Below, piece by piece: positions 1-50,873 of a DNA stretch of 50,873 bases. Under the pieces are notes generated by a model. That model was not told the DNA's origin and searched no databases. It was given only the letters and a program-made list of their open reading frames with translations. The stretch is from a virus. The stretch is taken from IMG/VR virus record IMGVR_UViG_3300033148_005005, positions 1 to 50,873 of that record, one strand, 5' to 3'. The position numbers and the translations under genes were made by a program. Every line of letters begins with the position of its first letter. Position 1 is the stretch's first letter.

Positions 1-114
1 GGTGGTTCACGATCTGGCAAAACATTCTTGCTATTACGAATGGTAATAGTTCGTGCATTGAAATCACCCAACTCTCGCCATGCTGTTTTCCGGTTTAGAT
101 TCAACGCTATTAAA
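1..114. repeat. Left copy of 114-bp terminal direct repeat
   Basis: Bases 1-114 are identical to bases 50760-50873. The terminase large-subunit frame runs uninterrupted across the join. This is what an assembler leaves when a circular or terminally redundant molecule is linearised, so the unit genome is 50,759 bp. The sequence alone cannot tell an assembly overlap from a true short terminal repeat. Confidence 0.93.
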
Positions 115-1281
115 GCATCAATCATTTACGACACGTTACCCAAAGTATTCGCATTATGTTGGCCTGGACTGCTTGAGCGATGCACATTAAACAAAACAGA
201 TTGGTTTCTAACATTACCGAACGGATCTGAAATCTGGTTTGGTGGTCTTGATGACAAGGAACGGACAGAAAAAATATTGGGCCAAGAGTACGCGACGATC
301 TACCTGAATGAGACAAGCCAAATACCTTGGGCCTCTCGCGTACTGGCAATGTCTCGATTGGCACAGAAGACAGAGAACTTAAAACTGAAAGCGTATTATG
401 ATCTTAATCCGAGTTCAAAAAATCATTGGGTTTATCGGTTATTCATTGAAAAGAAAGATCCTTTAACAAAACACCTCGTCAACAGACCATTCAACTTTTC
501 TTATTATAAAATCAATCCAATTGACAACATCGAGAATCTTGATCCTGAATACATCAATGAATTAAATGATTTACCTGAGATGGCGAGAAGACGATTCAAA
601 GAGGGTGAATTCTCCGATGATAGCGATGGCGCATTGTGGACAGAAGAGTTGCTTGCTCAAAACAGGGTTCTTGGTCAAGAAGGCACGCTCCCTGATTGGC
701 TGCGTGTCGTTGTTGCTGTTGATCCAAGTGGTTGCAATGGTGATATTGATTCAAGATCTGATGAGATAGGTATCACTGTTTGTGCGTTAGGTACTGATGG
801 TAAAGGTTATTTACTTGAGGATCTTTCCGGTAAATACAAGCCTGAAAAGTGGGGGCAGATAGCTGTTGATGCTTATAAGAGGCATATGGCTGATGCTATT
901 GTTGGAGAGTCTAATTTTGGTGGTGACATGGTTCGGGCTGTCATTCATGCCGTTGATTCTGATGTGAATTACAAAGATGTTCATGCCTCCCGTGGTAAGG
1001 TTGTCAGGGCAGAACCGATAGCGGCATTGTATGAACGCGAGCGCATTCATCATGTTGGTTATTTCCCAGAGGTTGAAGACCAGATGTGTTCTATGACACA
1101 ATCAGGCTATCAAGGGATAACGTCACCTGACAGAGCTGATAGTGCAGTTTGGGGAATGACTGAGTTGTTTCCAGGCATGACCAAGACAGCCGAATCACAA
1201 AACTGGAAGCCGCCAGGGGTTAAGACAAGAGAAAGATCCGCAGTAAGATATGAAAACTCACACAACAAAAGAAGGTATTAG
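1..1281 (+). CDS. terL: Terminase large subunit, C-terminal 426 residues (gene continues from right end of window)
   Basis: Packaging motor ATPase and nuclease. The frame is open from base 1, and its true start is at 50667 across the circular junction, giving a 457-residue protein. Numbered on that protein, the P-loop GGGSRSGKT has K38 and T39, and the Walker B stretch TIYLNE ends in E135. The RNase H-like nuclease acids appear as D272 (VAVDPSG), E334 (GESNFGGD) and D411 (DRADSAVWG). The protein belongs in the procapsid-docked packaging complex with TerS, encoded immediately upstream, and the portal, two genes downstream. All catalytic motifs look intact and the length is normal for podovirus terminases. 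Confidence 0.95.
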   Translation, partial: GGSRSGKTFLLLRMVIVRALKSPNSRHAVFRFRFNAIKASIIYDTLPKVFALCWPGLLERCTLNKTDWFLTLPNGSEIWFGGLDDKERTEKILGQEYATIYLNETSQIPWASRVLAMSRLAQKTENLKLKAYYDLNPSSKNHWVYRLFIEKKDPLTKHLVNRPFNFSYYKINPIDNIENLDPEYINELNDLPEMARRRFKEGEFSDDSDGALWTEELLAQNRVLGQEGTLPDWLRVVVAVDPSGCNGDIDSRSDEIGITVCALGTDGKGYLLEDLSGKYKPEKWGQIAVDAYKRHMADAIVGESNFGGDMVRAVIHAVDSDVNYKDVHASRGKVVRAEPIAALYERERIHHVGYFPEVEDQMCSMTQSGYQGITSPDRADSAVWGMTELFPGMTKTAESQNWKPPGVKTRERSAVRYENSHNKRRY

Positions 1282-1283
1282 TT

Positions 1284-1490
1284 ATGGACGCAGCACATGG
1301 TATGTTAGGTGGTATAGGTGGTGCAATAAACACAATGCTTACAGGGCCAGAACCTATACCTGAAGCTATTGAAGCACCAACGCCCGATGATTTAACAGCA
1401 AGAACAGCCGCTGAAAGAGAGGCGCAAAGAAAGTACGCCGGTGGTGGTCGCGCTGGTACAATGCTCACTAATGACAGTAAATTAGGATAA
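1284..1490 (+). CDS. Small conserved phage protein between terminase and portal
   Basis: A 68-residue protein starting two bases after the terL stop, with a GAAGG ribosome site. The N-terminus is glycine-rich (GMLGGIGGAI), the middle is proline/glutamate-rich, and the C-terminus carries GGGRAGTMLT. I recall similar short proteins with an R-G-R-A-T-x-L-T-like tail in the head or tail clusters of many podoviruses, but their function is unknown to me. Tight spacing to terL and to the portal (4 bases) implies co-transcription and a structural or assembly role. No enzyme motif is visible. Confidence 0.7.
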   Translation: MDAAHGMLGGIGGAINTMLTGPEPIPEAIEAPTPDDLTARTAAEREAQRKYAGGGRAGTMLTNDSKLG

Positions 1491-1494
1491 GACC

Positions 1495-3078
1495 ATGAAG
1501 CTTGATGTCAGTGAACTAAAAAGTTTAGCAAGTACCACTCTTCAGAATCATCAGCCGATGATGAGCTTATACCAGACACTGGCTGATAACTTCTATCCTG
1601 AAAGAGCTGACTTTACCATCGCTAGAAACATAGGTGCAGAGCTGGCTGATATGCTGGTTGACTCATATCCTATTTTAGTTAGGCGTGATCTTGGTGATTC
1701 ATTGAGCGCCATGCTTCGTGATGGTAAATGGTTTGAGATGGGTATCGATGGCGTACCGGATCAAATCGGTGCAATGTGGTTGCAGTGGGCCTCCAAACGA
1801 TTGATGGATCTTATCAATGTCCGATCAGCTAATTTTGTTAGAGCAACAAAAGAAGGCGATCATGATTTTGTTACATTCGGTAATACCGTTATTTCTGTTG
1901 AACCAAACAAAGATAAGGACGGCTTACTATTCCGGTGCTGGCATTTAAAAGATTGCTCATGGTTCGATGATGAAACAGGTCAGGTCGGTGGTGTTGTTAG
2001 AAAATGGACACCAACCTATCGCGACATGATTAAATATTTTGGTAAGGATAATGTTCACAAAGATATCGGTGAGGCAAAAGGCAAAGACCTGATGAAAGAG
2101 GCTGAAGTTCGTCATATGGTTATACCGTCCGATATGTACGGTGATGATGAAATCACTGATAACTATCCGTATGTTTCGATCTTCATTGACATGACCAATA
2201 ATGTTGAGATTGAAATAAAAGGTCTTAATAATAAATATTACGTGGTTCCAAGATTCAAGACAGTACCTGGATCACCATTTGCTTATTCACCCGCTACTGT
2301 TGCTGGTCTTCCTGATGCACGATCAGCTCAACAAATTCAGCACACACTGCTTGAAGCCGGTGAGAGATATGCGCGACCACCTATCATAGCAACCGAGAAA
2401 GTCATTCGATCAGATGTTGATTTATCAGCTGATGGTATCACTTGGGTCGATGAGAAATATGATGAGAAAATGGGTGCAGCTCTGCGTCCTATGGCTCAAG
2501 ATCGTGGGGGCTTCCCGATTGGTGTCGCTATTCAAGAACGTATTGCTGAAACATTGAAGTCTGCGTTCTATACCAATAAACTGACTTTGCCAGATACAGG
2601 CCGCGAGATGACAGCGTATGAAGTTTCTGAACGAATGAAACAATACAGGCGTGAGAACCTTCCGTTATTTTCGCCTATTGAATCAGAATACAATGGTCAG
2701 CTTTGCGAATTGGCTTTTGATATCGCTATGAGTCATGGGTTCTTGGGATCACCTCAAGATATTCCTGAATCATTACTTGATAAAGATGTTAAGTTTGAAT
2801 TCATATCGCCATTAAGCGAATCAGAGGAAGAGAAGAAAGTGACTCAATTCCAACAGGTTATCGGTGTGGTTAAACAAGCGATGGAGATTGACCCAAATGC
2901 TGGTGATAATATAAATATGGATCAAGCGTCACGTGATGCAATGAGTGGATCGGGCGCACCTGAAAGCTGGAAACAGCTTCCTGAAGTAGTTGAACAGAAG
3001 AGACAAGACAAACAGGTTGCTCAAGCAGCACAAATGGCAGTTGAGTCTGGTCTTCTTGATATCGGTGGTGGTCAGTGA
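1495..3078 (+). CDS. Portal (head-to-tail connector) protein
   Basis: A 527-residue protein with an AGGA ribosome site seven bases before the ATG. The N-terminal segment reads like the podovirus head-tail connecting family (PF12236), for example NFYPERADFT near residue 40. The length matches the T7 gp8 type (about 535). The dodecameric ring forms the DNA channel, docks the terminase during packaging and later the tail tubular protein. The C-terminal part is acidic and helical, ending with a glutamine/alanine-rich stretch expected of the crown region. Its position between terL and the scaffold supports the call. The stop overlaps the next start as TGATG. Confidence 0.92.
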   Translation: MKLDVSELKSLASTTLQNHQPMMSLYQTLADNFYPERADFTIARNIGAELADMLVDSYPILVRRDLGDSLSAMLRDGKWFEMGIDGVPDQIGAMWLQWASKRLMDLINVRSANFVRATKEGDHDFVTFGNTVISVEPNKDKDGLLFRCWHLKDCSWFDDETGQVGGVVRKWTPTYRDMIKYFGKDNVHKDIGEAKGKDLMKEAEVRHMVIPSDMYGDDEITDNYPYVSIFIDMTNNVEIEIKGLNNKYYVVPRFKTVPGSPFAYSPATVAGLPDARSAQQIQHTLLEAGERYARPPIIATEKVIRSDVDLSADGITWVDEKYDEKMGAALRPMAQDRGGFPIGVAIQERIAETLKSAFYTNKLTLPDTGREMTAYEVSERMKQYRRENLPLFSPIESEYNGQLCELAFDIAMSHGFLGSPQDIPESLLDKDVKFEFISPLSESEEEKKVTQFQQVIGVVKQAMEIDPNAGDNINMDQASRDAMSGSGAPESWKQLPEVVEQKRQDKQVAQAAQMAVESGLLDIGGGQ

Positions 3079-3371
3079 TGGACGATCAAACACCACCATG
3101 CTTCATGTGCAGGAAGATGAGCAAAAAAGAAATCGAAGCCATCAAAGCACTAGGCAAAGGAGAGGCTGATGCACATCAACAAGGACTTGTTCTCAAGGCT
3201 ATCATTAATGATTTCAGTCGTTCTCATGATCTATGCTACATACCTGATTCACACGATCAATCAACTTTTATATCTGGCCGCGCTTTCGTTGGTCAGCAAC
3301 TTTTGAAGTACCTGAAAATCCCGATAGGGCAATTGATACAAGAGGAAAATAATAATGAAATTCAGAAATAG
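3078..3371 (+). CDS. Conserved phage head-cluster protein (Bbp19-like)
   Basis: A 97-residue protein beginning at the ATG inside the portal stop (TGATG), which implies translational coupling; an in-frame GTG three bases earlier is less likely. It has a CFMC motif near residue 8. The second half (FISGRAFVGQQLLKYLKI) resembles the short Bbp19-type proteins found beside portal and scaffold genes in BPP-1-like phages. Function is unknown, but a head assembly role is likely from context. It overlaps the scaffold start by 17 bases in another frame. Confidence 0.7.
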   Translation: MDDQTPPCFMCRKMSKKEIEAIKALGKGEADAHQQGLVLKAIINDFSRSHDLCYIPDSHDQSTFISGRAFVGQQLLKYLKIPIGQLIQEENNNEIQK

Positions 3372-4431
3372 AAATAGACGGTTAGGTATGGGTCAATTCG
3401 GTCACTTGTTTATCAATTCAATTGATGCTGGTGACGGCGGTGGCGGTGGTGATGCTGGTGGTGATGCTGGTGCATCCGGTGGTGACGCAGGCGCTGGTGG
3501 TGATGGATCTGGCGATGCTGGCGCGGCTGGTGATTCCGGCGCTGCATCTGGTGACGCTGGTGATGGATCTGCATCAGGTGCTGCGTCCGGTGACAATGGT
3601 GATGGTGCTGCATCAAATTACTTTGGCACAATGCCTGAAGATTGGCGCAAACAAGCTGTAACCAGTATGGGCTATGCTGAAGACTCTGATGATTATACTA
3701 AGGCAATGAAACAACTTGATCGCGTTTCAGATATGGGTGTTTTCACTAAAAATTATCTATCAGCCCAAGAGAAAATCCGAACTGGTGAAATTAGTAATGG
3801 TCTTCCTGAAAATGCAACCGAAGAACAGATTGCTGATTACCGTGAAGCGAATGGTGTTCCTGCTACCGCTGCTGATTATCAGTTAACGCTTGATGAAGGT
3901 CTTGTGCTTGGTAAAGGTGATGAAAAAATCATGGGCGGTATCTATGAGATAGCTCATGCCTCAAATGTTTCATCTGAAGTCATGAGTCAAATGACTAACG
4001 CAATGCTGTCTGGTCGTCAGGCTGAAGCTGATCAACGCCTGACTCAAGATGGTATTGATCACCAGACAACAAACCAACAGCTAAAAGATACCTGGGGTGG
4101 TGATCTAACCGCCAACGTCAACATGGTATCCGGTTTGGTTGCGTTGTTACCTGAATCAGTCAAGGAACAATTTGAAAATGCACGACTTCTCAACGGTAAA
4201 GCTATATTTAATAGCCCTGAAATGATGATTGCGATGGCTGATTGGGCCAGAAAGATAAACCCATCTGCTACTGTTGTTCCTAACTCAAGTAACCCTGTTG
4301 CTGATATCAACAGTGAACTCGCTTCATTGAAAGCCAAAATGGGTACATCTGAATGGTCTAAGGATAAAGAAGGCCAAGCTCGATACGTGGCGTTGCTTAC
4401 AGCAAAAGAAAACATGAGTATGAATAAATAA
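3355..4431 (+). CDS. Capsid scaffolding protein
   Basis: A 358-residue protein with GAGGAAA eight bases before its ATG. Residues about 24-85 are a low-complexity run of Gly, Ala, Asp and Ser, encoded by GGTGATGCTGG-like microrepeats. The rest is helical and charged, with phrases typical of phage scaffolds (MPEDWRK near residue 93, and a helical C-terminus with LASLKAKMG). Scaffolds guide capsid protein into procapsids and then leave. The position, two genes before the major capsid protein and after the portal, matches T7-like and BPP-1-like gene orders. The low-complexity segment is the part most likely to vary in length by replication slippage. Confidence 0.82.
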   Translation: MKFRNRNRRLGMGQFGHLFINSIDAGDGGGGGDAGGDAGASGGDAGAGGDGSGDAGAAGDSGAASGDAGDGSASGAASGDNGDGAASNYFGTMPEDWRKQAVTSMGYAEDSDDYTKAMKQLDRVSDMGVFTKNYLSAQEKIRTGEISNGLPENATEEQIADYREANGVPATAADYQLTLDEGLVLGKGDEKIMGGIYEIAHASNVSSEVMSQMTNAMLSGRQAEADQRLTQDGIDHQTTNQQLKDTWGGDLTANVNMVSGLVALLPESVKEQFENARLLNGKAIFNSPEMMIAMADWARKINPSATVVPNSSNPVADINSELASLKAKMGTSEWSKDKEGQARYVALLTAKENMSMNK

Positions 4432-4509
4432 GAACCCTGAGCCGGTAGGATTGCACCACGCCAAGGATGGCTTCTATTAATTTAATCAAATCAAAGTAAG
4501 GAATTTATT

Positions 4510-5145
4510 ATGTCACTTTATAATTTAAAGAGATCTATCAATGCTGTCATCATCGAGTCTATCGATAACTGCTGTATCACAACGACTGATGGCAATGAGA
4601 TCCATGTGAGTCATGAATGGATAGCGTTAAACGAACCTAAGTCTGGTGATTATTATTTCGATGATCAGTGTATGCGTCCTTTGTTGTTTAAATCGATTTA
4701 TGGAGAGATTAAAGAAGTTGGTGTTGTTGAGGCTAACGATACCGAGAATACAGATTTATTAAGCGGTAGTGAAGCGTTGTTTGGTTTTTGTGGTTGGTTA
4801 ACGACACGAGAAGAAGAAACAATCATGAGTTCATCAAATGATTGTTCTCCAGTTGTAGATCTTATAAGTCGTTTTTGTGCTGAGAATAGTCTTCGTGAGC
4901 CTGGCGAGTTCTATAATCAAAATCTATCTTTTCCTTCTGATGAAGTAAAAGAAAATGAAACCGAAGTCTCTGATACTGAAGTCTCTGATACTGAAGCTGT
5001 TGATCCAGCCGATCAAGTTGAAGTTGGCGAGATTAATGAAAGTGATATTGATGAAGCAGCCGACACTGATGCAGAGTCTATTAATGAAGTAGAAGTTGAT
5101 TCTGATATCGAATCTAGCACTGAAGATAGTGTTGATGGCGAATAA
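4510..5145 (+). CDS. Conserved phage protein with FCGWLTTRE domain and acidic tail
   Basis: A 211-residue protein. Residues about 85-135 contain a motif I recognise from many phage head clusters (FCGWLTTREEETIMSSSND, then LISRFCAENSL), where it often stands alone as a 60-residue protein. Here it is joined to a 75-residue N-terminal domain of unknown type and a strongly acidic tail that repeats VSDTE. The acidic tail could contact capsid or basic partners, but that is inference. It has no enzyme signature. The gene lies between scaffold and the exported CXXCH protein. Confidence 0.72.
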   Translation: MSLYNLKRSINAVIIESIDNCCITTTDGNEIHVSHEWIALNEPKSGDYYFDDQCMRPLLFKSIYGEIKEVGVVEANDTENTDLLSGSEALFGFCGWLTTREEETIMSSSNDCSPVVDLISRFCAENSLREPGEFYNQNLSFPSDEVKENETEVSDTEVSDTEAVDPADQVEVGEINESDIDEAADTDAESINEVEVDSDIESSTEDSVDGE

Positions 5146-5204
5146 CTAATCAGGTATAACTGATCTGTCAATTTTATATTAACAACAACGAAAGGGAGAA
5201 CTCG

Positions 5205-5501
5205 ATGTATAAGTTATTTTTTGCACTCTGTATGATGTGCTTAATGGTTAGCTTTCCGACAGTGCAAGCTGCTGGAATATTGGCAGACAAGGCTGATTCA
5301 GCTTGTTTTAGTTGCCACGCCAAGCCTATTGGAGACAACACACAAACCAACGCAAACTTTGAACGACTGCTTGGTTCTGATGAAAAAGCGACCATTAATA
5401 CAGATAAAAAACAAGAAAGCTATCCCTCATTTAATGCCATATCGCTGCTTAAAAACAGTCGAGTCTTTGGGGGTGACTCAATTGGCATTGGTATTATATA
5501 A
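5205..5501 (+). CDS. Small exported protein with c-type haem-binding CXXCH motif
   Basis: A 98-residue protein with a strong ribosome site (GGGAG, six bases before ATG). Residues 1-23 form a clear Sec signal peptide with likely cleavage after VQA. The mature part has one Cys-Phe-Ser-Cys-His motif near residue 35, the covalent haem attachment signature of c-type cytochromes. No other histidine or methionine suitable as second axial ligand is visible in the mature chain, so it is not a standard monohaem cytochrome; the cysteines might instead form a disulfide. It sits between scaffold and capsid genes and is followed at once by a terminator, as expected of an accessory (moron-like) gene. Function unknown. 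Confidence 0.72.
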   Translation: MYKLFFALCMMCLMVSFPTVQAAGILADKADSACFSCHAKPIGDNTQTNANFERLLGSDEKATINTDKKQESYPSFNAISLLKNSRVFGGDSIGIGII

Positions 5502-5524
5502 CCACAAAACTTAATTACTCCAAG

Positions 5525-5553
5525 AAAGCCCGTTCCAATTAACGGGCTTTTTT
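5525..5553 (+). terminator. Rho-independent terminator before the capsid gene
   Basis: A perfect 10-bp stem AAAGCCCGTT/AACGGGCTTT with the six-base loop CCAATT, running into a T tract. It lies 24 bases after the CXXCH gene and would stop or attenuate transcription from terminase through scaffold before the capsid promoter. Confidence 0.88.
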
Positions 5554-5554
5554 A

Positions 5555-5583
5555 TTGACATAACATTATCAATATGGCTAAAT
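5555..5583 (+). promoter_or_regulatory. Candidate sigma-70 promoter for the capsid gene
   Basis: TTGACA (5555-5560), a 17-base spacer, then CTAAAT (5578-5583). The -35 is consensus and the -10 matches four of six. It begins just after the terminator and lies 140 bases before the capsid start, so it could give capsid mRNA its own supply. The 5' leader (5590-5722) holds three GGCTAA copies and short inverted repeats, with no gene visible. Confidence 0.5.
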
Positions 5584-5722
5584 CATCTCATACACCGAAT
5601 AAGACCCCTGAATGAAGGCGTAGCGGCCCCGCAAGGCTAACCCGCATCAAACCATCAGATGGCTAACTCTAAAGACGGTAAAGTGTTTTAATTTTTACTT
5701 AACCTTACTTGAGGATACTCTG

Positions 5723-6550
5723 ATGAGCGATAGTGCGTTTCAGACAATGTTCCGTGACGAAACCATTGCTGGTTTTGAAAAACGGGAATCATTAGCGCGT
5801 AAAACAGTAACAGTAGAAAGCGAGATTGATGGTAATACTGCCGTCTTCTTGGTTGCTGATTCTGGTGGCGCAACAGCCGTTACTCGTGGTTTGAATGGCG
5901 ACATTCCAACTCGTGCTGACAACTTAAATCAATTTAGTGCTACTTTGAAAGAATGGCATGACGTACCTGAACGAACTAAGTTCAACATCTTTGCATCGCA
6001 AGGTGAAGGTCGTCGTATCATGCAGGAAACATCAATGACGGTTATCAATCGTAAGATCGATGACGACATTCATGCTGCTCTTGGTAACGCGACTGTAACC
6101 TGGGGTGCTGCTGCTGTTGTAACTTTGTTACTTATCAGTAAAGCAAAAACCAAATTGGGTAATGCTTTTGCTCTTGATGAAGAGCCATATGCATTAATCA
6201 CACCAGCGTTCTACGGCTACATGATGAGCTTGTCAGTATTCACCTCTGCCGATTACATCAATCAAAAACCATTTGAAGGCACGAGTAAATCTCTAGCCTT
6301 TAACTGGTATGGTGTGAACTGGATCGTTGATGGTGGTTTGCCTGGTGTCGGTACTGCAAGTGCTTCATGCTTCATGTATGCAAAGGCTGCAATTGGTCAT
6401 GCATGTGATGTTGAGAACTTGCAAACCTTCGTTGGTTACGACGACAAAAACGATAAGTCATGGGCGCGTTGCTCTACTTATATGGGTTCAAAGCTTCTTC
6501 AGAATAGTGGTGTCGTTAAGATGCTGCATGATGATTCAGCATTGAGTTAA
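5723..6550 (+). CDS. Major capsid protein
   Basis: A 275-residue protein with GAGG eight bases before ATG. Sequence and length fit the short HK97-fold capsid proteins of BPP-1-like podoviruses. An early helix (FRDETIAGFEKRESLARKTV) is followed by the substitution-tolerant E-loop area, then a central P-domain with conserved ITPAFYGYMMS and a C-terminal A-domain ending in SGVVKMLHDDSA. Having its own promoter and a stable hairpin just after the stop (6560-6589) fits the highest-demand virion gene. Confidence rests on position, fold-like layout and gene order, because no alignment could be run. Confidence 0.87.
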   Translation: MSDSAFQTMFRDETIAGFEKRESLARKTVTVESEIDGNTAVFLVADSGGATAVTRGLNGDIPTRADNLNQFSATLKEWHDVPERTKFNIFASQGEGRRIMQETSMTVINRKIDDDIHAALGNATVTWGAAAVVTLLLISKAKTKLGNAFALDEEPYALITPAFYGYMMSLSVFTSADYINQKPFEGTSKSLAFNWYGVNWIVDGGLPGVGTASASCFMYAKAAIGHACDVENLQTFVGYDDKNDKSWARCSTYMGSKLLQNSGVVKMLHDDSALS

Positions 6551-6559
6551 TACATAGTA

Positions 6560-6589
6560 GTTATGTGGCTGGTGTTTCAGCTGCATAAC
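6560..6589 (+). other. Stable RNA hairpin after the capsid gene
   Basis: A twelve-pair stem (GTTATGTGGCTG with CAGCTGCATAAC, two G-U pairs) with loop GTGTTT. No T tract follows, so it is unlikely to terminate. It may protect the 3' end of capsid mRNA or set a processing point between the capsid and decoration genes. Confidence 0.6.
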
Positions 6590-6617
6590 AAGCTCACTTT
6601 AATCAAGGAGATTAAAA

Positions 6618-7175
6618 ATGGCTTATTCTACATCTGCTCCAGTGGCACTTATATCACAGCGTGTAGGCGCTGATGGTGGTGCTATTTGGATTTATAAATC
6701 AACCGACACTCTTGGTGATGCCTTAGCTGCTGATTATATTTCAGACGGCTTTGATCTTGGCTTGAAAGTTGGTGATGTTGTTATTGTTATTGATAGCACT
6801 AACACAAAAGTATCAAGCTGCACTGTTACAACTGTAACTGAAGATGGTGCTGCTTCGTTATCTATTAATGAAACTCAAGAGCTAACTGCCTCTGGTGCTG
6901 TGACTCCAGGTGTTTCAATTCTTGAAGTAAATCATGCCACTGTCGTTGTTGCTGCAACTATTGCAGACGCTCTCGCACATGCTGGTTTATTTATCATTAA
7001 AGATACGAGCGCATCTGGTACAGCTGCACATACAGTCACATTGACCTCTGGAACATTTGATGGCTCAAGCACTATCGCCACTCTTAATGCGCCAGGTGAA
7101 CAATTGATTGTATTCATTGACGATTCTGGTGATGGTGTCATCATTCAAAATACTGGTGCTGTAGCACTTAGTTAA
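6618..7175 (+). CDS. Probable capsid decoration or stabilisation protein
   Basis: A 185-residue beta-rich protein with AAGGAG before the ATG. Small alternating hydrophobic stretches and many Thr, Ser, Ala and Val residues fit an extracellular beta fold. The N-terminus (YSTSAPVALISQRVG) and a middle segment (GLKVGDVVIVID) resemble short proteins that follow the capsid gene in BPP-1-like phages, where a stabilisation protein occupies this slot. The C-terminal part (about 110-185) looks like a second beta domain. It ends at a terminator. A head-fibre role is also possible. Confidence 0.62.
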   Translation: MAYSTSAPVALISQRVGADGGAIWIYKSTDTLGDALAADYISDGFDLGLKVGDVVIVIDSTNTKVSSCTVTTVTEDGAASLSINETQELTASGAVTPGVSILEVNHATVVVAATIADALAHAGLFIIKDTSASGTAAHTVTLTSGTFDGSSTIATLNAPGEQLIVFIDDSGDGVIIQNTGAVALS

Positions 7176-7189
7176 TCAGTAACCGTCTT

Positions 7190-7224
7190 CACCGGCTTCA
7201 TTTTGGGGCCGGTGCTTTCTTTCC
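7190..7224 (+). terminator. Probable intrinsic terminator after the decoration gene
   Basis: A seven-pair GC-rich stem CACCGGC/GCCGGTG with an 11-base loop, then CTTTCTTT. It lies 15 bases after the preceding stop. The T tract is interrupted, so partial termination is likely. This would make capsid and decoration mRNA more abundant than tail mRNA. Confidence 0.65.
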
Positions 7225-7243
7225 ATTAACGAGGTGAAAAGCT

Positions 7244-7696
7244 ATGTCTAATAAAGACAAGAATATAAAAGTTGATCCTTTGCGACCAAGTAATTTCGGT
7301 TTACTTGAGCATAAAGCACGACGGTTTGATGCGGTAGTGAATCCAGAGTATATAAACTCTTTGGAAGACCCTGATCTTTGGGTTAACTGCGCCAACAAAA
7401 TAGATATGGGCGATGAGATTCGTTGCCTAGCTGAAGATATGTCGTTTGTTGCTTATGGCATTTGTACGTTTAAGCAGGGAACAACTGTTAAATTAAAAAT
7501 CATTCAGTTCAAAGAACTTGATCCTGTTGATGATGATCTTGCAGAAAAAGAAAGTGATTTTGAAGTTAAGATGCGCGGTAAGAAAAAATGGTGCATCTCT
7601 AAAAAATCAACTGGCGAGATAATTAAAGAAGGTATCTCGAAACAAGCGGAAGCCTTAAAAGAACTCGCTGATTACGAAAAAGCACTAGGACGATAA
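7244..7696 (+). CDS. Conserved podovirus protein between capsid and tail tubular genes
   Basis: A 150-residue protein, ribosome site GAGG. The first half is mixed alpha/beta (LLEHKARRFDAVVNPEY; DMGDEIRCLAEDMSFVAYG). The C-terminal 40 residues (KKKWCISKKSTGEIIKEGISKQAEALKEL) read like a small beta-beta-alpha module often seen at the end of phage head proteins. I cannot name a function. It sits where connector or head-completion factors are found and runs into the tail tubular A gene four bases later. Confidence 0.65.
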   Translation: MSNKDKNIKVDPLRPSNFGLLEHKARRFDAVVNPEYINSLEDPDLWVNCANKIDMGDEIRCLAEDMSFVAYGICTFKQGTTVKLKIIQFKELDPVDDDLAEKESDFEVKMRGKKKWCISKKSTGEIIKEGISKQAEALKELADYEKALGR

Positions 7697-7700
7697 AATC

Positions 7701-8882
7701 ATGGCTATCGATAAGCTGTCACTGTACAACAATGCACTGACTCTTATCGGTCAGCGTACCCTAGATAACCTAACGGAAGACAGACCATCTCGATATGCTC
7801 TTGATGCGGCTTATGATCTTGATGCAATTGCTTATTGTCTTGAGATTGTAAAGCCGGTCTTTGCTAGAAAAACGATCACTGATTCTTCTTCCACTACTAG
7901 TTCGGGCCATGATCTTGATAATGTTTTCACATTACCAGCTGATTATCTTTCTCTTATCGGTGTCTACAGTGATGCAGTATTAGATGAAGAAATTGAGAGA
8001 TACATCATTGAAGGCAATACCCTTGCTTGTGAACACGCAACAATCTATTTGCGTTATGTATCTGATGATGCTGTAACTGTCTTCACATACTGGTCGCCAT
8101 CGTTCGCACAAGTCGTATCCAGTTTCTTAGCACGAGAAATAAGTGTACACATTGCTCCAAAACAAACAGAGCAAGCTGACGCTAAATTCGTTGACCGGAT
8201 CAAATCATCTATCGAGATGGATAAAGATCGGGAGCCAACAAAAAGGTCTTCAGCATCAACAGTAACAATGACCAATGAGTGGCGTGCAGTTTATAACGAT
8301 GCATTGCTGATCATGGGTCTACCAGAAATCACATCGAATAATGATGACTCCAACAGAAGAGCTAAATTAGATCACGCATTGAATAGCGGTGTCGTTAAAG
8401 CGTTGCTTGAAATAACTGGCTGGACGTTTGCCACGCAGTCAACAAAAAGCATTTACGATCCATCTGTTGAGCCGTCATGGGGATTTAAAAGGGCGCACGC
8501 ATACCCACCTAAAATGCACCGCATTGATGGTTACTTTTATGACGAATATATGCGTAACCCATTGAAGTTATATACTGATGAGGGTGACAAAATATTTACT
8601 GATGAAGATGAAATTTATGTGAAGTTTATCAGCACAGATTTTTTAACTGACATCACATTATGGCCTATGCACTTTCAGCGATTAGTTGGCGCAAGAATGG
8701 CAGCTGATGCTGCCGGTAGTTTAAAATCAGAAGGCGCTGATCTTAAGATGGCGAGAGAGATTTATGAAGAGCGCGAAGAGACAGCAAAATCAATTGATAC
8801 GATGGCATCCCCGCCTCGCGTGTTGTCCGGTGGTAAGTGGGCCGGTTCAAGATACACGGGTCGCTACAATGGGAGACCGTAA
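7701..8882 (+). CDS. Tail tubular protein A-like protein, apparently two tandem copies of the domain
   Basis: A 393-residue adaptor, about twice the length of T7 gp11 (196). Residues 1-180 begin KLSLYNNALTLIGQ and residues 190-393 begin EWRAVYNDALLIMGLPEI. Both halves continue with a run of aspartate and arginine, a helix starting near LDAAYDL or LDHALNS, an E-x-x-x-P/G-F-A-R/T element, a later beta stretch and a helix (FAQVVSSFLAREIS; FQRLVGARMAADAA). This adaptor forms the ring below the portal. The stop overlaps the next start (TAATG), so the two tail tubular genes are translationally coupled. Confidence 0.78.
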   Translation: MAIDKLSLYNNALTLIGQRTLDNLTEDRPSRYALDAAYDLDAIAYCLEIVKPVFARKTITDSSSTTSSGHDLDNVFTLPADYLSLIGVYSDAVLDEEIERYIIEGNTLACEHATIYLRYVSDDAVTVFTYWSPSFAQVVSSFLAREISVHIAPKQTEQADAKFVDRIKSSIEMDKDREPTKRSSASTVTMTNEWRAVYNDALLIMGLPEITSNNDDSNRRAKLDHALNSGVVKALLEITGWTFATQSTKSIYDPSVEPSWGFKRAHAYPPKMHRIDGYFYDEYMRNPLKLYTDEGDKIFTDEDEIYVKFISTDFLTDITLWPMHFQRLVGARMAADAAGSLKSEGADLKMAREIYEEREETAKSIDTMASPPRVLSGGKWAGSRYTGRYNGRP

Positions 8883-11527
8883 TGCCTAGAGGTACAGCGA
8901 ATCATTTTAATCGTGGTGAGGTTGATCAAAAGGCATTGGTTCGTAGTGATGTAAAAAGAATCAATAGCTCTGCATCTCTGATGTCAAATTTTATACCATC
9001 TCGATTAGGTAGTATGATTTACCGACCAGGAACTGAATACGTTGTAGAGCTAGATAATACTTATGATCATTATCTTATTCCATTTATTGCGGCAATAGAT
9101 GACACGGCAATCCTTGATTTTTATAATGATAAACTTGAATTCATTGTCAATGATGTGCCGGTTGAAGCGAACACGGTAACATCAACAGTAACGCCAAGCT
9201 TCACAGGATGGAATGACGCATCTACTGGTTCCGCGTTTCTTGATAGCGAAGGTGGTTTGTTACGACTAACAGGCGATGGTTTTTCTAATGCCGTTGCTTA
9301 TCAAAATTTTGGTTCATTTGAAACAGCTGTTGAACATTCACTTAAGATATCAATCAAAGATGCTCCAGTTGCTGCTAAGATTGGAACATCCGGCGTTGGG
9401 TCAACAGATATCTTTAAAGGCACGTTAAAAGTAGGAACTCATATTTTAACTTTTACACCAACGTCATCGCCAACTGTTACGATTGAAACAACCAAAAAAT
9501 ATCACTCTGTTATAACTTCTATGAGCTTCTTAACAAGCGGCCAGAATATAAGTTTAGATACATTGCTTGGTCAGGATAGAATTGAAACCTTGCGGCTTGT
9601 TCAATCAGGTGATGTTGTTTTCTTTGCTTTCCAAGAAATTGTACCAACCACTGATTGGCGTTTATTTGCTGTTGAGCATAGAGGCGATAAGTCTTGGTCA
9701 GTTGTTGATTACTCGCCATATGATGGCCCGTTTGAATCAATTAATAACACCAGCATAACGCTGTCACCTAGCGCGTTAAGCGGCGATATTATTGTCACTT
9801 CTTCAGAGGATCTTTTTGATGCTGGAGATGTGAATTCATTGGTCAAGATATTATCATCGGGCCAAAAGGTAAGTGCATCGATCTCTGTTGATACTGGTGC
9901 TGGCACTAACTCAATCAGAGTTGTTGGTGTTGGTGAAACGCGAGTATTTAAACTTTTTGTGTCTGGTATCACAACAGCAACAGTGACGCTTCAGCGATCT
10001 GCTGATGATTCGAGTTGGGTTGATGTCGCGGCTTATACTGTTGATACGACAACAACTCATGACGATGAGTTTGATAATTCAATATTTTATTATCGTCTTT
10101 TTGTTAAAGCGGGTGAAAATCCTGGGCTTGAAACCTTATCTCTTGATCTTTTATATGCCGCTGGATCGATAGAAGGCGTTTGTCGATTAACTGGTTATAA
10201 AAGCACGACAGAGATGTATGCACAGGTACTACAAGAATTTGGTGGCATTGATGCAACACGAGATTGGTATCAAGGTTCATGGTCTTCAAACAAAGGATTC
10301 CCATCTACTGTTGATATAGCCGAGGGTCGTTTATTCTTTGGTGGTGACCAGGCGACATGGGGATCAGTATCTGATGCTTACTATTCATTTGATCGTGGTA
10401 TCGAGGGTGACTCTGCTTCCATATTGCGTACAATTGGATCGGGGCCAGTCGATGGTATTAAGTGGATAAAAGAAGCCGGTCAATTAATTATTGGAACAGC
10501 TGGCTCTGAAAAAGCTCTGCGATCAAGTTCATATGGTGAAGTGTTATCTCAAAATAATGCGAATCTAAAGAGCGGATCAAACCAAGGGTCATCAAATATT
10601 GATGCGGTAAAAGATGACAACGTTATTTATTTTGTTCAGCGATCAGGTGTTAAGATTTATTCATTGGAAAATACATCAGCTAGTGAAAAGTTTGTGACAA
10701 CCGATGCAAACTTATTGAATCAAAAAATATGCGCCGTTGGCATTAAAAGGCTTGCTGTTGTAAAGCAACCAGAAAGCAGAATATATGCGCTGCTGAATGA
10801 TGGAAGCATGGCCGTGTACACGGTTGATCAAGCTGAAGAGGTTGCAGGATGGAGTCGTTTATCTATGAGCGACCAAGGCACTTTTGTTATAGAAGATATC
10901 ATTGTTTTACCAAGTCAGAATGAAGATGTTATTTATCTGGTGGTTAATCGTGATGGTGATAAATACTTAGAAAAGATGGCTAAATATATTAACTGCGTTG
11001 GTGGTGATGTATCAGAAACGTTTGATAGTTTTCTTCGATACACGTCACCGGGCACAACCATAACCGGTCTTGGTCATCTGGAAGGTTTTAGTGTTGGTGT
11101 ATGGGCTGATGGTCAAGACAGGGAATCACAGGTTGTTGCTAGTGGCTCAATTACCGTCAGTGCTGCATGGACTAATGTGATTGTTGGTCTTCGTTATACG
11201 GCTGATTATATTTCAAACAAATTAGATAACTATGATAAGTATTCAGTATTAACTGAGCTTAAGCGAGTCGTTGATACGGGACTGGTGTTAATGGATTACT
11301 GGCCTGGGTCATTAAAGATAGGGCCGACTAATGCAGACATGAAACCATTGCCATTAATTGAAGACGGCAAAGTTGTTGATATGACGGCTACCATCAGTGA
11401 TTACAGCGAAAGACCATTTGATTATGATGGTGATACTGAGGTTGATCCACGTATTCATATGCAAGCGACTGGCCCTTGCACTATACTGGCGTTAACTTAC
11501 GATATAGAAGGTGATCGTTCAGCGTGA
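8882..11527 (+). CDS. Tail tubular protein B-like (tail nozzle) protein
   Basis: An 881-residue protein. I take the ATG at 8882 (overlapping the upstream stop) rather than an upstream in-frame codon, because MPRGTANHFNRGEVDQ is the usual start of this family. The N-terminal 60 residues (FIPSRLGSMIYRPGTEYV) and the later SVSDAYYSFDRG-like propeller segments are characteristic of the large tail protein next to tail tubular A in podoviruses. The middle is beta-rich (130-440). It should form the nozzle through which DNA and internal proteins are ejected. It ends in GTGA overlap with the next gene. Confidence 0.84.
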   Translation: MPRGTANHFNRGEVDQKALVRSDVKRINSSASLMSNFIPSRLGSMIYRPGTEYVVELDNTYDHYLIPFIAAIDDTAILDFYNDKLEFIVNDVPVEANTVTSTVTPSFTGWNDASTGSAFLDSEGGLLRLTGDGFSNAVAYQNFGSFETAVEHSLKISIKDAPVAAKIGTSGVGSTDIFKGTLKVGTHILTFTPTSSPTVTIETTKKYHSVITSMSFLTSGQNISLDTLLGQDRIETLRLVQSGDVVFFAFQEIVPTTDWRLFAVEHRGDKSWSVVDYSPYDGPFESINNTSITLSPSALSGDIIVTSSEDLFDAGDVNSLVKILSSGQKVSASISVDTGAGTNSIRVVGVGETRVFKLFVSGITTATVTLQRSADDSSWVDVAAYTVDTTTTHDDEFDNSIFYYRLFVKAGENPGLETLSLDLLYAAGSIEGVCRLTGYKSTTEMYAQVLQEFGGIDATRDWYQGSWSSNKGFPSTVDIAEGRLFFGGDQATWGSVSDAYYSFDRGIEGDSASILRTIGSGPVDGIKWIKEAGQLIIGTAGSEKALRSSSYGEVLSQNNANLKSGSNQGSSNIDAVKDDNVIYFVQRSGVKIYSLENTSASEKFVTTDANLLNQKICAVGIKRLAVVKQPESRIYALLNDGSMAVYTVDQAEEVAGWSRLSMSDQGTFVIEDIIVLPSQNEDVIYLVVNRDGDKYLEKMAKYINCVGGDVSETFDSFLRYTSPGTTITGLGHLEGFSVGVWADGQDRESQVVASGSITVSAAWTNVIVGLRYTADYISNKLDNYDKYSVLTELKRVVDTGLVLMDYWPGSLKIGPTNADMKPLPLIEDGKVVDMTATISDYSERPFDYDGDTEVDPRIHMQATGPCTILALTYDIEGDRSA

Positions 11528-11874
11528 TACGAGCTGCTAACAGAGATGATATAATCGCTTGGCGCGGTGAACCCTATAAAGAATCATTCAGGGGAATCGT
11601 TGTTGAGATTGATGGCGAGGTGATTGGTATAGGTGGCGTTCTTCATGCTGCTCAATTACAGGCTTTCAGTGAGATAACAGATGAATTGAGGAAGCGGCCA
11701 AAATTATTAGTGTTGGCTGCGAGAGAATTTAGAAAGGTTTTGAATCAATATGATTATCCTGTTTATGCAGGGGCTAGTGAAAAAGAAGTGAATGCCGGTG
11801 GTTTTTTAGAGTACATTGGTTTTGAACATTATAAAGAGAGGATTTACAGATGGGTGCAGCCGCAATACCGTTAA
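11524..11874 (+). CDS. GNAT acetyltransferase-like protein in the internal virion cluster
   Basis: A 116-residue protein with a GTG start overlapping the previous stop (GTGA). The chain follows a short GNAT layout: an N-terminal helix, paired strands (GIVVEIDGEVIGIGGV), a helix-rich centre (ITDELRKRPKLLVLAAREF) and a C-terminal YIGFEHYKERIYRW strand. The acetyl-CoA loop is not well formed, so catalysis is doubtful. Proteins like this occupy the T7 gp13-like slot in many podoviruses and may help assemble the internal core. It overlaps the next gene by 25 bases. Confidence 0.65.
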   Translation: MIRAANRDDIIAWRGEPYKESFRGIVVEIDGEVIGIGGVLHAAQLQAFSEITDELRKRPKLLVLAAREFRKVLNQYDYPVYAGASEKEVNAGGFLEYIGFEHYKERIYRWVQPQYR

Positions 11875-12257
11875 TGGTCGGCGCAACAATGATCAGTGCA
11901 AGCGCCTCTATACAACAAGGTGAGGCAGCTCAACAAGCCGCTGAATTTAGAGCCAAGACACAAACAGCTGCTGGCACAAGAAAGGCCGGTGCAGCTAAAC
12001 GTGCTGGTGATATTGTTACATCTGATGCAAGGGCGGCAATGGCAGCTGGTGGTGGTTCTGCTAGTGATCCTGGTGCTATATCTACTATTGGTAAAATTCA
12101 ATCTGAAGCTGAGTACAATGCGTTGGCTGCTCTGTATGAAGGTGAGACAGCAGCAGACATATCTATTTATGAAGGTGAGAGAGCGCAAGAAGCCGCTCAA
12201 ATGCAAACTCTTAGTACAGTCTTAAGTGGTGCATCACGAATATCAAGAATGCCGTAA
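11850..12257 (+). CDS. Small internal virion protein (membrane-inserting type)
   Basis: A 135-residue Ala/Gly/Ser-rich helical protein. Residues 1-22 (MGAAAIPLMVGATMISASAS) form a hydrophobic helix, followed by amphipathic helices rich in glutamine and alanine. The segment GGGSASDPGAISTIGKIQSE near residue 67 is reminiscent of the glycine-rich turn shared by T7 gp14-like proteins. Such proteins are ejected and line a channel in the outer membrane. Its position just before the larger internal virion proteins supports this. The start lies inside the upstream gene and has GAGAGG nearby. Confidence 0.68.
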   Translation: MGAAAIPLMVGATMISASASIQQGEAAQQAAEFRAKTQTAAGTRKAGAAKRAGDIVTSDARAAMAAGGGSASDPGAISTIGKIQSEAEYNALAALYEGETAADISIYEGERAQEAAQMQTLSTVLSGASRISRMP

Positions 12258-12296
12258 ATGTGATGCAGTAATGAATAAGGTTAATGGATAAATAAG

Positions 12297-13880
12297 ATGC
12301 CAAAAATAAAAACAGCTCGATCATTGGTGCGTAAGATCCCTGAAGTAAGCGGGGTCATCAGCACAAAAGGAGCTGGCGCAAATATAGGCAAGGGCTTGGC
12401 TGATGTGGCAGAAGCTGCTTATAGTTATGGTCAGCGTCAAAACAACAATCAACTAGCAAAAGCAAACTCTGACATGAGTACGTTTATCATTGGTGAGTCA
12501 GCTGCTTATGATGAAGATCCAGACTACAAAACTATTGAAAATAGATTCACTGGTAATACAACAAAAAAAATGGGCGAGATTGCTGCAAACATAACTGATG
12601 CTGCTACACGAGAAAAATTCTTAAACAGCTTTAAACCAAAAGTAGCGATGGCAACAGAAAAAGTAAACGATATTGCTTGGGGTAAAGAGCGGTCATTTGA
12701 AAGAGGCGGACTATCTACGCGGTTAACTACTCAACGAGATGCTGCTATTTTATCAGGTGATATTGGTGGCGCTGGTACGATGGCTGGTGATCTTATTCAG
12801 TCACACGTTGATCTTGGTCATATTAGTGCTGAAGAAGCCGCGAAAATGAATAAGTCATTTAAAGACAGTTTGACTAAGGGGTACATAAAAGCACAGCCAC
12901 CAGAAAAAAGACTTGAAGCGTTAAAGAATCCAACTGTTAAAAAGAATTTGCCACCTGATGTTTTCGCAGAGCTTAACCGCGCTGCTGAAAGTGAATTGAG
13001 GGAAGGCAAGGCCCAAACTCAAGTTGATGAATACATGACTGATCCTGATGTTGATCGTATTGAAGTGATGGATAAAATAGAAAAGAAATACGGGAAAGAT
13101 CCTGCTTTGAGAAAAGAAGTTGAAGCTCGTTTTGATTATGATTTCAATAAGCGAGAAAAAGGAATTGCTGAAGGCAGAGATAAACTACATAGCGATTATT
13201 TCTTACCTGTTAGAGCTGGTGAAATGATGGTCAAGGATATCCCAAGGGAAGAGCTTGAGCGCATGAGTCCTAAACAGCAAAACAGTTTATTTGCGGCTCA
13301 AGCTAATTCTGTTGCTAAATCTAAAACGCCTTATAACGTAATTCATGATGACACAATGAACGCATTGTATCGGTCTAAGAATTTTCAGGATCTTCGTCAG
13401 TATTTCCGAGATAACGCTCACGAATTAAGTGACGCTCAATTGAAGCAATGGTCAAAGACATCTGTCGAGGGCGTAGTGCCTGAACACAAAGCTCCGTTTA
13501 CTTTAACTGAAACAATAAATAATAAAGTGCCTGGTTATAGTAAAGAGAAAAGAGGTGAGTTAAAAGAATCTGTCTCTGAGTGGGTATTTGATTATCAGGA
13601 AAAAGAAAAACAATACCCTGATGATAAAGCAATCAATAACGAGATAGACAGAAAAATAATGGAGTATGGAACAACTGGCTGGTTTATGGGTCGTGATCCA
13701 ACACCAACATTTAAGATGGAAGAAGAAGAACAGAAGTTTGTTCTTAAATCTGCGAAAGAAGAAAACAAAAAAGCTTATAATGATGCTGAAGAATACTTTA
13801 AGGGGAAAGGTGTTCAGCCAGATATGGGTCAGTTCATGCAAGTTTTCGATAAGCTAAAGGGAAGACCTAATGCTGAGTGA
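12297..13880 (+). CDS. Large helical internal virion protein
   Basis: A 527-residue protein, almost wholly helical and charged. It has an N-terminal basic segment (MPKIKTARSLVRKIPEVSG) and no signal peptide or membrane helix. Motifs such as ATREKFLNSFKPK, DPALRKEVEARFDYDFNKRE and ISAEEAAKM are typical of podovirus internal core proteins that sit on the portal and are ejected before DNA. No catalytic site is recognised. It overlaps the following internal protein by 11 bases, so the two are likely made together. Confidence 0.72.
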   Translation: MPKIKTARSLVRKIPEVSGVISTKGAGANIGKGLADVAEAAYSYGQRQNNNQLAKANSDMSTFIIGESAAYDEDPDYKTIENRFTGNTTKKMGEIAANITDAATREKFLNSFKPKVAMATEKVNDIAWGKERSFERGGLSTRLTTQRDAAILSGDIGGAGTMAGDLIQSHVDLGHISAEEAAKMNKSFKDSLTKGYIKAQPPEKRLEALKNPTVKKNLPPDVFAELNRAAESELREGKAQTQVDEYMTDPDVDRIEVMDKIEKKYGKDPALRKEVEARFDYDFNKREKGIAEGRDKLHSDYFLPVRAGEMMVKDIPREELERMSPKQQNSLFAAQANSVAKSKTPYNVIHDDTMNALYRSKNFQDLRQYFRDNAHELSDAQLKQWSKTSVEGVVPEHKAPFTLTETINNKVPGYSKEKRGELKESVSEWVFDYQEKEKQYPDDKAINNEIDRKIMEYGTTGWFMGRDPTPTFKMEEEEQKFVLKSAKEENKKAYNDAEEYFKGKGVQPDMGQFMQVFDKLKGRPNAE

Positions 13881-15873
13881 TGATGACATAAAATCACTGG
13901 ATGTTTTGCGCGGCGAACCTGATCTGAGTGAGTCGCTAAATCTTGCCACGATGAATGATCCTGACAAGGCTGCTGAGTCTCTTGGTATGCCGATATCAAA
14001 TGAAACCTATCAGGCAAATAAACCTCAGATTGATCGGTCTAAAAAACTAGACTTAATTAATATTGAAAGCTTAAAAAAATTACACCCTAAAACATCCAGC
14101 TGGTTGACTGATAAAACCAATGCGTCGATTGCGATTGATGATCTTGATATCCTAAAGGGCATGGAAGATACAACGACTGCTCATGATCGAACATGGGGTG
14201 AATTCGGTATTGATACATCTGTTGATCTTGGTAAGGGTGTTGTCGGTCTTGGTCAATCGATTGTTGGTTTGCTTGATATTGTTACTATAAATCGGTTTGG
14301 TCATGCTGCTGAAATTCTTGGTTATGAACCAGAAAAAACAAAAAAGTTTTTATCTAAATTTTATAGTGAAGAAAGAAAAGAAGCTGATATAAAAGTCGCT
14401 AAAGCAAAAGGTTTTTTTGGAACGTTAGAAGCGTTAGCTGAAGAACCTGAAACTGCTCTTGGTACTATTGTTGAATCAACACCTATGATGATCGGGGCCG
14501 CTGCTGCTGTTAAAAAAGTAGCGAGTGAGATGCTATTGAGTGCCGGTGTTGAAGCAGGTACGCCAGCTGCAACAAAACTTTTAACCAGTGCCGATGCTAT
14601 AGCAAAATTAACTGTAGCGTCATCTGCATCAGAAGGCGCAATGGTTGCTGGTCAGATTCAAGAGACTGCACGAGGGAAAGGAAAGGAATACACTGAGTCA
14701 ATATTACCAGCTACTATTGCTGGTTTAACTACCACGTTAATTGGCTTGCTGTCATCAAAGCTTATTCCTGATGCAGAAGTTAGTCTTGTATTGGCTTCTC
14801 TTGGTAGTGGTGCAAAAAAGGAATTCTTAGCAGCTGGAAAAGAAATAGCTAAAACAACATTCAAAGAAGGTGTGCTTGAAGAGTTGCCTCAGTCTGCACA
14901 AGAACAAATATTTACCAACTTAGCACTCGGCAAGCCTTGGTCTGATGGTGTACCAGAAGGATCAGCAATGGGGCTTGTGGCTGGTACTGGTACTGGCTTC
15001 GGTATGTCTGTCGGTACTCAAACATTAACTTTAATAAACAGTACTGAGCGCGATGCTAATGTTGCTGTTAAATCAAATGCAGACCAGAAAGAAATAGACA
15101 CTATTGTTTCATTCGCTCAATCCAGCACAACAAATGAACGATCAACAGAACACTTTGAAGACTTCGTGAATTCATTGGGTGAAGATAAAGAAGTATTGAT
15201 ACCGAATGAAGTTGCAGAGCAAATGGTTGATGCACCTGATTACATTACTGATCAATTAAATGATTTAGGAATCAGTATTTCAATACCATTAAAAAAGTTT
15301 GCCGGTGAGGTCGCACTCAATGAAGAATGGATGGGTTTGATTCGTCCACATATAAAATTAAGTTCAAATACATTAAGCCAAACTGAGATTGATGATGCTG
15401 ATCGTGGTGAGATACAAGAGCTATTGAAGAGAGCCAAGGTCGAGCAGGAAACCATCACTGAGGCCGATAGAATATTTGACACGGTTAAGGATCAATTAAA
15501 AGAAACAAAAATGCAGGGCGAATCAACAGCGAGACATAGTGCTGCTTTGTATCCTGCTTATGCAGCTGTCTACGTTGAGAAGGCAAGAAAAGCTGGTCAT
15601 GATATCACTATGTCTGAAGCGTTCGAGATGATGGGTTTCAGTGTCCAGGCTGGCGATGTTGATGTTGAGGTTGCTGGCACGATACTGGATCAACCGGCTG
15701 ATGAGGATGTGCTTGCTCAACAAGATATACCTGATGATCTTGAGATAACAATGGAATCAGAGGCTATTGAAACTGGTGATGTTACTGAGGCGACATATAA
15801 TGCTAAAGAGCTATCAACCGAAATTGATGATAAACTCGATTCATATCAGAAATTGTTGGATTGTTTACAATGA
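13870..15873 (+). CDS. Internal virion/ejection protein with hydrophobic central region
   Basis: A 667-residue protein. Residues 1-110 are charged and helical. About 110-300 contain several glycine/alanine-rich hydrophobic segments (GKGVVGLGQSIVGLLDIV; TPMMIGAAAAVKKV; LPATIAGLTTTLIGLLSSKL) that could insert into membrane, and 340-390 repeats this glycine-rich character. The C-terminal third is acidic and helical. This layout matches the front end of the very large polyvalent ejection proteins of podoviruses. The 2204-residue protein at 20589 looks like the remaining modules, separated here by the tail cassette. No lytic transglycosylase signature was recognised. Confidence 0.66.
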   Translation: MLSDDDIKSLDVLRGEPDLSESLNLATMNDPDKAAESLGMPISNETYQANKPQIDRSKKLDLINIESLKKLHPKTSSWLTDKTNASIAIDDLDILKGMEDTTTAHDRTWGEFGIDTSVDLGKGVVGLGQSIVGLLDIVTINRFGHAAEILGYEPEKTKKFLSKFYSEERKEADIKVAKAKGFFGTLEALAEEPETALGTIVESTPMMIGAAAAVKKVASEMLLSAGVEAGTPAATKLLTSADAIAKLTVASSASEGAMVAGQIQETARGKGKEYTESILPATIAGLTTTLIGLLSSKLIPDAEVSLVLASLGSGAKKEFLAAGKEIAKTTFKEGVLEELPQSAQEQIFTNLALGKPWSDGVPEGSAMGLVAGTGTGFGMSVGTQTLTLINSTERDANVAVKSNADQKEIDTIVSFAQSSTTNERSTEHFEDFVNSLGEDKEVLIPNEVAEQMVDAPDYITDQLNDLGISISIPLKKFAGEVALNEEWMGLIRPHIKLSSNTLSQTEIDDADRGEIQELLKRAKVEQETITEADRIFDTVKDQLKETKMQGESTARHSAALYPAYAAVYVEKARKAGHDITMSEAFEMMGFSVQAGDVDVEVAGTILDQPADEDVLAQQDIPDDLEITMESEAIETGDVTEATYNAKELSTEIDDKLDSYQKLLDCLQ

Positions 15874-16148
15874 AAACATCGAAGCTTGAGCTTGTGAAAA
15901 AAGAAGAAAAAAAAGCCGAGTCCAATATAAAAATTGAGCCTGTGATTCAGGTTAATGTACCAGCGCCTGATATGAATCCAATTGCGATGGCTATTGAAAA
16001 GATGATATCTGAGCCTGTTGCACCAAAATTTGATGTGCATATTCATGAGAAAGAAAAAAAACCAAAGCGTGTTAAGATAGAAGTCACAGAACGTGATGGA
16101 CGCGGATTTATTAAAGCATTAATATGTACTGAAATACAGGATAATTAA
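15870..16148 (+). CDS. Small conserved phage protein before the tail cassette
   Basis: A 92-residue protein. I start at the ATG overlapping the previous stop (ATGA) rather than at the upstream in-frame TTG. The N-terminal 25 residues are lysine/glutamate-rich and probably coiled coil. They are followed by a proline-rich piece with VQVNVPAPDMNP and IHEKEKKPKRVKI, and by a conserved-looking end, VTERDGRGFIKALI. I have seen proteins ending in V-x-R-D-x-x-G-R-I next to tail fibre genes in many phages. Function is unknown. Confidence 0.6.
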   Translation: MKTSKLELVKKEEKKAESNIKIEPVIQVNVPAPDMNPIAMAIEKMISEPVAPKFDVHIHEKEKKPKRVKIEVTERDGRGFIKALICTEIQDN

Positions 16149-16150
16149 TA

Positions 16151-17290
16151 ATGGCTACCGTACAAGATACAGATTTTTCAGGCTGTCAAGTACAATCGAC
16201 TCGGCCATATTTAGATGGCGCATTTTTCTCATCTGACAGGGGTGGCGTTGGCGGCTTGCCAATAGATTCAACTGTATTCGCTAAGTATGAGTCTAATATG
16301 ACTACATACGGCGGGGTTTGGGGTGAGGCACTTTTGCTGGTCGATGAAGCTGATATGGTTTTCCCTGGGTGGACAGGCTACAGCTATGTTTATTATGATG
16401 GAACATCAGGCTTTTATAAAATTCAAGAGTACACAGGAAACACAAACCCGTGGCAGGGATACGCAGATCACGCCAAACTGTTTTATAGAGATAAGTTCTG
16501 TGGGTATTACAACTATGGAGTGGCTGGTTTTGACAGGTTTCCTCATGGGTTGTACCGAGATTGGTTAGTAACATCAGATGCAGATTCGTTAGCAGGAATT
16601 ACTCTACTCCGTGATAATGCCTCATTTTCTGACCCTGCTAGTACACCGCAGTTGTGGTATTCAGGGTTATCAAGAGAGACTGCGTATGCACTCGGTAATC
16701 ACGTAATAGCAGAACGTGTTGGAGAAACGCGTGTTACAGCTAAAGTTGATCTTTATGTAGCAATGGCTTTGCAGCATATCTACGAATGGACTACTTATGA
16801 TTTTGCACAGGGAGTTCCTGAGTACGAAAGGGTTTCTCCATTCATGTGTGGTTTAACCTCTGAGGCTCTTATTAGTTATTATGAGTGGGAAGTTGAAGAA
16901 GGCAACAATCCAGACAACACAATCCCAGAAGCATTGAAAACACTCGCTAATCATTTAATAGTGGCAACTGTACAAGAAGGCCCAAATACTGGATTGCCGA
17001 TGTGGTCAGATGACGCTGAATCATCAGGGTATGGAGCGTTCAGGTATGAGGATAGAGAGATATCTGGAACAGGGACAAACTTTGCTCCTGCGTTGAGTTT
17101 ATTAATTGCGCCTTTATATTCTTGGTTATATAACCACTACAACGATACTTACTACAGAGATTTTGGTGATAAGGTTTTTGCTGGTGGCGTTATGATTAAT
17201 TCTGACTACCTACTAGGCGAGATTACCGGTAAGCAGTTCTTCCAAAACTATCGCTGGAGTTTTGACCATCTTGTTTGGAGAGCGCAATAA
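16151..17290 (+). CDS. Possible tail-associated surface polysaccharide-binding or degrading protein
   Basis: A 379-residue protein rich in Tyr, Trp, Gly and Asp. A short N-terminal beta stretch is followed from about residue 75 by a helical repeat layout (helices ending in aromatic residues, e.g. SRETAYALGNHVIAERVG; VDLYVAMALQHIYEWT; SPFMCGLTSEALISYY). This resembles an alpha/alpha toroid as seen in polysaccharide lyases and glycosidases. I recognise no defined catalytic motif, so enzyme activity is inference. Position at the head of a receptor cassette supports host-surface interaction. The stop overlaps the next start (TAATG). Confidence 0.5.
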   Translation: MATVQDTDFSGCQVQSTRPYLDGAFFSSDRGGVGGLPIDSTVFAKYESNMTTYGGVWGEALLLVDEADMVFPGWTGYSYVYYDGTSGFYKIQEYTGNTNPWQGYADHAKLFYRDKFCGYYNYGVAGFDRFPHGLYRDWLVTSDADSLAGITLLRDNASFSDPASTPQLWYSGLSRETAYALGNHVIAERVGETRVTAKVDLYVAMALQHIYEWTTYDFAQGVPEYERVSPFMCGLTSEALISYYEWEVEEGNNPDNTIPEALKTLANHLIVATVQEGPNTGLPMWSDDAESSGYGAFRYEDREISGTGTNFAPALSLLIAPLYSWLYNHYNDTYYRDFGDKVFAGGVMINSDYLLGEITGKQFFQNYRWSFDHLVWRAQ

Positions 17291-18501
17291 TGACTATCTC
17301 TACGATTGGTGCAAACACTGTTGATACCTTTCCTGGTGTAGAAGATACACAGATTAAGCAAGGCTCGCCGACGAGTAACTTCTCTACCGATACACTCCTG
17401 CAAGTTACAAAGTATGGAGTTAATAATCACACCCATACTTTGATGAAGTTTACCGGACTATCTAATATACCATCTGGTGATGTAATTAGTGATGTTACGC
17501 TTTATGTATATAATCAGTTTAATACGGCCCCTGCGAGTACAACGGCGTCTATAAGAAAGATCCTTGCTAGTTGGGATAACGCACAAGTAACATGGAATGA
17601 AGCCTCTACTGGCGTTAATTGGAACACCGGCGGCGGTATTGGCGCAGGCACTGATAGGGTAGATACTGCATTAGGCACTATACCTTTAGATCAGGTCGGT
17701 ACTTATCAGAGCTTGAACTCGGCTGCATTACTAACTTATATCCAAGGAATTCATGCAGGGACTATTACAAATAATGGGTTCCATTTAGAAAGAACCGATG
17801 CAGGGGAAGATGCCCTAGTAAGTAGGGTTCAAGGTTCTTTAAGTTCAGATAATCAAAGACCTTATTTAGAAGTTACTCATGCGGCTGGAACCTCTGCGAC
17901 AATAATCTCAGTTGATACTCCTGTTCTTGATGGACAAACTGATATAGAGGTCTATGTTTCAAATTTTGGCAGTGATATATCATCAGTAACTCTTGAAGAT
18001 TTAAGTAGCACATATTCTGCTACTTGCACGATTCAATCCGGTGCTGGTGATGGGCCTTATTTAGTAACGATACCTGATTCAACTTCTTTTCTTGTTGATA
18101 CTTTAGGTGTGCCGTTAGCGACTACCAATTGGCCTTCACTAAATATTATTGTAGGTGATGGTGTTGATACTGCGAGTGCTAGTTTTGTTATTAATCCAAA
18201 AGTAGGATGGGGTATTGTAGAGATGGTTATTCCATCAACCGCAGAAGGTTCTTTGTTTTATGGATGGGCTGTTCCACCTGTCGCTACAGACCAAGTTCGT
18301 TATCCAACGGCAGATAACTTTTCTGTTACGGATGCGGGTATTCCATCTGGCGACCAAACAACAGGTTCAATAGGATTGTTTCTATTTGATACCACTACTG
18401 GCGAGATAAAACCCTTTGACCATGTGCTTACAGCAATTGGCAGTCCACCAACAGGAAAGCATAGCGGGTTTATGTCATCATTCGGAAATCTTGGTAGTTA
18501 A
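17290..18501 (+). CDS. Tail protein with N-terminal DNRLRE/CBM96-like carbohydrate-binding domain
   Basis: A 403-residue protein. I chose the ATG at 17290, which overlaps the upstream stop, over an earlier in-frame codon. Residues 10-190 match the DNRLRE domain layout: DTQIKQGSPTSNFSTDTLLQV, then KFTGLSNIPSGDVISDVTLYVYN, a WDNAQVTWNEASTGVNWNTGG segment split by loops, and a final RPYLEVTH strand. This domain binds sugars in several secreted proteins. Residues 200-300 look like an immunoglobulin-like domain, and the C-terminus is another beta module. It probably contributes to receptor recognition together with its neighbours. Confidence 0.7.
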   Translation: MTISTIGANTVDTFPGVEDTQIKQGSPTSNFSTDTLLQVTKYGVNNHTHTLMKFTGLSNIPSGDVISDVTLYVYNQFNTAPASTTASIRKILASWDNAQVTWNEASTGVNWNTGGGIGAGTDRVDTALGTIPLDQVGTYQSLNSAALLTYIQGIHAGTITNNGFHLERTDAGEDALVSRVQGSLSSDNQRPYLEVTHAAGTSATIISVDTPVLDGQTDIEVYVSNFGSDISSVTLEDLSSTYSATCTIQSGAGDGPYLVTIPDSTSFLVDTLGVPLATTNWPSLNIIVGDGVDTASASFVINPKVGWGIVEMVIPSTAEGSLFYGWAVPPVATDQVRYPTADNFSVTDAGIPSGDQTTGSIGLFLFDTTTGEIKPFDHVLTAIGSPPTGKHSGFMSSFGNLGS

Positions 18502-18521
18502 ATTTAAAAGAGGAAAACATC

Positions 18522-18863
18522 ATGGCTAATATGTACATAAGCGAATACTCAGCGGTAGCACACGCAAAGAACGACCCAACTGTTAATTACGGTCAAGCTA
18601 TTCAAGATGCCGGTATTGCTTTGCAGATTCCGATGGAGCCGCCAGTGACAACACCACAAAAGATCGTGTTCTCAGCTAGCGCACAATCTGTTGCTTTTCA
18701 TGATAATGTAAAATTCATCTGCATTCATTTAGATGCTGATGGTCATGTGGCGGTAGGCGAAAATCCTACTGCAACAACATCTTATAGAAAGCTACTTGCT
18801 GGCGTTGATTATTATGTTGGTGTCACGCCAGGTCATAAGATCGCAGCTATAACAGCAGTATAA
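18522..18863 (+). CDS. Small virion-associated protein of the tail cassette
   Basis: A 113-residue protein with AGAGG nine bases before ATG. It belongs to a recognisable but uncharacterised phage family: an N-terminus like MYISEYS, a central QIPMEPPVTTPQKIVFS, then FICIHLDADGHVAVGENPTAT and a C-terminal YVGVTPGHKIAAIT strand. The predicted fold is a small beta sandwich. These genes usually sit among tail fibre or minor structural genes, as here. Exact role unknown. Confidence 0.68.
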   Translation: MANMYISEYSAVAHAKNDPTVNYGQAIQDAGIALQIPMEPPVTTPQKIVFSASAQSVAFHDNVKFICIHLDADGHVAVGENPTATTSYRKLLAGVDYYVGVTPGHKIAAITAV

Positions 18864-18881
18864 TTCTTGCGGAGATAATTA

Positions 18882-20432
18882 ATGAGTGATGAAAGCGTAA
18901 AAGTAAATCCTGGTGATCAAGGTAATGCTATATCAATAGCCCTTGATAAGATTGGGAATATTTTTTATCCAATTTATAAAATGGCGTTTGGTGAAGACGG
19001 TACTGTAACTAAAGTATCTGATACTGATCCATTGCCAACAAAAACAACGCAATCTAACGGTGTTCCTTTATCGTATTCTAAATTAACAGCCAACGCATCA
19101 ACGGTAAGCGTTTCAAAAGGGAACTTAAATAAAATAGATTTTTTCCCTAGAATTATGAATGAGCAGCAGGAAAGCTCAAGAGAAGTTCAAGGGGTTGTCA
19201 CCCCTACAAATACAGTCAATCAAATAATTAAAATAAGCAAAGACAATATATCTGCATTACTTATAACATTAGAAAGTGCGGGTGGCGTTGTTATTGATAA
19301 TTTCGAGAGCTATGCGGACAACGCAGCATTGCAGGCCGTATGGATTGCTAGTGGATCTTTAGCTACATTAGACACTGCTATTTTTCATGGCGGGGCTAAA
19401 TCCATGTCTTTGCCGTCTACAAATAATGGCGATGAGTGGGAAAGAACAGCAGCCCCACAAGACTTTACAGATTATACGGGTTCATTTAATACTTATTTTT
19501 CCCATTCATTTTCTCAACAACAGTTAGCGGTTTATATAGAGGACTCAGTAGGAAATAACAAAAGCTTTACCCTTATTCAAGATGCGGCAAATCAATGGTG
19601 TGATTGCTCTGTTAATGAGAAAGCAATGGTAGAAAATCCAGCGAATACGCTGGATACAGATGTTACCGATATAACAAAAATAGGTTATAGAATAATCTTA
19701 AAAAGAACCGGTGGAACTATAAATATTGATAATTTAGCATCTGTACCGCCACCAGGAGAAATAGAGATAAAATGGTGGGACATGGGCGACACTATACCGG
19801 TGTCAGGCGTAACCAGCATTGATGATGGGGTGCAATACGAACAAATAGGAGGCTCGGCATCAAGTCATTTTCTATCGCTTGACGGCGGGAAAAGAACTTA
19901 TCATTTAGAAGAGTTTTCATGCGGTGTCCAAAAATCATTACCTACAAATGAAACCCTAAACGAAGGGAATTATTATCTTTTAGAATTGAAATGGGTTGAT
20001 ACTGATGTAAGTGTTTATGGTGCAGATACATCATTTACAAATGATTATTATGTTAGCGGGTTTGCTTGTACCGCCCCTGATGAAGCTACGCCCATAACAG
20101 CAATAGGTGCGTATTCCGATTTAATGTTTGTGATAATGTCAGCACAAGACATTTATATAACTAGAATTGGATGGAGGTTTGATTCAGCGCCTAATGGTGA
20201 CTCAAGTATTCTTGTCTTTTTAGAAGATACCGACTTGGAGATAACAGATGTTATAATTGACCATGAGGCATCACCAGAGCAATCATTTGATACAGATTTA
20301 AGCTTAAGACCAAATTATTTGGTAGATGGTGGAAAGTTAGAATTTTATTATAATGATGATTATTCTGATTCTGTAACAGATGTGCGTGGCGAAATATCAT
20401 TTCTTTATGAACCTCCGATAACTAATGGATAA
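18882..20432 (+). CDS. Tail or receptor-binding protein with galactose-binding-like beta domain
   Basis: A 516-residue protein with GGAG before its ATG. The N-terminal 110 residues resemble virion attachment domains. Residues about 128-260 begin VIDNFESYADNAALQAVW and continue GGAKSMSLP, then VSIDDLASVPPP-like strands, which is the hallmark of jelly-roll carbohydrate-binding domains. The C-terminal half is another beta-rich unit with many Asp and Tyr. It follows the small cassette protein by 18 bases and is probably part of the adsorption apparatus. No catalytic pair is recognised. Confidence 0.6.
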   Translation: MSDESVKVNPGDQGNAISIALDKIGNIFYPIYKMAFGEDGTVTKVSDTDPLPTKTTQSNGVPLSYSKLTANASTVSVSKGNLNKIDFFPRIMNEQQESSREVQGVVTPTNTVNQIIKISKDNISALLITLESAGGVVIDNFESYADNAALQAVWIASGSLATLDTAIFHGGAKSMSLPSTNNGDEWERTAAPQDFTDYTGSFNTYFSHSFSQQQLAVYIEDSVGNNKSFTLIQDAANQWCDCSVNEKAMVENPANTLDTDVTDITKIGYRIILKRTGGTINIDNLASVPPPGEIEIKWWDMGDTIPVSGVTSIDDGVQYEQIGGSASSHFLSLDGGKRTYHLEEFSCGVQKSLPTNETLNEGNYYLLELKWVDTDVSVYGADTSFTNDYYVSGFACTAPDEATPITAIGAYSDLMFVIMSAQDIYITRIGWRFDSAPNGDSSILVFLEDTDLEITDVIIDHEASPEQSFDTDLSLRPNYLVDGGKLEFYYNDDYSDSVTDVRGEISFLYEPPITNG

Positions 20433-20434
20433 TC

Positions 20435-20602
20435 ATGCCAGTTTCAACCGATATGCCAATGGGACCAGGGTTCTTTATCTTCTTTCAGACTCAAAGAACT
20501 AATAACCCGCATCCTGAGATTGATAGTGATAGAATCAAAAAAGACGACAATGAACTAATCGAAATAATAACAATGGTAATGAATTGCGATGAGCTATGCT
20601 GA
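20435..20602 (+). CDS. Small hypothetical protein upstream of the giant ejection protein
   Basis: A 55-residue reading frame (starts MPVSTDMPMGPGFFIFFQTQ, ends MNCDELC) filling the gap between two larger genes and overlapping the next start by 14 bases. The N-terminus has a short hydrophobic FFIFF stretch and the rest is charged. There is only a weak ribosome site. Presence is inferred from continuity and tight packing; translation is uncertain. Confidence 0.45.
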   Translation: MPVSTDMPMGPGFFIFFQTQRTNNPHPEIDSDRIKKDDNELIEIITMVMNCDELC

Positions 20603-23600
20603 CTGTATAAAGAAAATTGGCCTGAGTGATGAAGAGATCCGCATATACGATGATCTTGTTGCCAAACATCAGACAGAGGGGTTATCGCCTGCTGACGCTC
20701 AAATCGCGGCTGCTGAAGCTCGTTTAACTGAGTTAGGTATTGATAAAACAGAAGTTCAGACGAAAATCAATGAATTAATACCAGAACATGCTATAACTAA
20801 AGGTATAGAAGTTGAGGAAATAACAAATGAAGAAGAACGACAAAAACTCTTTGAAGAATTTGCGGCCCTTCGACCTAGAGAATTACAAGGCGAAGAAGAC
20901 GTTTACACAACTGCAAGCGGAAGGAAAGCTGACGACACCTGGCGCACAGCAACTCGCGTCACACGCAACGGCAATCCAGCAATTATCCACAGGGGCGCAA
21001 GCCAAAAACTCACAGAAAAAGACTTCGATCAAGAGTCGCTTGGCAAAGCTACTGGGCATCCAACGTCAGGACTAGGTGTTTACTTATCAGCTGACTTCAG
21101 CATCGCTAGTGGATACGGTTCTGTTGTTGAATCAGTCCATATCGACATCCGTAACCCTAAAATTTATACCGTTGACACTTCACCTGAATTTGATTCAGTA
21201 GAAGACGCTTACGCTCATCGCGAGGCATTACAAGCAGAAGGTTACGATGGCATTATTTTTGACCTTCGTGAAATTGACGGCCCTGTTGATTTTGTTGTTT
21301 TTGAAGCAGACCAAGTTATTTATCCTCCTGAAGCTGATGATGTTAAGACTTTTTTTCAAGGTGATGCCAGAACTTATGAAGGCTTCACGATAGTACAAAA
21401 AGGCGACGAGGGTTTAACTGGTCGCGGTGCTATAAAAATGAAAGATGGCACAGTGTTGATAGATGACTCACCTGTACATGCAACGCAGCTTGCTAAAATT
21501 CAAAAACTCGGTATCCCATTAAGCGAAGTTGAAAGTGGTGGATTCATTCGTGCTGATGGGTCGTATATTGAAGGTTCAGCTGATACTCCACGTATATTAG
21601 AGCAAGATAAAGCGAGAGAAGCATTTGAGGCTCGTAGGAAAAAAGACAGCAAGAAACCTGCGCCAATTGAATTAACAGGTCAAGGTGATGTTGATCTTGT
21701 TGAAACAGGTAAGCCTGTAAGTTTTTACTTTATCCACAACACAGAATCAGCAACAGATATATTTGGAAAACCTAAAAAAGACGCTCCTTATGGTCGTGCG
21801 TTTGAGCCATCTGCACGTTATATAAATATTGCATCTGAGTCAAAGGCAAAAGAGATAGCTAATGAAGGAGGGCAATTTGTTAGCGGCAAGCTTACATTCA
21901 AAAATCCGATTGTTCTACCTAACGATAATTTAAAATGGAAAGAAAAATTATCAGAAACATACGGTGGTAAAACAGGCAAGGCGTTAAGCAAAGCTATTAT
22001 CGCTGACGGTCATGATGGCGTTATTACGACTGAAGATAAATATATTACAGAAACAATTGACCTTACTACTTTTGATGAAGCAAAGGCATTATATCAGTCC
22101 GATGAAAAACAAGATTTATTTGTAGCTCATAATCTAAGTGCCGAGAATATTTTATCAGCTAAAGACTTGGGCGGGCTTGCTGCGCCATCTATTGCGATAG
22201 CCCGTACAAGCGTATCAGATTTTTCCGGCTTTGGTGAAGTTACGTTATTAGCAGATCCTAAATTACTTGAAGACCCTAAAGCACGTACATTCGATGCTGA
22301 TATCTATTCACCGCGTCAACCGCGTGCTGTATATGATATTGATCAAGATATTTACAGTGAACTTTATCAACAACTTGATCCTGATAATTTAGAGTTAAGC
22401 AAACCTGATATCAATTCAATGGAAGATACAACTGGGCCTGATAATTTTCTTAGGTCAGAAGCCGTTGAATATCACTGGTTAAAACTTCAAGGCAAAGAGC
22501 CAAAACTGAAAAAAGCGAAAGTTGACCCGACTGTTCGTAAAGCTGCAAAATTTGATAAGAATCAGTTTGAGTTAATTGAAGATGAAAAATTCATCAAGAT
22601 GGCAACTGATTATTATCAGAAGCAACTTGACGCATTAACGGAAGATGGATTTGATGTTCGTGCTGAGAAAATGACAGAATGGTATTTCAATGAAGATGGC
22701 TCATTGAAACATTCAAAACTACGTGATCTTGCTAGTAAAGCAGATCGTTTTCGTAGAACTGGTGGTATCGATACAAGTAAGTTAAGAGAAGATATTGTTA
22801 AAAAGATTCGCGTTAAAAAGAATCGTAATGAATATGAACAGTGGGCTACTGAGCAGTTTAATAAAATGGTCACTGGTAAGAAAATATTTAAAGGGTTCAC
22901 GCCATCAGGTAACCGTAAGTATGTAGATTATAACCTACAGAATGTTGTTAAAGAGATGACTCAGCAACTACAAGCTGGTGAGTCGTTCTTTTATGGCGCT
23001 GGAACTGTTCGCTCTAAATACGCGAATGAGATGAAAACAATTGCACAAATTCAAGCTAAACGTGACGAGATAGTTAGTGAAGAAGACATGCAGAAAGTTA
23101 AGGACGAATCTGCTGAAGTATTTTCAAAAGCACTTGACGATTTAAAACGATTTTACAAGTATGACACCAGCTCATGGGGTTATTCTGATGATGCTGGTAA
23201 TGCGATCATTGAAGGTCGTAAAGGTCTGAATGAAGCATTCGATATGACACCTGAAGCACAACAGATTGTTGATGATCTGCTTGAATATTTAGCGGCATTA
23301 CCTACCAGTTATTTTGAAGCAAAAGTACAACGTGCTGTCGGATTTGAAGAATTCAATACAGCTGTAATTCCGCGTGGTATGCGTAAAGATGCGCTTAAGG
23401 TTTTGAAAGACGCAGGGTTAAAAATTAAAACTTATGACCCTAAAGATAAAGCTTCGCGTGCTGATGTTATTGCTAAACAGGAAAAAATATTATTCCAACC
23501 AACACGCGCATCAATCCAGTTCACAAAAGAAAACGAATCAATTATTCGTTTAACTCGCGCATCTGATTTATCTTCTTTCTTGCATGAGTCTGGTCACTTG

Positions 23601-26600
23601 TTCCTTGAAATGGAGAAACGTTTTGCTGATAAATTTGGACAGACTGAAGAACAACAAACATTACTTGATTGGCTTGAAGTTAACTCATTCGATGAAATTG
23701 GTGTTGAACATCATGAGAAATTCGCCGAAACTTTTGAAGCTTATCTTCGTGAAGGCAAAGCGCCGTCGTTAAAGCTACGTGAAGCGTTTGCAGCATTCGC
23801 CAGATGGCTGACAGTGATCTATCGTAAGTTAACCGACTCACGGCTTACTCGTGTTGATTTATCACCTGAGATACGCCAGTACATGGATCGTATGCTGGCA
23901 ACTGAAGCAGAGATCGAGCAAGCAATGGCAAATCCTGCTTATGATCAGTTATTCAGATCGAAAGAACAAGCCGGTATGACTGACGAGCAATGGGACGCTC
24001 ACCAGAAACAAGCCGCTAAAGTTAAAGAAAAAGCGACTACCGACCTGCTGCAAAAGGTTATCGATGAATTAAAGAAACGAAAAACAAAAGAATGGAAGGA
24101 AGAACGCGATCCTTTAATTGAAGAAGAGCTTGCGCGATTGGCTGACTTACCTGCTTATCAGATTTTAACAATGGCATCTAACGATCCAATGGATTCTAAA
24201 ATCGTTAAAGATGAATTAGGTATTGAAGCAAAAGCAGAGCTAGATACTGCTGAATATTATGGTGAAGAGTACGAGCCAAAAACAACACCTCAAAAATCTA
24301 AATCAAGTATGAACCGTTTAATAAAACGAATCACAAAGAAAGACGGTGTTGATCCTGCTGAGTACGCTGAAGCATTTGATTACACTTCAGTAACAGCGAT
24401 GATGAACGACATCAATGATCGTGGCACATTAAAACGTGAAGCACTTAAAGCAGCTGAAGACAGAATGATTGAGAAGTATGGTGACATGCTTAATGATGGT
24501 CGTATTGAATTGGAAGCGCGTGAGTCTATTCATAATGATGAGCAAGCAAAGTTATTACTTCAGGAAATTCGCGCATTAAGTAAAGGCAAGGCAAAAATAA
24601 ATCGCGCCTACTTAATGGCTGAAGCAAAAACATTAATCAGCAAAATGAATTACAAAGAAATAAAACCGAGTAAGTTTTATCGCGCTGAAATTAAAGCCGC
24701 TCAATTGGCTGCTACTGCAACAACTGACGCTGAAAAACTGGCAGCAAAAACTCAACAAATTGCTAACCATTATTTGTATCGTGAAGCTATCGATGTCAAG
24801 GAAGCAATGGATCGACAAAGAAAATATGTTCGTCGCGTTCAAACTCGTGAATATAAAGCGAATGAAGTTTCTCCTGAGTTTAGTCAAAATATGCGAACAC
24901 TCGCTAACCTTTATGACTTGCGTAAGAAACCAGATCAGATACGTGATGTTAATAAAATTCTTGATTGGTATCAGGCTCAACTTGCTGATGAAAATAGATT
25001 TGTTAAAGCCGAGTTATTTGATCCTAATTTAATCTTGGCACTTGAAGCTAGAAATCGTGGCGAGATTGATAAACTAAATCTACCAAATTTTGATGAGCTG
25101 ACGGCTGATCAATTAAAGGGCTTGTATGACATGATCAGACACCTTCGTTATGTTGGTGGTCAGATGTCAAATACAGTGAAGGCAGAATTAGCTGCTCAAA
25201 GAAGAATCTTAACTGAATCGATTATTGAGCATGGCGGCAAAGATACAAAAGTTATCAGGGGCGTTCCTCGTCGATGGGAAAACGAACGAAAAAATATAAG
25301 ACATTTTGTTAACAGAATTCCATCATTAAGAAATTTAACTCGTGTTCTTGATGGCTTTTCAAAAGACGATACCGGCGCTGCTGTTGATATGATTTATCGT
25401 GAGATAGAAGATTCTAATAGCCACAAGATAGAATTACAAAAACACCTCTACGAGAAGTTTGAAAACGAAATGGGCGACATACACAAAGTTGGTCTATCAA
25501 GAAAAATGACTGACTACACTGTTGAGGATGGTCGCACAGTTTCATTCCATGCAGAAAGCCGATATATGATGGCTTTATATTGGGGAACTGAATCAAGCCG
25601 TGAAGCAATACGCGAAGGCTTTGGGTTAACTGATGCTGACGTTCAAATGATACTGAGTGATATGACACAAGAGCAACTTGTGTTGGTTAACTCAACATGG
25701 AATGTTAACGAATCAATGTGGCCCGAACTATCAAAAGCACACGTTGAATTGTATGGCGTTGCGCCACCTAAATTATCACCAACTCCGTTTGAAATTAATG
25801 GCGTTAAATTAACAGGTGGTCATATGCGTTTATTTTATGACTCATCTAAATTGGAATTGAAAAGCATCCAAGAAGAACGTGGTGGACTTGCTTCAATAAT
25901 GCCAAACAAAAACGGCACAATGATTGCGCGTGTCGGGTCTGGTGGCAAACCGCCAAAACTTGATATGTCCAATATTATTAGATCGCTTGATGAGAATATT
26001 CATAACATTGCTTTTGCGAAGACAGCAAATAAATTACGTGGGTTATTAAACTCTGACGAGGTTAGTAATGCTATTGAACAAAAGCATGGTGATGGTTTTA
26101 AGTCTGCGTTAATCGAAGCGGTTGATGGTCTTACTGGTAATCGATTAGCGGTTGAAACAACCCCGATAGTTGCATCCATGTTTAGGTTATTAAGAAGAGC
26201 CGCAACCTTTAAACATCTTGCTTATAGTTTAAGAAATACGGTTCAACAGATACCGGCTGTTTTTGTTGCACTTGAAGAAGTTGGTGTTGTTAATTTCACT
26301 AATAACCTAATGAGATATGCATCGCCTAAAGGTCATACTGACATGGTGAATTTTATTTCTGAAAAATCAAAGTTCATGAGTGATCGCGCTTCATTTGTAA
26401 ACCGTGAAGCCAATGAGTATTTGAGAAAGATAACTACTGATGGAAAAGCTCATCATATGTGGAATCAATTTGCTCGATATGGATTCACTCCGCAAACAGC
26501 TGTTGATTCGATGATCGCGTTTCCTGTATGGATGTCCAGGTATGAAGAAGGCATGAATAATCACAGTGATGAGAGAAGAGCAGTTTCTGATGCTGATACA

Positions 26601-27203
26601 GCTGTTGCTGAATCCGTTGGATCAGGATCTGATTTGCATTTAGGTGGATTGTTCCAAGCCAATAACAGTGAGTTTACGAAAACATTAACTATCTTTGGTA
26701 CGTGGTTCAATGCTTATTATCAGCGTATTTATAAATCAACTGACGGCATGACAACGGTTGCGAATAAAGAAGCGGTGATGAGTTTATTGATCACCCCGTT
26801 CATAGTTGCTGTCTTGTCGGCTGTCGTTATTATGGATATGCCGAAAGATGATGAAGAGACTTGGGCGTGGATGCTGAAAAGATATGCGGCATTCATGGGT
26901 GGTACAGCCCCGATTCTTCGTGATATCATCAGCTCATTCAGTGGATTCGCACCAAAGACAGTATTTTCTGGTGCTGCTGAAGTACCAGCAAAATTCAAAT
27001 CAATTGCTGGTAAGATAATTGAAGAAGAGGAAGCGGATATAAAAACCGCGTCCAATATAATAAAAGCAGTGACAACGGTTATACCTGTTCCTGGCGTTGG
27101 TAACTTAACAAGGACTATGGATTATGTTGATTCGCATGATAGAGGTCGAGAAGGTGAATTTAATGCGTACCAAGCTCTTGTTCAAGGCCCGACGAAACGT
27201 TGA
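20589..27203 (+). CDS. Giant polyvalent ejection protein with ADP-ribosyltransferase-like and HEXXH metallopeptidase-like modules
   Basis: A 2204-residue protein, probably packaged and injected. Modules seen, in order: a helical start (1-75). Next is an ART-PolyVal-like domain (about 115-245) with H134 in IIHRG, Y165/Y176 in GVYLSADFSIASGYG and E239 in FVVFEADQV. A second, weaker ART-like segment (about 375-505) contains GHDGVIT. A conserved polyvalent domain (about 510-600) starts LFVAHNLSAENIL with GGLAAPSIAI. A zincin-like segment has H999-E-S-G-H1003 and a downstream HEKFAETFEAYL. Long helical regions follow, and the end (YVDSHDRGREGEFNAYQALVQG) is typical of such proteins. Targets in the host are unknown. 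Nothing looks frameshifted. Confidence 0.8.
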   Translation: MSYADCIKKIGLSDEEIRIYDDLVAKHQTEGLSPADAQIAAAEARLTELGIDKTEVQTKINELIPEHAITKGIEVEEITNEEERQKLFEEFAALRPRELQGEEDVYTTASGRKADDTWRTATRVTRNGNPAIIHRGASQKLTEKDFDQESLGKATGHPTSGLGVYLSADFSIASGYGSVVESVHIDIRNPKIYTVDTSPEFDSVEDAYAHREALQAEGYDGIIFDLREIDGPVDFVVFEADQVIYPPEADDVKTFFQGDARTYEGFTIVQKGDEGLTGRGAIKMKDGTVLIDDSPVHATQLAKIQKLGIPLSEVESGGFIRADGSYIEGSADTPRILEQDKAREAFEARRKKDSKKPAPIELTGQGDVDLVETGKPVSFYFIHNTESATDIFGKPKKDAPYGRAFEPSARYINIASESKAKEIANEGGQFVSGKLTFKNPIVLPNDNLKWKEKLSETYGGKTGKALSKAIIADGHDGVITTEDKYITETIDLTTFDEAKALYQSDEKQDLFVAHNLSAENILSAKDLGGLAAPSIAIARTSVSDFSGFGEVTLLADPKLLEDPKARTFDADIYSPRQPRAVYDIDQDIYSELYQQLDPDNLELSKPDINSMEDTTGPDNFLRSEAVEYHWLKLQGKEPKLKKAKVDPTVRKAAKFDKNQFELIEDEKFIKMATDYYQKQLDALTEDGFDVRAEKMTEWYFNEDGSLKHSKLRDLASKADRFRRTGGIDTSKLREDIVKKIRVKKNRNEYEQWATEQFNKMVTGKKIFKGFTPSGNRKYVDYNLQNVVKEMTQQLQAGESFFYGAGTVRSKYANEMKTIAQIQAKRDEIVSEEDMQKVKDESAEVFSKALDDLKRFYKYDTSSWGYSDDAGNAIIEGRKGLNEAFDMTPEAQQIVDDLLEYLAALPTSYFEAKVQRAVGFEEFNTAVIPRGMRKDALKVLKDAGLKIKTYDPKDKASRADVIAKQEKILFQPTRASIQFTKENESIIRLTRASDLSSFLHESGHLFLEMEKRFADKFGQTEEQQTLLDWLEVNSFDEIGVEHHEKFAETFEAYLREGKAPSLKLREAFAAFARWLTVIYRKLTDSRLTRVDLSPEIRQYMDRMLATEAEIEQAMANPAYDQLFRSKEQAGMTDEQWDAHQKQAAKVKEKATTDLLQKVIDELKKRKTKEWKEERDPLIEEELARLADLPAYQILTMASNDPMDSKIVKDELGIEAKAELDTAEYYGEEYEPKTTPQKSKSSMNRLIKRITKKDGVDPAEYAEAFDYTSVTAMMNDINDRGTLKREALKAAEDRMIEKYGDMLNDGRIELEARESIHNDEQAKLLLQEIRALSKGKAKINRAYLMAEAKTLISKMNYKEIKPSKFYRAEIKAAQLAATATTDAEKLAAKTQQIANHYLYREAIDVKEAMDRQRKYVRRVQTREYKANEVSPEFSQNMRTLANLYDLRKKPDQIRDVNKILDWYQAQLADENRFVKAELFDPNLILALEARNRGEIDKLNLPNFDELTADQLKGLYDMIRHLRYVGGQMSNTVKAELAAQRRILTESIIEHGGKDTKVIRGVPRRWENERKNIRHFVNRIPSLRNLTRVLDGFSKDDTGAAVDMIYREIEDSNSHKIELQKHLYEKFENEMGDIHKVGLSRKMTDYTVEDGRTVSFHAESRYMMALYWGTESSREAIREGFGLTDADVQMILSDMTQEQLVLVNSTWNVNESMWPELSKAHVELYGVAPPKLSPTPFEINGVKLTGGHMRLFYDSSKLELKSIQEERGGLASIMPNKNGTMIARVGSGGKPPKLDMSNIIRSLDENIHNIAFAKTANKLRGLLNSDEVSNAIEQKHGDGFKSALIEAVDGLTGNRLAVETTPIVASMFRLLRRAATFKHLAYSLRNTVQQIPAVFVALEEVGVVNFTNNLMRYASPKGHTDMVNFISEKSKFMSDRASFVNREANEYLRKITTDGKAHHMWNQFARYGFTPQTAVDSMIAFPVWMSRYEEGMNNHSDERRAVSDADTAVAESVGSGSDLHLGGLFQANNSEFTKTLTIFGTWFNAYYQRIYKSTDGMTTVANKEAVMSLLITPFIVAVLSAVVIMDMPKDDEETWAWMLKRYAAFMGGTAPILRDIISSFSGFAPKTVFSGAAEVPAKFKSIAGKIIEEEEADIKTASNIIKAVTTVIPVPGVGNLTRTMDYVDSHDRGREGEFNAYQALVQGPTKR

Positions 27204-27224
27204 TAAATATAACCGGATTAAGTT

Positions 27225-29522
27225 ATGACAACCTCATTTGATTCACGACTTGGCACTGCACCAGAAGAAGGGATAAAAGCCCCTTGTGTTGTAGCGACTA
27301 TTGCAGACATTACTTTATCTGGTGAACAAACAATAGACTCCGTTGCTGTTGTTACTGGTAATCGTGTTCTTGTTAAAAGCCAAACCGACACAACAGAAAA
27401 TGGAATATATGATGTAGGTGTTGGTGCATGGGAAAGATCAACAGACTTTAATGGATCAGGTGATTTAACAGCTGGTCAAATGGTTGTTGATTCAAATGTT
27501 GATGCTGCTCTTGATTCTATTTACAAAATATTATTTACTGGTGAATACTCACCAGGCACAACGGTTGTCACATTCGAGCTGCTTGATTTTGGTGGTGGTT
27601 TAGCTGCGGTATGGGGCGGGGTAACTGGTACTCTAGCAGATCAAACAGACTTACAGGTTGCTTTAGATGCTAAGACAGCAACCGGCCACACTCATACTGA
27701 AAGTGATATAACAGACTTAGGAGATTATGAACTTGCTGACAGCACAATATTAAAAGATGCTGACATTGGTGTTAATGTCCAGTCTTATGATGCAAACACA
27801 GTTATAGACGCTTCATATGTTCACACTGATAATAATTACACTACTGCTGAGAAAAATAAACTAACTGGCATTGAGGCGTCAGCAGATGTAACTGACGCGA
27901 CGAATGTTAATGCTGCTGGCGCGGTAATGAATACAGATGCCTCCACGGTGTCAATGTCATTTGTTATCGACGAAGATACGATGGTGTCAAATTCAGACAC
28001 CGAAGTTCCAACACAACAATCAGTTAAAGCTTACGTCGATGGTCGTGTCGCTTCTTCTGTTAATTACGCTGGTGCTTATAACGCCTCTACCAACACGCCT
28101 GATCTCGACACCTCGCCTTCAGGTATATCTATCGGGGATATGTATACAGTTAGCGCGGCTGGTGTTTTCTTTGCAGCCAATGTTGAGATCGGTGATGCTT
28201 TAATTTCTGAACAAGATAATCCAACACTAGAGTCACACTGGACGATTGTTCAAAAAAATCTTGATGCATCAGGCATTAAAGCAGCTTATGAATCTAACAG
28301 TGATACTAACGCGTTGACTAATGCATTACTAAGCAAACTAAATGCAATAGAAGCATCAGCAACTCAAGATCAGACTGCTGGTGAGATAGAAGCTATTGTT
28401 AACCATGATAATTTAGTAGGGTTTGTACTGGGCGAACATTTCTTAATGTCAGCTATCTCTATTACTGAGAGTCAGATAAGTGATTTAGGTTCTTATTCTT
28501 TAACCTCTCACAACCATTCTTTGGACGGTCTCAGTAACACTACTATCACTACCAACTCTGTCGGTGAAATTCTTAAGTGGAATGGTTCGGCTTGGATTAA
28601 TAATACATTAGCGGAAGCAGGTATAAGTGCTGTTGGTCATACACATACATTTGCATCTCTTACTTCTAAGCCAACGACTATCGCAGGTTATGGTATAACT
28701 AACGCAGCACTAGATACGCATGTTCATGATACTGGTACATATACTAAAGCTCAAGGCAATATAACAGGTGGCGGTGTTGTTTCTTTAGGTTACGCTAGAA
28801 TCCATTGGAGTTCGTCTTTTGTTGCATTTGGTTCTGTTAGTAGCTCTACCTTCTCTACAGCAAATGATGGAACTATGTTCATAGACTGTCCAACGTCTGG
28901 TGATATCCTTGGATATGATGGCGTATCAGTTAAAGACATAGCTACATCGAACGGTATAAATCTAGCTGTAGGGGAATCTTTATGGTACATACTACCAACA
29001 AATACATCTGGCGCATCAATTCAAGCTAACTTTAGGATAGTAGGAAATACCGCGTCTGAGGAGCAGATACCTGACGAGTGGATCTTTTTAGCATCCCGCC
29101 CTCTAGGATCAACCGATGAATTGTACATGGTTACTAGGGGTAGGTTACAAATGGATCTGGGGGTTACGTATTATAAATACCACGATCCTTATCTTGTAAA
29201 ACCTTCAGTAAAAGATGTTTTCACGGGAAACGCTGGATCAACAACGTCAGGTGCATGGTGTACCAAGGTTACGTTGACCTTAGTAAATGTTACAAATGTT
29301 GAGCAAGTTTCTGTATCTGTTGCAACATCTGCATCAACAACAAGAACAGACAGCCCTTTGTGGTTTTGGCATGACGTTGATACAGGCAAGGAAAACTCTT
29401 GTAGCGGAACAAGACCAAACACTATATCAGTAACACCAGCAGGAACAATAAGTTTTTATATCTACAATAATAATGCCTCTACAGCCACCTTATACTATAC
29501 TGTTGTCGTTCAAGGAACTTAA
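27225..29522 (+). CDS. Tail fibre protein
   Basis: A 765-residue protein. The N-terminal 120 residues form a beta domain (ADITLSGEQTIDSVAVVTGNRVLV) widely used to attach phage fibres. Residues 150-300 are fibre repeats (EKNKLTGIEASADVTDATNV) also found in other fibres. Histidine pairs recur (GHTHTESDI, SHNHSLDGL, GHTHTFASL, THVHDTGTY) and resemble the metal-coordinating H-x-H sites that staple trimeric fibres such as T4 gp37. The C-terminal 230 residues are a beta-rich tip with two Cys and many aromatics, the probable receptor-binding head. It is followed 12 bases later by the endolysin. Confidence 0.85.
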   Translation: MTTSFDSRLGTAPEEGIKAPCVVATIADITLSGEQTIDSVAVVTGNRVLVKSQTDTTENGIYDVGVGAWERSTDFNGSGDLTAGQMVVDSNVDAALDSIYKILFTGEYSPGTTVVTFELLDFGGGLAAVWGGVTGTLADQTDLQVALDAKTATGHTHTESDITDLGDYELADSTILKDADIGVNVQSYDANTVIDASYVHTDNNYTTAEKNKLTGIEASADVTDATNVNAAGAVMNTDASTVSMSFVIDEDTMVSNSDTEVPTQQSVKAYVDGRVASSVNYAGAYNASTNTPDLDTSPSGISIGDMYTVSAAGVFFAANVEIGDALISEQDNPTLESHWTIVQKNLDASGIKAAYESNSDTNALTNALLSKLNAIEASATQDQTAGEIEAIVNHDNLVGFVLGEHFLMSAISITESQISDLGSYSLTSHNHSLDGLSNTTITTNSVGEILKWNGSAWINNTLAEAGISAVGHTHTFASLTSKPTTIAGYGITNAALDTHVHDTGTYTKAQGNITGGGVVSLGYARIHWSSSFVAFGSVSSSTFSTANDGTMFIDCPTSGDILGYDGVSVKDIATSNGINLAVGESLWYILPTNTSGASIQANFRIVGNTASEEQIPDEWIFLASRPLGSTDELYMVTRGRLQMDLGVTYYKYHDPYLVKPSVKDVFTGNAGSTTSGAWCTKVTLTLVNVTNVEQVSVSVATSASTTRTDSPLWFWHDVDTGKENSCSGTRPNTISVTPAGTISFYIYNNNASTATLYYTVVVQGT

Positions 29523-29533
29523 AGGAAAACACT

Positions 29534-30025
29534 GTGAGTAAATATATTCAAAAGCCTTTATCTGCTGGCAGCAAAACAAACAATCCAAAGTTAGTTGTTG
29601 TTCACGCAATGGCTGAATACTTAGAAACAAAAAACGGCTTACGCCATGCTTCCGATTTTCTTGAAGATATTGGTTTATCAGCTCATGCATTGGTTTCACC
29701 TAATGGTGATATCATGATTTGCAGAGATGAAGAGCAAGGCGCTTATCATGCGAGAGGGTTTAATAAAGATTCTCTCGGCATAGAGTTTCTTGTTCATGGC
29801 GCACATACTTACGAGTCGTTTCTAAAGACAATCAAAACAGATTATGTTACAAAAGAACAATACGATTCAGCTGCTGAATTAGTTAACTCATGGTTGGATA
29901 TGTTTTCGATAAACAAAATAGTCGGTCATAGCGATATAAGCCCTGAAAGAAAAGTTGATCCAGGCGAGGGCTTTAACTGGGAATTATTTTTAGATAAAAT
30001 AAAAACAAATGAAGAGTTAACATAG
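29534..30025 (+). CDS. Endolysin: N-acetylmuramoyl-L-alanine amidase (Amidase_2)
   Basis: A 163-residue amidase that cleaves between muramic acid and L-alanine. A GTG start follows AAGGAA. Zinc ligands of the T7 lysozyme type are visible: H24 in VVVHAMAE, H132 in VGHSDISPERKVDPG and D142, with K140 in the catalytic position. There is no signal peptide or binding domain, so it would act once the holin opens the inner membrane. It starts the lysis cassette, ahead of two membrane proteins and the spanins. Confidence 0.92.
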   Translation: MSKYIQKPLSAGSKTNNPKLVVVHAMAEYLETKNGLRHASDFLEDIGLSAHALVSPNGDIMICRDEEQGAYHARGFNKDSLGIEFLVHGAHTYESFLKTIKTDYVTKEQYDSAAELVNSWLDMFSINKIVGHSDISPERKVDPGEGFNWELFLDKIKTNEELT

Positions 30026-30072
30026 TGTTAATTCTAATACAAACAAATCAAAATAATTTTATAGGGGGCTTT

Positions 30073-30402
30073 ATGGCAGGCGACGTACCAACACCAGATC
30101 AAGCTGAACAGGCTTTGTTTTTTATCAAATGGTGGAAAGAGTTTTTTATAGGCTTAGCTGCTATTTTAGGTATAACAGCCACGATTAAAAAAGGTCAAAA
30201 AATTCCTGCTCTTATTCCTGTTCTTGTTCCTATTACTGAAAAGGAATTAACTAATAGAATGGATCTATGTAGGCACGAACTGAAAGATGAAATGCATGAT
30301 GATTTCAGAACAATAATGCATGAGCTTAAAGTGGAACTGAAAGAAGACCAGGATCAGATGTTTGAGAAAATAGAGTTACTGATAAAGGTAGCTAAGTTAT
30401 GA
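30073..30402 (+). CDS. Lysis-cassette membrane protein, holin or antiholin candidate
   Basis: A 109-residue protein. I choose the ATG at 30073, six bases after GGGGG, over a start at 30025 that would add a poorly coding leader. One transmembrane helix (residues about 17-42, KWWKEFFIGLAAILGITATI) is followed by a long charged coiled-coil tail rich in Glu, Lys and His. This layout occurs in single-span holins or antiholins. It overlaps the next gene by four bases (ATGA). Which of the two membrane proteins forms the lesion cannot be decided from sequence. Confidence 0.68.
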   Translation: MAGDVPTPDQAEQALFFIKWWKEFFIGLAAILGITATIKKGQKIPALIPVLVPITEKELTNRMDLCRHELKDEMHDDFRTIMHELKVELKEDQDQMFEKIELLIKVAKL

Positions 30403-30752
30403 ACGAATACATGGAAATCCTTAACCGGTTTCTTACACCGGAACAACAGACAGCGTTGGTTATTATTACTGTCAGCGTCATGATCCTCACACAAGCTTTT
30501 AAAAATATTTACTTTGGCTTGTTTCCTGTTTCTGGAAGGGCGCGTAAGAAGGCTATACTGTGGCTTGCTGCTTTGATGTTTGGTGCTACTGGCGGCGTTA
30601 TTGGTTATCTTGCTGGAATACCACAACAACCATTATGGTTCTGGATATTCTGTGGCGTATCATCTGGTGGTTTCGCCATTGGTTTATTTAAACTGCTTAT
30701 TGGTATTATCTGGCCCAAGTTACAGGGCATGATAAGTAAACAAAATGCCTAG
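30399..30752 (+). CDS. Holin, three-transmembrane type
   Basis: A 117-residue protein with three hydrophobic helices: about 20-40 (LVIITVSVMILTQAF), 52-74 (AILWLAALMFGATGGVIGYL) and 79-106 (LWFWIFCGVSSGGFAIGLFKLL). Loops are short and the C-terminus is basic (PKLQGMISKQNA). Class I-type layout together with position between amidase and spanins supports the holin call. The start overlaps the upstream gene and the stop overlaps Rz, so the cassette is translationally coupled. Confidence 0.75.
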   Translation: MNEYMEILNRFLTPEQQTALVIITVSVMILTQAFKNIYFGLFPVSGRARKKAILWLAALMFGATGGVIGYLAGIPQQPLWFWIFCGVSSGGFAIGLFKLLIGIIWPKLQGMISKQNA

Positions 30753-31032
30753 GCTTATTCTAATATCATTATTGATTGCTGCGTTGCTTTACAGCTATTT
30801 GTTTACCTATCAAAAAGGAATGCAGAATCAGGCCGGTATCGAAGCCCAGGCACGTCAGGATCTAATCAATAAACAAGCTGACCAAGTTAAGGTCATTCAT
30901 AAAGAAAAAGTAAAAATTGAGGTGAGATATCGTGATCGAATTAAAACAATTTACCAACTTGAAGATCCTACTGGTTGTCTTGATGCTACCCTTGGTGATA
31001 TCGGGGTGCTGTCCACCACCTCAGAAAATTAA
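30745..31032 (+). CDS. Inner-membrane spanin subunit (Rz-like)
   Basis: A 95-residue protein with one N-terminal transmembrane helix (residues 3-20) and a periplasmic coiled coil of Gln, Lys and Glu (about 25-65, with HKEKVKIEVRYRDRIKTI). It overlaps the holin by eight bases and contains the start of the outer-membrane spanin in another frame at 30932. Rz and Rz1 span the periplasm and fuse the two membranes in the last step of lysis. The C-terminal DPTGCLDATLGD tail is typical. Confidence 0.82.
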   Translation: MPRLILISLLIAALLYSYLFTYQKGMQNQAGIEAQARQDLINKQADQVKVIHKEKVKIEVRYRDRIKTIYQLEDPTGCLDATLGDIGVLSTTSEN

Positions 31033-31177
31033 ACCTGATTCATCATTATTAATTCCAGCTGAAAAGAATACCCTGACTGCTGATAACACAGTCAGGGATC
31101 TTGTTATTGAAAATGAATTTCGTGGTAAAGAAATTGATAAGGTTAATCTAAATCTTGAAGTTATTGGATTAGAGTAA
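30932..31177 (+). CDS. Outer-membrane spanin lipoprotein (Rz1-like)
   Basis: An 81-residue protein that starts inside Rz in a different frame. The GTG start at 30932 is five bases after GAGGTGAG. The signal peptide ends in a lipobox LVISGC with lipidated C26, followed by CPPPQK, the proline-containing linker common in Rz1. The gene runs 145 bases past the Rz stop, so the pair is overlapping rather than fully nested. Its 3' end carries the hairpin at 31071-31097. Confidence 0.83.
   Translation: MIELKQFTNLKILLVVLMLPLVISGCCPPPQKIKPDSSLLIPAEKNTLTADNTVRDLVIENEFRGKEIDKVNLNLEVIGLE
31071..31097 (-). terminator. Intrinsic terminator for the leftward operon, inside the spanin gene
   Basis: A perfect nine-pair stem CCCTGACTG/CAGTCAGGG with a nine-base loop. 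On the minus strand it is followed by TATTCTTTTC, and it lies about 83 bases after the end of the leftward lipoprotein gene. On the plus strand no T tract follows, so leftward function is more likely. Confidence 0.6.
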
Positions 31178-31179
31178 TC

Positions 31180-31650
31180 TTACATTCTTGTGCAGTTTTC
31201 ATAGCTCCTGTTCTGCGGTTTCTCATTCGTGATATCAAATGATTCTTTTGCACGAAAGAAAATATGATTAATCATCTCGCGTCTAAGCGTCTCAACAACA
31301 AGGCGCTCAGAGTGCTTATGAGCATTACTAGAAACAATGAGACTTGGTTTTACTAAATAAGCACCAAGCACGTCAGCTCTTCCTGATGCTCTATTAATAT
31401 CTTTCTGATTTGCCGTCATAATAATCATTAGTTTATTTGAATCAGGAGAGAAACCTGCACACTCTGACATCAGAATATAATGATCATCAATTTCTTCTGA
31501 ACTGAACTGCCTACCTGATTTATCCATTCTAACTTTGATGCCTAGCTCTGTGATGAAGCTGTAATCAAAACCAAAACCATGATTATTGTTTTCAGATGTT
31601 TCGCATGATTGTAAAAGTAACGCCGTTAATATTAATAATAAGTATTTCAT
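31180..31650 (-). CDS. Lipoprotein, possibly degenerate zincin-like
   Basis: A 156-residue protein. I use the ATG at 31650 (AGGA eight bases upstream), because the ATG at 31659 overlaps the ribosome site. The signal peptide ends in LLLQSC with lipidated C16. Two Cys occur later (SECAGF and ENCTRM). The segment TLRREMINHIF sits where related-looking Gram-negative lipoproteins carry a HEMxH zinc motif, so the first histidine would be replaced by arginine. A surface role such as superinfection exclusion is plausible from being a phage lipoprotein but unproven. It ends two bases from the convergent spanin gene. Confidence 0.72.
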   Translation of the reverse strand: MKYLLLILTALLLQSCETSENNNHGFGFDYSFITELGIKVRMDKSGRQFSSEEIDDHYILMSECAGFSPDSNKLMIIMTANQKDINRASGRADVLGAYLVKPSLIVSSNAHKHSERLVVETLRREMINHIFFRAKESFDITNEKPQNRSYENCTRM

Positions 31651-31689
31651 TTTATTCATCCTATTTTATTGATTAATGTTACAAACTCT

Positions 31690-31726
31690 AACGCTATCGA
31701 AGTAATCTGGTAGCGCGTTTTTATTT
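31690..31726 (+). terminator. Rightward terminator beyond the lysis genes
   Basis: AACGCTA pairs with TAGCG(C)GTT (one bulged C) across a 14-base loop and runs into TTTTTATTT. It lies in the gap between two leftward genes and would stop rightward late transcripts that have crossed the lipoprotein gene antisense. Confidence 0.6.
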
Positions 31727-31976
31727 AGCTATTTTCTAATTCGTCCTCAAAATTCCAGATAGCATCATCCAAGCTATCCATTAAATCCATAGTGTCGAAA
31801 TGATTGCGTAAATTTTTAGCTGTCAACTCACCAGTAAAGCCACTACCATGAATAAACACTCTTTTATAAGCATCGTCAACTCTAATAAATAATTGCATTG
31901 CTTTTTTAATCTTTTTGTTAGACTCTTCCTGCAATAGCTTTTCGAACTCACTCGAAACATCGTCTTCATCACTCAC
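31725..31976 (-). CDS. Small acidic hypothetical protein
   Basis: An 83-residue protein. The GTG at 31976 has AGGAG five bases upstream, which favours it over a GTG 21 bases earlier. The chain is acidic and helical (SSEFEKLLQEESNKKIKK, then LMDSLDDAIWNFEDELENS) with a central FIRVDDAYKRVFIHGSGF strand-turn. No family is recognised. It lies in the leftward recombination operon. Confidence 0.58.
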   Translation of the reverse strand: MSDEDDVSSEFEKLLQEESNKKIKKAMQLFIRVDDAYKRVFIHGSGFTGELTAKNLRNHFDTMDLMDSLDDAIWNFEDELENS

Positions 31977-32019
31977 AATCTCTCTCCTATCTCTCACTTT
32001 GGGAATAGCGCGGGTTTAA

Positions 32020-32256
32020 TTATCCGCCACCAGTTATTCGACCACATTCTAGGCAATAATCAGTAATACCTTTACTGTGTTCACACTCATACACTAGCTT
32101 TATTTCATCGCCTGTGACTGTATCGAGGTACGCGATATTCACTTCAAGCCCATGTTCGTCTTTAGTACCATCTTTAACACCATCACATTTATGGCCCTGC
32201 CTTTGCGCTCTTTCAAACAACCATTCCTCTAGTTCTTCGCTATTCTTAATAATCAC
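32020..32256 (-). CDS. Small protein with Cys/His zinc-binding C-terminus
   Basis: A 78-residue protein from the GTG at 32256 (GGGAG six bases upstream); an upstream TTG is less likely. The C-terminus has Y-E-C-E-H-S followed by Y-C-L-E-C-G, a short zinc-ribbon-like arrangement. The first half is acidic and helical. Unknown function, downstream of RecT in the same operon. Confidence 0.58.
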   Translation of the reverse strand: MIIKNSEELEEWLFERAQRQGHKCDGVKDGTKDEHGLEVNIAYLDTVTGDEIKLVYECEHSKGITDYCLECGRITGGG

Positions 32257-32287
32257 TTCACTCTCCCATTCTTTATTCAATCAGGGG

Positions 32288-32620
32288 TTAAGAAAATGTA
32301 TCTCGACCATCTTTATTCACAGGAGAGCCGCGTTTCTTGCCATCGAATAAATTAATCTTCTCACTCTCTCCCGTCTGTGGTGGTAGGGCGCAGTCAGGAC
32401 ATTTTACTCTAGGTGAATCATTGTGTGCTTCTATAGAACCCCATCCTCCACAGGTATTACAAGATGAGATTAAGTCTTTGGTAGCCTCGTAATGCTTGAT
32501 TATCACATGTAGCAAATCAAAATCGCGGTTAGTAAGAAGGTTGTCTCCTGTTTTCCACATCGCACCTAAAAGATTCGTTAAAGCGCCAACATCTTCACTC
32601 GTTATCGTTATATCACTCAT
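32288..32620 (-). CDS. Small zinc-ribbon protein of the recombination operon
   Basis: A 110-residue protein starting at the ATG at 32620. The helical N-terminus (GALTNLLGAMWKTGDNLL) is followed by C-N-T-C-G-G and, 17 residues later, C-P-D-C, a four-cysteine zinc ribbon. The C-terminal 35 residues are basic and disordered. The ribbon suggests nucleic-acid or protein binding, but no family name can be given. The ribosome site is weak (GGA). Confidence 0.6.
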   Translation of the reverse strand: MSDITITSEDVGALTNLLGAMWKTGDNLLTNRDFDLLHVIIKHYEATKDLISSCNTCGGWGSIEAHNDSPRVKCPDCALPPQTGESEKINLFDGKKRGSPVNKDGRDTFS

Positions 32621-32711
32621 ATCTAATCCAGTAATTAGGTGGCGCGTCACCATGAGATTCTGCAACACAAGTTAGTTTAGTGTTACCACAGCAACGCACC
32701 ATAACTCGGTT

Positions 32712-33569
32712 TTAAATAATATCTTTTTCGTCTTCTTTAACAACCACGCCATCGATAACGTCGTCATCGTCATCAAGAATAGCCGATGTTGCCCTTGTTT
32801 TTTTATCAGGTGATGCGGGGGCTTTTTCTACTTCTGCTACTGGTTGCTGCTGATTGACATTGGATTTAATATCAAACTGCTCATCACTTGCAGCAAGTAC
32901 AGAATCAAGATCAGCACTTGAAGGAAGACGATTACACAATCGACGAAGGACGGTTTTAATTGCCATTTCGTCATACCATGTTTTCCAGATACCTTTCGGA
33001 TTTCCGTTGTCATCTGATCCTGATTTACTGACTTTTCTAACCTGTTCAATTTTGGCTTTTGACATAACCTGAAGCTGGATAGATCCGTCTTTTAGTTTAG
33101 CGACAGCATAAGCTAAACGAAAATCACCAGGATCATCAATGTTTGGTTTGTGTTTTATTGAAGGTTCAAGACCAAGCTCATATTCAAAGTCATCCTTAGT
33201 GTAAACAGCATAAGCATTGATGCTTCCAATTTCACCACTGTTGCGCGCTTTCTTTAAAAGCCCATTAACCATTGGCATGTATTGGACTTTCTTAATCCAC
33301 TTGTTACCGACCTTGCTATTAAACATGACCAGTGCTGATTCACGATCATCAATAACAAGACCATCAGTAGCCGCTCTTTGACAAGCCATGAATAATGACT
33401 TGCGATCAACAGTGTCGCCAGCAAGATCAGGATTGTTTTGAATGGCAGCTGATGCTGTTCTGATAAATTTATCCACATTAATATGTGGCGGTAGAACCTG
33501 CGCTAGTTGTGGCTTCATTTGGTCTAAGCCAGTGATCAGTGTTTTCATTGGTGATAGTTGTTGTGACAT
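32712..33569 (-). CDS. recT: RecT-family single-strand annealing protein
   Basis: A 285-residue protein that anneals complementary single strands during phage recombination, working with the exonuclease encoded two genes upstream. Family features visible: an N-terminal helix with VDKFIRTASAAIQNNPDL, the core QYMPMVNGLLKKARNSGEIGSINAYAVY, DDFEYELGLEPSIKHKP, and a KTWYDEMAIKTVLRRLCNRLP helix. The C-terminal 60 residues are acidic and disordered, ending DEKDII. Length is normal. Operon order exonuclease, DUF1351, RecT is a common phage arrangement. Confidence 0.95.
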   Translation of the reverse strand: MSQQLSPMKTLITGLDQMKPQLAQVLPPHINVDKFIRTASAAIQNNPDLAGDTVDRKSLFMACQRAATDGLVIDDRESALVMFNSKVGNKWIKKVQYMPMVNGLLKKARNSGEIGSINAYAVYTKDDFEYELGLEPSIKHKPNIDDPGDFRLAYAVAKLKDGSIQLQVMSKAKIEQVRKVSKSGSDDNGNPKGIWKTWYDEMAIKTVLRRLCNRLPSSADLDSVLAASDEQFDIKSNVNQQQPVAEVEKAPASPDKKTRATSAILDDDDDVIDGVVVKEDEKDII

Positions 33570-33586
33570 TTTATTCTCCGGTTTAT

Positions 33587-34591
33587 TTATTGTTTATTTA
33601 CATACGAGTTAACAAGGTTTATTTCAACAAGGCTCGTGATACCAGCTTCTTCCATAACTTCTTTAAGTTTATTTACTATTTGTTCTGGTTTCACATTCGG
33701 TAGCGCCATCACTTCAAATCTTGCCTGGATAACGTGCAGTGTTTTACCTTCAGGTGGTTGTTGTGTTATGGCTGGCTCTTTATTCTCATCAACTTCATTC
33801 ATCATATCAGCAATTGCTTCAGGTACAATGTCTGGATTAGCAGCTGGATTAGTTGTCACTGGCGTTTCTTTTTTAACTTCAGCCCTTGTTTTTTCTTCAG
33901 CAACTTCTTGACGATTAACTTCTGACTTAAGCAGTGACTCTAAATTTTTATCATAGACCTCATCATCTGCCATTAAGAATGCTGCAATATGGATTCTTTC
34001 AAGCGGCGCTTTTAATCCAGCTTTGTAACTTGCGTTCTCAAGTTTTAATAATCGAGTAGCCACCATATTCTGAGTATTGATATTTTCCATCACACGCATA
34101 TCAATTGCTGATGTTGCTTTTCCTGCTAATTTTCCGGTTGCTGTTCTGTTGCCAAGAATAACAAGATCATCAATGGTTGACGTTCTGTATTCGCTTTCAA
34201 CCTGACTTGCGTCATACTTTTCATGAAGGTAATTAAGCAGCATGATTTTAATATCTGCTTTTGTTTTATCTTCAAACACCTTGATTTGTTTGGTTAGTTT
34301 TTCACGACCATCTTGGCACAGCGTAACTAACGATTTTATTTTTTCATCGAAAGCTTTTATAGGTACTGATATCAACGCTACTTCTTCTTTTCGTTTGGCG
34401 TTAATATTGTTAGCTATGGCGTTTAATTCTGTTGATAATTTCTTGCAGTCTTTAAGCGTGTCTTCAGTAACAACAACGTCATACTTCTTAAGCTCTGACT
34501 TAAGGTGTTTTTCAACCACATCAAAATTTGCTGTTAGTACAAGTGGCTTTGATGTAACTACTAATTCTTTATTTTCCGTGTCTTTTTTCAT
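33587..34591 (-). CDS. DUF1351 family protein
   Basis: A 334-residue protein. The N-terminal 200 residues match the DUF1351 layout of phage recombination operons: strands near residue 16 (LVLTANFDVVEKHL), a long coiled coil (DCKKLSTELNAIANNINAKRKEE; IKAFDEKIKSLVTLCQDGREKLTKQIKVFEDK), then KYDASQVES. Residues about 225-275 form a proline/glutamate-rich linker. A C-terminal ferredoxin-like part has HVIQARFEVMALPNVKPEQIV. Biochemical role is unknown, but the family is repeatedly found between YqaJ and RecT. It overlaps the exonuclease stop by four bases. Confidence 0.85.
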   Translation of the reverse strand: MKKDTENKELVVTSKPLVLTANFDVVEKHLKSELKKYDVVVTEDTLKDCKKLSTELNAIANNINAKRKEEVALISVPIKAFDEKIKSLVTLCQDGREKLTKQIKVFEDKTKADIKIMLLNYLHEKYDASQVESEYRTSTIDDLVILGNRTATGKLAGKATSAIDMRVMENINTQNMVATRLLKLENASYKAGLKAPLERIHIAAFLMADDEVYDKNLESLLKSEVNRQEVAEEKTRAEVKKETPVTTNPAANPDIVPEAIADMMNEVDENKEPAITQQPPEGKTLHVIQARFEVMALPNVKPEQIVNKLKEVMEEAGITSLVEINLVNSYVNKQ

Positions 34592-35664
34592 AATACAAAA
34601 TCCTCTTCTTTAATTTCTGTTGTTGGTTGCGCTACTGGTAATGCTTCAGTTTCTTTTTCCGGTTTCTTTTTAAACGCTCTGAAGTAACGATAAGATTCTT
34701 TGCCGCCAATCTCAGTACCAACCATCTCTGTTGTGATCAGCGTTGGTGCTGATGGTTTTGTCATCATGCAGGAAACAGTAATGTCACCACACGTTAGTTT
34801 CTTTGCGTTGCCTTTTACTTCTTGTAAAATCCTAGCTTTAACAGCTGTCCTTAAATCAGTAACATCTTTATATTGCATCGACAGATCGTAATACTGTTCA
34901 ACCAATGGTTTGATAACATCGTCATCACTGACATCAACGACCCACTGATTAGCGTCACCGTATAAACGAATAATAAAATCAGCATCCGTTTCAAAGTCTG
35001 GTTCTGGTGGGTTGTTTTCAGTGATTGATAACCAGAATGAAGTTATCTTTTTACGCATGGCAGCGCCAACTTTTTTGTTACGATAGCGAATAATATATTT
35101 CATATCATTGCCTGATATCAGTGGCGCAATAATTCCCCATGATCTATTTTTAACTTCAAGCTGCAATTGCAACTGAGCCTCAATATGTGGTGGGGCTTCG
35201 TCTTCTTCCCAAGTGTCACGATAAACGAGAAAATCAACATTTTTAATTTCAAGAATACCTGGGCCATTTTTTAAATATTCTCGTTGAGCATCGGTTCTTG
35301 CTTCTTCAGGTGTGCAGCATAATTTTTTACCATCTTCATCAACAATACCAACAATTTCATAATCAAATGAAGCAGCCATTCCTTTGCAGGAATCATGACG
35401 GCAATATGTTTTTAATCTCCTTACTTTTAATCCGAGATCTTCACCAATGCCTTGAGCGATTGAATCTTCTAATCGTTTACCCCATGTCATGCGATTGTTT
35501 TCATCCAGCCGGATAATTTCACCTTTCTTTTTTTCGTGCCACACCTGATAAGGTGTTGAGTAAGGTGAGATATTAAACAGTGCTGATATTTCTGTACTGC
35601 TAATGTCTTCAGTTTTTAATTGAAGCCAGTGTTCTTCTGATTCAGGGTTGATAATTATTGGCAT
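34588..35664 (-). CDS. YqaJ-type viral recombinase exonuclease
   Basis: A 358-residue nuclease expected to resect DNA ends for RecT. YqaJ/lambda-exo core motifs: ISSTEISALFNISPYSTP near residue 22, TWGKRLEDSIA near 60, the metal-binding GILEIKNVD near 135 and the E-A-Q-L-Q-L-Q-L helix near 161. The usual linear-end recognition helix (MRKKITSFWLSI) follows. The C-terminal 90 residues are helical and proline-rich. The start codon directly follows the stop of the small upstream gene, with GAGGAAAAG as the ribosome site. Confidence 0.9.
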   Translation of the reverse strand: MPIIINPESEEHWLQLKTEDISSTEISALFNISPYSTPYQVWHEKKKGEIIRLDENNRMTWGKRLEDSIAQGIGEDLGLKVRRLKTYCRHDSCKGMAASFDYEIVGIVDEDGKKLCCTPEEARTDAQREYLKNGPGILEIKNVDFLVYRDTWEEDEAPPHIEAQLQLQLEVKNRSWGIIAPLISGNDMKYIIRYRNKKVGAAMRKKITSFWLSITENNPPEPDFETDADFIIRLYGDANQWVVDVSDDDVIKPLVEQYYDLSMQYKDVTDLRTAVKARILQEVKGNAKKLTCGDITVSCMMTKPSAPTLITTEMVGTEIGGKESYRYFRAFKKKPEKETEALPVAQPTTEIKEEDFVL

Positions 35665-35841
35665 TTACTTTTCCTCTTTAAATCGGATATCAATATCAGG
35701 AACAATATACCCGCTCTCTCTGTCATGCCTGTATGATGCCAATATCCGTTCGATATTATTTTTTTTGTTATCGTCCAATGCATCCAGAATAACTTTTACA
35801 GCATTGCCAAGTTCTTCTGTTTTACCGCTCTCTAATTCCAT
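35665..35841 (-). CDS. Small hypothetical protein heading the recombination operon
   Basis: A 58-residue helical protein. I use the ATG at 35841 with CGGAG upstream; a longer frame would run into the tRNA-like RNA. Sequence starts MELESGKTEELGNAVKVILD and contains HDRESGYIVPDIDIRFKEE. It ends immediately before the exonuclease start. Function unknown; it may be a partner of the exonuclease. Confidence 0.62.
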   Translation of the reverse strand: MELESGKTEELGNAVKVILDALDDNKKNNIERILASYRHDRESGYIVPDIDIRFKEEK

Positions 35842-35861
35842 AATTTTCTCCGTTGTTAAAT

Positions 35862-36009
35862 TGGTGGTCATGGCAGGACTCGAACCTGCACTTGAATTCA
35901 AAAGGTCTTATGGATTGGTTACCGCCTTCATAGTTTCAAGATATCGGTTGGTAAACCAACCTCATGCGTTTGCCAATGATGGTACTCTCATCAATTCCGC
36001 CACCTGACC
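35862..36009 (-). ncRNA. tRNA-Leu-like leader RNA with insertions (no clear anticodon)
   Basis: The 148-nt minus-strand RNA has intact tRNA ends: acceptor arms GGTCAGG/CATGACC pair at six of seven positions, then A and CCA. The T arm is GCAGG-TTCGAGT-CCTGC. Position 8-9 is TG, and the D stem is GCG/CGC with leucine-type AATTGG. The D loop, however, carries an 18-nt extra piece folding as TGATG/CATCA. The anticodon region is replaced by about 70 nt with two competing helices, GGTTGG/CCAACC and TTGGTT(T)ACC/GGTAACCAA. No seven-base anticodon loop is evident. It starts about four bases downstream of the expected start site of a strong leftward promoter. It may be a decayed tRNA, a tRNA mimic or a regulatory leader. 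Confidence 0.6.
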
Positions 36010-36013
36010 AATG

Positions 36014-36027
36014 TGTATATTTATACA
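36014..36027. promoter_or_regulatory. Operator: TGTATA-N2-TATACA palindrome
   Basis: TGTATATTTATACA covers the -10 box of the leftward promoter for the tRNA-like RNA and recombination operon. It is the same motif that overlaps the two other leftward promoters of this genome. It lies beside the start of the helix-turn-helix gene at 36087, a candidate binder. Confidence 0.6.
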
Positions 36028-36048
36028 GGTGTGTTGAGAAAATGTCAA
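36020..36048 (-). promoter_or_regulatory. Strong leftward sigma-70 promoter for the tRNA-like RNA and recombination operon
   Basis: On the minus strand: TTGACA (36048-36043), a 17-base spacer, then TATAAA (36025-36020). The expected start near 36013 is only a few bases before the tRNA-like RNA. The -10 box is inside the operator palindrome. Confidence 0.75.
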
Positions 36049-36062
36049 ATATAGTTTATCAT
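36034..36062 (+). promoter_or_regulatory. Rightward promoter facing the regulator and replication genes
   Basis: TTGAGA (36034-36039), a 17-base spacer, then TATCAT (36057-36062), each box five of six. It overlaps the leftward promoter, forming a divergent switch. The leader to the GTG start is about 20 bases. Confidence 0.5.
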
Positions 36063-36086
36063 TGGTTCTCGAATTAGGAGGTGAAC

Positions 36087-36368
36087 GTGGAAAACGATAA
36101 AGACACATGCCCTGAATGCGGCTCAGATCTCACTGAGATCAATCGTGACGGGGTTTCGCCAGCAAAGATGGTAATTGATGCATTCGGTGACATTAAGAAG
36201 CTATCTGAAGCCACTGGCATTGATAAGACAGCAATATATCGCTGGACTTACCCGAAAGATAAGCATGGCAGCAATGGCAGAATCCCGTCAAGCCAGCAAT
36301 CTAAAATACTAAAGGCAGCAAAAAGCCTTGGCATTAAACTGAAACCAGAACAATTGGTGGATGTATGA
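36087..36368 (+). CDS. Regulator with short zinc knuckle and carph-isopro/Cro-like helix-turn-helix
   Basis: A 93-residue protein. I choose the GTG at 36087, five bases after AGGAGG, over the GTG overlapping that site. Residues 6-12 hold a C-P-E-C-G pair. From about residue 25 the chain reads as a helix-turn-helix: KMVIDAFGDIKKLSEATGID, then TAIYRW, a loop and IPSSQQSKILKAAKSLGIKL. This pattern is typical of short phage and prophage DNA-binding proteins. It adjoins a TGTATA operator and divergent promoters, so it is the leading candidate to bind that operator. Confidence 0.75.
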   Translation: MENDKDTCPECGSDLTEINRDGVSPAKMVIDAFGDIKKLSEATGIDKTAIYRWTYPKDKHGSNGRIPSSQQSKILKAAKSLGIKLKPEQLVDV

Positions 36369-36637
36369 GTAAAATAAATAATCATCTGATCGAGGAAGAT
36401 AAGAGATTAGTCTGGGGTTTGCTAAAACTTCGCGATGATCTTAGAAAAGAAAGCGTAGCTGTCGCAAAAAGAATGCTTGAAATAAAAAAAGAATTAAGGA
36501 ATTTATCTGATTTAAAAATAGCAGAAAAGTTTGAAGTCGCTAATGTAGCTATTGGCCGACAACAAAGAATGTTTACGCAACACATCAAACATGTTGCAGT
36601 TGAAAATAAAACTAACGAGGTTAATCAAAATGTCTAG
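36365..36637 (+). CDS. Small basic protein with possible helix-turn-helix
   Basis: A 90-residue protein whose ATG overlaps the previous stop (ATGA). Long basic helices ([25 protein letters not shown]) precede a segment, [20 protein letters not shown], that fits a helix-turn-helix ([15 protein letters not shown]). It overlaps SSB by eight bases. I recognise no family; a second regulator is plausible. Confidence 0.62.
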
Positions 36638-37133
36638 AGGCGTAAATAAAGTAATTTTAGTGGGTAACTGTGGCAAAGATCCTGAAACAAGATATGCCCC
36701 ATCAGGTGCAGCAGTTACGAATATTTCAATCGCAACAACTGAAAGCTGGAAAGATAAAAATTCTGGTGAACGTCAAGATAAAACTGAGTGGCATAACATC
36801 GTTTTCTTTGGTCGCTTGGCTGAAATTGCTGGTGAGTATTTAAAGAAGGGCGCACAGGTTTATGTTGAAGGCTCATTGGTTACTGAAAAGTGGACTGATA
36901 AAGAAGGCAATGATCGTTACACCACAAAAATCAAAGCACTCAATATGCAAATGTTAGGTGGTAATCAAGATCAGTCTGGTGGTGGTAATCAAGGCGCTGG
37001 TCAACAGCAAAGTAATAATCAACAACAAAGCAATCAACAGCAGCAACAAAATAATAGTCAACAAGCGGCGCAACCAACTCGCGCATTTAGTGGTGCAGAC
37101 GATAATGCATTTGACGATGACATACCGTTCTGA
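36630..37133 (+). CDS. ssb: Single-stranded DNA-binding protein
   Basis: A 167-residue SSB. I use the ATG at 36630, giving [19 protein letters not shown]; the frame is open further upstream but lacks a sensible start. The OB-fold motifs are clear: [52 protein letters not shown] and a GNDRYTTKI strand (residues 1-110). A Gln/Asn-rich linker (115-150) follows, and the acidic tip DDDIPF that binds host replication partners is intact. It protects ssDNA made by the helicase and exonuclease. Confidence 0.95.
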
Positions 37134-37153
37134 TATCCCTTTCTTGAAATATA

Positions 37154-37190
37154 TTCCTTCCGGTGTTATTGTGTTTTAACATCGGAGGAA
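37154..37190 (+). promoter_or_regulatory. RNA hairpin burying the HNH gene's ribosome site
   Basis: TTCCTTCCGGTGTT (37154-37167) pairs with AACATCGGAGGAA (37178-37190) as 13 pairs with one bulged T and one G-U pair; the loop is 10 nt. The whole Shine-Dalgarno CGGAGGAA is in the 3' strand, and the ATG is at 37193. No T tract follows, so it is not a terminator. Comparable hairpins silence homing endonuclease genes in T4 early transcripts. Confidence 0.72.
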
Positions 37191-37192
37191 TT

Positions 37193-37621
37193 ATGAAATA
37201 TTGCAATATATGCGAAACAGAAAAAGATGAATCTGCGTTCGGTAAGCGATCTGCATCAAAGGATGGTTTATCAAGTAGATGTAAGACTTGCCAGAAAGTT
37301 TATGATAAAGCCAGGTCAAAAGATAAATACAGAGAAGAGCAGCGCAGAATATATGCCCAAACAGAAGAGGGCAAGCTTGCTGGAAATAAAGCAAAAGCTG
37401 AATGGCGCAAAAAGAACCCAAATAAAGCAAAAGCACATGCCGTTATAAGTCGAGCAGTTAGATCCGGCAATCTAATTAGATTGCCTTGTGAAAAATGTGA
37501 GGCTGTAGATAGTATTCATGCTCACCACGATGATTATTTAAAACCTCTAAATATTCGTTGGCTATGTGCTGCTTGTCATCATCAATGGCACGCTGAAAAC
37601 GGCGAGGCATTGAACCCTTGA
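37193..37621 (+). CDS. HNH endonuclease
   Basis: A 142-residue protein; the ATG at 37193 follows a perfect but sequestered GGAGGAA. N-terminal zinc pairs C4-x2-C7 and C-K-T-C near 36 hold a small finger. A basic helical linker follows (about 45-85). The C-terminal HNH core reads CEKCEAVDSIHAHHDDYLKP, then IRWLCAACHHQWH, with two Cys pairs and H-H-D. It is probably a free-standing homing-type nuclease or packaging helper. A paralogue lies on the other strand at 45339-45818. Confidence 0.85.
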   Translation: MKYCNICETEKDESAFGKRSASKDGLSSRCKTCQKVYDKARSKDKYREEQRRIYAQTEEGKLAGNKAKAEWRKKNPNKAKAHAVISRAVRSGNLIRLPCEKCEAVDSIHAHHDDYLKPLNIRWLCAACHHQWHAENGEALNP

Positions 37622-37806
37622 TCTTCACTAAAAAAGGAAAGTATTATGAAGTGTCCAAGGAAGGATACACGGTATGCATGACAGGTGTTGGTGATAACTT
37701 AACGTTCACGGCCTGGCATAAAAATAAAACGATAGGCATGTTTAATGAGCCGACTAAAGCAAGATCGTGTTGCGAAAAACATTATGAGGAAAATAAAAAT
37801 GTGTGA
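37618..37806 (+). CDS. Small conserved-type phage protein
   Basis: A 62-residue protein starting with TTG that overlaps the HNH stop. Sequence (IFTKKGKYYEVSKEGYTVCM, then AWHKNKTIGMFNEPTKARSCCEKHYEE) looks like a compact beta-alpha phage domain I have seen in other genomes without a known role. A strong AAGGAAA site at 37635 leads to an ATG in another frame that stops after 11 codons, so translation initiation here is uncertain. Confidence 0.55.
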   Translation: MIFTKKGKYYEVSKEGYTVCMTGVGDNLTFTAWHKNKTIGMFNEPTKARSCCEKHYEENKNV

Positions 37807-37903
37807 GATTGATTTTTTTAGTTTAGATTTCTTTATTATTGCGTGGGCTATTATTGGATGTAGCGCCGCTTCCTTTCTTATTGGGAAATTAAGCAATGGA
37901 TGA
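37799..37903 (+). CDS. Tiny single-span membrane protein
   Basis: A 34-residue protein (MCEIDFFSLDFFIIAWAIIG...) with GAGG nine bases before ATG and a hydrophobic helix from about residue 10 to 29. It overlaps both neighbours. One of six such tiny membrane proteins in this genome. Function unknown. Confidence 0.6.
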   Translation: MCEIDFFSLDFFIIAWAIIGCSAASFLIGKLSNG

Positions 37904-38090
37904 AAATTGCGCGTGTGGAAAAGAGGCCACACAAAAACTAATAATTAAGACTACTCTTCTTAAAGATCGCGGTATGCATGAAGAAGGTGAAACGTGGAAC
38001 TCTAACGGATCTGTTCTTATGTGCGATGGCTGCGCCGATTCTTATTTTGATAAGCTAAAAAAGAATCCGATATCAGGGAGTGATAAATGA
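37896..38090 (+). CDS. Small zinc-binding protein
   Basis: A 64-residue protein with C5-x-C7 (NCACGK) and a later C-D-G-C, giving a four-ligand zinc site framing a short beta hairpin. It overlaps the tiny membrane gene and, by four bases, the helicase (ATGA). Probably a helper of replication or regulation, but no family is recognised. Confidence 0.65.
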   Translation: MDENCACGKEATQKLIIKTTLLKDRGMHEEGETWNSNGSVLMCDGCADSYFDKLKKNPISGSDK

Positions 38091-39499
38091 CTTTGATTTT
38101 AAAAGAAGATCAAGAAGAATTACTTAACGAAGCAAGGCTTTCGCTCCGTGAACACAGAAGGCTTTTGATTCAAGCGGCCACCGGATTTGGAAAAACCGTC
38201 CTGGCTGCTTTCATGTCTAAATCAGTTAACGATAAAGGAAGGCGTTTATATTTTATATGCCATCGTGCGGAATTAATTTATCAGACTCACCTTACTTTTA
38301 ATAAAGTAGGAATTGATCATGGGTTTATTGCTGCTGGATTTACACCGGACTATCAACAACCAATTCAAATATGTTCGATTGATACTTTAAAAAGAAGAAT
38401 AAAAAACATTCCTGAAACTGATATCTGTATATGGGATGAGGCTCACCATCTTGGCGCAAAAGGGTGGTCTGATGTTCAGGATCATTATGATAAGTGTTTT
38501 CATTTGGGGTTGTCTGCGACACCAGATAGATTAGATGGTAAAGGTCTTGGTCAATGGTTTGATAAACTTATTTGTGGGCCATCAATAAGTTGGTTGATAG
38601 AAAACAAAAGACTCTCTGATTACCGATTAATCTCAACACCAGTTGAGCCTGATTTGTCATCTATTAAAACAAGAATGGGTGACTATAAAAAAGACGAGTT
38701 AAATGAAGCTGTCGATAAAGCTGACATCATTGGTGATATCGTTAAACATTATATGAAGTATGCACGTAATAAAAAAACAATTATGTTTGCTGTTAGCGTT
38801 AAGCATTCGCTTCACTTGGTCGAACAATTTAGAGCTAATGGGATTATGGCTGTTCATCTGGATGGCAAGACACCAAAGGACGAAAGAAAAAAAGCTTCGC
38901 GTGCATTTGCTGAAGGACATATTCAGGTGTTAAGTAACGTGGGTTTATTTGGCGAAGGTTACGATCTTGCTGCTCAATCCGGTATGGATGTTAATATCGA
39001 ATGCGTTATTGATGCTGCACCCACTCAATCACTTTCTTTATGTCTTCAGAGATGGGGTCGTGCATTAAGAGCGAAAGATTATCCGGCAATAATTCTTGAT
39101 CATGCAGGTAACTGGAAACGTCACGGATTACCTGATCAGGATCGCGAGTGGACTCTTGAAGGCAGTAAAGGCCAAGGTAAAAAGAAAACAGATGAAGAAG
39201 ATGATATTGCTGTTAAACAATGCCCCGAATGTTACGAGGTTCATTTTCCTGCCAAGATATGCCCGAATTGTGGACACGTATATAAAGTTGTTGCTCGAAA
39301 AATTGAAGTTGGTGAAGGCGAGTTAGTTGAGATAGATAAAGACGCATTGAAAAGAGAAGCCAAAAAAGAGCAAGGATCAGCAGGGTCACTTGATGATTTA
39401 ATTGCATTAGGCAAATCGAGAGGGTACAAATCACCCGAACGTTGGGCCGCTCATATATACACAGCTAGAGTAGCTAAACAAAAACAGAGGGTTTCGTAA
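38087..39499 (+). CDS. SF2 DNA/RNA helicase (DEAH box) with zinc ribbon
   Basis: A 470-residue helicase. Motif I ATGFGKT (K36, T37), motif II DEAH (117-120), motif III SAT (143-145) and motif VI QRWGRALR (about 318-325) are all intact. The C-terminal third holds a four-cysteine ribbon (CPEC ... CPNC) and a helical end with ARVAKQKQR. Similar proteins are called phage SF2 or UvsW/RadD-like helicases and remodel branched intermediates or start replication. Starts inside the upstream stop region (ATGA) and ends in TAATG overlap with a tiny membrane gene. Confidence 0.93.
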   Translation: MTLILKEDQEELLNEARLSLREHRRLLIQAATGFGKTVLAAFMSKSVNDKGRRLYFICHRAELIYQTHLTFNKVGIDHGFIAAGFTPDYQQPIQICSIDTLKRRIKNIPETDICIWDEAHHLGAKGWSDVQDHYDKCFHLGLSATPDRLDGKGLGQWFDKLICGPSISWLIENKRLSDYRLISTPVEPDLSSIKTRMGDYKKDELNEAVDKADIIGDIVKHYMKYARNKKTIMFAVSVKHSLHLVEQFRANGIMAVHLDGKTPKDERKKASRAFAEGHIQVLSNVGLFGEGYDLAAQSGMDVNIECVIDAAPTQSLSLCLQRWGRALRAKDYPAIILDHAGNWKRHGLPDQDREWTLEGSKGQGKKKTDEEDDIAVKQCPECYEVHFPAKICPNCGHVYKVVARKIEVGEGELVEIDKDALKREAKKEQGSAGSLDDLIALGKSRGYKSPERWAAHIYTARVAKQKQRVS

Positions 39500-39645
39500 T
39501 GGACGGAATAGGTTTTTTTCTACTTATGTTTATACTTTTATTCCACGACAAAATTCAAAATCTATTTGAGTCATGGATCGAATTAAACAAATCAAAACGA
39601 GAATATTATGAAAGAATCAAACCTTCAAAATCTGATCAGGATTAA
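39499..39645 (+). CDS. Tiny single-span membrane protein
   Basis: A 48-residue protein (MDGIGFFLLMFILLFHDKIQ...). The hydrophobic N-terminus (residues 4-16) is followed by a charged tail (ESWIELNKSKREYYER). It begins in the helicase stop (TAATG) and overlaps the nuclease by 38 bases. Unknown role. Confidence 0.58.
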   Translation: MDGIGFFLLMFILLFHDKIQNLFESWIELNKSKREYYERIKPSKSDQD

Positions 39646-40024
39646 ATTAAGCCAGCTCGGTATTTTAAATTTTAGAAATAATACTGGCATGGGGTGGGCT
39701 GGTAAAGCTGAACGGATTTACAAAAAACAATCAGTGACCGTGTTTCCTGGTGATGTAATTGTAAGAAAAGCTAGGCCATTGCATTCAGGTTTATGTGAAG
39801 GCAGTAGTGATATCATTGGTGTTAAGCCTGTTGTTATTACTCAAGAGATGGTCGGTCAAACAGTGGGTGTTTTTGTTGCGTGTGAAGTTAAAACAAAGAC
39901 AGGGCCGGTAAGAGTAAAACAAAAAACATTTATAGATAACATCAACAAGGCCGGTGGTAATGCTGGTATTGTCCGGTCTGTTGATGATGTTGAAGGGTTT
40001 ATTTCTGATTCTAATATCAACTGA
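39608..40024 (+). CDS. VRR-NUC domain nuclease
   Basis: A 138-residue PD-(D/E)XK-superfamily nuclease. Motifs: an N-terminal helix with FRNNTGMGW, then G-S-S-D-I-I-G near residue 67 carrying the metal-binding Asp, ACEVKTKTG near 96 with the E-x-K pair, and KQKTFIDNINKAGGNAGIVRS at the end. Length and order are those of stand-alone phage VRR-NUC proteins, thought to cut branched DNA; pairing with an SF2 helicase is common. It meets the leftward arm tail to tail with an eight-base overlap. Confidence 0.9.
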   Translation: MKESNLQNLIRIKLSQLGILNFRNNTGMGWAGKAERIYKKQSVTVFPGDVIVRKARPLHSGLCEGSSDIIGVKPVVITQEMVGQTVGVFVACEVKTKTGPVRVKQKTFIDNINKAGGNAGIVRSVDDVEGFISDSNIN

Positions 40025-40274
40025 TATCTGTATTGTATGATCTTAAAATACCGGTTTTATTAACCGATAAATTAAATACGTACTCAAGGCATTTGTCGCC
40101 AGCGTGTTGTTTACAAAACAATTCACCATCTATATTAAATCTAGCTACACGACCACAAATATGACCGTTCCCGTTGAAATAAGATGTCCCGTGAGAATCG
40201 ACTTCTTTAGAACATCTTTCTTTGCCGCTGTGTTTATAGTTTTGTTTTGGTAAGGGAATCTCTTTTACATTCAT
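40017..40274 (-). CDS. Small Cys/His-rich protein
   Basis: An 85-residue protein. I use the ATG at 40274, six bases after AAGGA; the ATG at 40280 abuts the ribosome site. It holds several potential zinc ligands (ERCSKE; GHICGRVARF; ELFCKQHAGDKC). It is last in the leftward early arm. Function unknown. Confidence 0.6.
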   Translation of the reverse strand: MNVKEIPLPKQNYKHSGKERCSKEVDSHGTSYFNGNGHICGRVARFNIDGELFCKQHAGDKCLEYVFNLSVNKTGILRSYNTDIS

Positions 40275-40283
40275 AATCATTCC

Positions 40284-41057
40284 TTATTTCTCCATATCTC
40301 TAATTACAATAGGGCATTTTTCAATGTCCTTTATTGTGCAATTAAAAATAGATTCTCTTTCTTCGCCTTGGTCATCTTCATCAAGGTGCTGGCAATTGAT
40401 CTGACAATCAACCGGAATTGTTATTTTATTATAGATGTATCTTGGTGATCCATCGATAGCAGGAAATTTAAAATTAGCTATAAACCTAGTTTTTTTATCA
40501 AACTCATAACTTAACGGAATGAATACTGGATCTGATACTCCTTCTAACACACCGCTTCTGTGGTATATTTCTGATAGAACCCAACCACCAGGCACTCTTG
40601 TAATAACTCTGTCAGCTGTTGTTATTGATTCAAGAAGACCCATATTATGCATGTCTTCATTTGTTTCTGATTCGTTGTCTTGAGAAGCAGCAACGGCTTC
40701 TTCTAATAATTCTAATACAAAGTTAATGCACTTATCATTCGTCCCTTGTCTCACTTCGATAGATACGTTTAATTCATCACCAATCTGGTGAACTATGTTC
40801 ATCGCTATTTTTTCTAATATTTTTGGGTCTTTCATTGTTTTCCTCTCCTTACTTAACTGGGTTGGGGTGGTTAACTCGTCATACCAATCCATTTCCCATG
40901 AGTTCAAGTCTCTTAATTCGGGTTTGTGGAGCGGTTTTCTTGCTAAATGAAGAAACGCCTCTTTTAAGCTGTCCCCAAATCCAGCCTCATCTATCTTTAG
41001 ATTTCTAAATCCATGCTCTGTTGCCATTACTTGGTTTCCATCTATCTGATAGTTCAT
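40284..41057 (-). CDS. Hypothetical protein, possibly two genes read as one
   Basis: A 257-residue frame. Residues 1-74 are charged (GDSLKEAFLHLARKPLHKPE). Residue 75 is a methionine preceded by an excellent ribosome site (AAGGAGAGG at about 40841-40849), so a separate 183-residue product from 40835 is very likely. That second part has a helical N-terminus (PKILEKIAMNIVHQIGDEL) and a beta-rich end with DCQINCQHLDEDDQGE. I recognise neither part. A lost stop codon or genuine dual start would explain the layout. Confidence 0.55.
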   Translation of the reverse strand: MNYQIDGNQVMATEHGFRNLKIDEAGFGDSLKEAFLHLARKPLHKPELRDLNSWEMDWYDELTTPTQLSKERKTMKDPKILEKIAMNIVHQIGDELNVSIEVRQGTNDKCINFVLELLEEAVAASQDNESETNEDMHNMGLLESITTADRVITRVPGGWVLSEIYHRSGVLEGVSDPVFIPLSYEFDKKTRFIANFKFPAIDGSPRYIYNKITIPVDCQINCQHLDEDDQGEERESIFNCTIKDIEKCPIVIRDMEK

Positions 41058-41085
41058 TTTCTCACCTCATTTAAAATTAGTTTAA

Positions 41086-43791
41086 TTAACCTTGTTTAAA
41101 TAATTCAAGTGGTAACTCTACCGCTCGACTTCTTATGCCTGGTGCAAAATATTTCACATCTGATATTTCTGTGTGATATAAATCTTTCAATGGCCTTGAC
41201 CAATCGCTTGACCATGCTGTTGACGCAAGTAGCTCACGCATTGGCTGGCAATTATTAGCTATGTAAACAGAATTAAAATCAACAATAATTCCGTGTCGTC
41301 TAAGCTCTCTGTCGGCTGACACTTGACTGATGATATCAATGTCTTTGCTGGCGCATAAAATCAATTCACCAATTGAAACATCATGATAACCTTTATCGTC
41401 TTCTGTTCTGATTCTTCTGGTAACAATGTATTCAAGTAAACGTTGTTCATCTTGTCGATTAATAACATCAGTGTGTTCAGTCCAATCTTTTTTACCCATC
41501 CATTCTTCAGCTTCTTCAGGGCTGATCTTTTTAACTGAGTGACATAAATAATAACCAGCCAGTAACGTACCAATTTGATCAGCTAATCTTCGTGATCCGA
41601 AAGTACGGGTGGCCGCATCAATAAATGAGGTGCAATTGTGTTGAAGAACCTGCATGTATCTAACAGATCTCGATAACATTTTTGCAGAATATTCTTTATT
41701 AAAAGTTGACCGTATTTCTTTATCAAGTGAATCGTATTTATCTTTTGCGCCATCTGATTTATCAGCTCTCAATATCAGTTTATTGATTCTTGATTCATCA
41801 GCGTAATCTTTCATTGATGTATTGATTGAACTAAAACAAAAACAAGATCTAATACTGAATGACATGCTGCTACCAGACTGACCACCTTTAATTATTTTAC
41901 CGCCACTAGATGAAACTCTAGCTAATGATAAAACAGATTTCATTCTCCTTGCTCCTGCTTCATCTTCAGCTTCAGCTTCATCGAAAACAACAGGTCTTGC
42001 GTCTTGGCTTATTTCTTGTCTAACGCCTGCCTCAGTGCTGTTACCTTCCATTTGAAGCGCCATTCCACCAACTACTTCGCTGATGATGTTTTTCAAAACT
42101 GTAGACTTACCTGATCCTGATGGCCCTGTTACCCATATATGAGGTCGCCATTCCAATATTCCACATACTGGCGCAACAACACACCAGCCAGCCATTAAAG
42201 CGGCTGACAGAGGATTCTCCCATGACAATGATTCTGACATCGATACCAGTTTATGCGCTTCTTTGTTAGTGGCTGGAGTTTCAAGTTTTACAGATAACTC
42301 AGATTGGTTTTCGTAAATATATTTACTTGATACGTTTCTTGGTGATGTCTCAACACCATCAACATAACAGCGTGAACCTAAATGCAAAACAGCGCGACCA
42401 TCATCTTCCCAAGCGCCGCGTCCACGTAATAATTCGTGTGGATCAAACAAGCCTTTATTGTATGATCGACCAATCAAAGCATTAACAGCCTGATCTAAAT
42501 CAAAACCTGTTTTTTGTGGATATTCAATTTCCCAATGGTTGGCTGAAGCAATTGCAAATAAATTATTCTTTGTATGCTGTGACGCTGATAAAGCAACTAA
42601 CTGTTGCGATCTATCTGGTAAATAATAAAATATATTTCGATTAAAACCTAACACACGAAACGGTAAATTATTTTCATCTGTTTTGTCTTCCTCATTCGAT
42701 TCATATTGCTCTGAAAAATCAGGCTGTTCATTATAATCTTCTTCTGGCTCTGGTTCAGGTTCATGTTCTTGTTCTGGCTGCGGCGCATTGAATTCAACGA
42801 TGTGTTTTTTGGCCCATTCAATAACGTCATCAGATGACATACCTTCTGCTTCAGCATCAGCAAGATCCCATCCTTTTTCTTTATCAGGATCAATCGTTGT
42901 GTGTTTAATTGATTCAACACCGGCTTCAGTGAGATAGTGAACCAAGCCTTTTTTCTTTTCAGTGCCTAAAACACAATCGGTTCCAGGCTGGTCGTTGTCA
43001 ACCATTATTAATACACGTCTTCCTTTTAGGACAGACCAATCAGTTTTGTTAACTACCTGAGTGCCACCACTCCAAGCGACACACGTATAATGCATTCCCA
43101 ATAATCGTTTGGCCGCATCACTGGCTTTTTCACCTTCAGTAATTACTATTGGTTTATTTTCTGGCAACTCTTCAGCGCCATAAAGCGTTCTTGGTTCTGG
43201 AAAACTGTAATGACAAAACGTTTCAGATCCATTAGGTAATTTACACCACATTATTGAAGGATTAATTTTCGTGTCGTCACCAAAATCAATTCTAAGTACA
43301 TAACCCAACAATTCACCGACTTCGTTCTTGTATGGAAAAACCATCGATGGCGTATAGGTCGTGAATTTTTCGCGTTTTGGATTATAGATATTAGGTGTTT
43401 TTTTGCCAGCAATAAACTGGTGTACATCAGCTGGTATCGGCATAATAGGAGTGATGCCTTCATACGGGTCTTTAACATCTATTTTTTTAGACTGTCGTTT
43501 TTTAGGCGCATTATCATCTGATGTTTTTTCACCCCCTAATATTTTACAAGCACTAACAAAATCAACTTGGTCGTAATCCATAACAAAATCAATTTGATCA
43601 CCATGAGCGCCGCAGCCGAAACAATGATAAAACCCTTTTTCTGGCACAACACGAAACGATGGTGTCTTTTCGCCATGAAAAGGACAACACGCCTCAAACT
43701 CATTACCGTTCTTTTTTAATTTTATATATCCTGATATCACGTCCACGAGAGGACGATCAGAACATATCTGATCAGCGTCATACTTTGGCAT
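41086..43791 (-). CDS. DNA primase-helicase (CHC2 zinc, Toprim, P-loop ATPase)
   Basis: A 901-residue replication protein. The CHC2 zinc domain has C36-x2-H39 and C57-x2-C60. Residues about 80-160 form a linker. Toprim catalysis is marked by E219 in VITEGEKASD and by VDNDQPGTD near 262. An acidic linker (about 325-370) follows, then a DUF927-like ATPase with Walker A GPSGSGKST (K562), FDEAEAEDEAGARR and a sensor region. It should prime and unwind DNA for host polymerase, because no phage polymerase is recognised. Most downstream large gene of the leftward early arm. Confidence 0.92.
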   Translation of the reverse strand: MPKYDADQICSDRPLVDVISGYIKLKKNGNEFEACCPFHGEKTPSFRVVPEKGFYHCFGCGAHGDQIDFVMDYDQVDFVSACKILGGEKTSDDNAPKKRQSKKIDVKDPYEGITPIMPIPADVHQFIAGKKTPNIYNPKREKFTTYTPSMVFPYKNEVGELLGYVLRIDFGDDTKINPSIMWCKLPNGSETFCHYSFPEPRTLYGAEELPENKPIVITEGEKASDAAKRLLGMHYTCVAWSGGTQVVNKTDWSVLKGRRVLIMVDNDQPGTDCVLGTEKKKGLVHYLTEAGVESIKHTTIDPDKEKGWDLADAEAEGMSSDDVIEWAKKHIVEFNAPQPEQEHEPEPEPEEDYNEQPDFSEQYESNEEDKTDENNLPFRVLGFNRNIFYYLPDRSQQLVALSASQHTKNNLFAIASANHWEIEYPQKTGFDLDQAVNALIGRSYNKGLFDPHELLRGRGAWEDDGRAVLHLGSRCYVDGVETSPRNVSSKYIYENQSELSVKLETPATNKEAHKLVSMSESLSWENPLSAALMAGWCVVAPVCGILEWRPHIWVTGPSGSGKSTVLKNIISEVVGGMALQMEGNSTEAGVRQEISQDARPVVFDEAEAEDEAGARRMKSVLSLARVSSSGGKIIKGGQSGSSMSFSIRSCFCFSSINTSMKDYADESRINKLILRADKSDGAKDKYDSLDKEIRSTFNKEYSAKMLSRSVRYMQVLQHNCTSFIDAATRTFGSRRLADQIGTLLAGYYLCHSVKKISPEEAEEWMGKKDWTEHTDVINRQDEQRLLEYIVTRRIRTEDDKGYHDVSIGELILCASKDIDIISQVSADRELRRHGIIVDFNSVYIANNCQPMRELLASTAWSSDWSRPLKDLYHTEISDVKYFAPGIRSRAVELPLELFKQG

Positions 43792-43822
43792 TTACTCTTC
43801 TCCGAAAATACTACTAGAAAAT

Positions 43823-44047
43823 TTATATTGGTTCTGGTTTATTTTCTTTTTGCATTTTCGGTGTCAGGTAAAGACCATCATCACCACGAAGCAACTGATC
43901 TCTCGATAGCAGATTGTTTAATGCTGATGCTGTGTTTTGTGTTGTCACCTGATTGTCTTCATCTTCGTGACTATTAACCTCTATTCGGATTTGCTTTGGT
44001 GAACAAGGTTTTCCAATTGCCGTTACTGCTTCAACGTATTTACTCAT
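43823..44047 (-). CDS. Small winged-helix-like DNA-binding protein
   Basis: A 74-residue protein from the ATG at 44047 (AGAG upstream). Sequence CSPKQIRIEVNSHEDEDNQV, then TTQNTASALNNLLSRDQLLR and GDDGLYLTP fits a winged helix: helix, recognition helix with TTQNTAS and a wing with GDDGLY. It overlaps the preceding gene by eight bases and may regulate the primase operon. Confidence 0.6.
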   Translation of the reverse strand: MSKYVEAVTAIGKPCSPKQIRIEVNSHEDEDNQVTTQNTASALNNLLSRDQLLRGDDGLYLTPKMQKENKPEPI

Positions 44048-44267
44048 TTTTATCACTCTCTGAAAATAAACATGGCTGATTATCAACCACTAAATTGTTT
44101 AACATTTTTTCAAGTTGTTGGTCGCTAATAAAAGCGCCTTTTCTGATCTCGTCCTTAATAACCTTTTCGATATTTCTAACGGCCAAGATCGTGTGAGGTT
44201 CTTCATTTTCTTCATCACGCAATCTTACCGTTATTTTATCGGCCAAGCTATCAAGGACAGAGTTCAT
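44040..44267 (-). CDS. Small helical hypothetical protein
   Basis: A 75-residue protein; the ATG at 44267 lies just after the upstream stop (44269). Charged helices (LDSLADKITVRLRDEENEE; RNIEKVIKDEIRKGAF; QLEKMLNNLVVDNQ) and no ligand motif. A longer frame upstream is a shadow of the lysine-rich gene. Function unknown. Confidence 0.58.
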   Translation of the reverse strand: MNSVLDSLADKITVRLRDEENEEPHTILAVRNIEKVIKDEIRKGAFISDQQLEKMLNNLVVDNQPCLFSESDKNE

Positions 44268-44268
44268 T

Positions 44269-44589
44269 TTAAATATACGGCTCGTCTGAAGAAGCGTTAT
44301 TGCCATCAACAGGGGTAGCTGTCGTTGGCGTTGGCGCTGGTTTAGCTGGCTTCTTCTTAGCAGCCGGTTTTTTCTTAACAGGCGGCTTGCTGCCGTGATG
44401 CTTAATGTACTCAACGAATACAGAAGGATCTTTTTTGATTAAATTTTGAACCGTCAATTTTGAGTTCTTTTCAATCAATGCCGTCATATCAAGATCAGCC
44501 TGGTGACTCAACGCTTCTTTAAGCGTATGAAATAACTCACCGTCTGATGTTGGGTAGCCTTTTTGCATTAATATTTTAGCTCTTGCCAT
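44269..44589 (-). CDS. Basic protein with histone-like Lys/Ala/Pro tail
   Basis: A 106-residue protein starting at the ATG at 44589 (CGGAG nine bases upstream). Residues 1-65 are helical (MARAKILMQKGYPTSDG; TLKEALSHQADLDMTALI). Residues about 70-95 are a KPPVKKKPAAKKKPAKPAP tail like the C-terminus of histone H1 or bacterial nucleoid proteins. It is likely to bind DNA non-specifically or a partner acidic protein. Position is among small early genes. Confidence 0.65.
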   Translation of the reverse strand: MARAKILMQKGYPTSDGELFHTLKEALSHQADLDMTALIEKNSKLTVQNLIKKDPSVFVEYIKHHGSKPPVKKKPAAKKKPAKPAPTPTTATPVDGNNASSDEPYI

Positions 44590-44636
44590 TTTTTTATTAC
44601 TCCGATTTATCAACCATTAGTATAGGGGTTGATTTC

Positions 44637-44912
44637 CTATTTTAAATCTTCAGATGTAACTGTTTTAAATCTAACTTCAGTAACGTTCTTGTTTCGACTG
44701 ATAACATCACCGCGATTCATGCCGCTGTCTTTGGCCCAATCAATGCCTAGACATGCCATCCCTGCTTTGTATCGTGCTTCTTTAAGCATATCCAGATACA
44801 TTTGTATAAAATAACCACCATTGGTCGATGGAGTAAATGGTATATAAAAACTTGTATCTCCTATGTGTTTAAAATACCGAACTACGTGTGCGTTATGGAT
44901 TTCATCAATCAT
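44637..44912 (-). CDS. Hypothetical protein
   Basis: A 91-residue protein overlapping the upstream gene by eight bases. The N-terminus is aromatic (HVVRYFKHIGDTSFYIPFTPS), the middle helical (YLDMLKEARYKAGMACLGI), the end basic. A small alpha/beta domain is likely. I recognise no family. Confidence 0.55.
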   Translation of the reverse strand: MIDEIHNAHVVRYFKHIGDTSFYIPFTPSTNGGYFIQMYLDMLKEARYKAGMACLGIDWAKDSGMNRGDVISRNKNVTEVRFKTVTSEDLK

Positions 44913-45153
44913 AACTAATCACCTGTTTAGCACCAAACACATTATTCATTTCATTTTTAAAACTTTTAAATTCTTTGGTCTGCATTAATTCAGCTAACTC
45001 TGGCTGGTTGTCTTTAATGTAATCCCGCGCTTTCAATTTTCTGTGTTTTGGTAAGTCATCGATATCATGGTATTTTGTGTTATCTATTTCAGATAAAACC
45101 AATGGCTCTGGTTGTTGATATGATGGCGACCAGTAGCAGACTCTATGGCTCAT
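44905..45153 (-). CDS. Hypothetical protein
   Basis: An 82-residue protein from the ATG at 45153, eight bases after GGA; the longer frame runs through the neighbouring gene. Sequence starts MSHRVCYWSPSYQQPEPLVL and contains HRKLKARDYIKDNQPELAEL and SFKNEMNNVFG. Mostly helical and charged. Unknown function. Confidence 0.52.
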   Translation of the reverse strand: MSHRVCYWSPSYQQPEPLVLSEIDNTKYHDIDDLPKHRKLKARDYIKDNQPELAELMQTKEFKSFKNEMNNVFGAKQVISYD

Positions 45154-45349
45154 CTTTATATTCCAGAACAATATTGACGTAATCAATTAGTCCATGCATT
45201 GATTCAAACAACCCAACGTGAGAGCTATCTTTTCCTCCTAAATCAAACCCTAAAAAAGAAACATTTGAACTCGTGCTTAGTTTCCATCTTTTTTTGATGG
45301 TATAACCAGCGTCTATAACATCTTTAAATGTTCTGATATCACCTAGCAT
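45143..45349 (-). CDS. Hypothetical protein
   Basis: A 68-residue protein. The ATG at 45349 sits eight bases after GGAG. It overlaps the HNH gene by 11 bases and the next gene by 11. Sequence (LGDIRTFKDVIDAGYTIKKR, then SFLGFDLGGKDSSHVGLFES) suggests a small alpha/beta fold. No family recognised. Confidence 0.52.
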   Translation of the reverse strand: MLGDIRTFKDVIDAGYTIKKRWKLSTSSNVSFLGFDLGGKDSSHVGLFESMHGLIDYVNIVLEYKDEP

Positions 45350-45818
45350 TTTTAGCTTCTCCATTTTCCATGTGCCACTTACCATGACAACCGCAACACA
45401 ACCAACGAACATCTAACGGATTATCATAGTCGTCATGATGACCAACCGTTTGCTCAATACTGTCACACTCTTCACAAGTTGTTTTTATTAACGATCCCTT
45501 TCTTACAGCTGCCCTAACTTTTTGCTGTGCTTTGTATTTCTTGCAATCATAATTTCTTTTAGCATGAAGCGTGTCGCGATTATCTTTTCTGTACTGTGAT
45601 GAATATTCATTACAGCATTGTTTGCACTTATGCTTTTTGCCGCCGTTTATATTGCTGGCATTATGAAACTCATCAATATTTTTAAACTTATCGCATGAGT
45701 TGCATATCTTAAATTTGGATACCGTTATCGGACAACCAACACGGTAAAACATTGGCATGGCAAGAAGTATCCTCTTGTGTCCTATGGGTTTCGTGAAGCT
45801 GGCTTTCATTCTGATCAT
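45339..45818 (-). CDS. HNH endonuclease, paralogue of the one at 37193
   Basis: A 159-residue protein. The ATG at 45818 overlaps the preceding stop (TAATG); an ATG at 45758 would give 139 residues with the same domains. Zinc pairs C-N-S-C (about residue 39) and C-K-Q-C precede a basic linker. The core reads TTCEECDSIEQTVGHHDDYD, then VRWLCCGCHGKWHMENGEA, matching the other HNH protein piece for piece. The 36-residue N-terminal extension is unlike the paralogue and may not be translated. Confidence 0.82.
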   Translation of the reverse strand: MIRMKASFTKPIGHKRILLAMPMFYRVGCPITVSKFKICNSCDKFKNIDEFHNASNINGGKKHKCKQCCNEYSSQYRKDNRDTLHAKRNYDCKKYKAQQKVRAAVRKGSLIKTTCEECDSIEQTVGHHDDYDNPLDVRWLCCGCHGKWHMENGEAKNAR

Positions 45819-45946
45819 TACCCTGACACCGCAAGGCTATAACCAAAACAGAACGCACCTATGCCAGCTACAATAACTATCGGGATATAATAATTAGATA
45901 TAAAATTTATTAAATTCCCTGGTATAAAATAAGTTGAATCATTCAT
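45818..45946 (-). CDS. Tiny single-span membrane protein
   Basis: A 42-residue protein with a strong site (GAGGAA, six bases before ATG). A hydrophobic helix occupies residues about 20-40 (YIPIVIVAGIGAFCFGYSLA). Its stop overlaps the HNH start. Unknown function. Confidence 0.6.
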   Translation of the reverse strand: MNDSTYFIPGNLINFISNYYIPIVIVAGIGAFCFGYSLAVSG

Positions 45947-45956
45947 GATAAATTCC

Positions 45957-46085
45957 TCATTTGATATATAAACCAATCATAATCAATAAAAAAGCGAATA
46001 AATCTTGCGTACGCAGTGATTCAAAATCTCTTAATAGACCAATTCCAGTTACTATTAATAAAATTGAAATTATATTTTTAATCAT
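45957..46085 (-). CDS. Tiny membrane protein with two hydrophobic segments
   Basis: A 42-residue protein (MIKNIISILLIVTGIGLLRD..., ending LFAFLLIMIGLYIK). The ATG overlaps the previous stop (ATGA). Two short hydrophobic stretches flank a charged middle. Unknown function. Confidence 0.58.
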   Translation of the reverse strand: MIKNIISILLIVTGIGLLRDFESLRTQDLFAFLLIMIGLYIK

Positions 46086-46354
46086 GCCAAGTGCCTTCCA
46101 ATAAGATCTTCATCAGTGTATTCGCCAGTGTAATTATTACACCACTTACTACCGCTTCTGTGTGGCGTGAATGGCAACCCGTCACAATAACAATTACTTT
46201 TTTTTGTTTCCGCTTTCCGAGCCTTTTCAACTGATGTTAATGGTGATCCGCAATGTTTGCAGACAGGCTCTTTAACATATAATTCTTTTCTTTTTGCTAA
46301 CGTTACACGAACATGACATTTGCGTTTACTGCATCGGTAGCGATGTTTAATCAT
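46082..46354 (-). CDS. Zinc-ribbon protein
   Basis: A 90-residue protein from the ATG at 46354. It begins MIKHRYRCSKRKCHVRVTLA and has C-K-H-C-G-S-P-L and a later C-Y-C-D, so up to two zinc sites. The YRCSKRKC start is common in small phage ribbon proteins. It overlaps its upstream neighbour by eight bases. Confidence 0.66.
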   Translation of the reverse strand: MIKHRYRCSKRKCHVRVTLAKRKELYVKEPVCKHCGSPLTSVEKARKAETKKSNCYCDGLPFTPHRSGSKWCNNYTGEYTDEDLIGRHLA

Positions 46355-46532
46355 TAGAAACTGAAGCCAATGTTTCACATTCTGGACACGCACTAAGCCT
46401 GTTATCGAACATATACAGGCATTTTTCACAGATAGTTGGAACAATAACAACGGCGTAACACACTTTACGATGAAGGCATGAGTCGCACGACGGCGTATCT
46501 AACTGCTGACCGAAACACTGAGGTCTGATCAT
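46347..46532 (-). CDS. Small cysteine-rich zinc protein
   Basis: A 61-residue protein. I start at the ATG at 46532, which overlaps the preceding stop (TGATG); a GTG three bases upstream is the alternative. Three Cys pairs (CDSCLHRKVC, CEKCLYMF, CPECET) are arranged like a double zinc ribbon. It may bind host polymerase or nucleic acid; no homologue is named. Confidence 0.64.
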   Translation of the reverse strand: MIRPQCFGQQLDTPSCDSCLHRKVCYAVVIVPTICEKCLYMFDNRLSACPECETLASVSND

Positions 46533-46681
46533 CACGCTATACCAACTGAACGGAATAAACGCTTTGATGCTTGAAGGAATCGCTTTGTGGCTCGTTCTTT
46601 CGATACCATTTTTTGAATGTTCTCGAATTTTTGATATATCGATTCTTGAATTTTGAGGTCTTTACCGTTTTTAGTTAGCAT
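46532..46681 (-). CDS. Small basic helical protein
   Basis: A 49-residue protein (MLTKNGKDLKIQESIYQKFE..., ending RLFRSVGIA) with GGAGAG seven bases before the ATG. It is the first gene after the internal promoter at 46723-46750. Nearly all helix, with basic C-terminus. Unknown function. Confidence 0.62.
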   Translation of the reverse strand: MLTKNGKDLKIQESIYQKFENIQKMVSKERATKRFLQASKRLFRSVGIA

Positions 46682-46722
46682 CTGATAACTCTCCTTGATT
46701 CATATTTTTGTTTACATTACTG

Positions 46723-46750
46723 ATTCTATAGACATGTATAATTATGTCAA
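46723..46750 (-). promoter_or_regulatory. Internal leftward sigma-70 promoter with operator between its boxes
   Basis: On the minus strand: TTGACA (46750-46745), a 16-base spacer, then TAGAAT (46728-46723, five of six). The spacer is filled by the operator TGTATAATTATGTC, so binding would block polymerase directly. It serves the genes from 46681 leftwards. Confidence 0.72.
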
Positions 46751-46762
46751 TAGATTTATACA
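46735..46762. promoter_or_regulatory. Two TGTATA-type operators at the internal promoter
   Basis: TGTATAATTATGTC (46735-46748) sits inside the promoter, flanked by a wider GACAT/ATGTC symmetry. The second, CAATAGATTTATACA (46748-46762), is just upstream of the -35 and shares TGTATAAATCTAT with the operator at 49412. Same family as at 36014 and 49393-49505. Confidence 0.6.
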
Positions 46763-46770
46763 TTTATTTT

Positions 46771-47247
46771 TTATAAGAAATTACCGGTTAATCTGAATGC
46801 AATAATGTCTGCTTGTTTACCTGTGTGTGTCCATCTGTAATTACCGGCAGATATGACTGTTTTATATGCGTTGCGTAAAATTACTTCAACCTCGACATTA
46901 CTAGGTACAGGGCATTTACCACCAGGCCAATAATAGAAAGGTGATTCACGCAAACAGAAACTCGTGTCTCTTTGTATCACTGAATTAGTTACAAAACGAC
47001 TACGGCCTTTATAGGCAACTGGCAGACAACCATATTCATTAAAGAACTTATAATTAAACTTTGACCAATCAATCACTGGTTCAGTGGTGTCGATGATGGC
47101 GTAGTTAAATTGATACCAATTCCATGCGGGGTGTTTATCTTCACGCCATGTCCCGTTATGTACTGCACGATAAACCACCGGCTTACCTTCACAGGCACGT
47201 CTCATCACTTCCCAAGGTTCAAGATCTTCTATTATTTTGATGCTCAT
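46771..47247 (-). CDS. Conserved-type phage protein with WPGGKCPVP module
   Basis: A 158-residue protein with AAGGA eight bases before ATG. The N-terminal half has PWEVMRRACEGKPVVYRAV, and the C-terminal half the pattern FYYWPGGKCPVPSNVEVEVI, then YRWTHTGKQADIIAFRL. I have seen this second module, often repeated, in many phage hypothetical proteins, where it is a small beta domain of unknown role. Last gene of the first leftward early block, ahead of the internal promoter. Confidence 0.68.
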   Translation of the reverse strand: MSIKIIEDLEPWEVMRRACEGKPVVYRAVHNGTWREDKHPAWNWYQFNYAIIDTTEPVIDWSKFNYKFFNEYGCLPVAYKGRSRFVTNSVIQRDTSFCLRESPFYYWPGGKCPVPSNVEVEVILRNAYKTVISAGNYRWTHTGKQADIIAFRLTGNFL

Positions 47248-47262
47248 TTTATTTTCCTTTCT

Positions 47263-47601
47263 TTAATTATGCATACCCAGGAAAGCAAAACAGACGGCTT
47301 CTGCCAGTGTCTCGCCTTTGAACTCGGTGTTTATCATTACGCTGTTCTCTTCGTGGGTGATCTCGATGTAATAACCGCCCGTTTTCCCTTCAGTGGCTAT
47401 AACACTGATGTTTTCTTTCACGAGCGCATATAGAAGAATGCTGGTTTGCAGCCAGTTCGTTGATGGTTCAAAATCAATAAAATATCTTGGTGATGGTTCA
47501 CAGGTTGGAAGTTCGTATTCGATCTTGTCTCCACGATCTATTAATCGGTGGCAATCAAACCATCCACCTAATGCTTGAGCTATTTCTTTGTTTATGTTCA
47601 T
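47263..47601 (-). CDS. Phage ABA-sandwich-like protein
   Basis: A 112-residue protein. The ATG overlaps the previous stop (ATGA), with AAGGA seven bases before. The chain runs YFIDFEPSTNWLQTSILLYA, a beta hairpin (YYIEITHEENSVMINTE) and ETLAEAVCFAFLGM, which is the alpha-beta-alpha pattern of phage ABA-sandwich proteins (PF18066-like). Role unknown. Confidence 0.65.
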   Translation of the reverse strand: MNINKEIAQALGGWFDCHRLIDRGDKIEYELPTCEPSPRYFIDFEPSTNWLQTSILLYALVKENISVIATEGKTGGYYIEITHEENSVMINTEFKGETLAEAVCFAFLGMHN

Positions 47602-47774
47602 TCTTTTATCCTTTTCCCAAGGTAATACATATCTGGAAAACCAACTCCATCTTCGATTCTTTCGCTCATTAATTCATAACCATTAGAAAGCATAAGCGTG
47701 TCAATATGCTGTTTTACTATTTCTTCTACCTCTTCACTTGTTAATCTTATTCTCATTTGTTTTTGCATATCCAT
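47598..47774 (-). CDS. Small hypothetical protein
   Basis: A 58-residue protein (MDMQKQMRIRLTSEEVEEIV..., ending DMYYLGKRIKE). GGGA lies about eight bases before the ATG. It has one long amphipathic helix. It overlaps the downstream gene by four bases. Confidence 0.58.
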   Translation of the reverse strand: MDMQKQMRIRLTSEEVEEIVKQHIDTLMLSNGYELMSERIEDGVGFPDMYYLGKRIKE

Positions 47775-48029
47775 TTATTTATCCCACTTTTTATTTTCTT
47801 CATTGAGGTGATTTACAGCTGCTTTCTCTGCTTCCTCGAATGATGAATATTCTTCATTGTTTAGACTTGCTGATCCGTGATAAACGCGATAGAAACGTTT
47901 TACTGTTTTGTAATCAGTATACATCGCAATAGAATATTGAGGTCTTCCGATTGAGCCGTGTCCAGCTGTCCATCTTTTATATGTGTCGCTGCTCATTGTA
48001 ATGTCTTTTTTAAATTCAAGTGTTTTCAT
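47775..48029 (-). CDS. Small hypothetical protein
   Basis: An 84-residue protein from the ATG at 48029 (GAGAG six bases upstream). The core contains GHGSIGRPQYSIAMYTDY and RFYRVYHGSA strands, then a helix (SFEEAEKAAVNHLNEENKK). Looks like a small alpha/beta phage domain of unknown use. Ends one base before the following gene. Confidence 0.58.
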   Translation of the reverse strand: MKTLEFKKDITMSSDTYKRWTAGHGSIGRPQYSIAMYTDYKTVKRFYRVYHGSASLNNEEYSSFEEAEKAAVNHLNEENKKWDK

Positions 48030-48103
48030 TTGCATCTCTCTTATTGAATTATTAAACAACCCGTTTATAAGCCCGCCTTTCGACGGACTCATACGCTGGT
48101 GGT

Positions 48104-48211
48104 TTATTGAATTTCACATAAACTGATTGTTACGGCTAATACTGCTATAACAACAGCAAGCGCCATAGCCGCAATCAAAAACCATTCAAATGCATCTAGC
48201 TTCATCTTCAT
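48104..48211 (-). CDS. Tiny single-span membrane protein
   Basis: A 35-residue protein (MKMKLDAFEWFLIAAMALAV...). AGGA lies eight bases before the ATG. One helix (residues 9-30) contains AVTISL near its end, resembling the next upstream tiny protein. Confidence 0.62.
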   Translation of the reverse strand: MKMKLDAFEWFLIAAMALAVVIAVLAVTISLCEIQ

Positions 48212-48226
48212 TTCGTTATTCCTGTT

Positions 48227-48328
48227 TTAGCTGATTGTGATTAATCTAATTGTTACAGCTATTACAAAACAAACAACCAGTGTTGTAAGGACTGCTACGA
48301 AAAAATATTCTTTTTTGGTTAATTCCAT
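48227..48328 (-). CDS. Tiny single-span membrane protein, likely paralogue of its neighbour
   Basis: A 33-residue protein (MELTKKEYFFVAVLTTLVVC...) with GGAG six bases before ATG. The helix ends AVTIRL, like AVTISL in the protein just downstream, suggesting tandem duplication. Confidence 0.62.
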   Translation of the reverse strand: MELTKKEYFFVAVLTTLVVCFVIAVTIRLITIS

Positions 48329-48339
48329 GTTGTTCTCCT

Positions 48340-48864
48340 TTAATATAATGGTTTGTGTATTAATAATAAATAAACAGTGATAGGCGTTTCTTTAAATGCT
48401 TTTTTTATTTCTTCACGATGGAAAACATATCCAGAATATTCTTCATCTATATAGTTAATTGACCCTTCACCAACTAAAGCAACTATTTTCCCGCCAGGCT
48501 TTAAGCAATCCCAAGCATGATCAATATGCTTTTCAGCTAACTTATTTTTATAAGGTGGGTTCATTATAATAGCGTCGTAAATTTGACCAGGATTATAATC
48601 AACGAAGTCTGAACCAACGAAATTATAGTCTGTTAGATGTGGGTAAAATGAGTCTTGTATTTCACAAAAATCAACACTAAATTCAAATTTATACTTTTTT
48701 TCGACTGCTTTAATTAAAGCAGCAAGACCAATAGAGGGTTCTAATATTTTATCACCATGCTTGATGGCTAATAAGCCAGCCATCTGATTAGCTAATACAT
48801 TAGGTGTTTCAAAAAAATTAGTTTTCTTTTTATACTTCCTTAAATCATCTGAGTTAGTAATCAT
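48340..48864 (-). CDS. N6-adenine DNA methyltransferase-like protein
   Basis: A 174-residue protein. Motif IV NPPY is clear (AIIMNPPYKNK, about residue 101). Motif I appears as ILEPSIGLAALI, where most relatives have EPSAGxGxL, so the second glycine of the S-adenosylmethionine loop is altered. DFCEIQD provides the acidic residue after motif I. The family protects phage DNA from restriction, usually by making N6-methyladenine; activity here is uncertain. It overlaps the small upstream gene by four bases. Confidence 0.8.
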   Translation of the reverse strand: MITNSDDLRKYKKKTNFFETPNVLANQMAGLLAIKHGDKILEPSIGLAALIKAVEKKYKFEFSVDFCEIQDSFYPHLTDYNFVGSDFVDYNPGQIYDAIIMNPPYKNKLAEKHIDHAWDCLKPGGKIVALVGEGSINYIDEEYSGYVFHREEIKKAFKETPITVYLLLIHKPLY

Positions 48865-48965
48865 TTTATTTTCACCTTCTGCTTTTTGTTGCGAGTGAAA
48901 AACATGCCATCGATATTCGTTTCATATTGGTGCTTTAATTCACTTGCTGTCATTTTATTCGCCAT
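48861..48965 (-). CDS. Very small basic protein
   Basis: A 34-residue protein (MANKMTASELKHQYETNIDG..., ending KKQKVKIK). AGGA is about nine bases before the ATG. It overlaps the gene before by 11 bases and the methyltransferase by four. Unknown. Confidence 0.5.
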   Translation of the reverse strand: MANKMTASELKHQYETNIDGMFFTRNKKQKVKIK

Positions 48966-49254
48966 TGTTATCATCCTTATATCGATTAAAGGTGTCGAAT
49001 CCATGCCAGCCATTAGCCTCATTGTAGGCAACAACATAACCCAACATCTCTTCTTTAGATGAAAAGAACTTTTGTTCATCGACGCAACGACGATCATTCA
49101 TAAGACAGATACTAAATGAATTGCCACCGTTATTTTTTTCAAAGTCAACAGATACGATATGTTCATTGAAAATATGCTCTGCGAATGCTTTAAGATGGCC
49201 CTCGTAAAACAACTTTTCTTTTGTTATTTTCATGTTATTAATTTTATATTTCAT
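48955..49254 (-). CDS. Hypothetical protein
   Basis: A 99-residue protein from the ATG at 49254 (GGGAG six bases upstream). Helical N-terminus (KITKEKLFYEGHLKAFAEHI), then strands (VSVDFEKNNGGNSFSICLMN) and a helix with FFSSKEEMLGYVVAYNEANG. A compact alpha/beta phage domain; no name. Confidence 0.58.
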   Translation of the reverse strand: MKYKINNMKITKEKLFYEGHLKAFAEHIFNEHIVSVDFEKNNGGNSFSICLMNDRRCVDEQKFFSSKEEMLGYVVAYNEANGWHGFDTFNRYKDDNNGE

Positions 49255-49255
49255 T

Positions 49256-49369
49256 TCATTCTCCCAGGCAGCGAACAATGCGGGTATTGTGTTTGTGTGC
49301 GTATTCAAGAGCATGACCAAGTGATGGGAAATACAACGGCTGAATCCTGTTCTCTAATTCATAATACAT
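49256..49369 (-). CDS. First small protein of the leftward early operon
   Basis: A 37-residue protein (MYYELENRIQPLYFPSLGHA..., ending RIVRCLGE). AAAGG is nine bases before the ATG, about 60 bases downstream of the expected start of the strong promoter. The stop lies two bases ahead of the next ATG. Confidence 0.6.
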   Translation of the reverse strand: MYYELENRIQPLYFPSLGHALEYAHKHNTRIVRCLGE

Positions 49370-49392
49370 TTTTATCTACCTTTTTCATTTTG

Positions 49393-49505
49393 TGTATAAT
49401 TATATACAGTGTGTATAAATCTATACGTTATGTAGAATTATACACGTGTGTATAACTATGTCAACACATTTCTACACAAAAACCCCATTTGTGTATAATT
49501 ATAGG
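49393..49505. promoter_or_regulatory. Cluster of five TGTATA-type operators
   Basis: Sites at 49393-49408 (TGTATAATTATATACA), 49412-49427 (TGTATAAATCTATACG), 49431-49444 (TGTAGAATTATACA), 49449-49462 (TGTATAACTATGTC) and 49492-49505 (TGTATAATTATAGG). Starts of the first four are 18-19 bases apart, nearly two helical turns, as expected for cooperative binding on one face. They cover the leftward promoter. Confidence 0.65.
49437..49464 (-). promoter_or_regulatory. Consensus leftward early promoter
   Basis: On the minus strand: TTGACA (49464-49459), a 16-base spacer, then TATAAT (49442-49437). Both boxes are perfect. Two operators overlap the boxes, so it should be very strong when free and repressible. 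Confidence 0.83.
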
Positions 49506-49617
49506 TTTCAGGAACTTAATGTTGTAACTTCACGAAACCTTTTAAGTCATTGAAAAATAACAAAGTAACAAAAGTAACGTTTTTCTGCAAACAGAGCCTT
49601 ATAGAAAAAAATAAATG

Positions 49618-49637
49618 TGTATACGTATAATTATACA
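49618..49637. promoter_or_regulatory. Isolated TGTATA-type palindrome upstream of the rightward promoter
   Basis: TGTATACGTATAATTATACA contains two overlapping versions of the operator and ends in a perfect TATACA arm. It lies about 40 bases before the rightward promoter candidate. Confidence 0.5.
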
Positions 49638-49674
49638 TAGGTATTTTTCTATAGGGGTATGTATTTGTATATAT

Positions 49675-49703
49675 TTGTTACTTTATATATATATATGTAT
49701 ATA
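49675..49703 (+). promoter_or_regulatory. Candidate rightward promoter for the packaging genes
   Basis: TTGTTA (49675-49680), a 17-base spacer, then TATATA (49698-49703). It points at the small gene and terminase. The surrounding TA repeats make chance matches likely. Confidence 0.4.
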
Positions 49704-49740
49704 TGTATTAATAAGTAGTTGATTTATAACAATATTTCAG

Positions 49741-49810
49741 AGGTAACAATTAGGTAACAAACAGGTAACAAACAGGTAACAAGCGTTTTTTTGTTACCTC
49801 TGTGTTACCT
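49741..49810. repeat. 11-bp GGTAAC repeat array (four direct, two inverted) forming a long stem
   Basis: AGGTAACAA begins at 49741, 49752, 49763 and 49774, an exact 11-bp period. Inverted copies TTGTTACCT (49791) and GTGTTACCT (49802) are also 11 bp apart. Repeats three and four pair with the inverted pair as 18 of 20 bases around an eight-base loop. Weaker GTAAC copies occur at 49565-49578. Iteron-like, perhaps an initiator or terminase site. Confidence 0.78.
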
Positions 49811-49895
49811 CCCTATTTCTGTACATATTTGCATCAAGGTATGTTGGTGGTTATCATTGTTTAAAACACAAAATAATTAACCAACGGTGAACGGT

Positions 49896-50102
49896 ATGAA
49901 TAAACCACTAGGTATATCAGTTGATACAAATGATGGTCGTGTATTAGTTGCGTTTGATAGAGAAGTTCAAGTTATGGAACTATCAGTTGAACAAGCTGTT
50001 AACTTTGCACAGGCCATTGTCCAAAAAGCAATCTCTCTTGATAGTAAATCAGGATTCAGTTCTACAAGTGCTGGAATAGCTTTACCAAATACAGAGCATT
50101 AA
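49896..50102 (+). CDS. Small protein preceding the terminase
   Basis: A 68-residue protein from the ATG at 49896; a GTG nine bases earlier is the alternative. Strands (LGISVDTNDGRVLVAFDREV), a helix (SVEQAVNFAQAIVQKAISL) and a Ser/Gly-rich tail. A tiny domain like this often precedes TerS in podoviruses, function unknown. It lies 85 bases after the repeat array and four bases before TerS. Confidence 0.65.
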   Translation: MNKPLGISVDTNDGRVLVAFDREVQVMELSVEQAVNFAQAIVQKAISLDSKSGFSSTSAGIALPNTEH

Positions 50103-50106
50103 TGTT

Positions 50107-50667
50107 ATGGCTAAGAGTAAAAAACTCACGGACAAACAATTTCTTTTTGTTGAGAATTACTTGCTTGATCCTAATGCTGTTAAAGCTGCTCTTGCTGCTG
50201 GATTTGCTGAATCAACTGCAAAAAAGAAAGCTGCATTGTGGGTAGGTGATAGTAGGTCGAAGTGTCCAGCGAATATGAGGCATGTTTGGGATGCGTATAA
50301 TGAAGCAAAAGAAAAGCGATCTGAAGACACCGGTATTGATGCACAATGGGTTTTAAAGCGTGCTGCGTTACTGGCTGATTTTAATATTAGGAAGTTTTTA
50401 AAGGTCGATGATATTGGTAATGCTGTTTATAATTTTAAAGATGCTACTGATGATGATTGGTATTGCATTAGTGAATACACGGTTGATAATGTTTTCAAAG
50501 GATCTGGTGAAGACGTTTATGAAGTTGAGAGAATAAAATTAAAAGCTTTTGATAAATTAAAAGCACTTGATCTTGTTGGCCGTCATGTGAAAGTTAAAGC
50601 ATTTGAAAAGACAGATATCATGGTGGGCCTTACTGTTAATCTCAGCGATAAGGATTCTAAAGCCTAA
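50107..50667 (+). CDS. terS: Terminase small subunit
   Basis: A 186-residue DNA-recognition subunit. The N-terminal helix-turn-helix reads LTDKQFLFVENYLLDPNAVK, then AALAAGFAESTAKKKA, as in the Terminase_2 family. The centre is helical and has VLKRAALLADFNIRKFLKVD, and the C-terminal part is beta-rich with GSGEDVYEVERIKLKAFDKL. It selects viral DNA and stimulates TerL, whose ATG overlaps its stop (TAATG). Confidence 0.9.
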   Translation: MAKSKKLTDKQFLFVENYLLDPNAVKAALAAGFAESTAKKKAALWVGDSRSKCPANMRHVWDAYNEAKEKRSEDTGIDAQWVLKRAALLADFNIRKFLKVDDIGNAVYNFKDATDDDWYCISEYTVDNVFKGSGEDVYEVERIKLKAFDKLKALDLVGRHVKVKAFEKTDIMVGLTVNLSDKDSKA

Positions 50668-50873
50668 TGTCAGCACAACAAAAAGAATTCAAATTAACGG
50701 TTGCACAAGATAAAGCGCGAGATACGCTGATATCTGATGCGGTGCATTGCTGCCTTGGCGGTGGTTCACGATCTGGCAAAACATTCTTGCTATTACGAAT
50801 GGTAATAGTTCGTGCATTGAAATCACCCAACTCTCGCCATGCTGTTTTCCGGTTTAGATTCAACGCTATTAAA
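50667..50873 (+). CDS. terL: Terminase large subunit, N-terminal part (continues at base 1)
   Basis: The ATG at 50667 overlaps the terS stop. The first 31 residues (MSAQQKEFKLTVAQDKARDT, then LISDAVHCCLG) lead into the P-loop, which straddles the redundancy boundary at 50760. The window ends inside the gene, and the identical bases at 1-114 continue it. Counting once around the circle, the full protein has 457 residues. Confidence 0.95.
   Translation, partial: MSAQQKEFKLTVAQDKARDTLISDAVHCCLGGGSRSGKTFLLLRMVIVRALKSPNSRHAVFRFRFNAIK
50760..50873. repeat. Right copy of 114-bp terminal direct repeat
   Basis: Exact copy of bases 1-114, lying in frame inside terL. See the left copy for the interpretation as circular closure. 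Confidence 0.93.

Follow-up and report, generated by a model that had tools for sequence, protein, structure and literature searches.

An Anticodon-Less tRNA-Leu-Like RNA at the Head of a Viral Recombination Operon, with Similar tRNA Shells in Other Viral Contigs

RESULTS

A tRNA-Leu body ahead of an exonuclease/RecT operon

What kind of RNA is encoded where the body of a tRNA-Leu stands at the start of a protein operon and lacks an anticodon? The question is raised by a locus in the window analyzed here, that is, the whole stretch of 50,873 nucleotides of the IMG/VR virus record IMGVR_UViG_3300033148_005005. An earlier note on this DNA had described a leader RNA with a hairpin in its D loop and no clear anticodon, and had proposed a tRNA mimic, a structural switch, or a decaying tRNA. 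The locus contains the following features.

35862..36009, minus strand: tRNA-Leu-like RNA without an anticodon, encoded CCA included (Rfam tRNA, 27.7 bits; no ARAGORN call)
36003..36009, minus strand: acceptor 5' strand GGTCAGG (6 of 7 pairs with 35866-35872)
35998..36000, minus strand: D stem 5' strand GCG (pairs with CGC at 35966-35968)
35977..35993, minus strand: inserted D-loop hairpin TGATG-AGAGTAC-CATCA (fold, -3.5 kcal/mol)
35966..35968, minus strand: D stem 3' strand CGC (Rfam alignment and fold)
35890..35965, minus strand: 76-nt insert in place of the anticodon and variable arms, its final base being U48
35946..35961, minus strand: predicted insert hairpin 1, GGTTGG-TTTA-CCAACC
35891..35940, minus strand: predicted insert hairpin 2, closing stem CTTGAA/TTCAAG
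35873..35889, minus strand: T arm GCAGG-TTCGAGT-CCTGC (T stem, 5 of 5 pairs)
35866..35872, minus strand: acceptor 3' strand CATGACC (sequence and Rfam alignment)
35862..35865, minus strand: discriminator A73 and encoded CCA
36020..36048, minus strand: sigma-70-type promoter TTGACA-17-TATAAA (by eye, 11 of 12 consensus bases; also in L006)
35665..35841, minus strand: leading operon ORF, ~58 aa; Shine-Dalgarno sequence GGAG at 35851-35848 (no Pfam match)
34588..35664, minus strand: YqaJ-type exonuclease (Pfam PF09588; E, 4e-19)
32712..33569, minus strand: RecT single-strand annealing protein, same operon (Pfam PF03837; E, 2e-37)
36081..36368, plus strand: divergent Cro-like regulator (Pfam P22_Cro; E, 1e-5, under the curated cutoff)

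The element is 148 nt long and runs from G1 at 36009 to the A of CCA at 35862, with the layout GGTCAGG-TG-GCG-[D loop with hairpin]-CGC-[76 nt]-GCAGG-TTCGAGT-CCTGC-CATGACC-A-CCA. The coordinates, acceptor pairing (6/7), T arm, U8, D stem, and CCA given in the earlier note were borne out. The single mismatch in the acceptor (GGTCAGG/CATGACC) is G.A, and all of the core positions that were checked (U8, A14, A15-U48, G18G19, T loop, A73, and CCA) are intact. The D-loop hairpin is present as described but is weak, with 5 bp. In a covariance-model check, the Rfam tRNA model aligns to the element end to end (E, 6e-4); the score of 27.7 bits is slightly below the gathering cutoff of 29 bits. In a strict scan for an acceptor plus T arm, the element was the sole site in the window, and there were no sites in 20 block-shuffled windows; a chance match was rejected on this result and the Rfam E value. 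ARAGORN at default settings called no tRNA at the element with intron mode on or off, and an Rfam scan of the window matched no known family besides tRNA. A tmRNA identity was also rejected, since neither ARAGORN nor Rfam gave a tmRNA match in the window.

The promoter lies within a few bases of the element, as had been claimed. Its boxes, read by eye, are near consensus (TTGACA at 36048-36043 and TATAAA at 36025-36020, with a 17-nt spacer), and the last base of the -10 box, 36020, lies 10 nt upstream of G1. A consensus scanner omitted this promoter because it requires a T at the last -10 position. Given the usual spacing of a transcription start from the -10 box, the transcript would begin 3 to 5 nt before the tRNA body. 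Pfam matches to YqaJ and RecT downstream on the minus strand confirmed that the element leads an exonuclease/RecT operon, which comprises the ~58-aa ORF, the YqaJ exonuclease, a DUF1351 protein, and RecT; no terminator-like site was found between the element and the first gene. The 3' acceptor strand contains an ATG in the reading frame of the 58-aa ORF, but a better ribosome-binding site precedes the ATG at 35841. The divergent Cro-like gene (36081-36368, plus strand) has a CPECG motif ahead, which resembles half a zinc ribbon.

In L006, the closest relative, with an exonuclease of 71% identity, an identical promoter sequence is followed by other sequence, which indicates that the element is a separable module. 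A normal 85-nt tRNA-Leu in homologous phages had been named as evidence against the original reading; L006, which retains the promoter, carries no tRNA at this position. None of 159 exonuclease/RecT loci has a comparable leader, an exact T-arm/acceptor search of viral contigs gave no match, and no close homologue of the element or its insert was found in the locus, viral-contig, and class searches. Burkholderia phage BcepMigl (L003, 1654-1741) carries a normal tRNA-Ser near a related YqaJ/RecT pair, on the opposite strand.

Folding of the insert and the search for an anticodon

The region said to fold in two ways, put at about 70 nt in the earlier note, measures 76 nt, and both pairings recur in the predictions. 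When the tRNA arms are imposed, two hairpins (GGTTGG/CCAACC and CTTGAA/TTCAAG) arise in the insert at the places expected for the anticodon and variable arms, and local hairpins are the best fold of the insert. The distal pairing TTGGTT..AACCAA is part of the unconstrained minimum free energy (MFE) structure, in which the tRNA arms are not formed. Since little separates the two folds in energy (-40.0 kcal/mol unconstrained versus -39.1 kcal/mol with the arms forced), the energies leave the choice between them unsettled. Compared with dinucleotide shuffles, the insert alone has a z of -2.4; the whole element RNA has a z of only -1.1, overall no better than shuffles.

The statement that there is no clear anticodon also held, as no canonical anticodon arm was found in the window insert, either in line or displaced. 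Across the class of elements described below, canonical arms (5 bp, 7 nt) occur in 16 of 134 inserts, compared with 14.9 ± 3.3 in shuffles, and canonical Leu anticodon arms occur once, compared with 2.7 in shuffles. Intron-mode identities are of mixed amino acids, with 22 Leu versus 16 when the inserts are shuffled. Hidden introns and displaced anticodon arms in the Leu scaffold were thus rejected as not exceeding shuffles. Faint traces of a split Leu anticodon arm persist in the window copy; only 33 of 4,000 shuffles equal them, and they suggest descent from a tRNA-Leu that insertions disrupted. Two viral elements (L324 and L350) depart from the rule, their anticodon loop being clearly interrupted. 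Together with four elements from genomes (L369, L371, L413, and L386), they are tRNA-Leu genes whose anticodon loop holds a short hairpin insert and whose anticodon stem and variable arm are intact; these inserts are intron-like and too short for group I introns.

Anticodon-less tRNA-Leu shells in viral contigs

A first scan, for a Leu D arm and a T loop too far apart in viral contigs, yielded 82 stretches, and a second pattern, in which only D-arm and T-loop letters were fixed and the acceptor was left free, yielded at least 120. A scan of genome contigs gave 61 stretches, some of them assembly gaps or ordinary tRNAs; the clean ones are largely from Bacteroidota. The class was defined by a Leu D arm (GGCGGAATTG..ACGC), a paired acceptor, a T arm, U48, and an insert of 45 to 140 nt without an anticodon, and the window element belongs to it by its D-arm/T-loop pattern, U48, and 76-nt insert. 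The two viral scans gave 138 curated shells, those of the second scan being from the matches listed. This set was filtered on acceptor and T-stem pairing, and so only unfiltered features were counted from it.

Although the acceptor was unconstrained in the second scan, 99 of its 116 distinct sequences among the matches listed have a perfect 7-bp acceptor, whereas none of them reaches 7/7 at six shifted registers. These 116 sequences, among the matches listed, contain 38 different acceptor sequences, and 110 of them have a perfect T stem. Among the curated shells from the matches listed, base 48, a position not fixed by the pattern, is U in 134 of 138, and the discriminator is A73 in 108 of 138. 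A U at base 48 is the partner expected for A15 in the Levitt pair. ARAGORN called no normal tRNA in the viral shells that were kept. Rfam 15 has no family for such shells, and Rfam searches of ten class loci returned only tRNA and one unrelated freshwater-1 RNA; the latter (RF02979; L241, 10301-10363) lies among tRNAs and three anticodon-less shells. A literature search, with subscription journals and bioRxiv mostly outside its scope, returned no description of such a class, and a prior description is possible; such phage tRNA-like RNAs appear to be undescribed.

Inserts and genomic setting

The class inserts have a median length of 65 nt (range, 48 to 137) and modest stability (mean z, -0.7). 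Most have no partner in the set (99 singletons), several families are present, and the window insert has no homologue among the others. In one family (L292, L261, L329, and L355), a second insert helix shows compensatory changes at 6 of 8 pairs with every cell paired, and sliding the partners by 1 to 3 columns lowers the pairing to 33 to 49%. Two insert families were sought in isolate phages without a match. D-loop hairpins at the same site as in the window occur in L318, L231/L174, L224, and L241, and the insert-family sisters of L318 lack them. Three to five elements with different inserts are found on single contigs (e.g., L316, L241, L309, and L345).

Only 4 of 170 elements overlap an ORF of >150 aa (ORFs in these counts are mechanical predictions). 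The strand is shared with the downstream ORF in 113 of 126 elements, compared with 166 of 212 normal tRNAs from the same loci; 43 of the 113 and 37 of the 166, respectively, lie ≤60 nt upstream of the co-oriented ORF. The genes downstream are very varied, and 54 of 138 elements, among the matches listed, have a tRNA gene within 1 kb. A hairpin of the form GACAGC-..-GGAAAGAC-..-GC, the stems of which appear by eye to covary, recurs and ends a few bases before the element (L193, L243, L258, L271, L282, L304, L311, L316, and L337). Among the viral contigs, L189 has 45 predicted tRNAs and L184 has 32, and ARAGORN predicts a permuted tmRNA with the tag ANADTYDFSAMSFTGNTVANDSRFALAA in L169, L175, and L176.

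A second scaffold with G15

Long inserts also occur in another scaffold (TAGCTCAG..AGAGC; within L424-L543), represented by 75 elements, of which 71 have C at base 48 and 69 have G at base 46. In both scaffolds, position 15 was set by the search patterns and position 48 was not; A15/U48 versus G15/C48 is, at the level of sequence, co-variation of a predicted tertiary contact between the two scaffolds. Anticodon-stem positions of the G15 scaffold pair above expectation (mean, 3.19 of 5 versus 1.90), and U33 is not conserved. In six of its members (L429, L437, L454, L498, L505, and L511), the anticodon arm looks normal and lies 5 nt ahead of the T stem, and the insert separates it from the D arm.

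DISCUSSION

A proposed non-decoding RNA on a tRNA scaffold

With a probability of roughly 0.55, we propose that the window encodes a non-decoding RNA on a tRNA scaffold, which would be processed as a tRNA, be stable, and carry a structured payload. The tRNA core, the missing anticodon, and the position of the element are present in the sequence, and the architecture is common and maintained in viral contigs; we infer processing, stability, function, and selection on the window copy. RNase P, RNase Z, the CCA enzyme, and LeuRS read the tRNA parts that are kept here, the ribosome reads the part that is lost, and the anticodon is not needed by Escherichia coli LeuRS. This pattern of retention and loss favors a processed, stable, non-decoding payload RNA. 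The suggestion of a tRNA mimic is supported by the intact arms read by tRNA-processing enzymes and the absence of an anticodon arm, in line or displaced. By virtue of the retained tRNA-Leu core (acceptor, D arm, T arm, and elbow contacts), the transcript would fold and be handled as a tRNA, with the structured insert taking the place of the anticodon and variable arms. Transcribed from the early promoter, the element would form the opening 148 nt of the YqaJ/RecT transcript; most likely, RNase P would remove the leader of 3 to 5 nt, and an RNase Z/E-type cut at the encoded CCA would release the RNA from the mRNA ~20 nt ahead of the first start codon. The product would be a stable tRNA-like RNA with the insert as its working part. 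Our leading guess is that the insert may bind or decoy a host factor, such as a tRNA-directed defense enzyme, and fast-changing inserts would fit a conflict with the host; the payload might otherwise be a regulator or a protein-binding module.

Several features of the window copy could instead be those of a decaying tRNA-Leu, that is, a phage-acquired gene that received insertions in its D loop and anticodon loop and is now a relic in the leader: the G.A acceptor mismatch, the weak D-loop hairpin, the lack of a homologue in related phages, and the degenerate Leu anticodon-stem arrangement that so few shuffles matched. We consider decay unlikely, because the similar viral shells, unlike relics, keep acceptor pairing, U48, and insert helices, and because the checked core positions of the window copy are all intact and its insert folds better than shuffles. 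The decaying tRNA of the earlier note is therefore improbable for the class, and less clearly so for the window copy, since no close relative carries the element. More than 100 viral shells with differing structured inserts look like a widespread kind of phage RNA rather than broken tRNAs.

It is quite improbable that the element acts chiefly in cis, as a switch or processing signal that controls how stable the mRNA of the recombination operon is or how well it is translated, either by alternative folds or by an mRNA 5' end made by RNase P/Z. Such a role would suit its place at the very start of the operon, the near equality of the two folds, and the larger share of elements than of normal tRNAs close to a co-oriented ORF; however, the downstream genes are very varied, many elements lie within 1 kb of tRNA genes, and a pure cis signal needs no such diversity of structured inserts. 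The structural switch of the earlier note, taken by itself, gains no weight in either direction from two folds so close in energy and an insert that has no homologues in which covariation could show. An intron-like insert in the anticodon loop, the removal of which would give a working tRNA-Leu, has parallels in L324, L350, and a few bacterial elements with a good anticodon stem, variable arm, and loop hairpin insert, and TGAGG/CCTTT in the window could form a poor anticodon stem around TT..TAAGA. That stem has only 4 of 5 pairs, including one G-U, there is no group I intron match, ARAGORN intron mode is negative at the default threshold, and the D-loop insert would stay after removal, all of which makes the intron highly improbable.

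For the class as a whole, we tentatively suggest, as a possibility with slightly less than even odds, that phages hold a large undescribed class of tRNA-scaffold RNAs with Leu and at least one other core, varied payloads replacing the anticodon arm, and several members per genome, which would be matured by the host and may serve as a delivery scaffold for counterdefense or regulatory RNA domains. As tRNA finders depend on an anticodon, phage annotation misses such shells. Should the shells be produced and matured, tRNA bodies would serve viruses as vehicles for other RNA domains.

Comparison with known systems

The window RNA shares the acceptor, D arm, T arm, A73, A15-U48, and CCA with tRNA-Leu (RF00005, long variable arm), and it differs in having no anticodon arm, no recognizable variable arm, a D loop enlarged by a hairpin, and a length of 148 nt versus ~85 nt. 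In tmRNA (SsrA), an anticodon-less tRNA-like domain is likewise joined to other structure; tmRNA, however, is of the alanine type, with a tag reading frame, several pseudoknots, and 300 to 400 nt, none of which is seen in the window RNA. Phage tRNAs that evade tRNA-targeting defenses are complete and able to decode (PMC10264068, PMC11555353). They resemble the window RNA as phage-borne tRNA bodies with a possible tie to tRNA-attacking host enzymes, whereas the window RNA cannot decode. The nearest precedent of the class is the pair of phage small RNAs in the T4 tRNA cluster, species 1 RNA (rnaC, 139 nt) and species 2 RNA (rnaD, 119 nt), which were validated by Northern blotting and reported to be of unknown function (PMC9697503). 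Like the window RNA, rnaC, which the Rfam tRNA model does not match, carries a canonical T arm close to the 3' end. It has no Leu D arm and, compared by eye only, a poor acceptor, and it lies in a tRNA cluster, whereas the window RNA combines a complete Leu core with a place at the head of a protein operon. If the RNAs of the proposed class are made and matured, the role of these two stable T4 RNAs would become a live question again, and the class would provide a search handle for new antidefense or regulatory RNAs.
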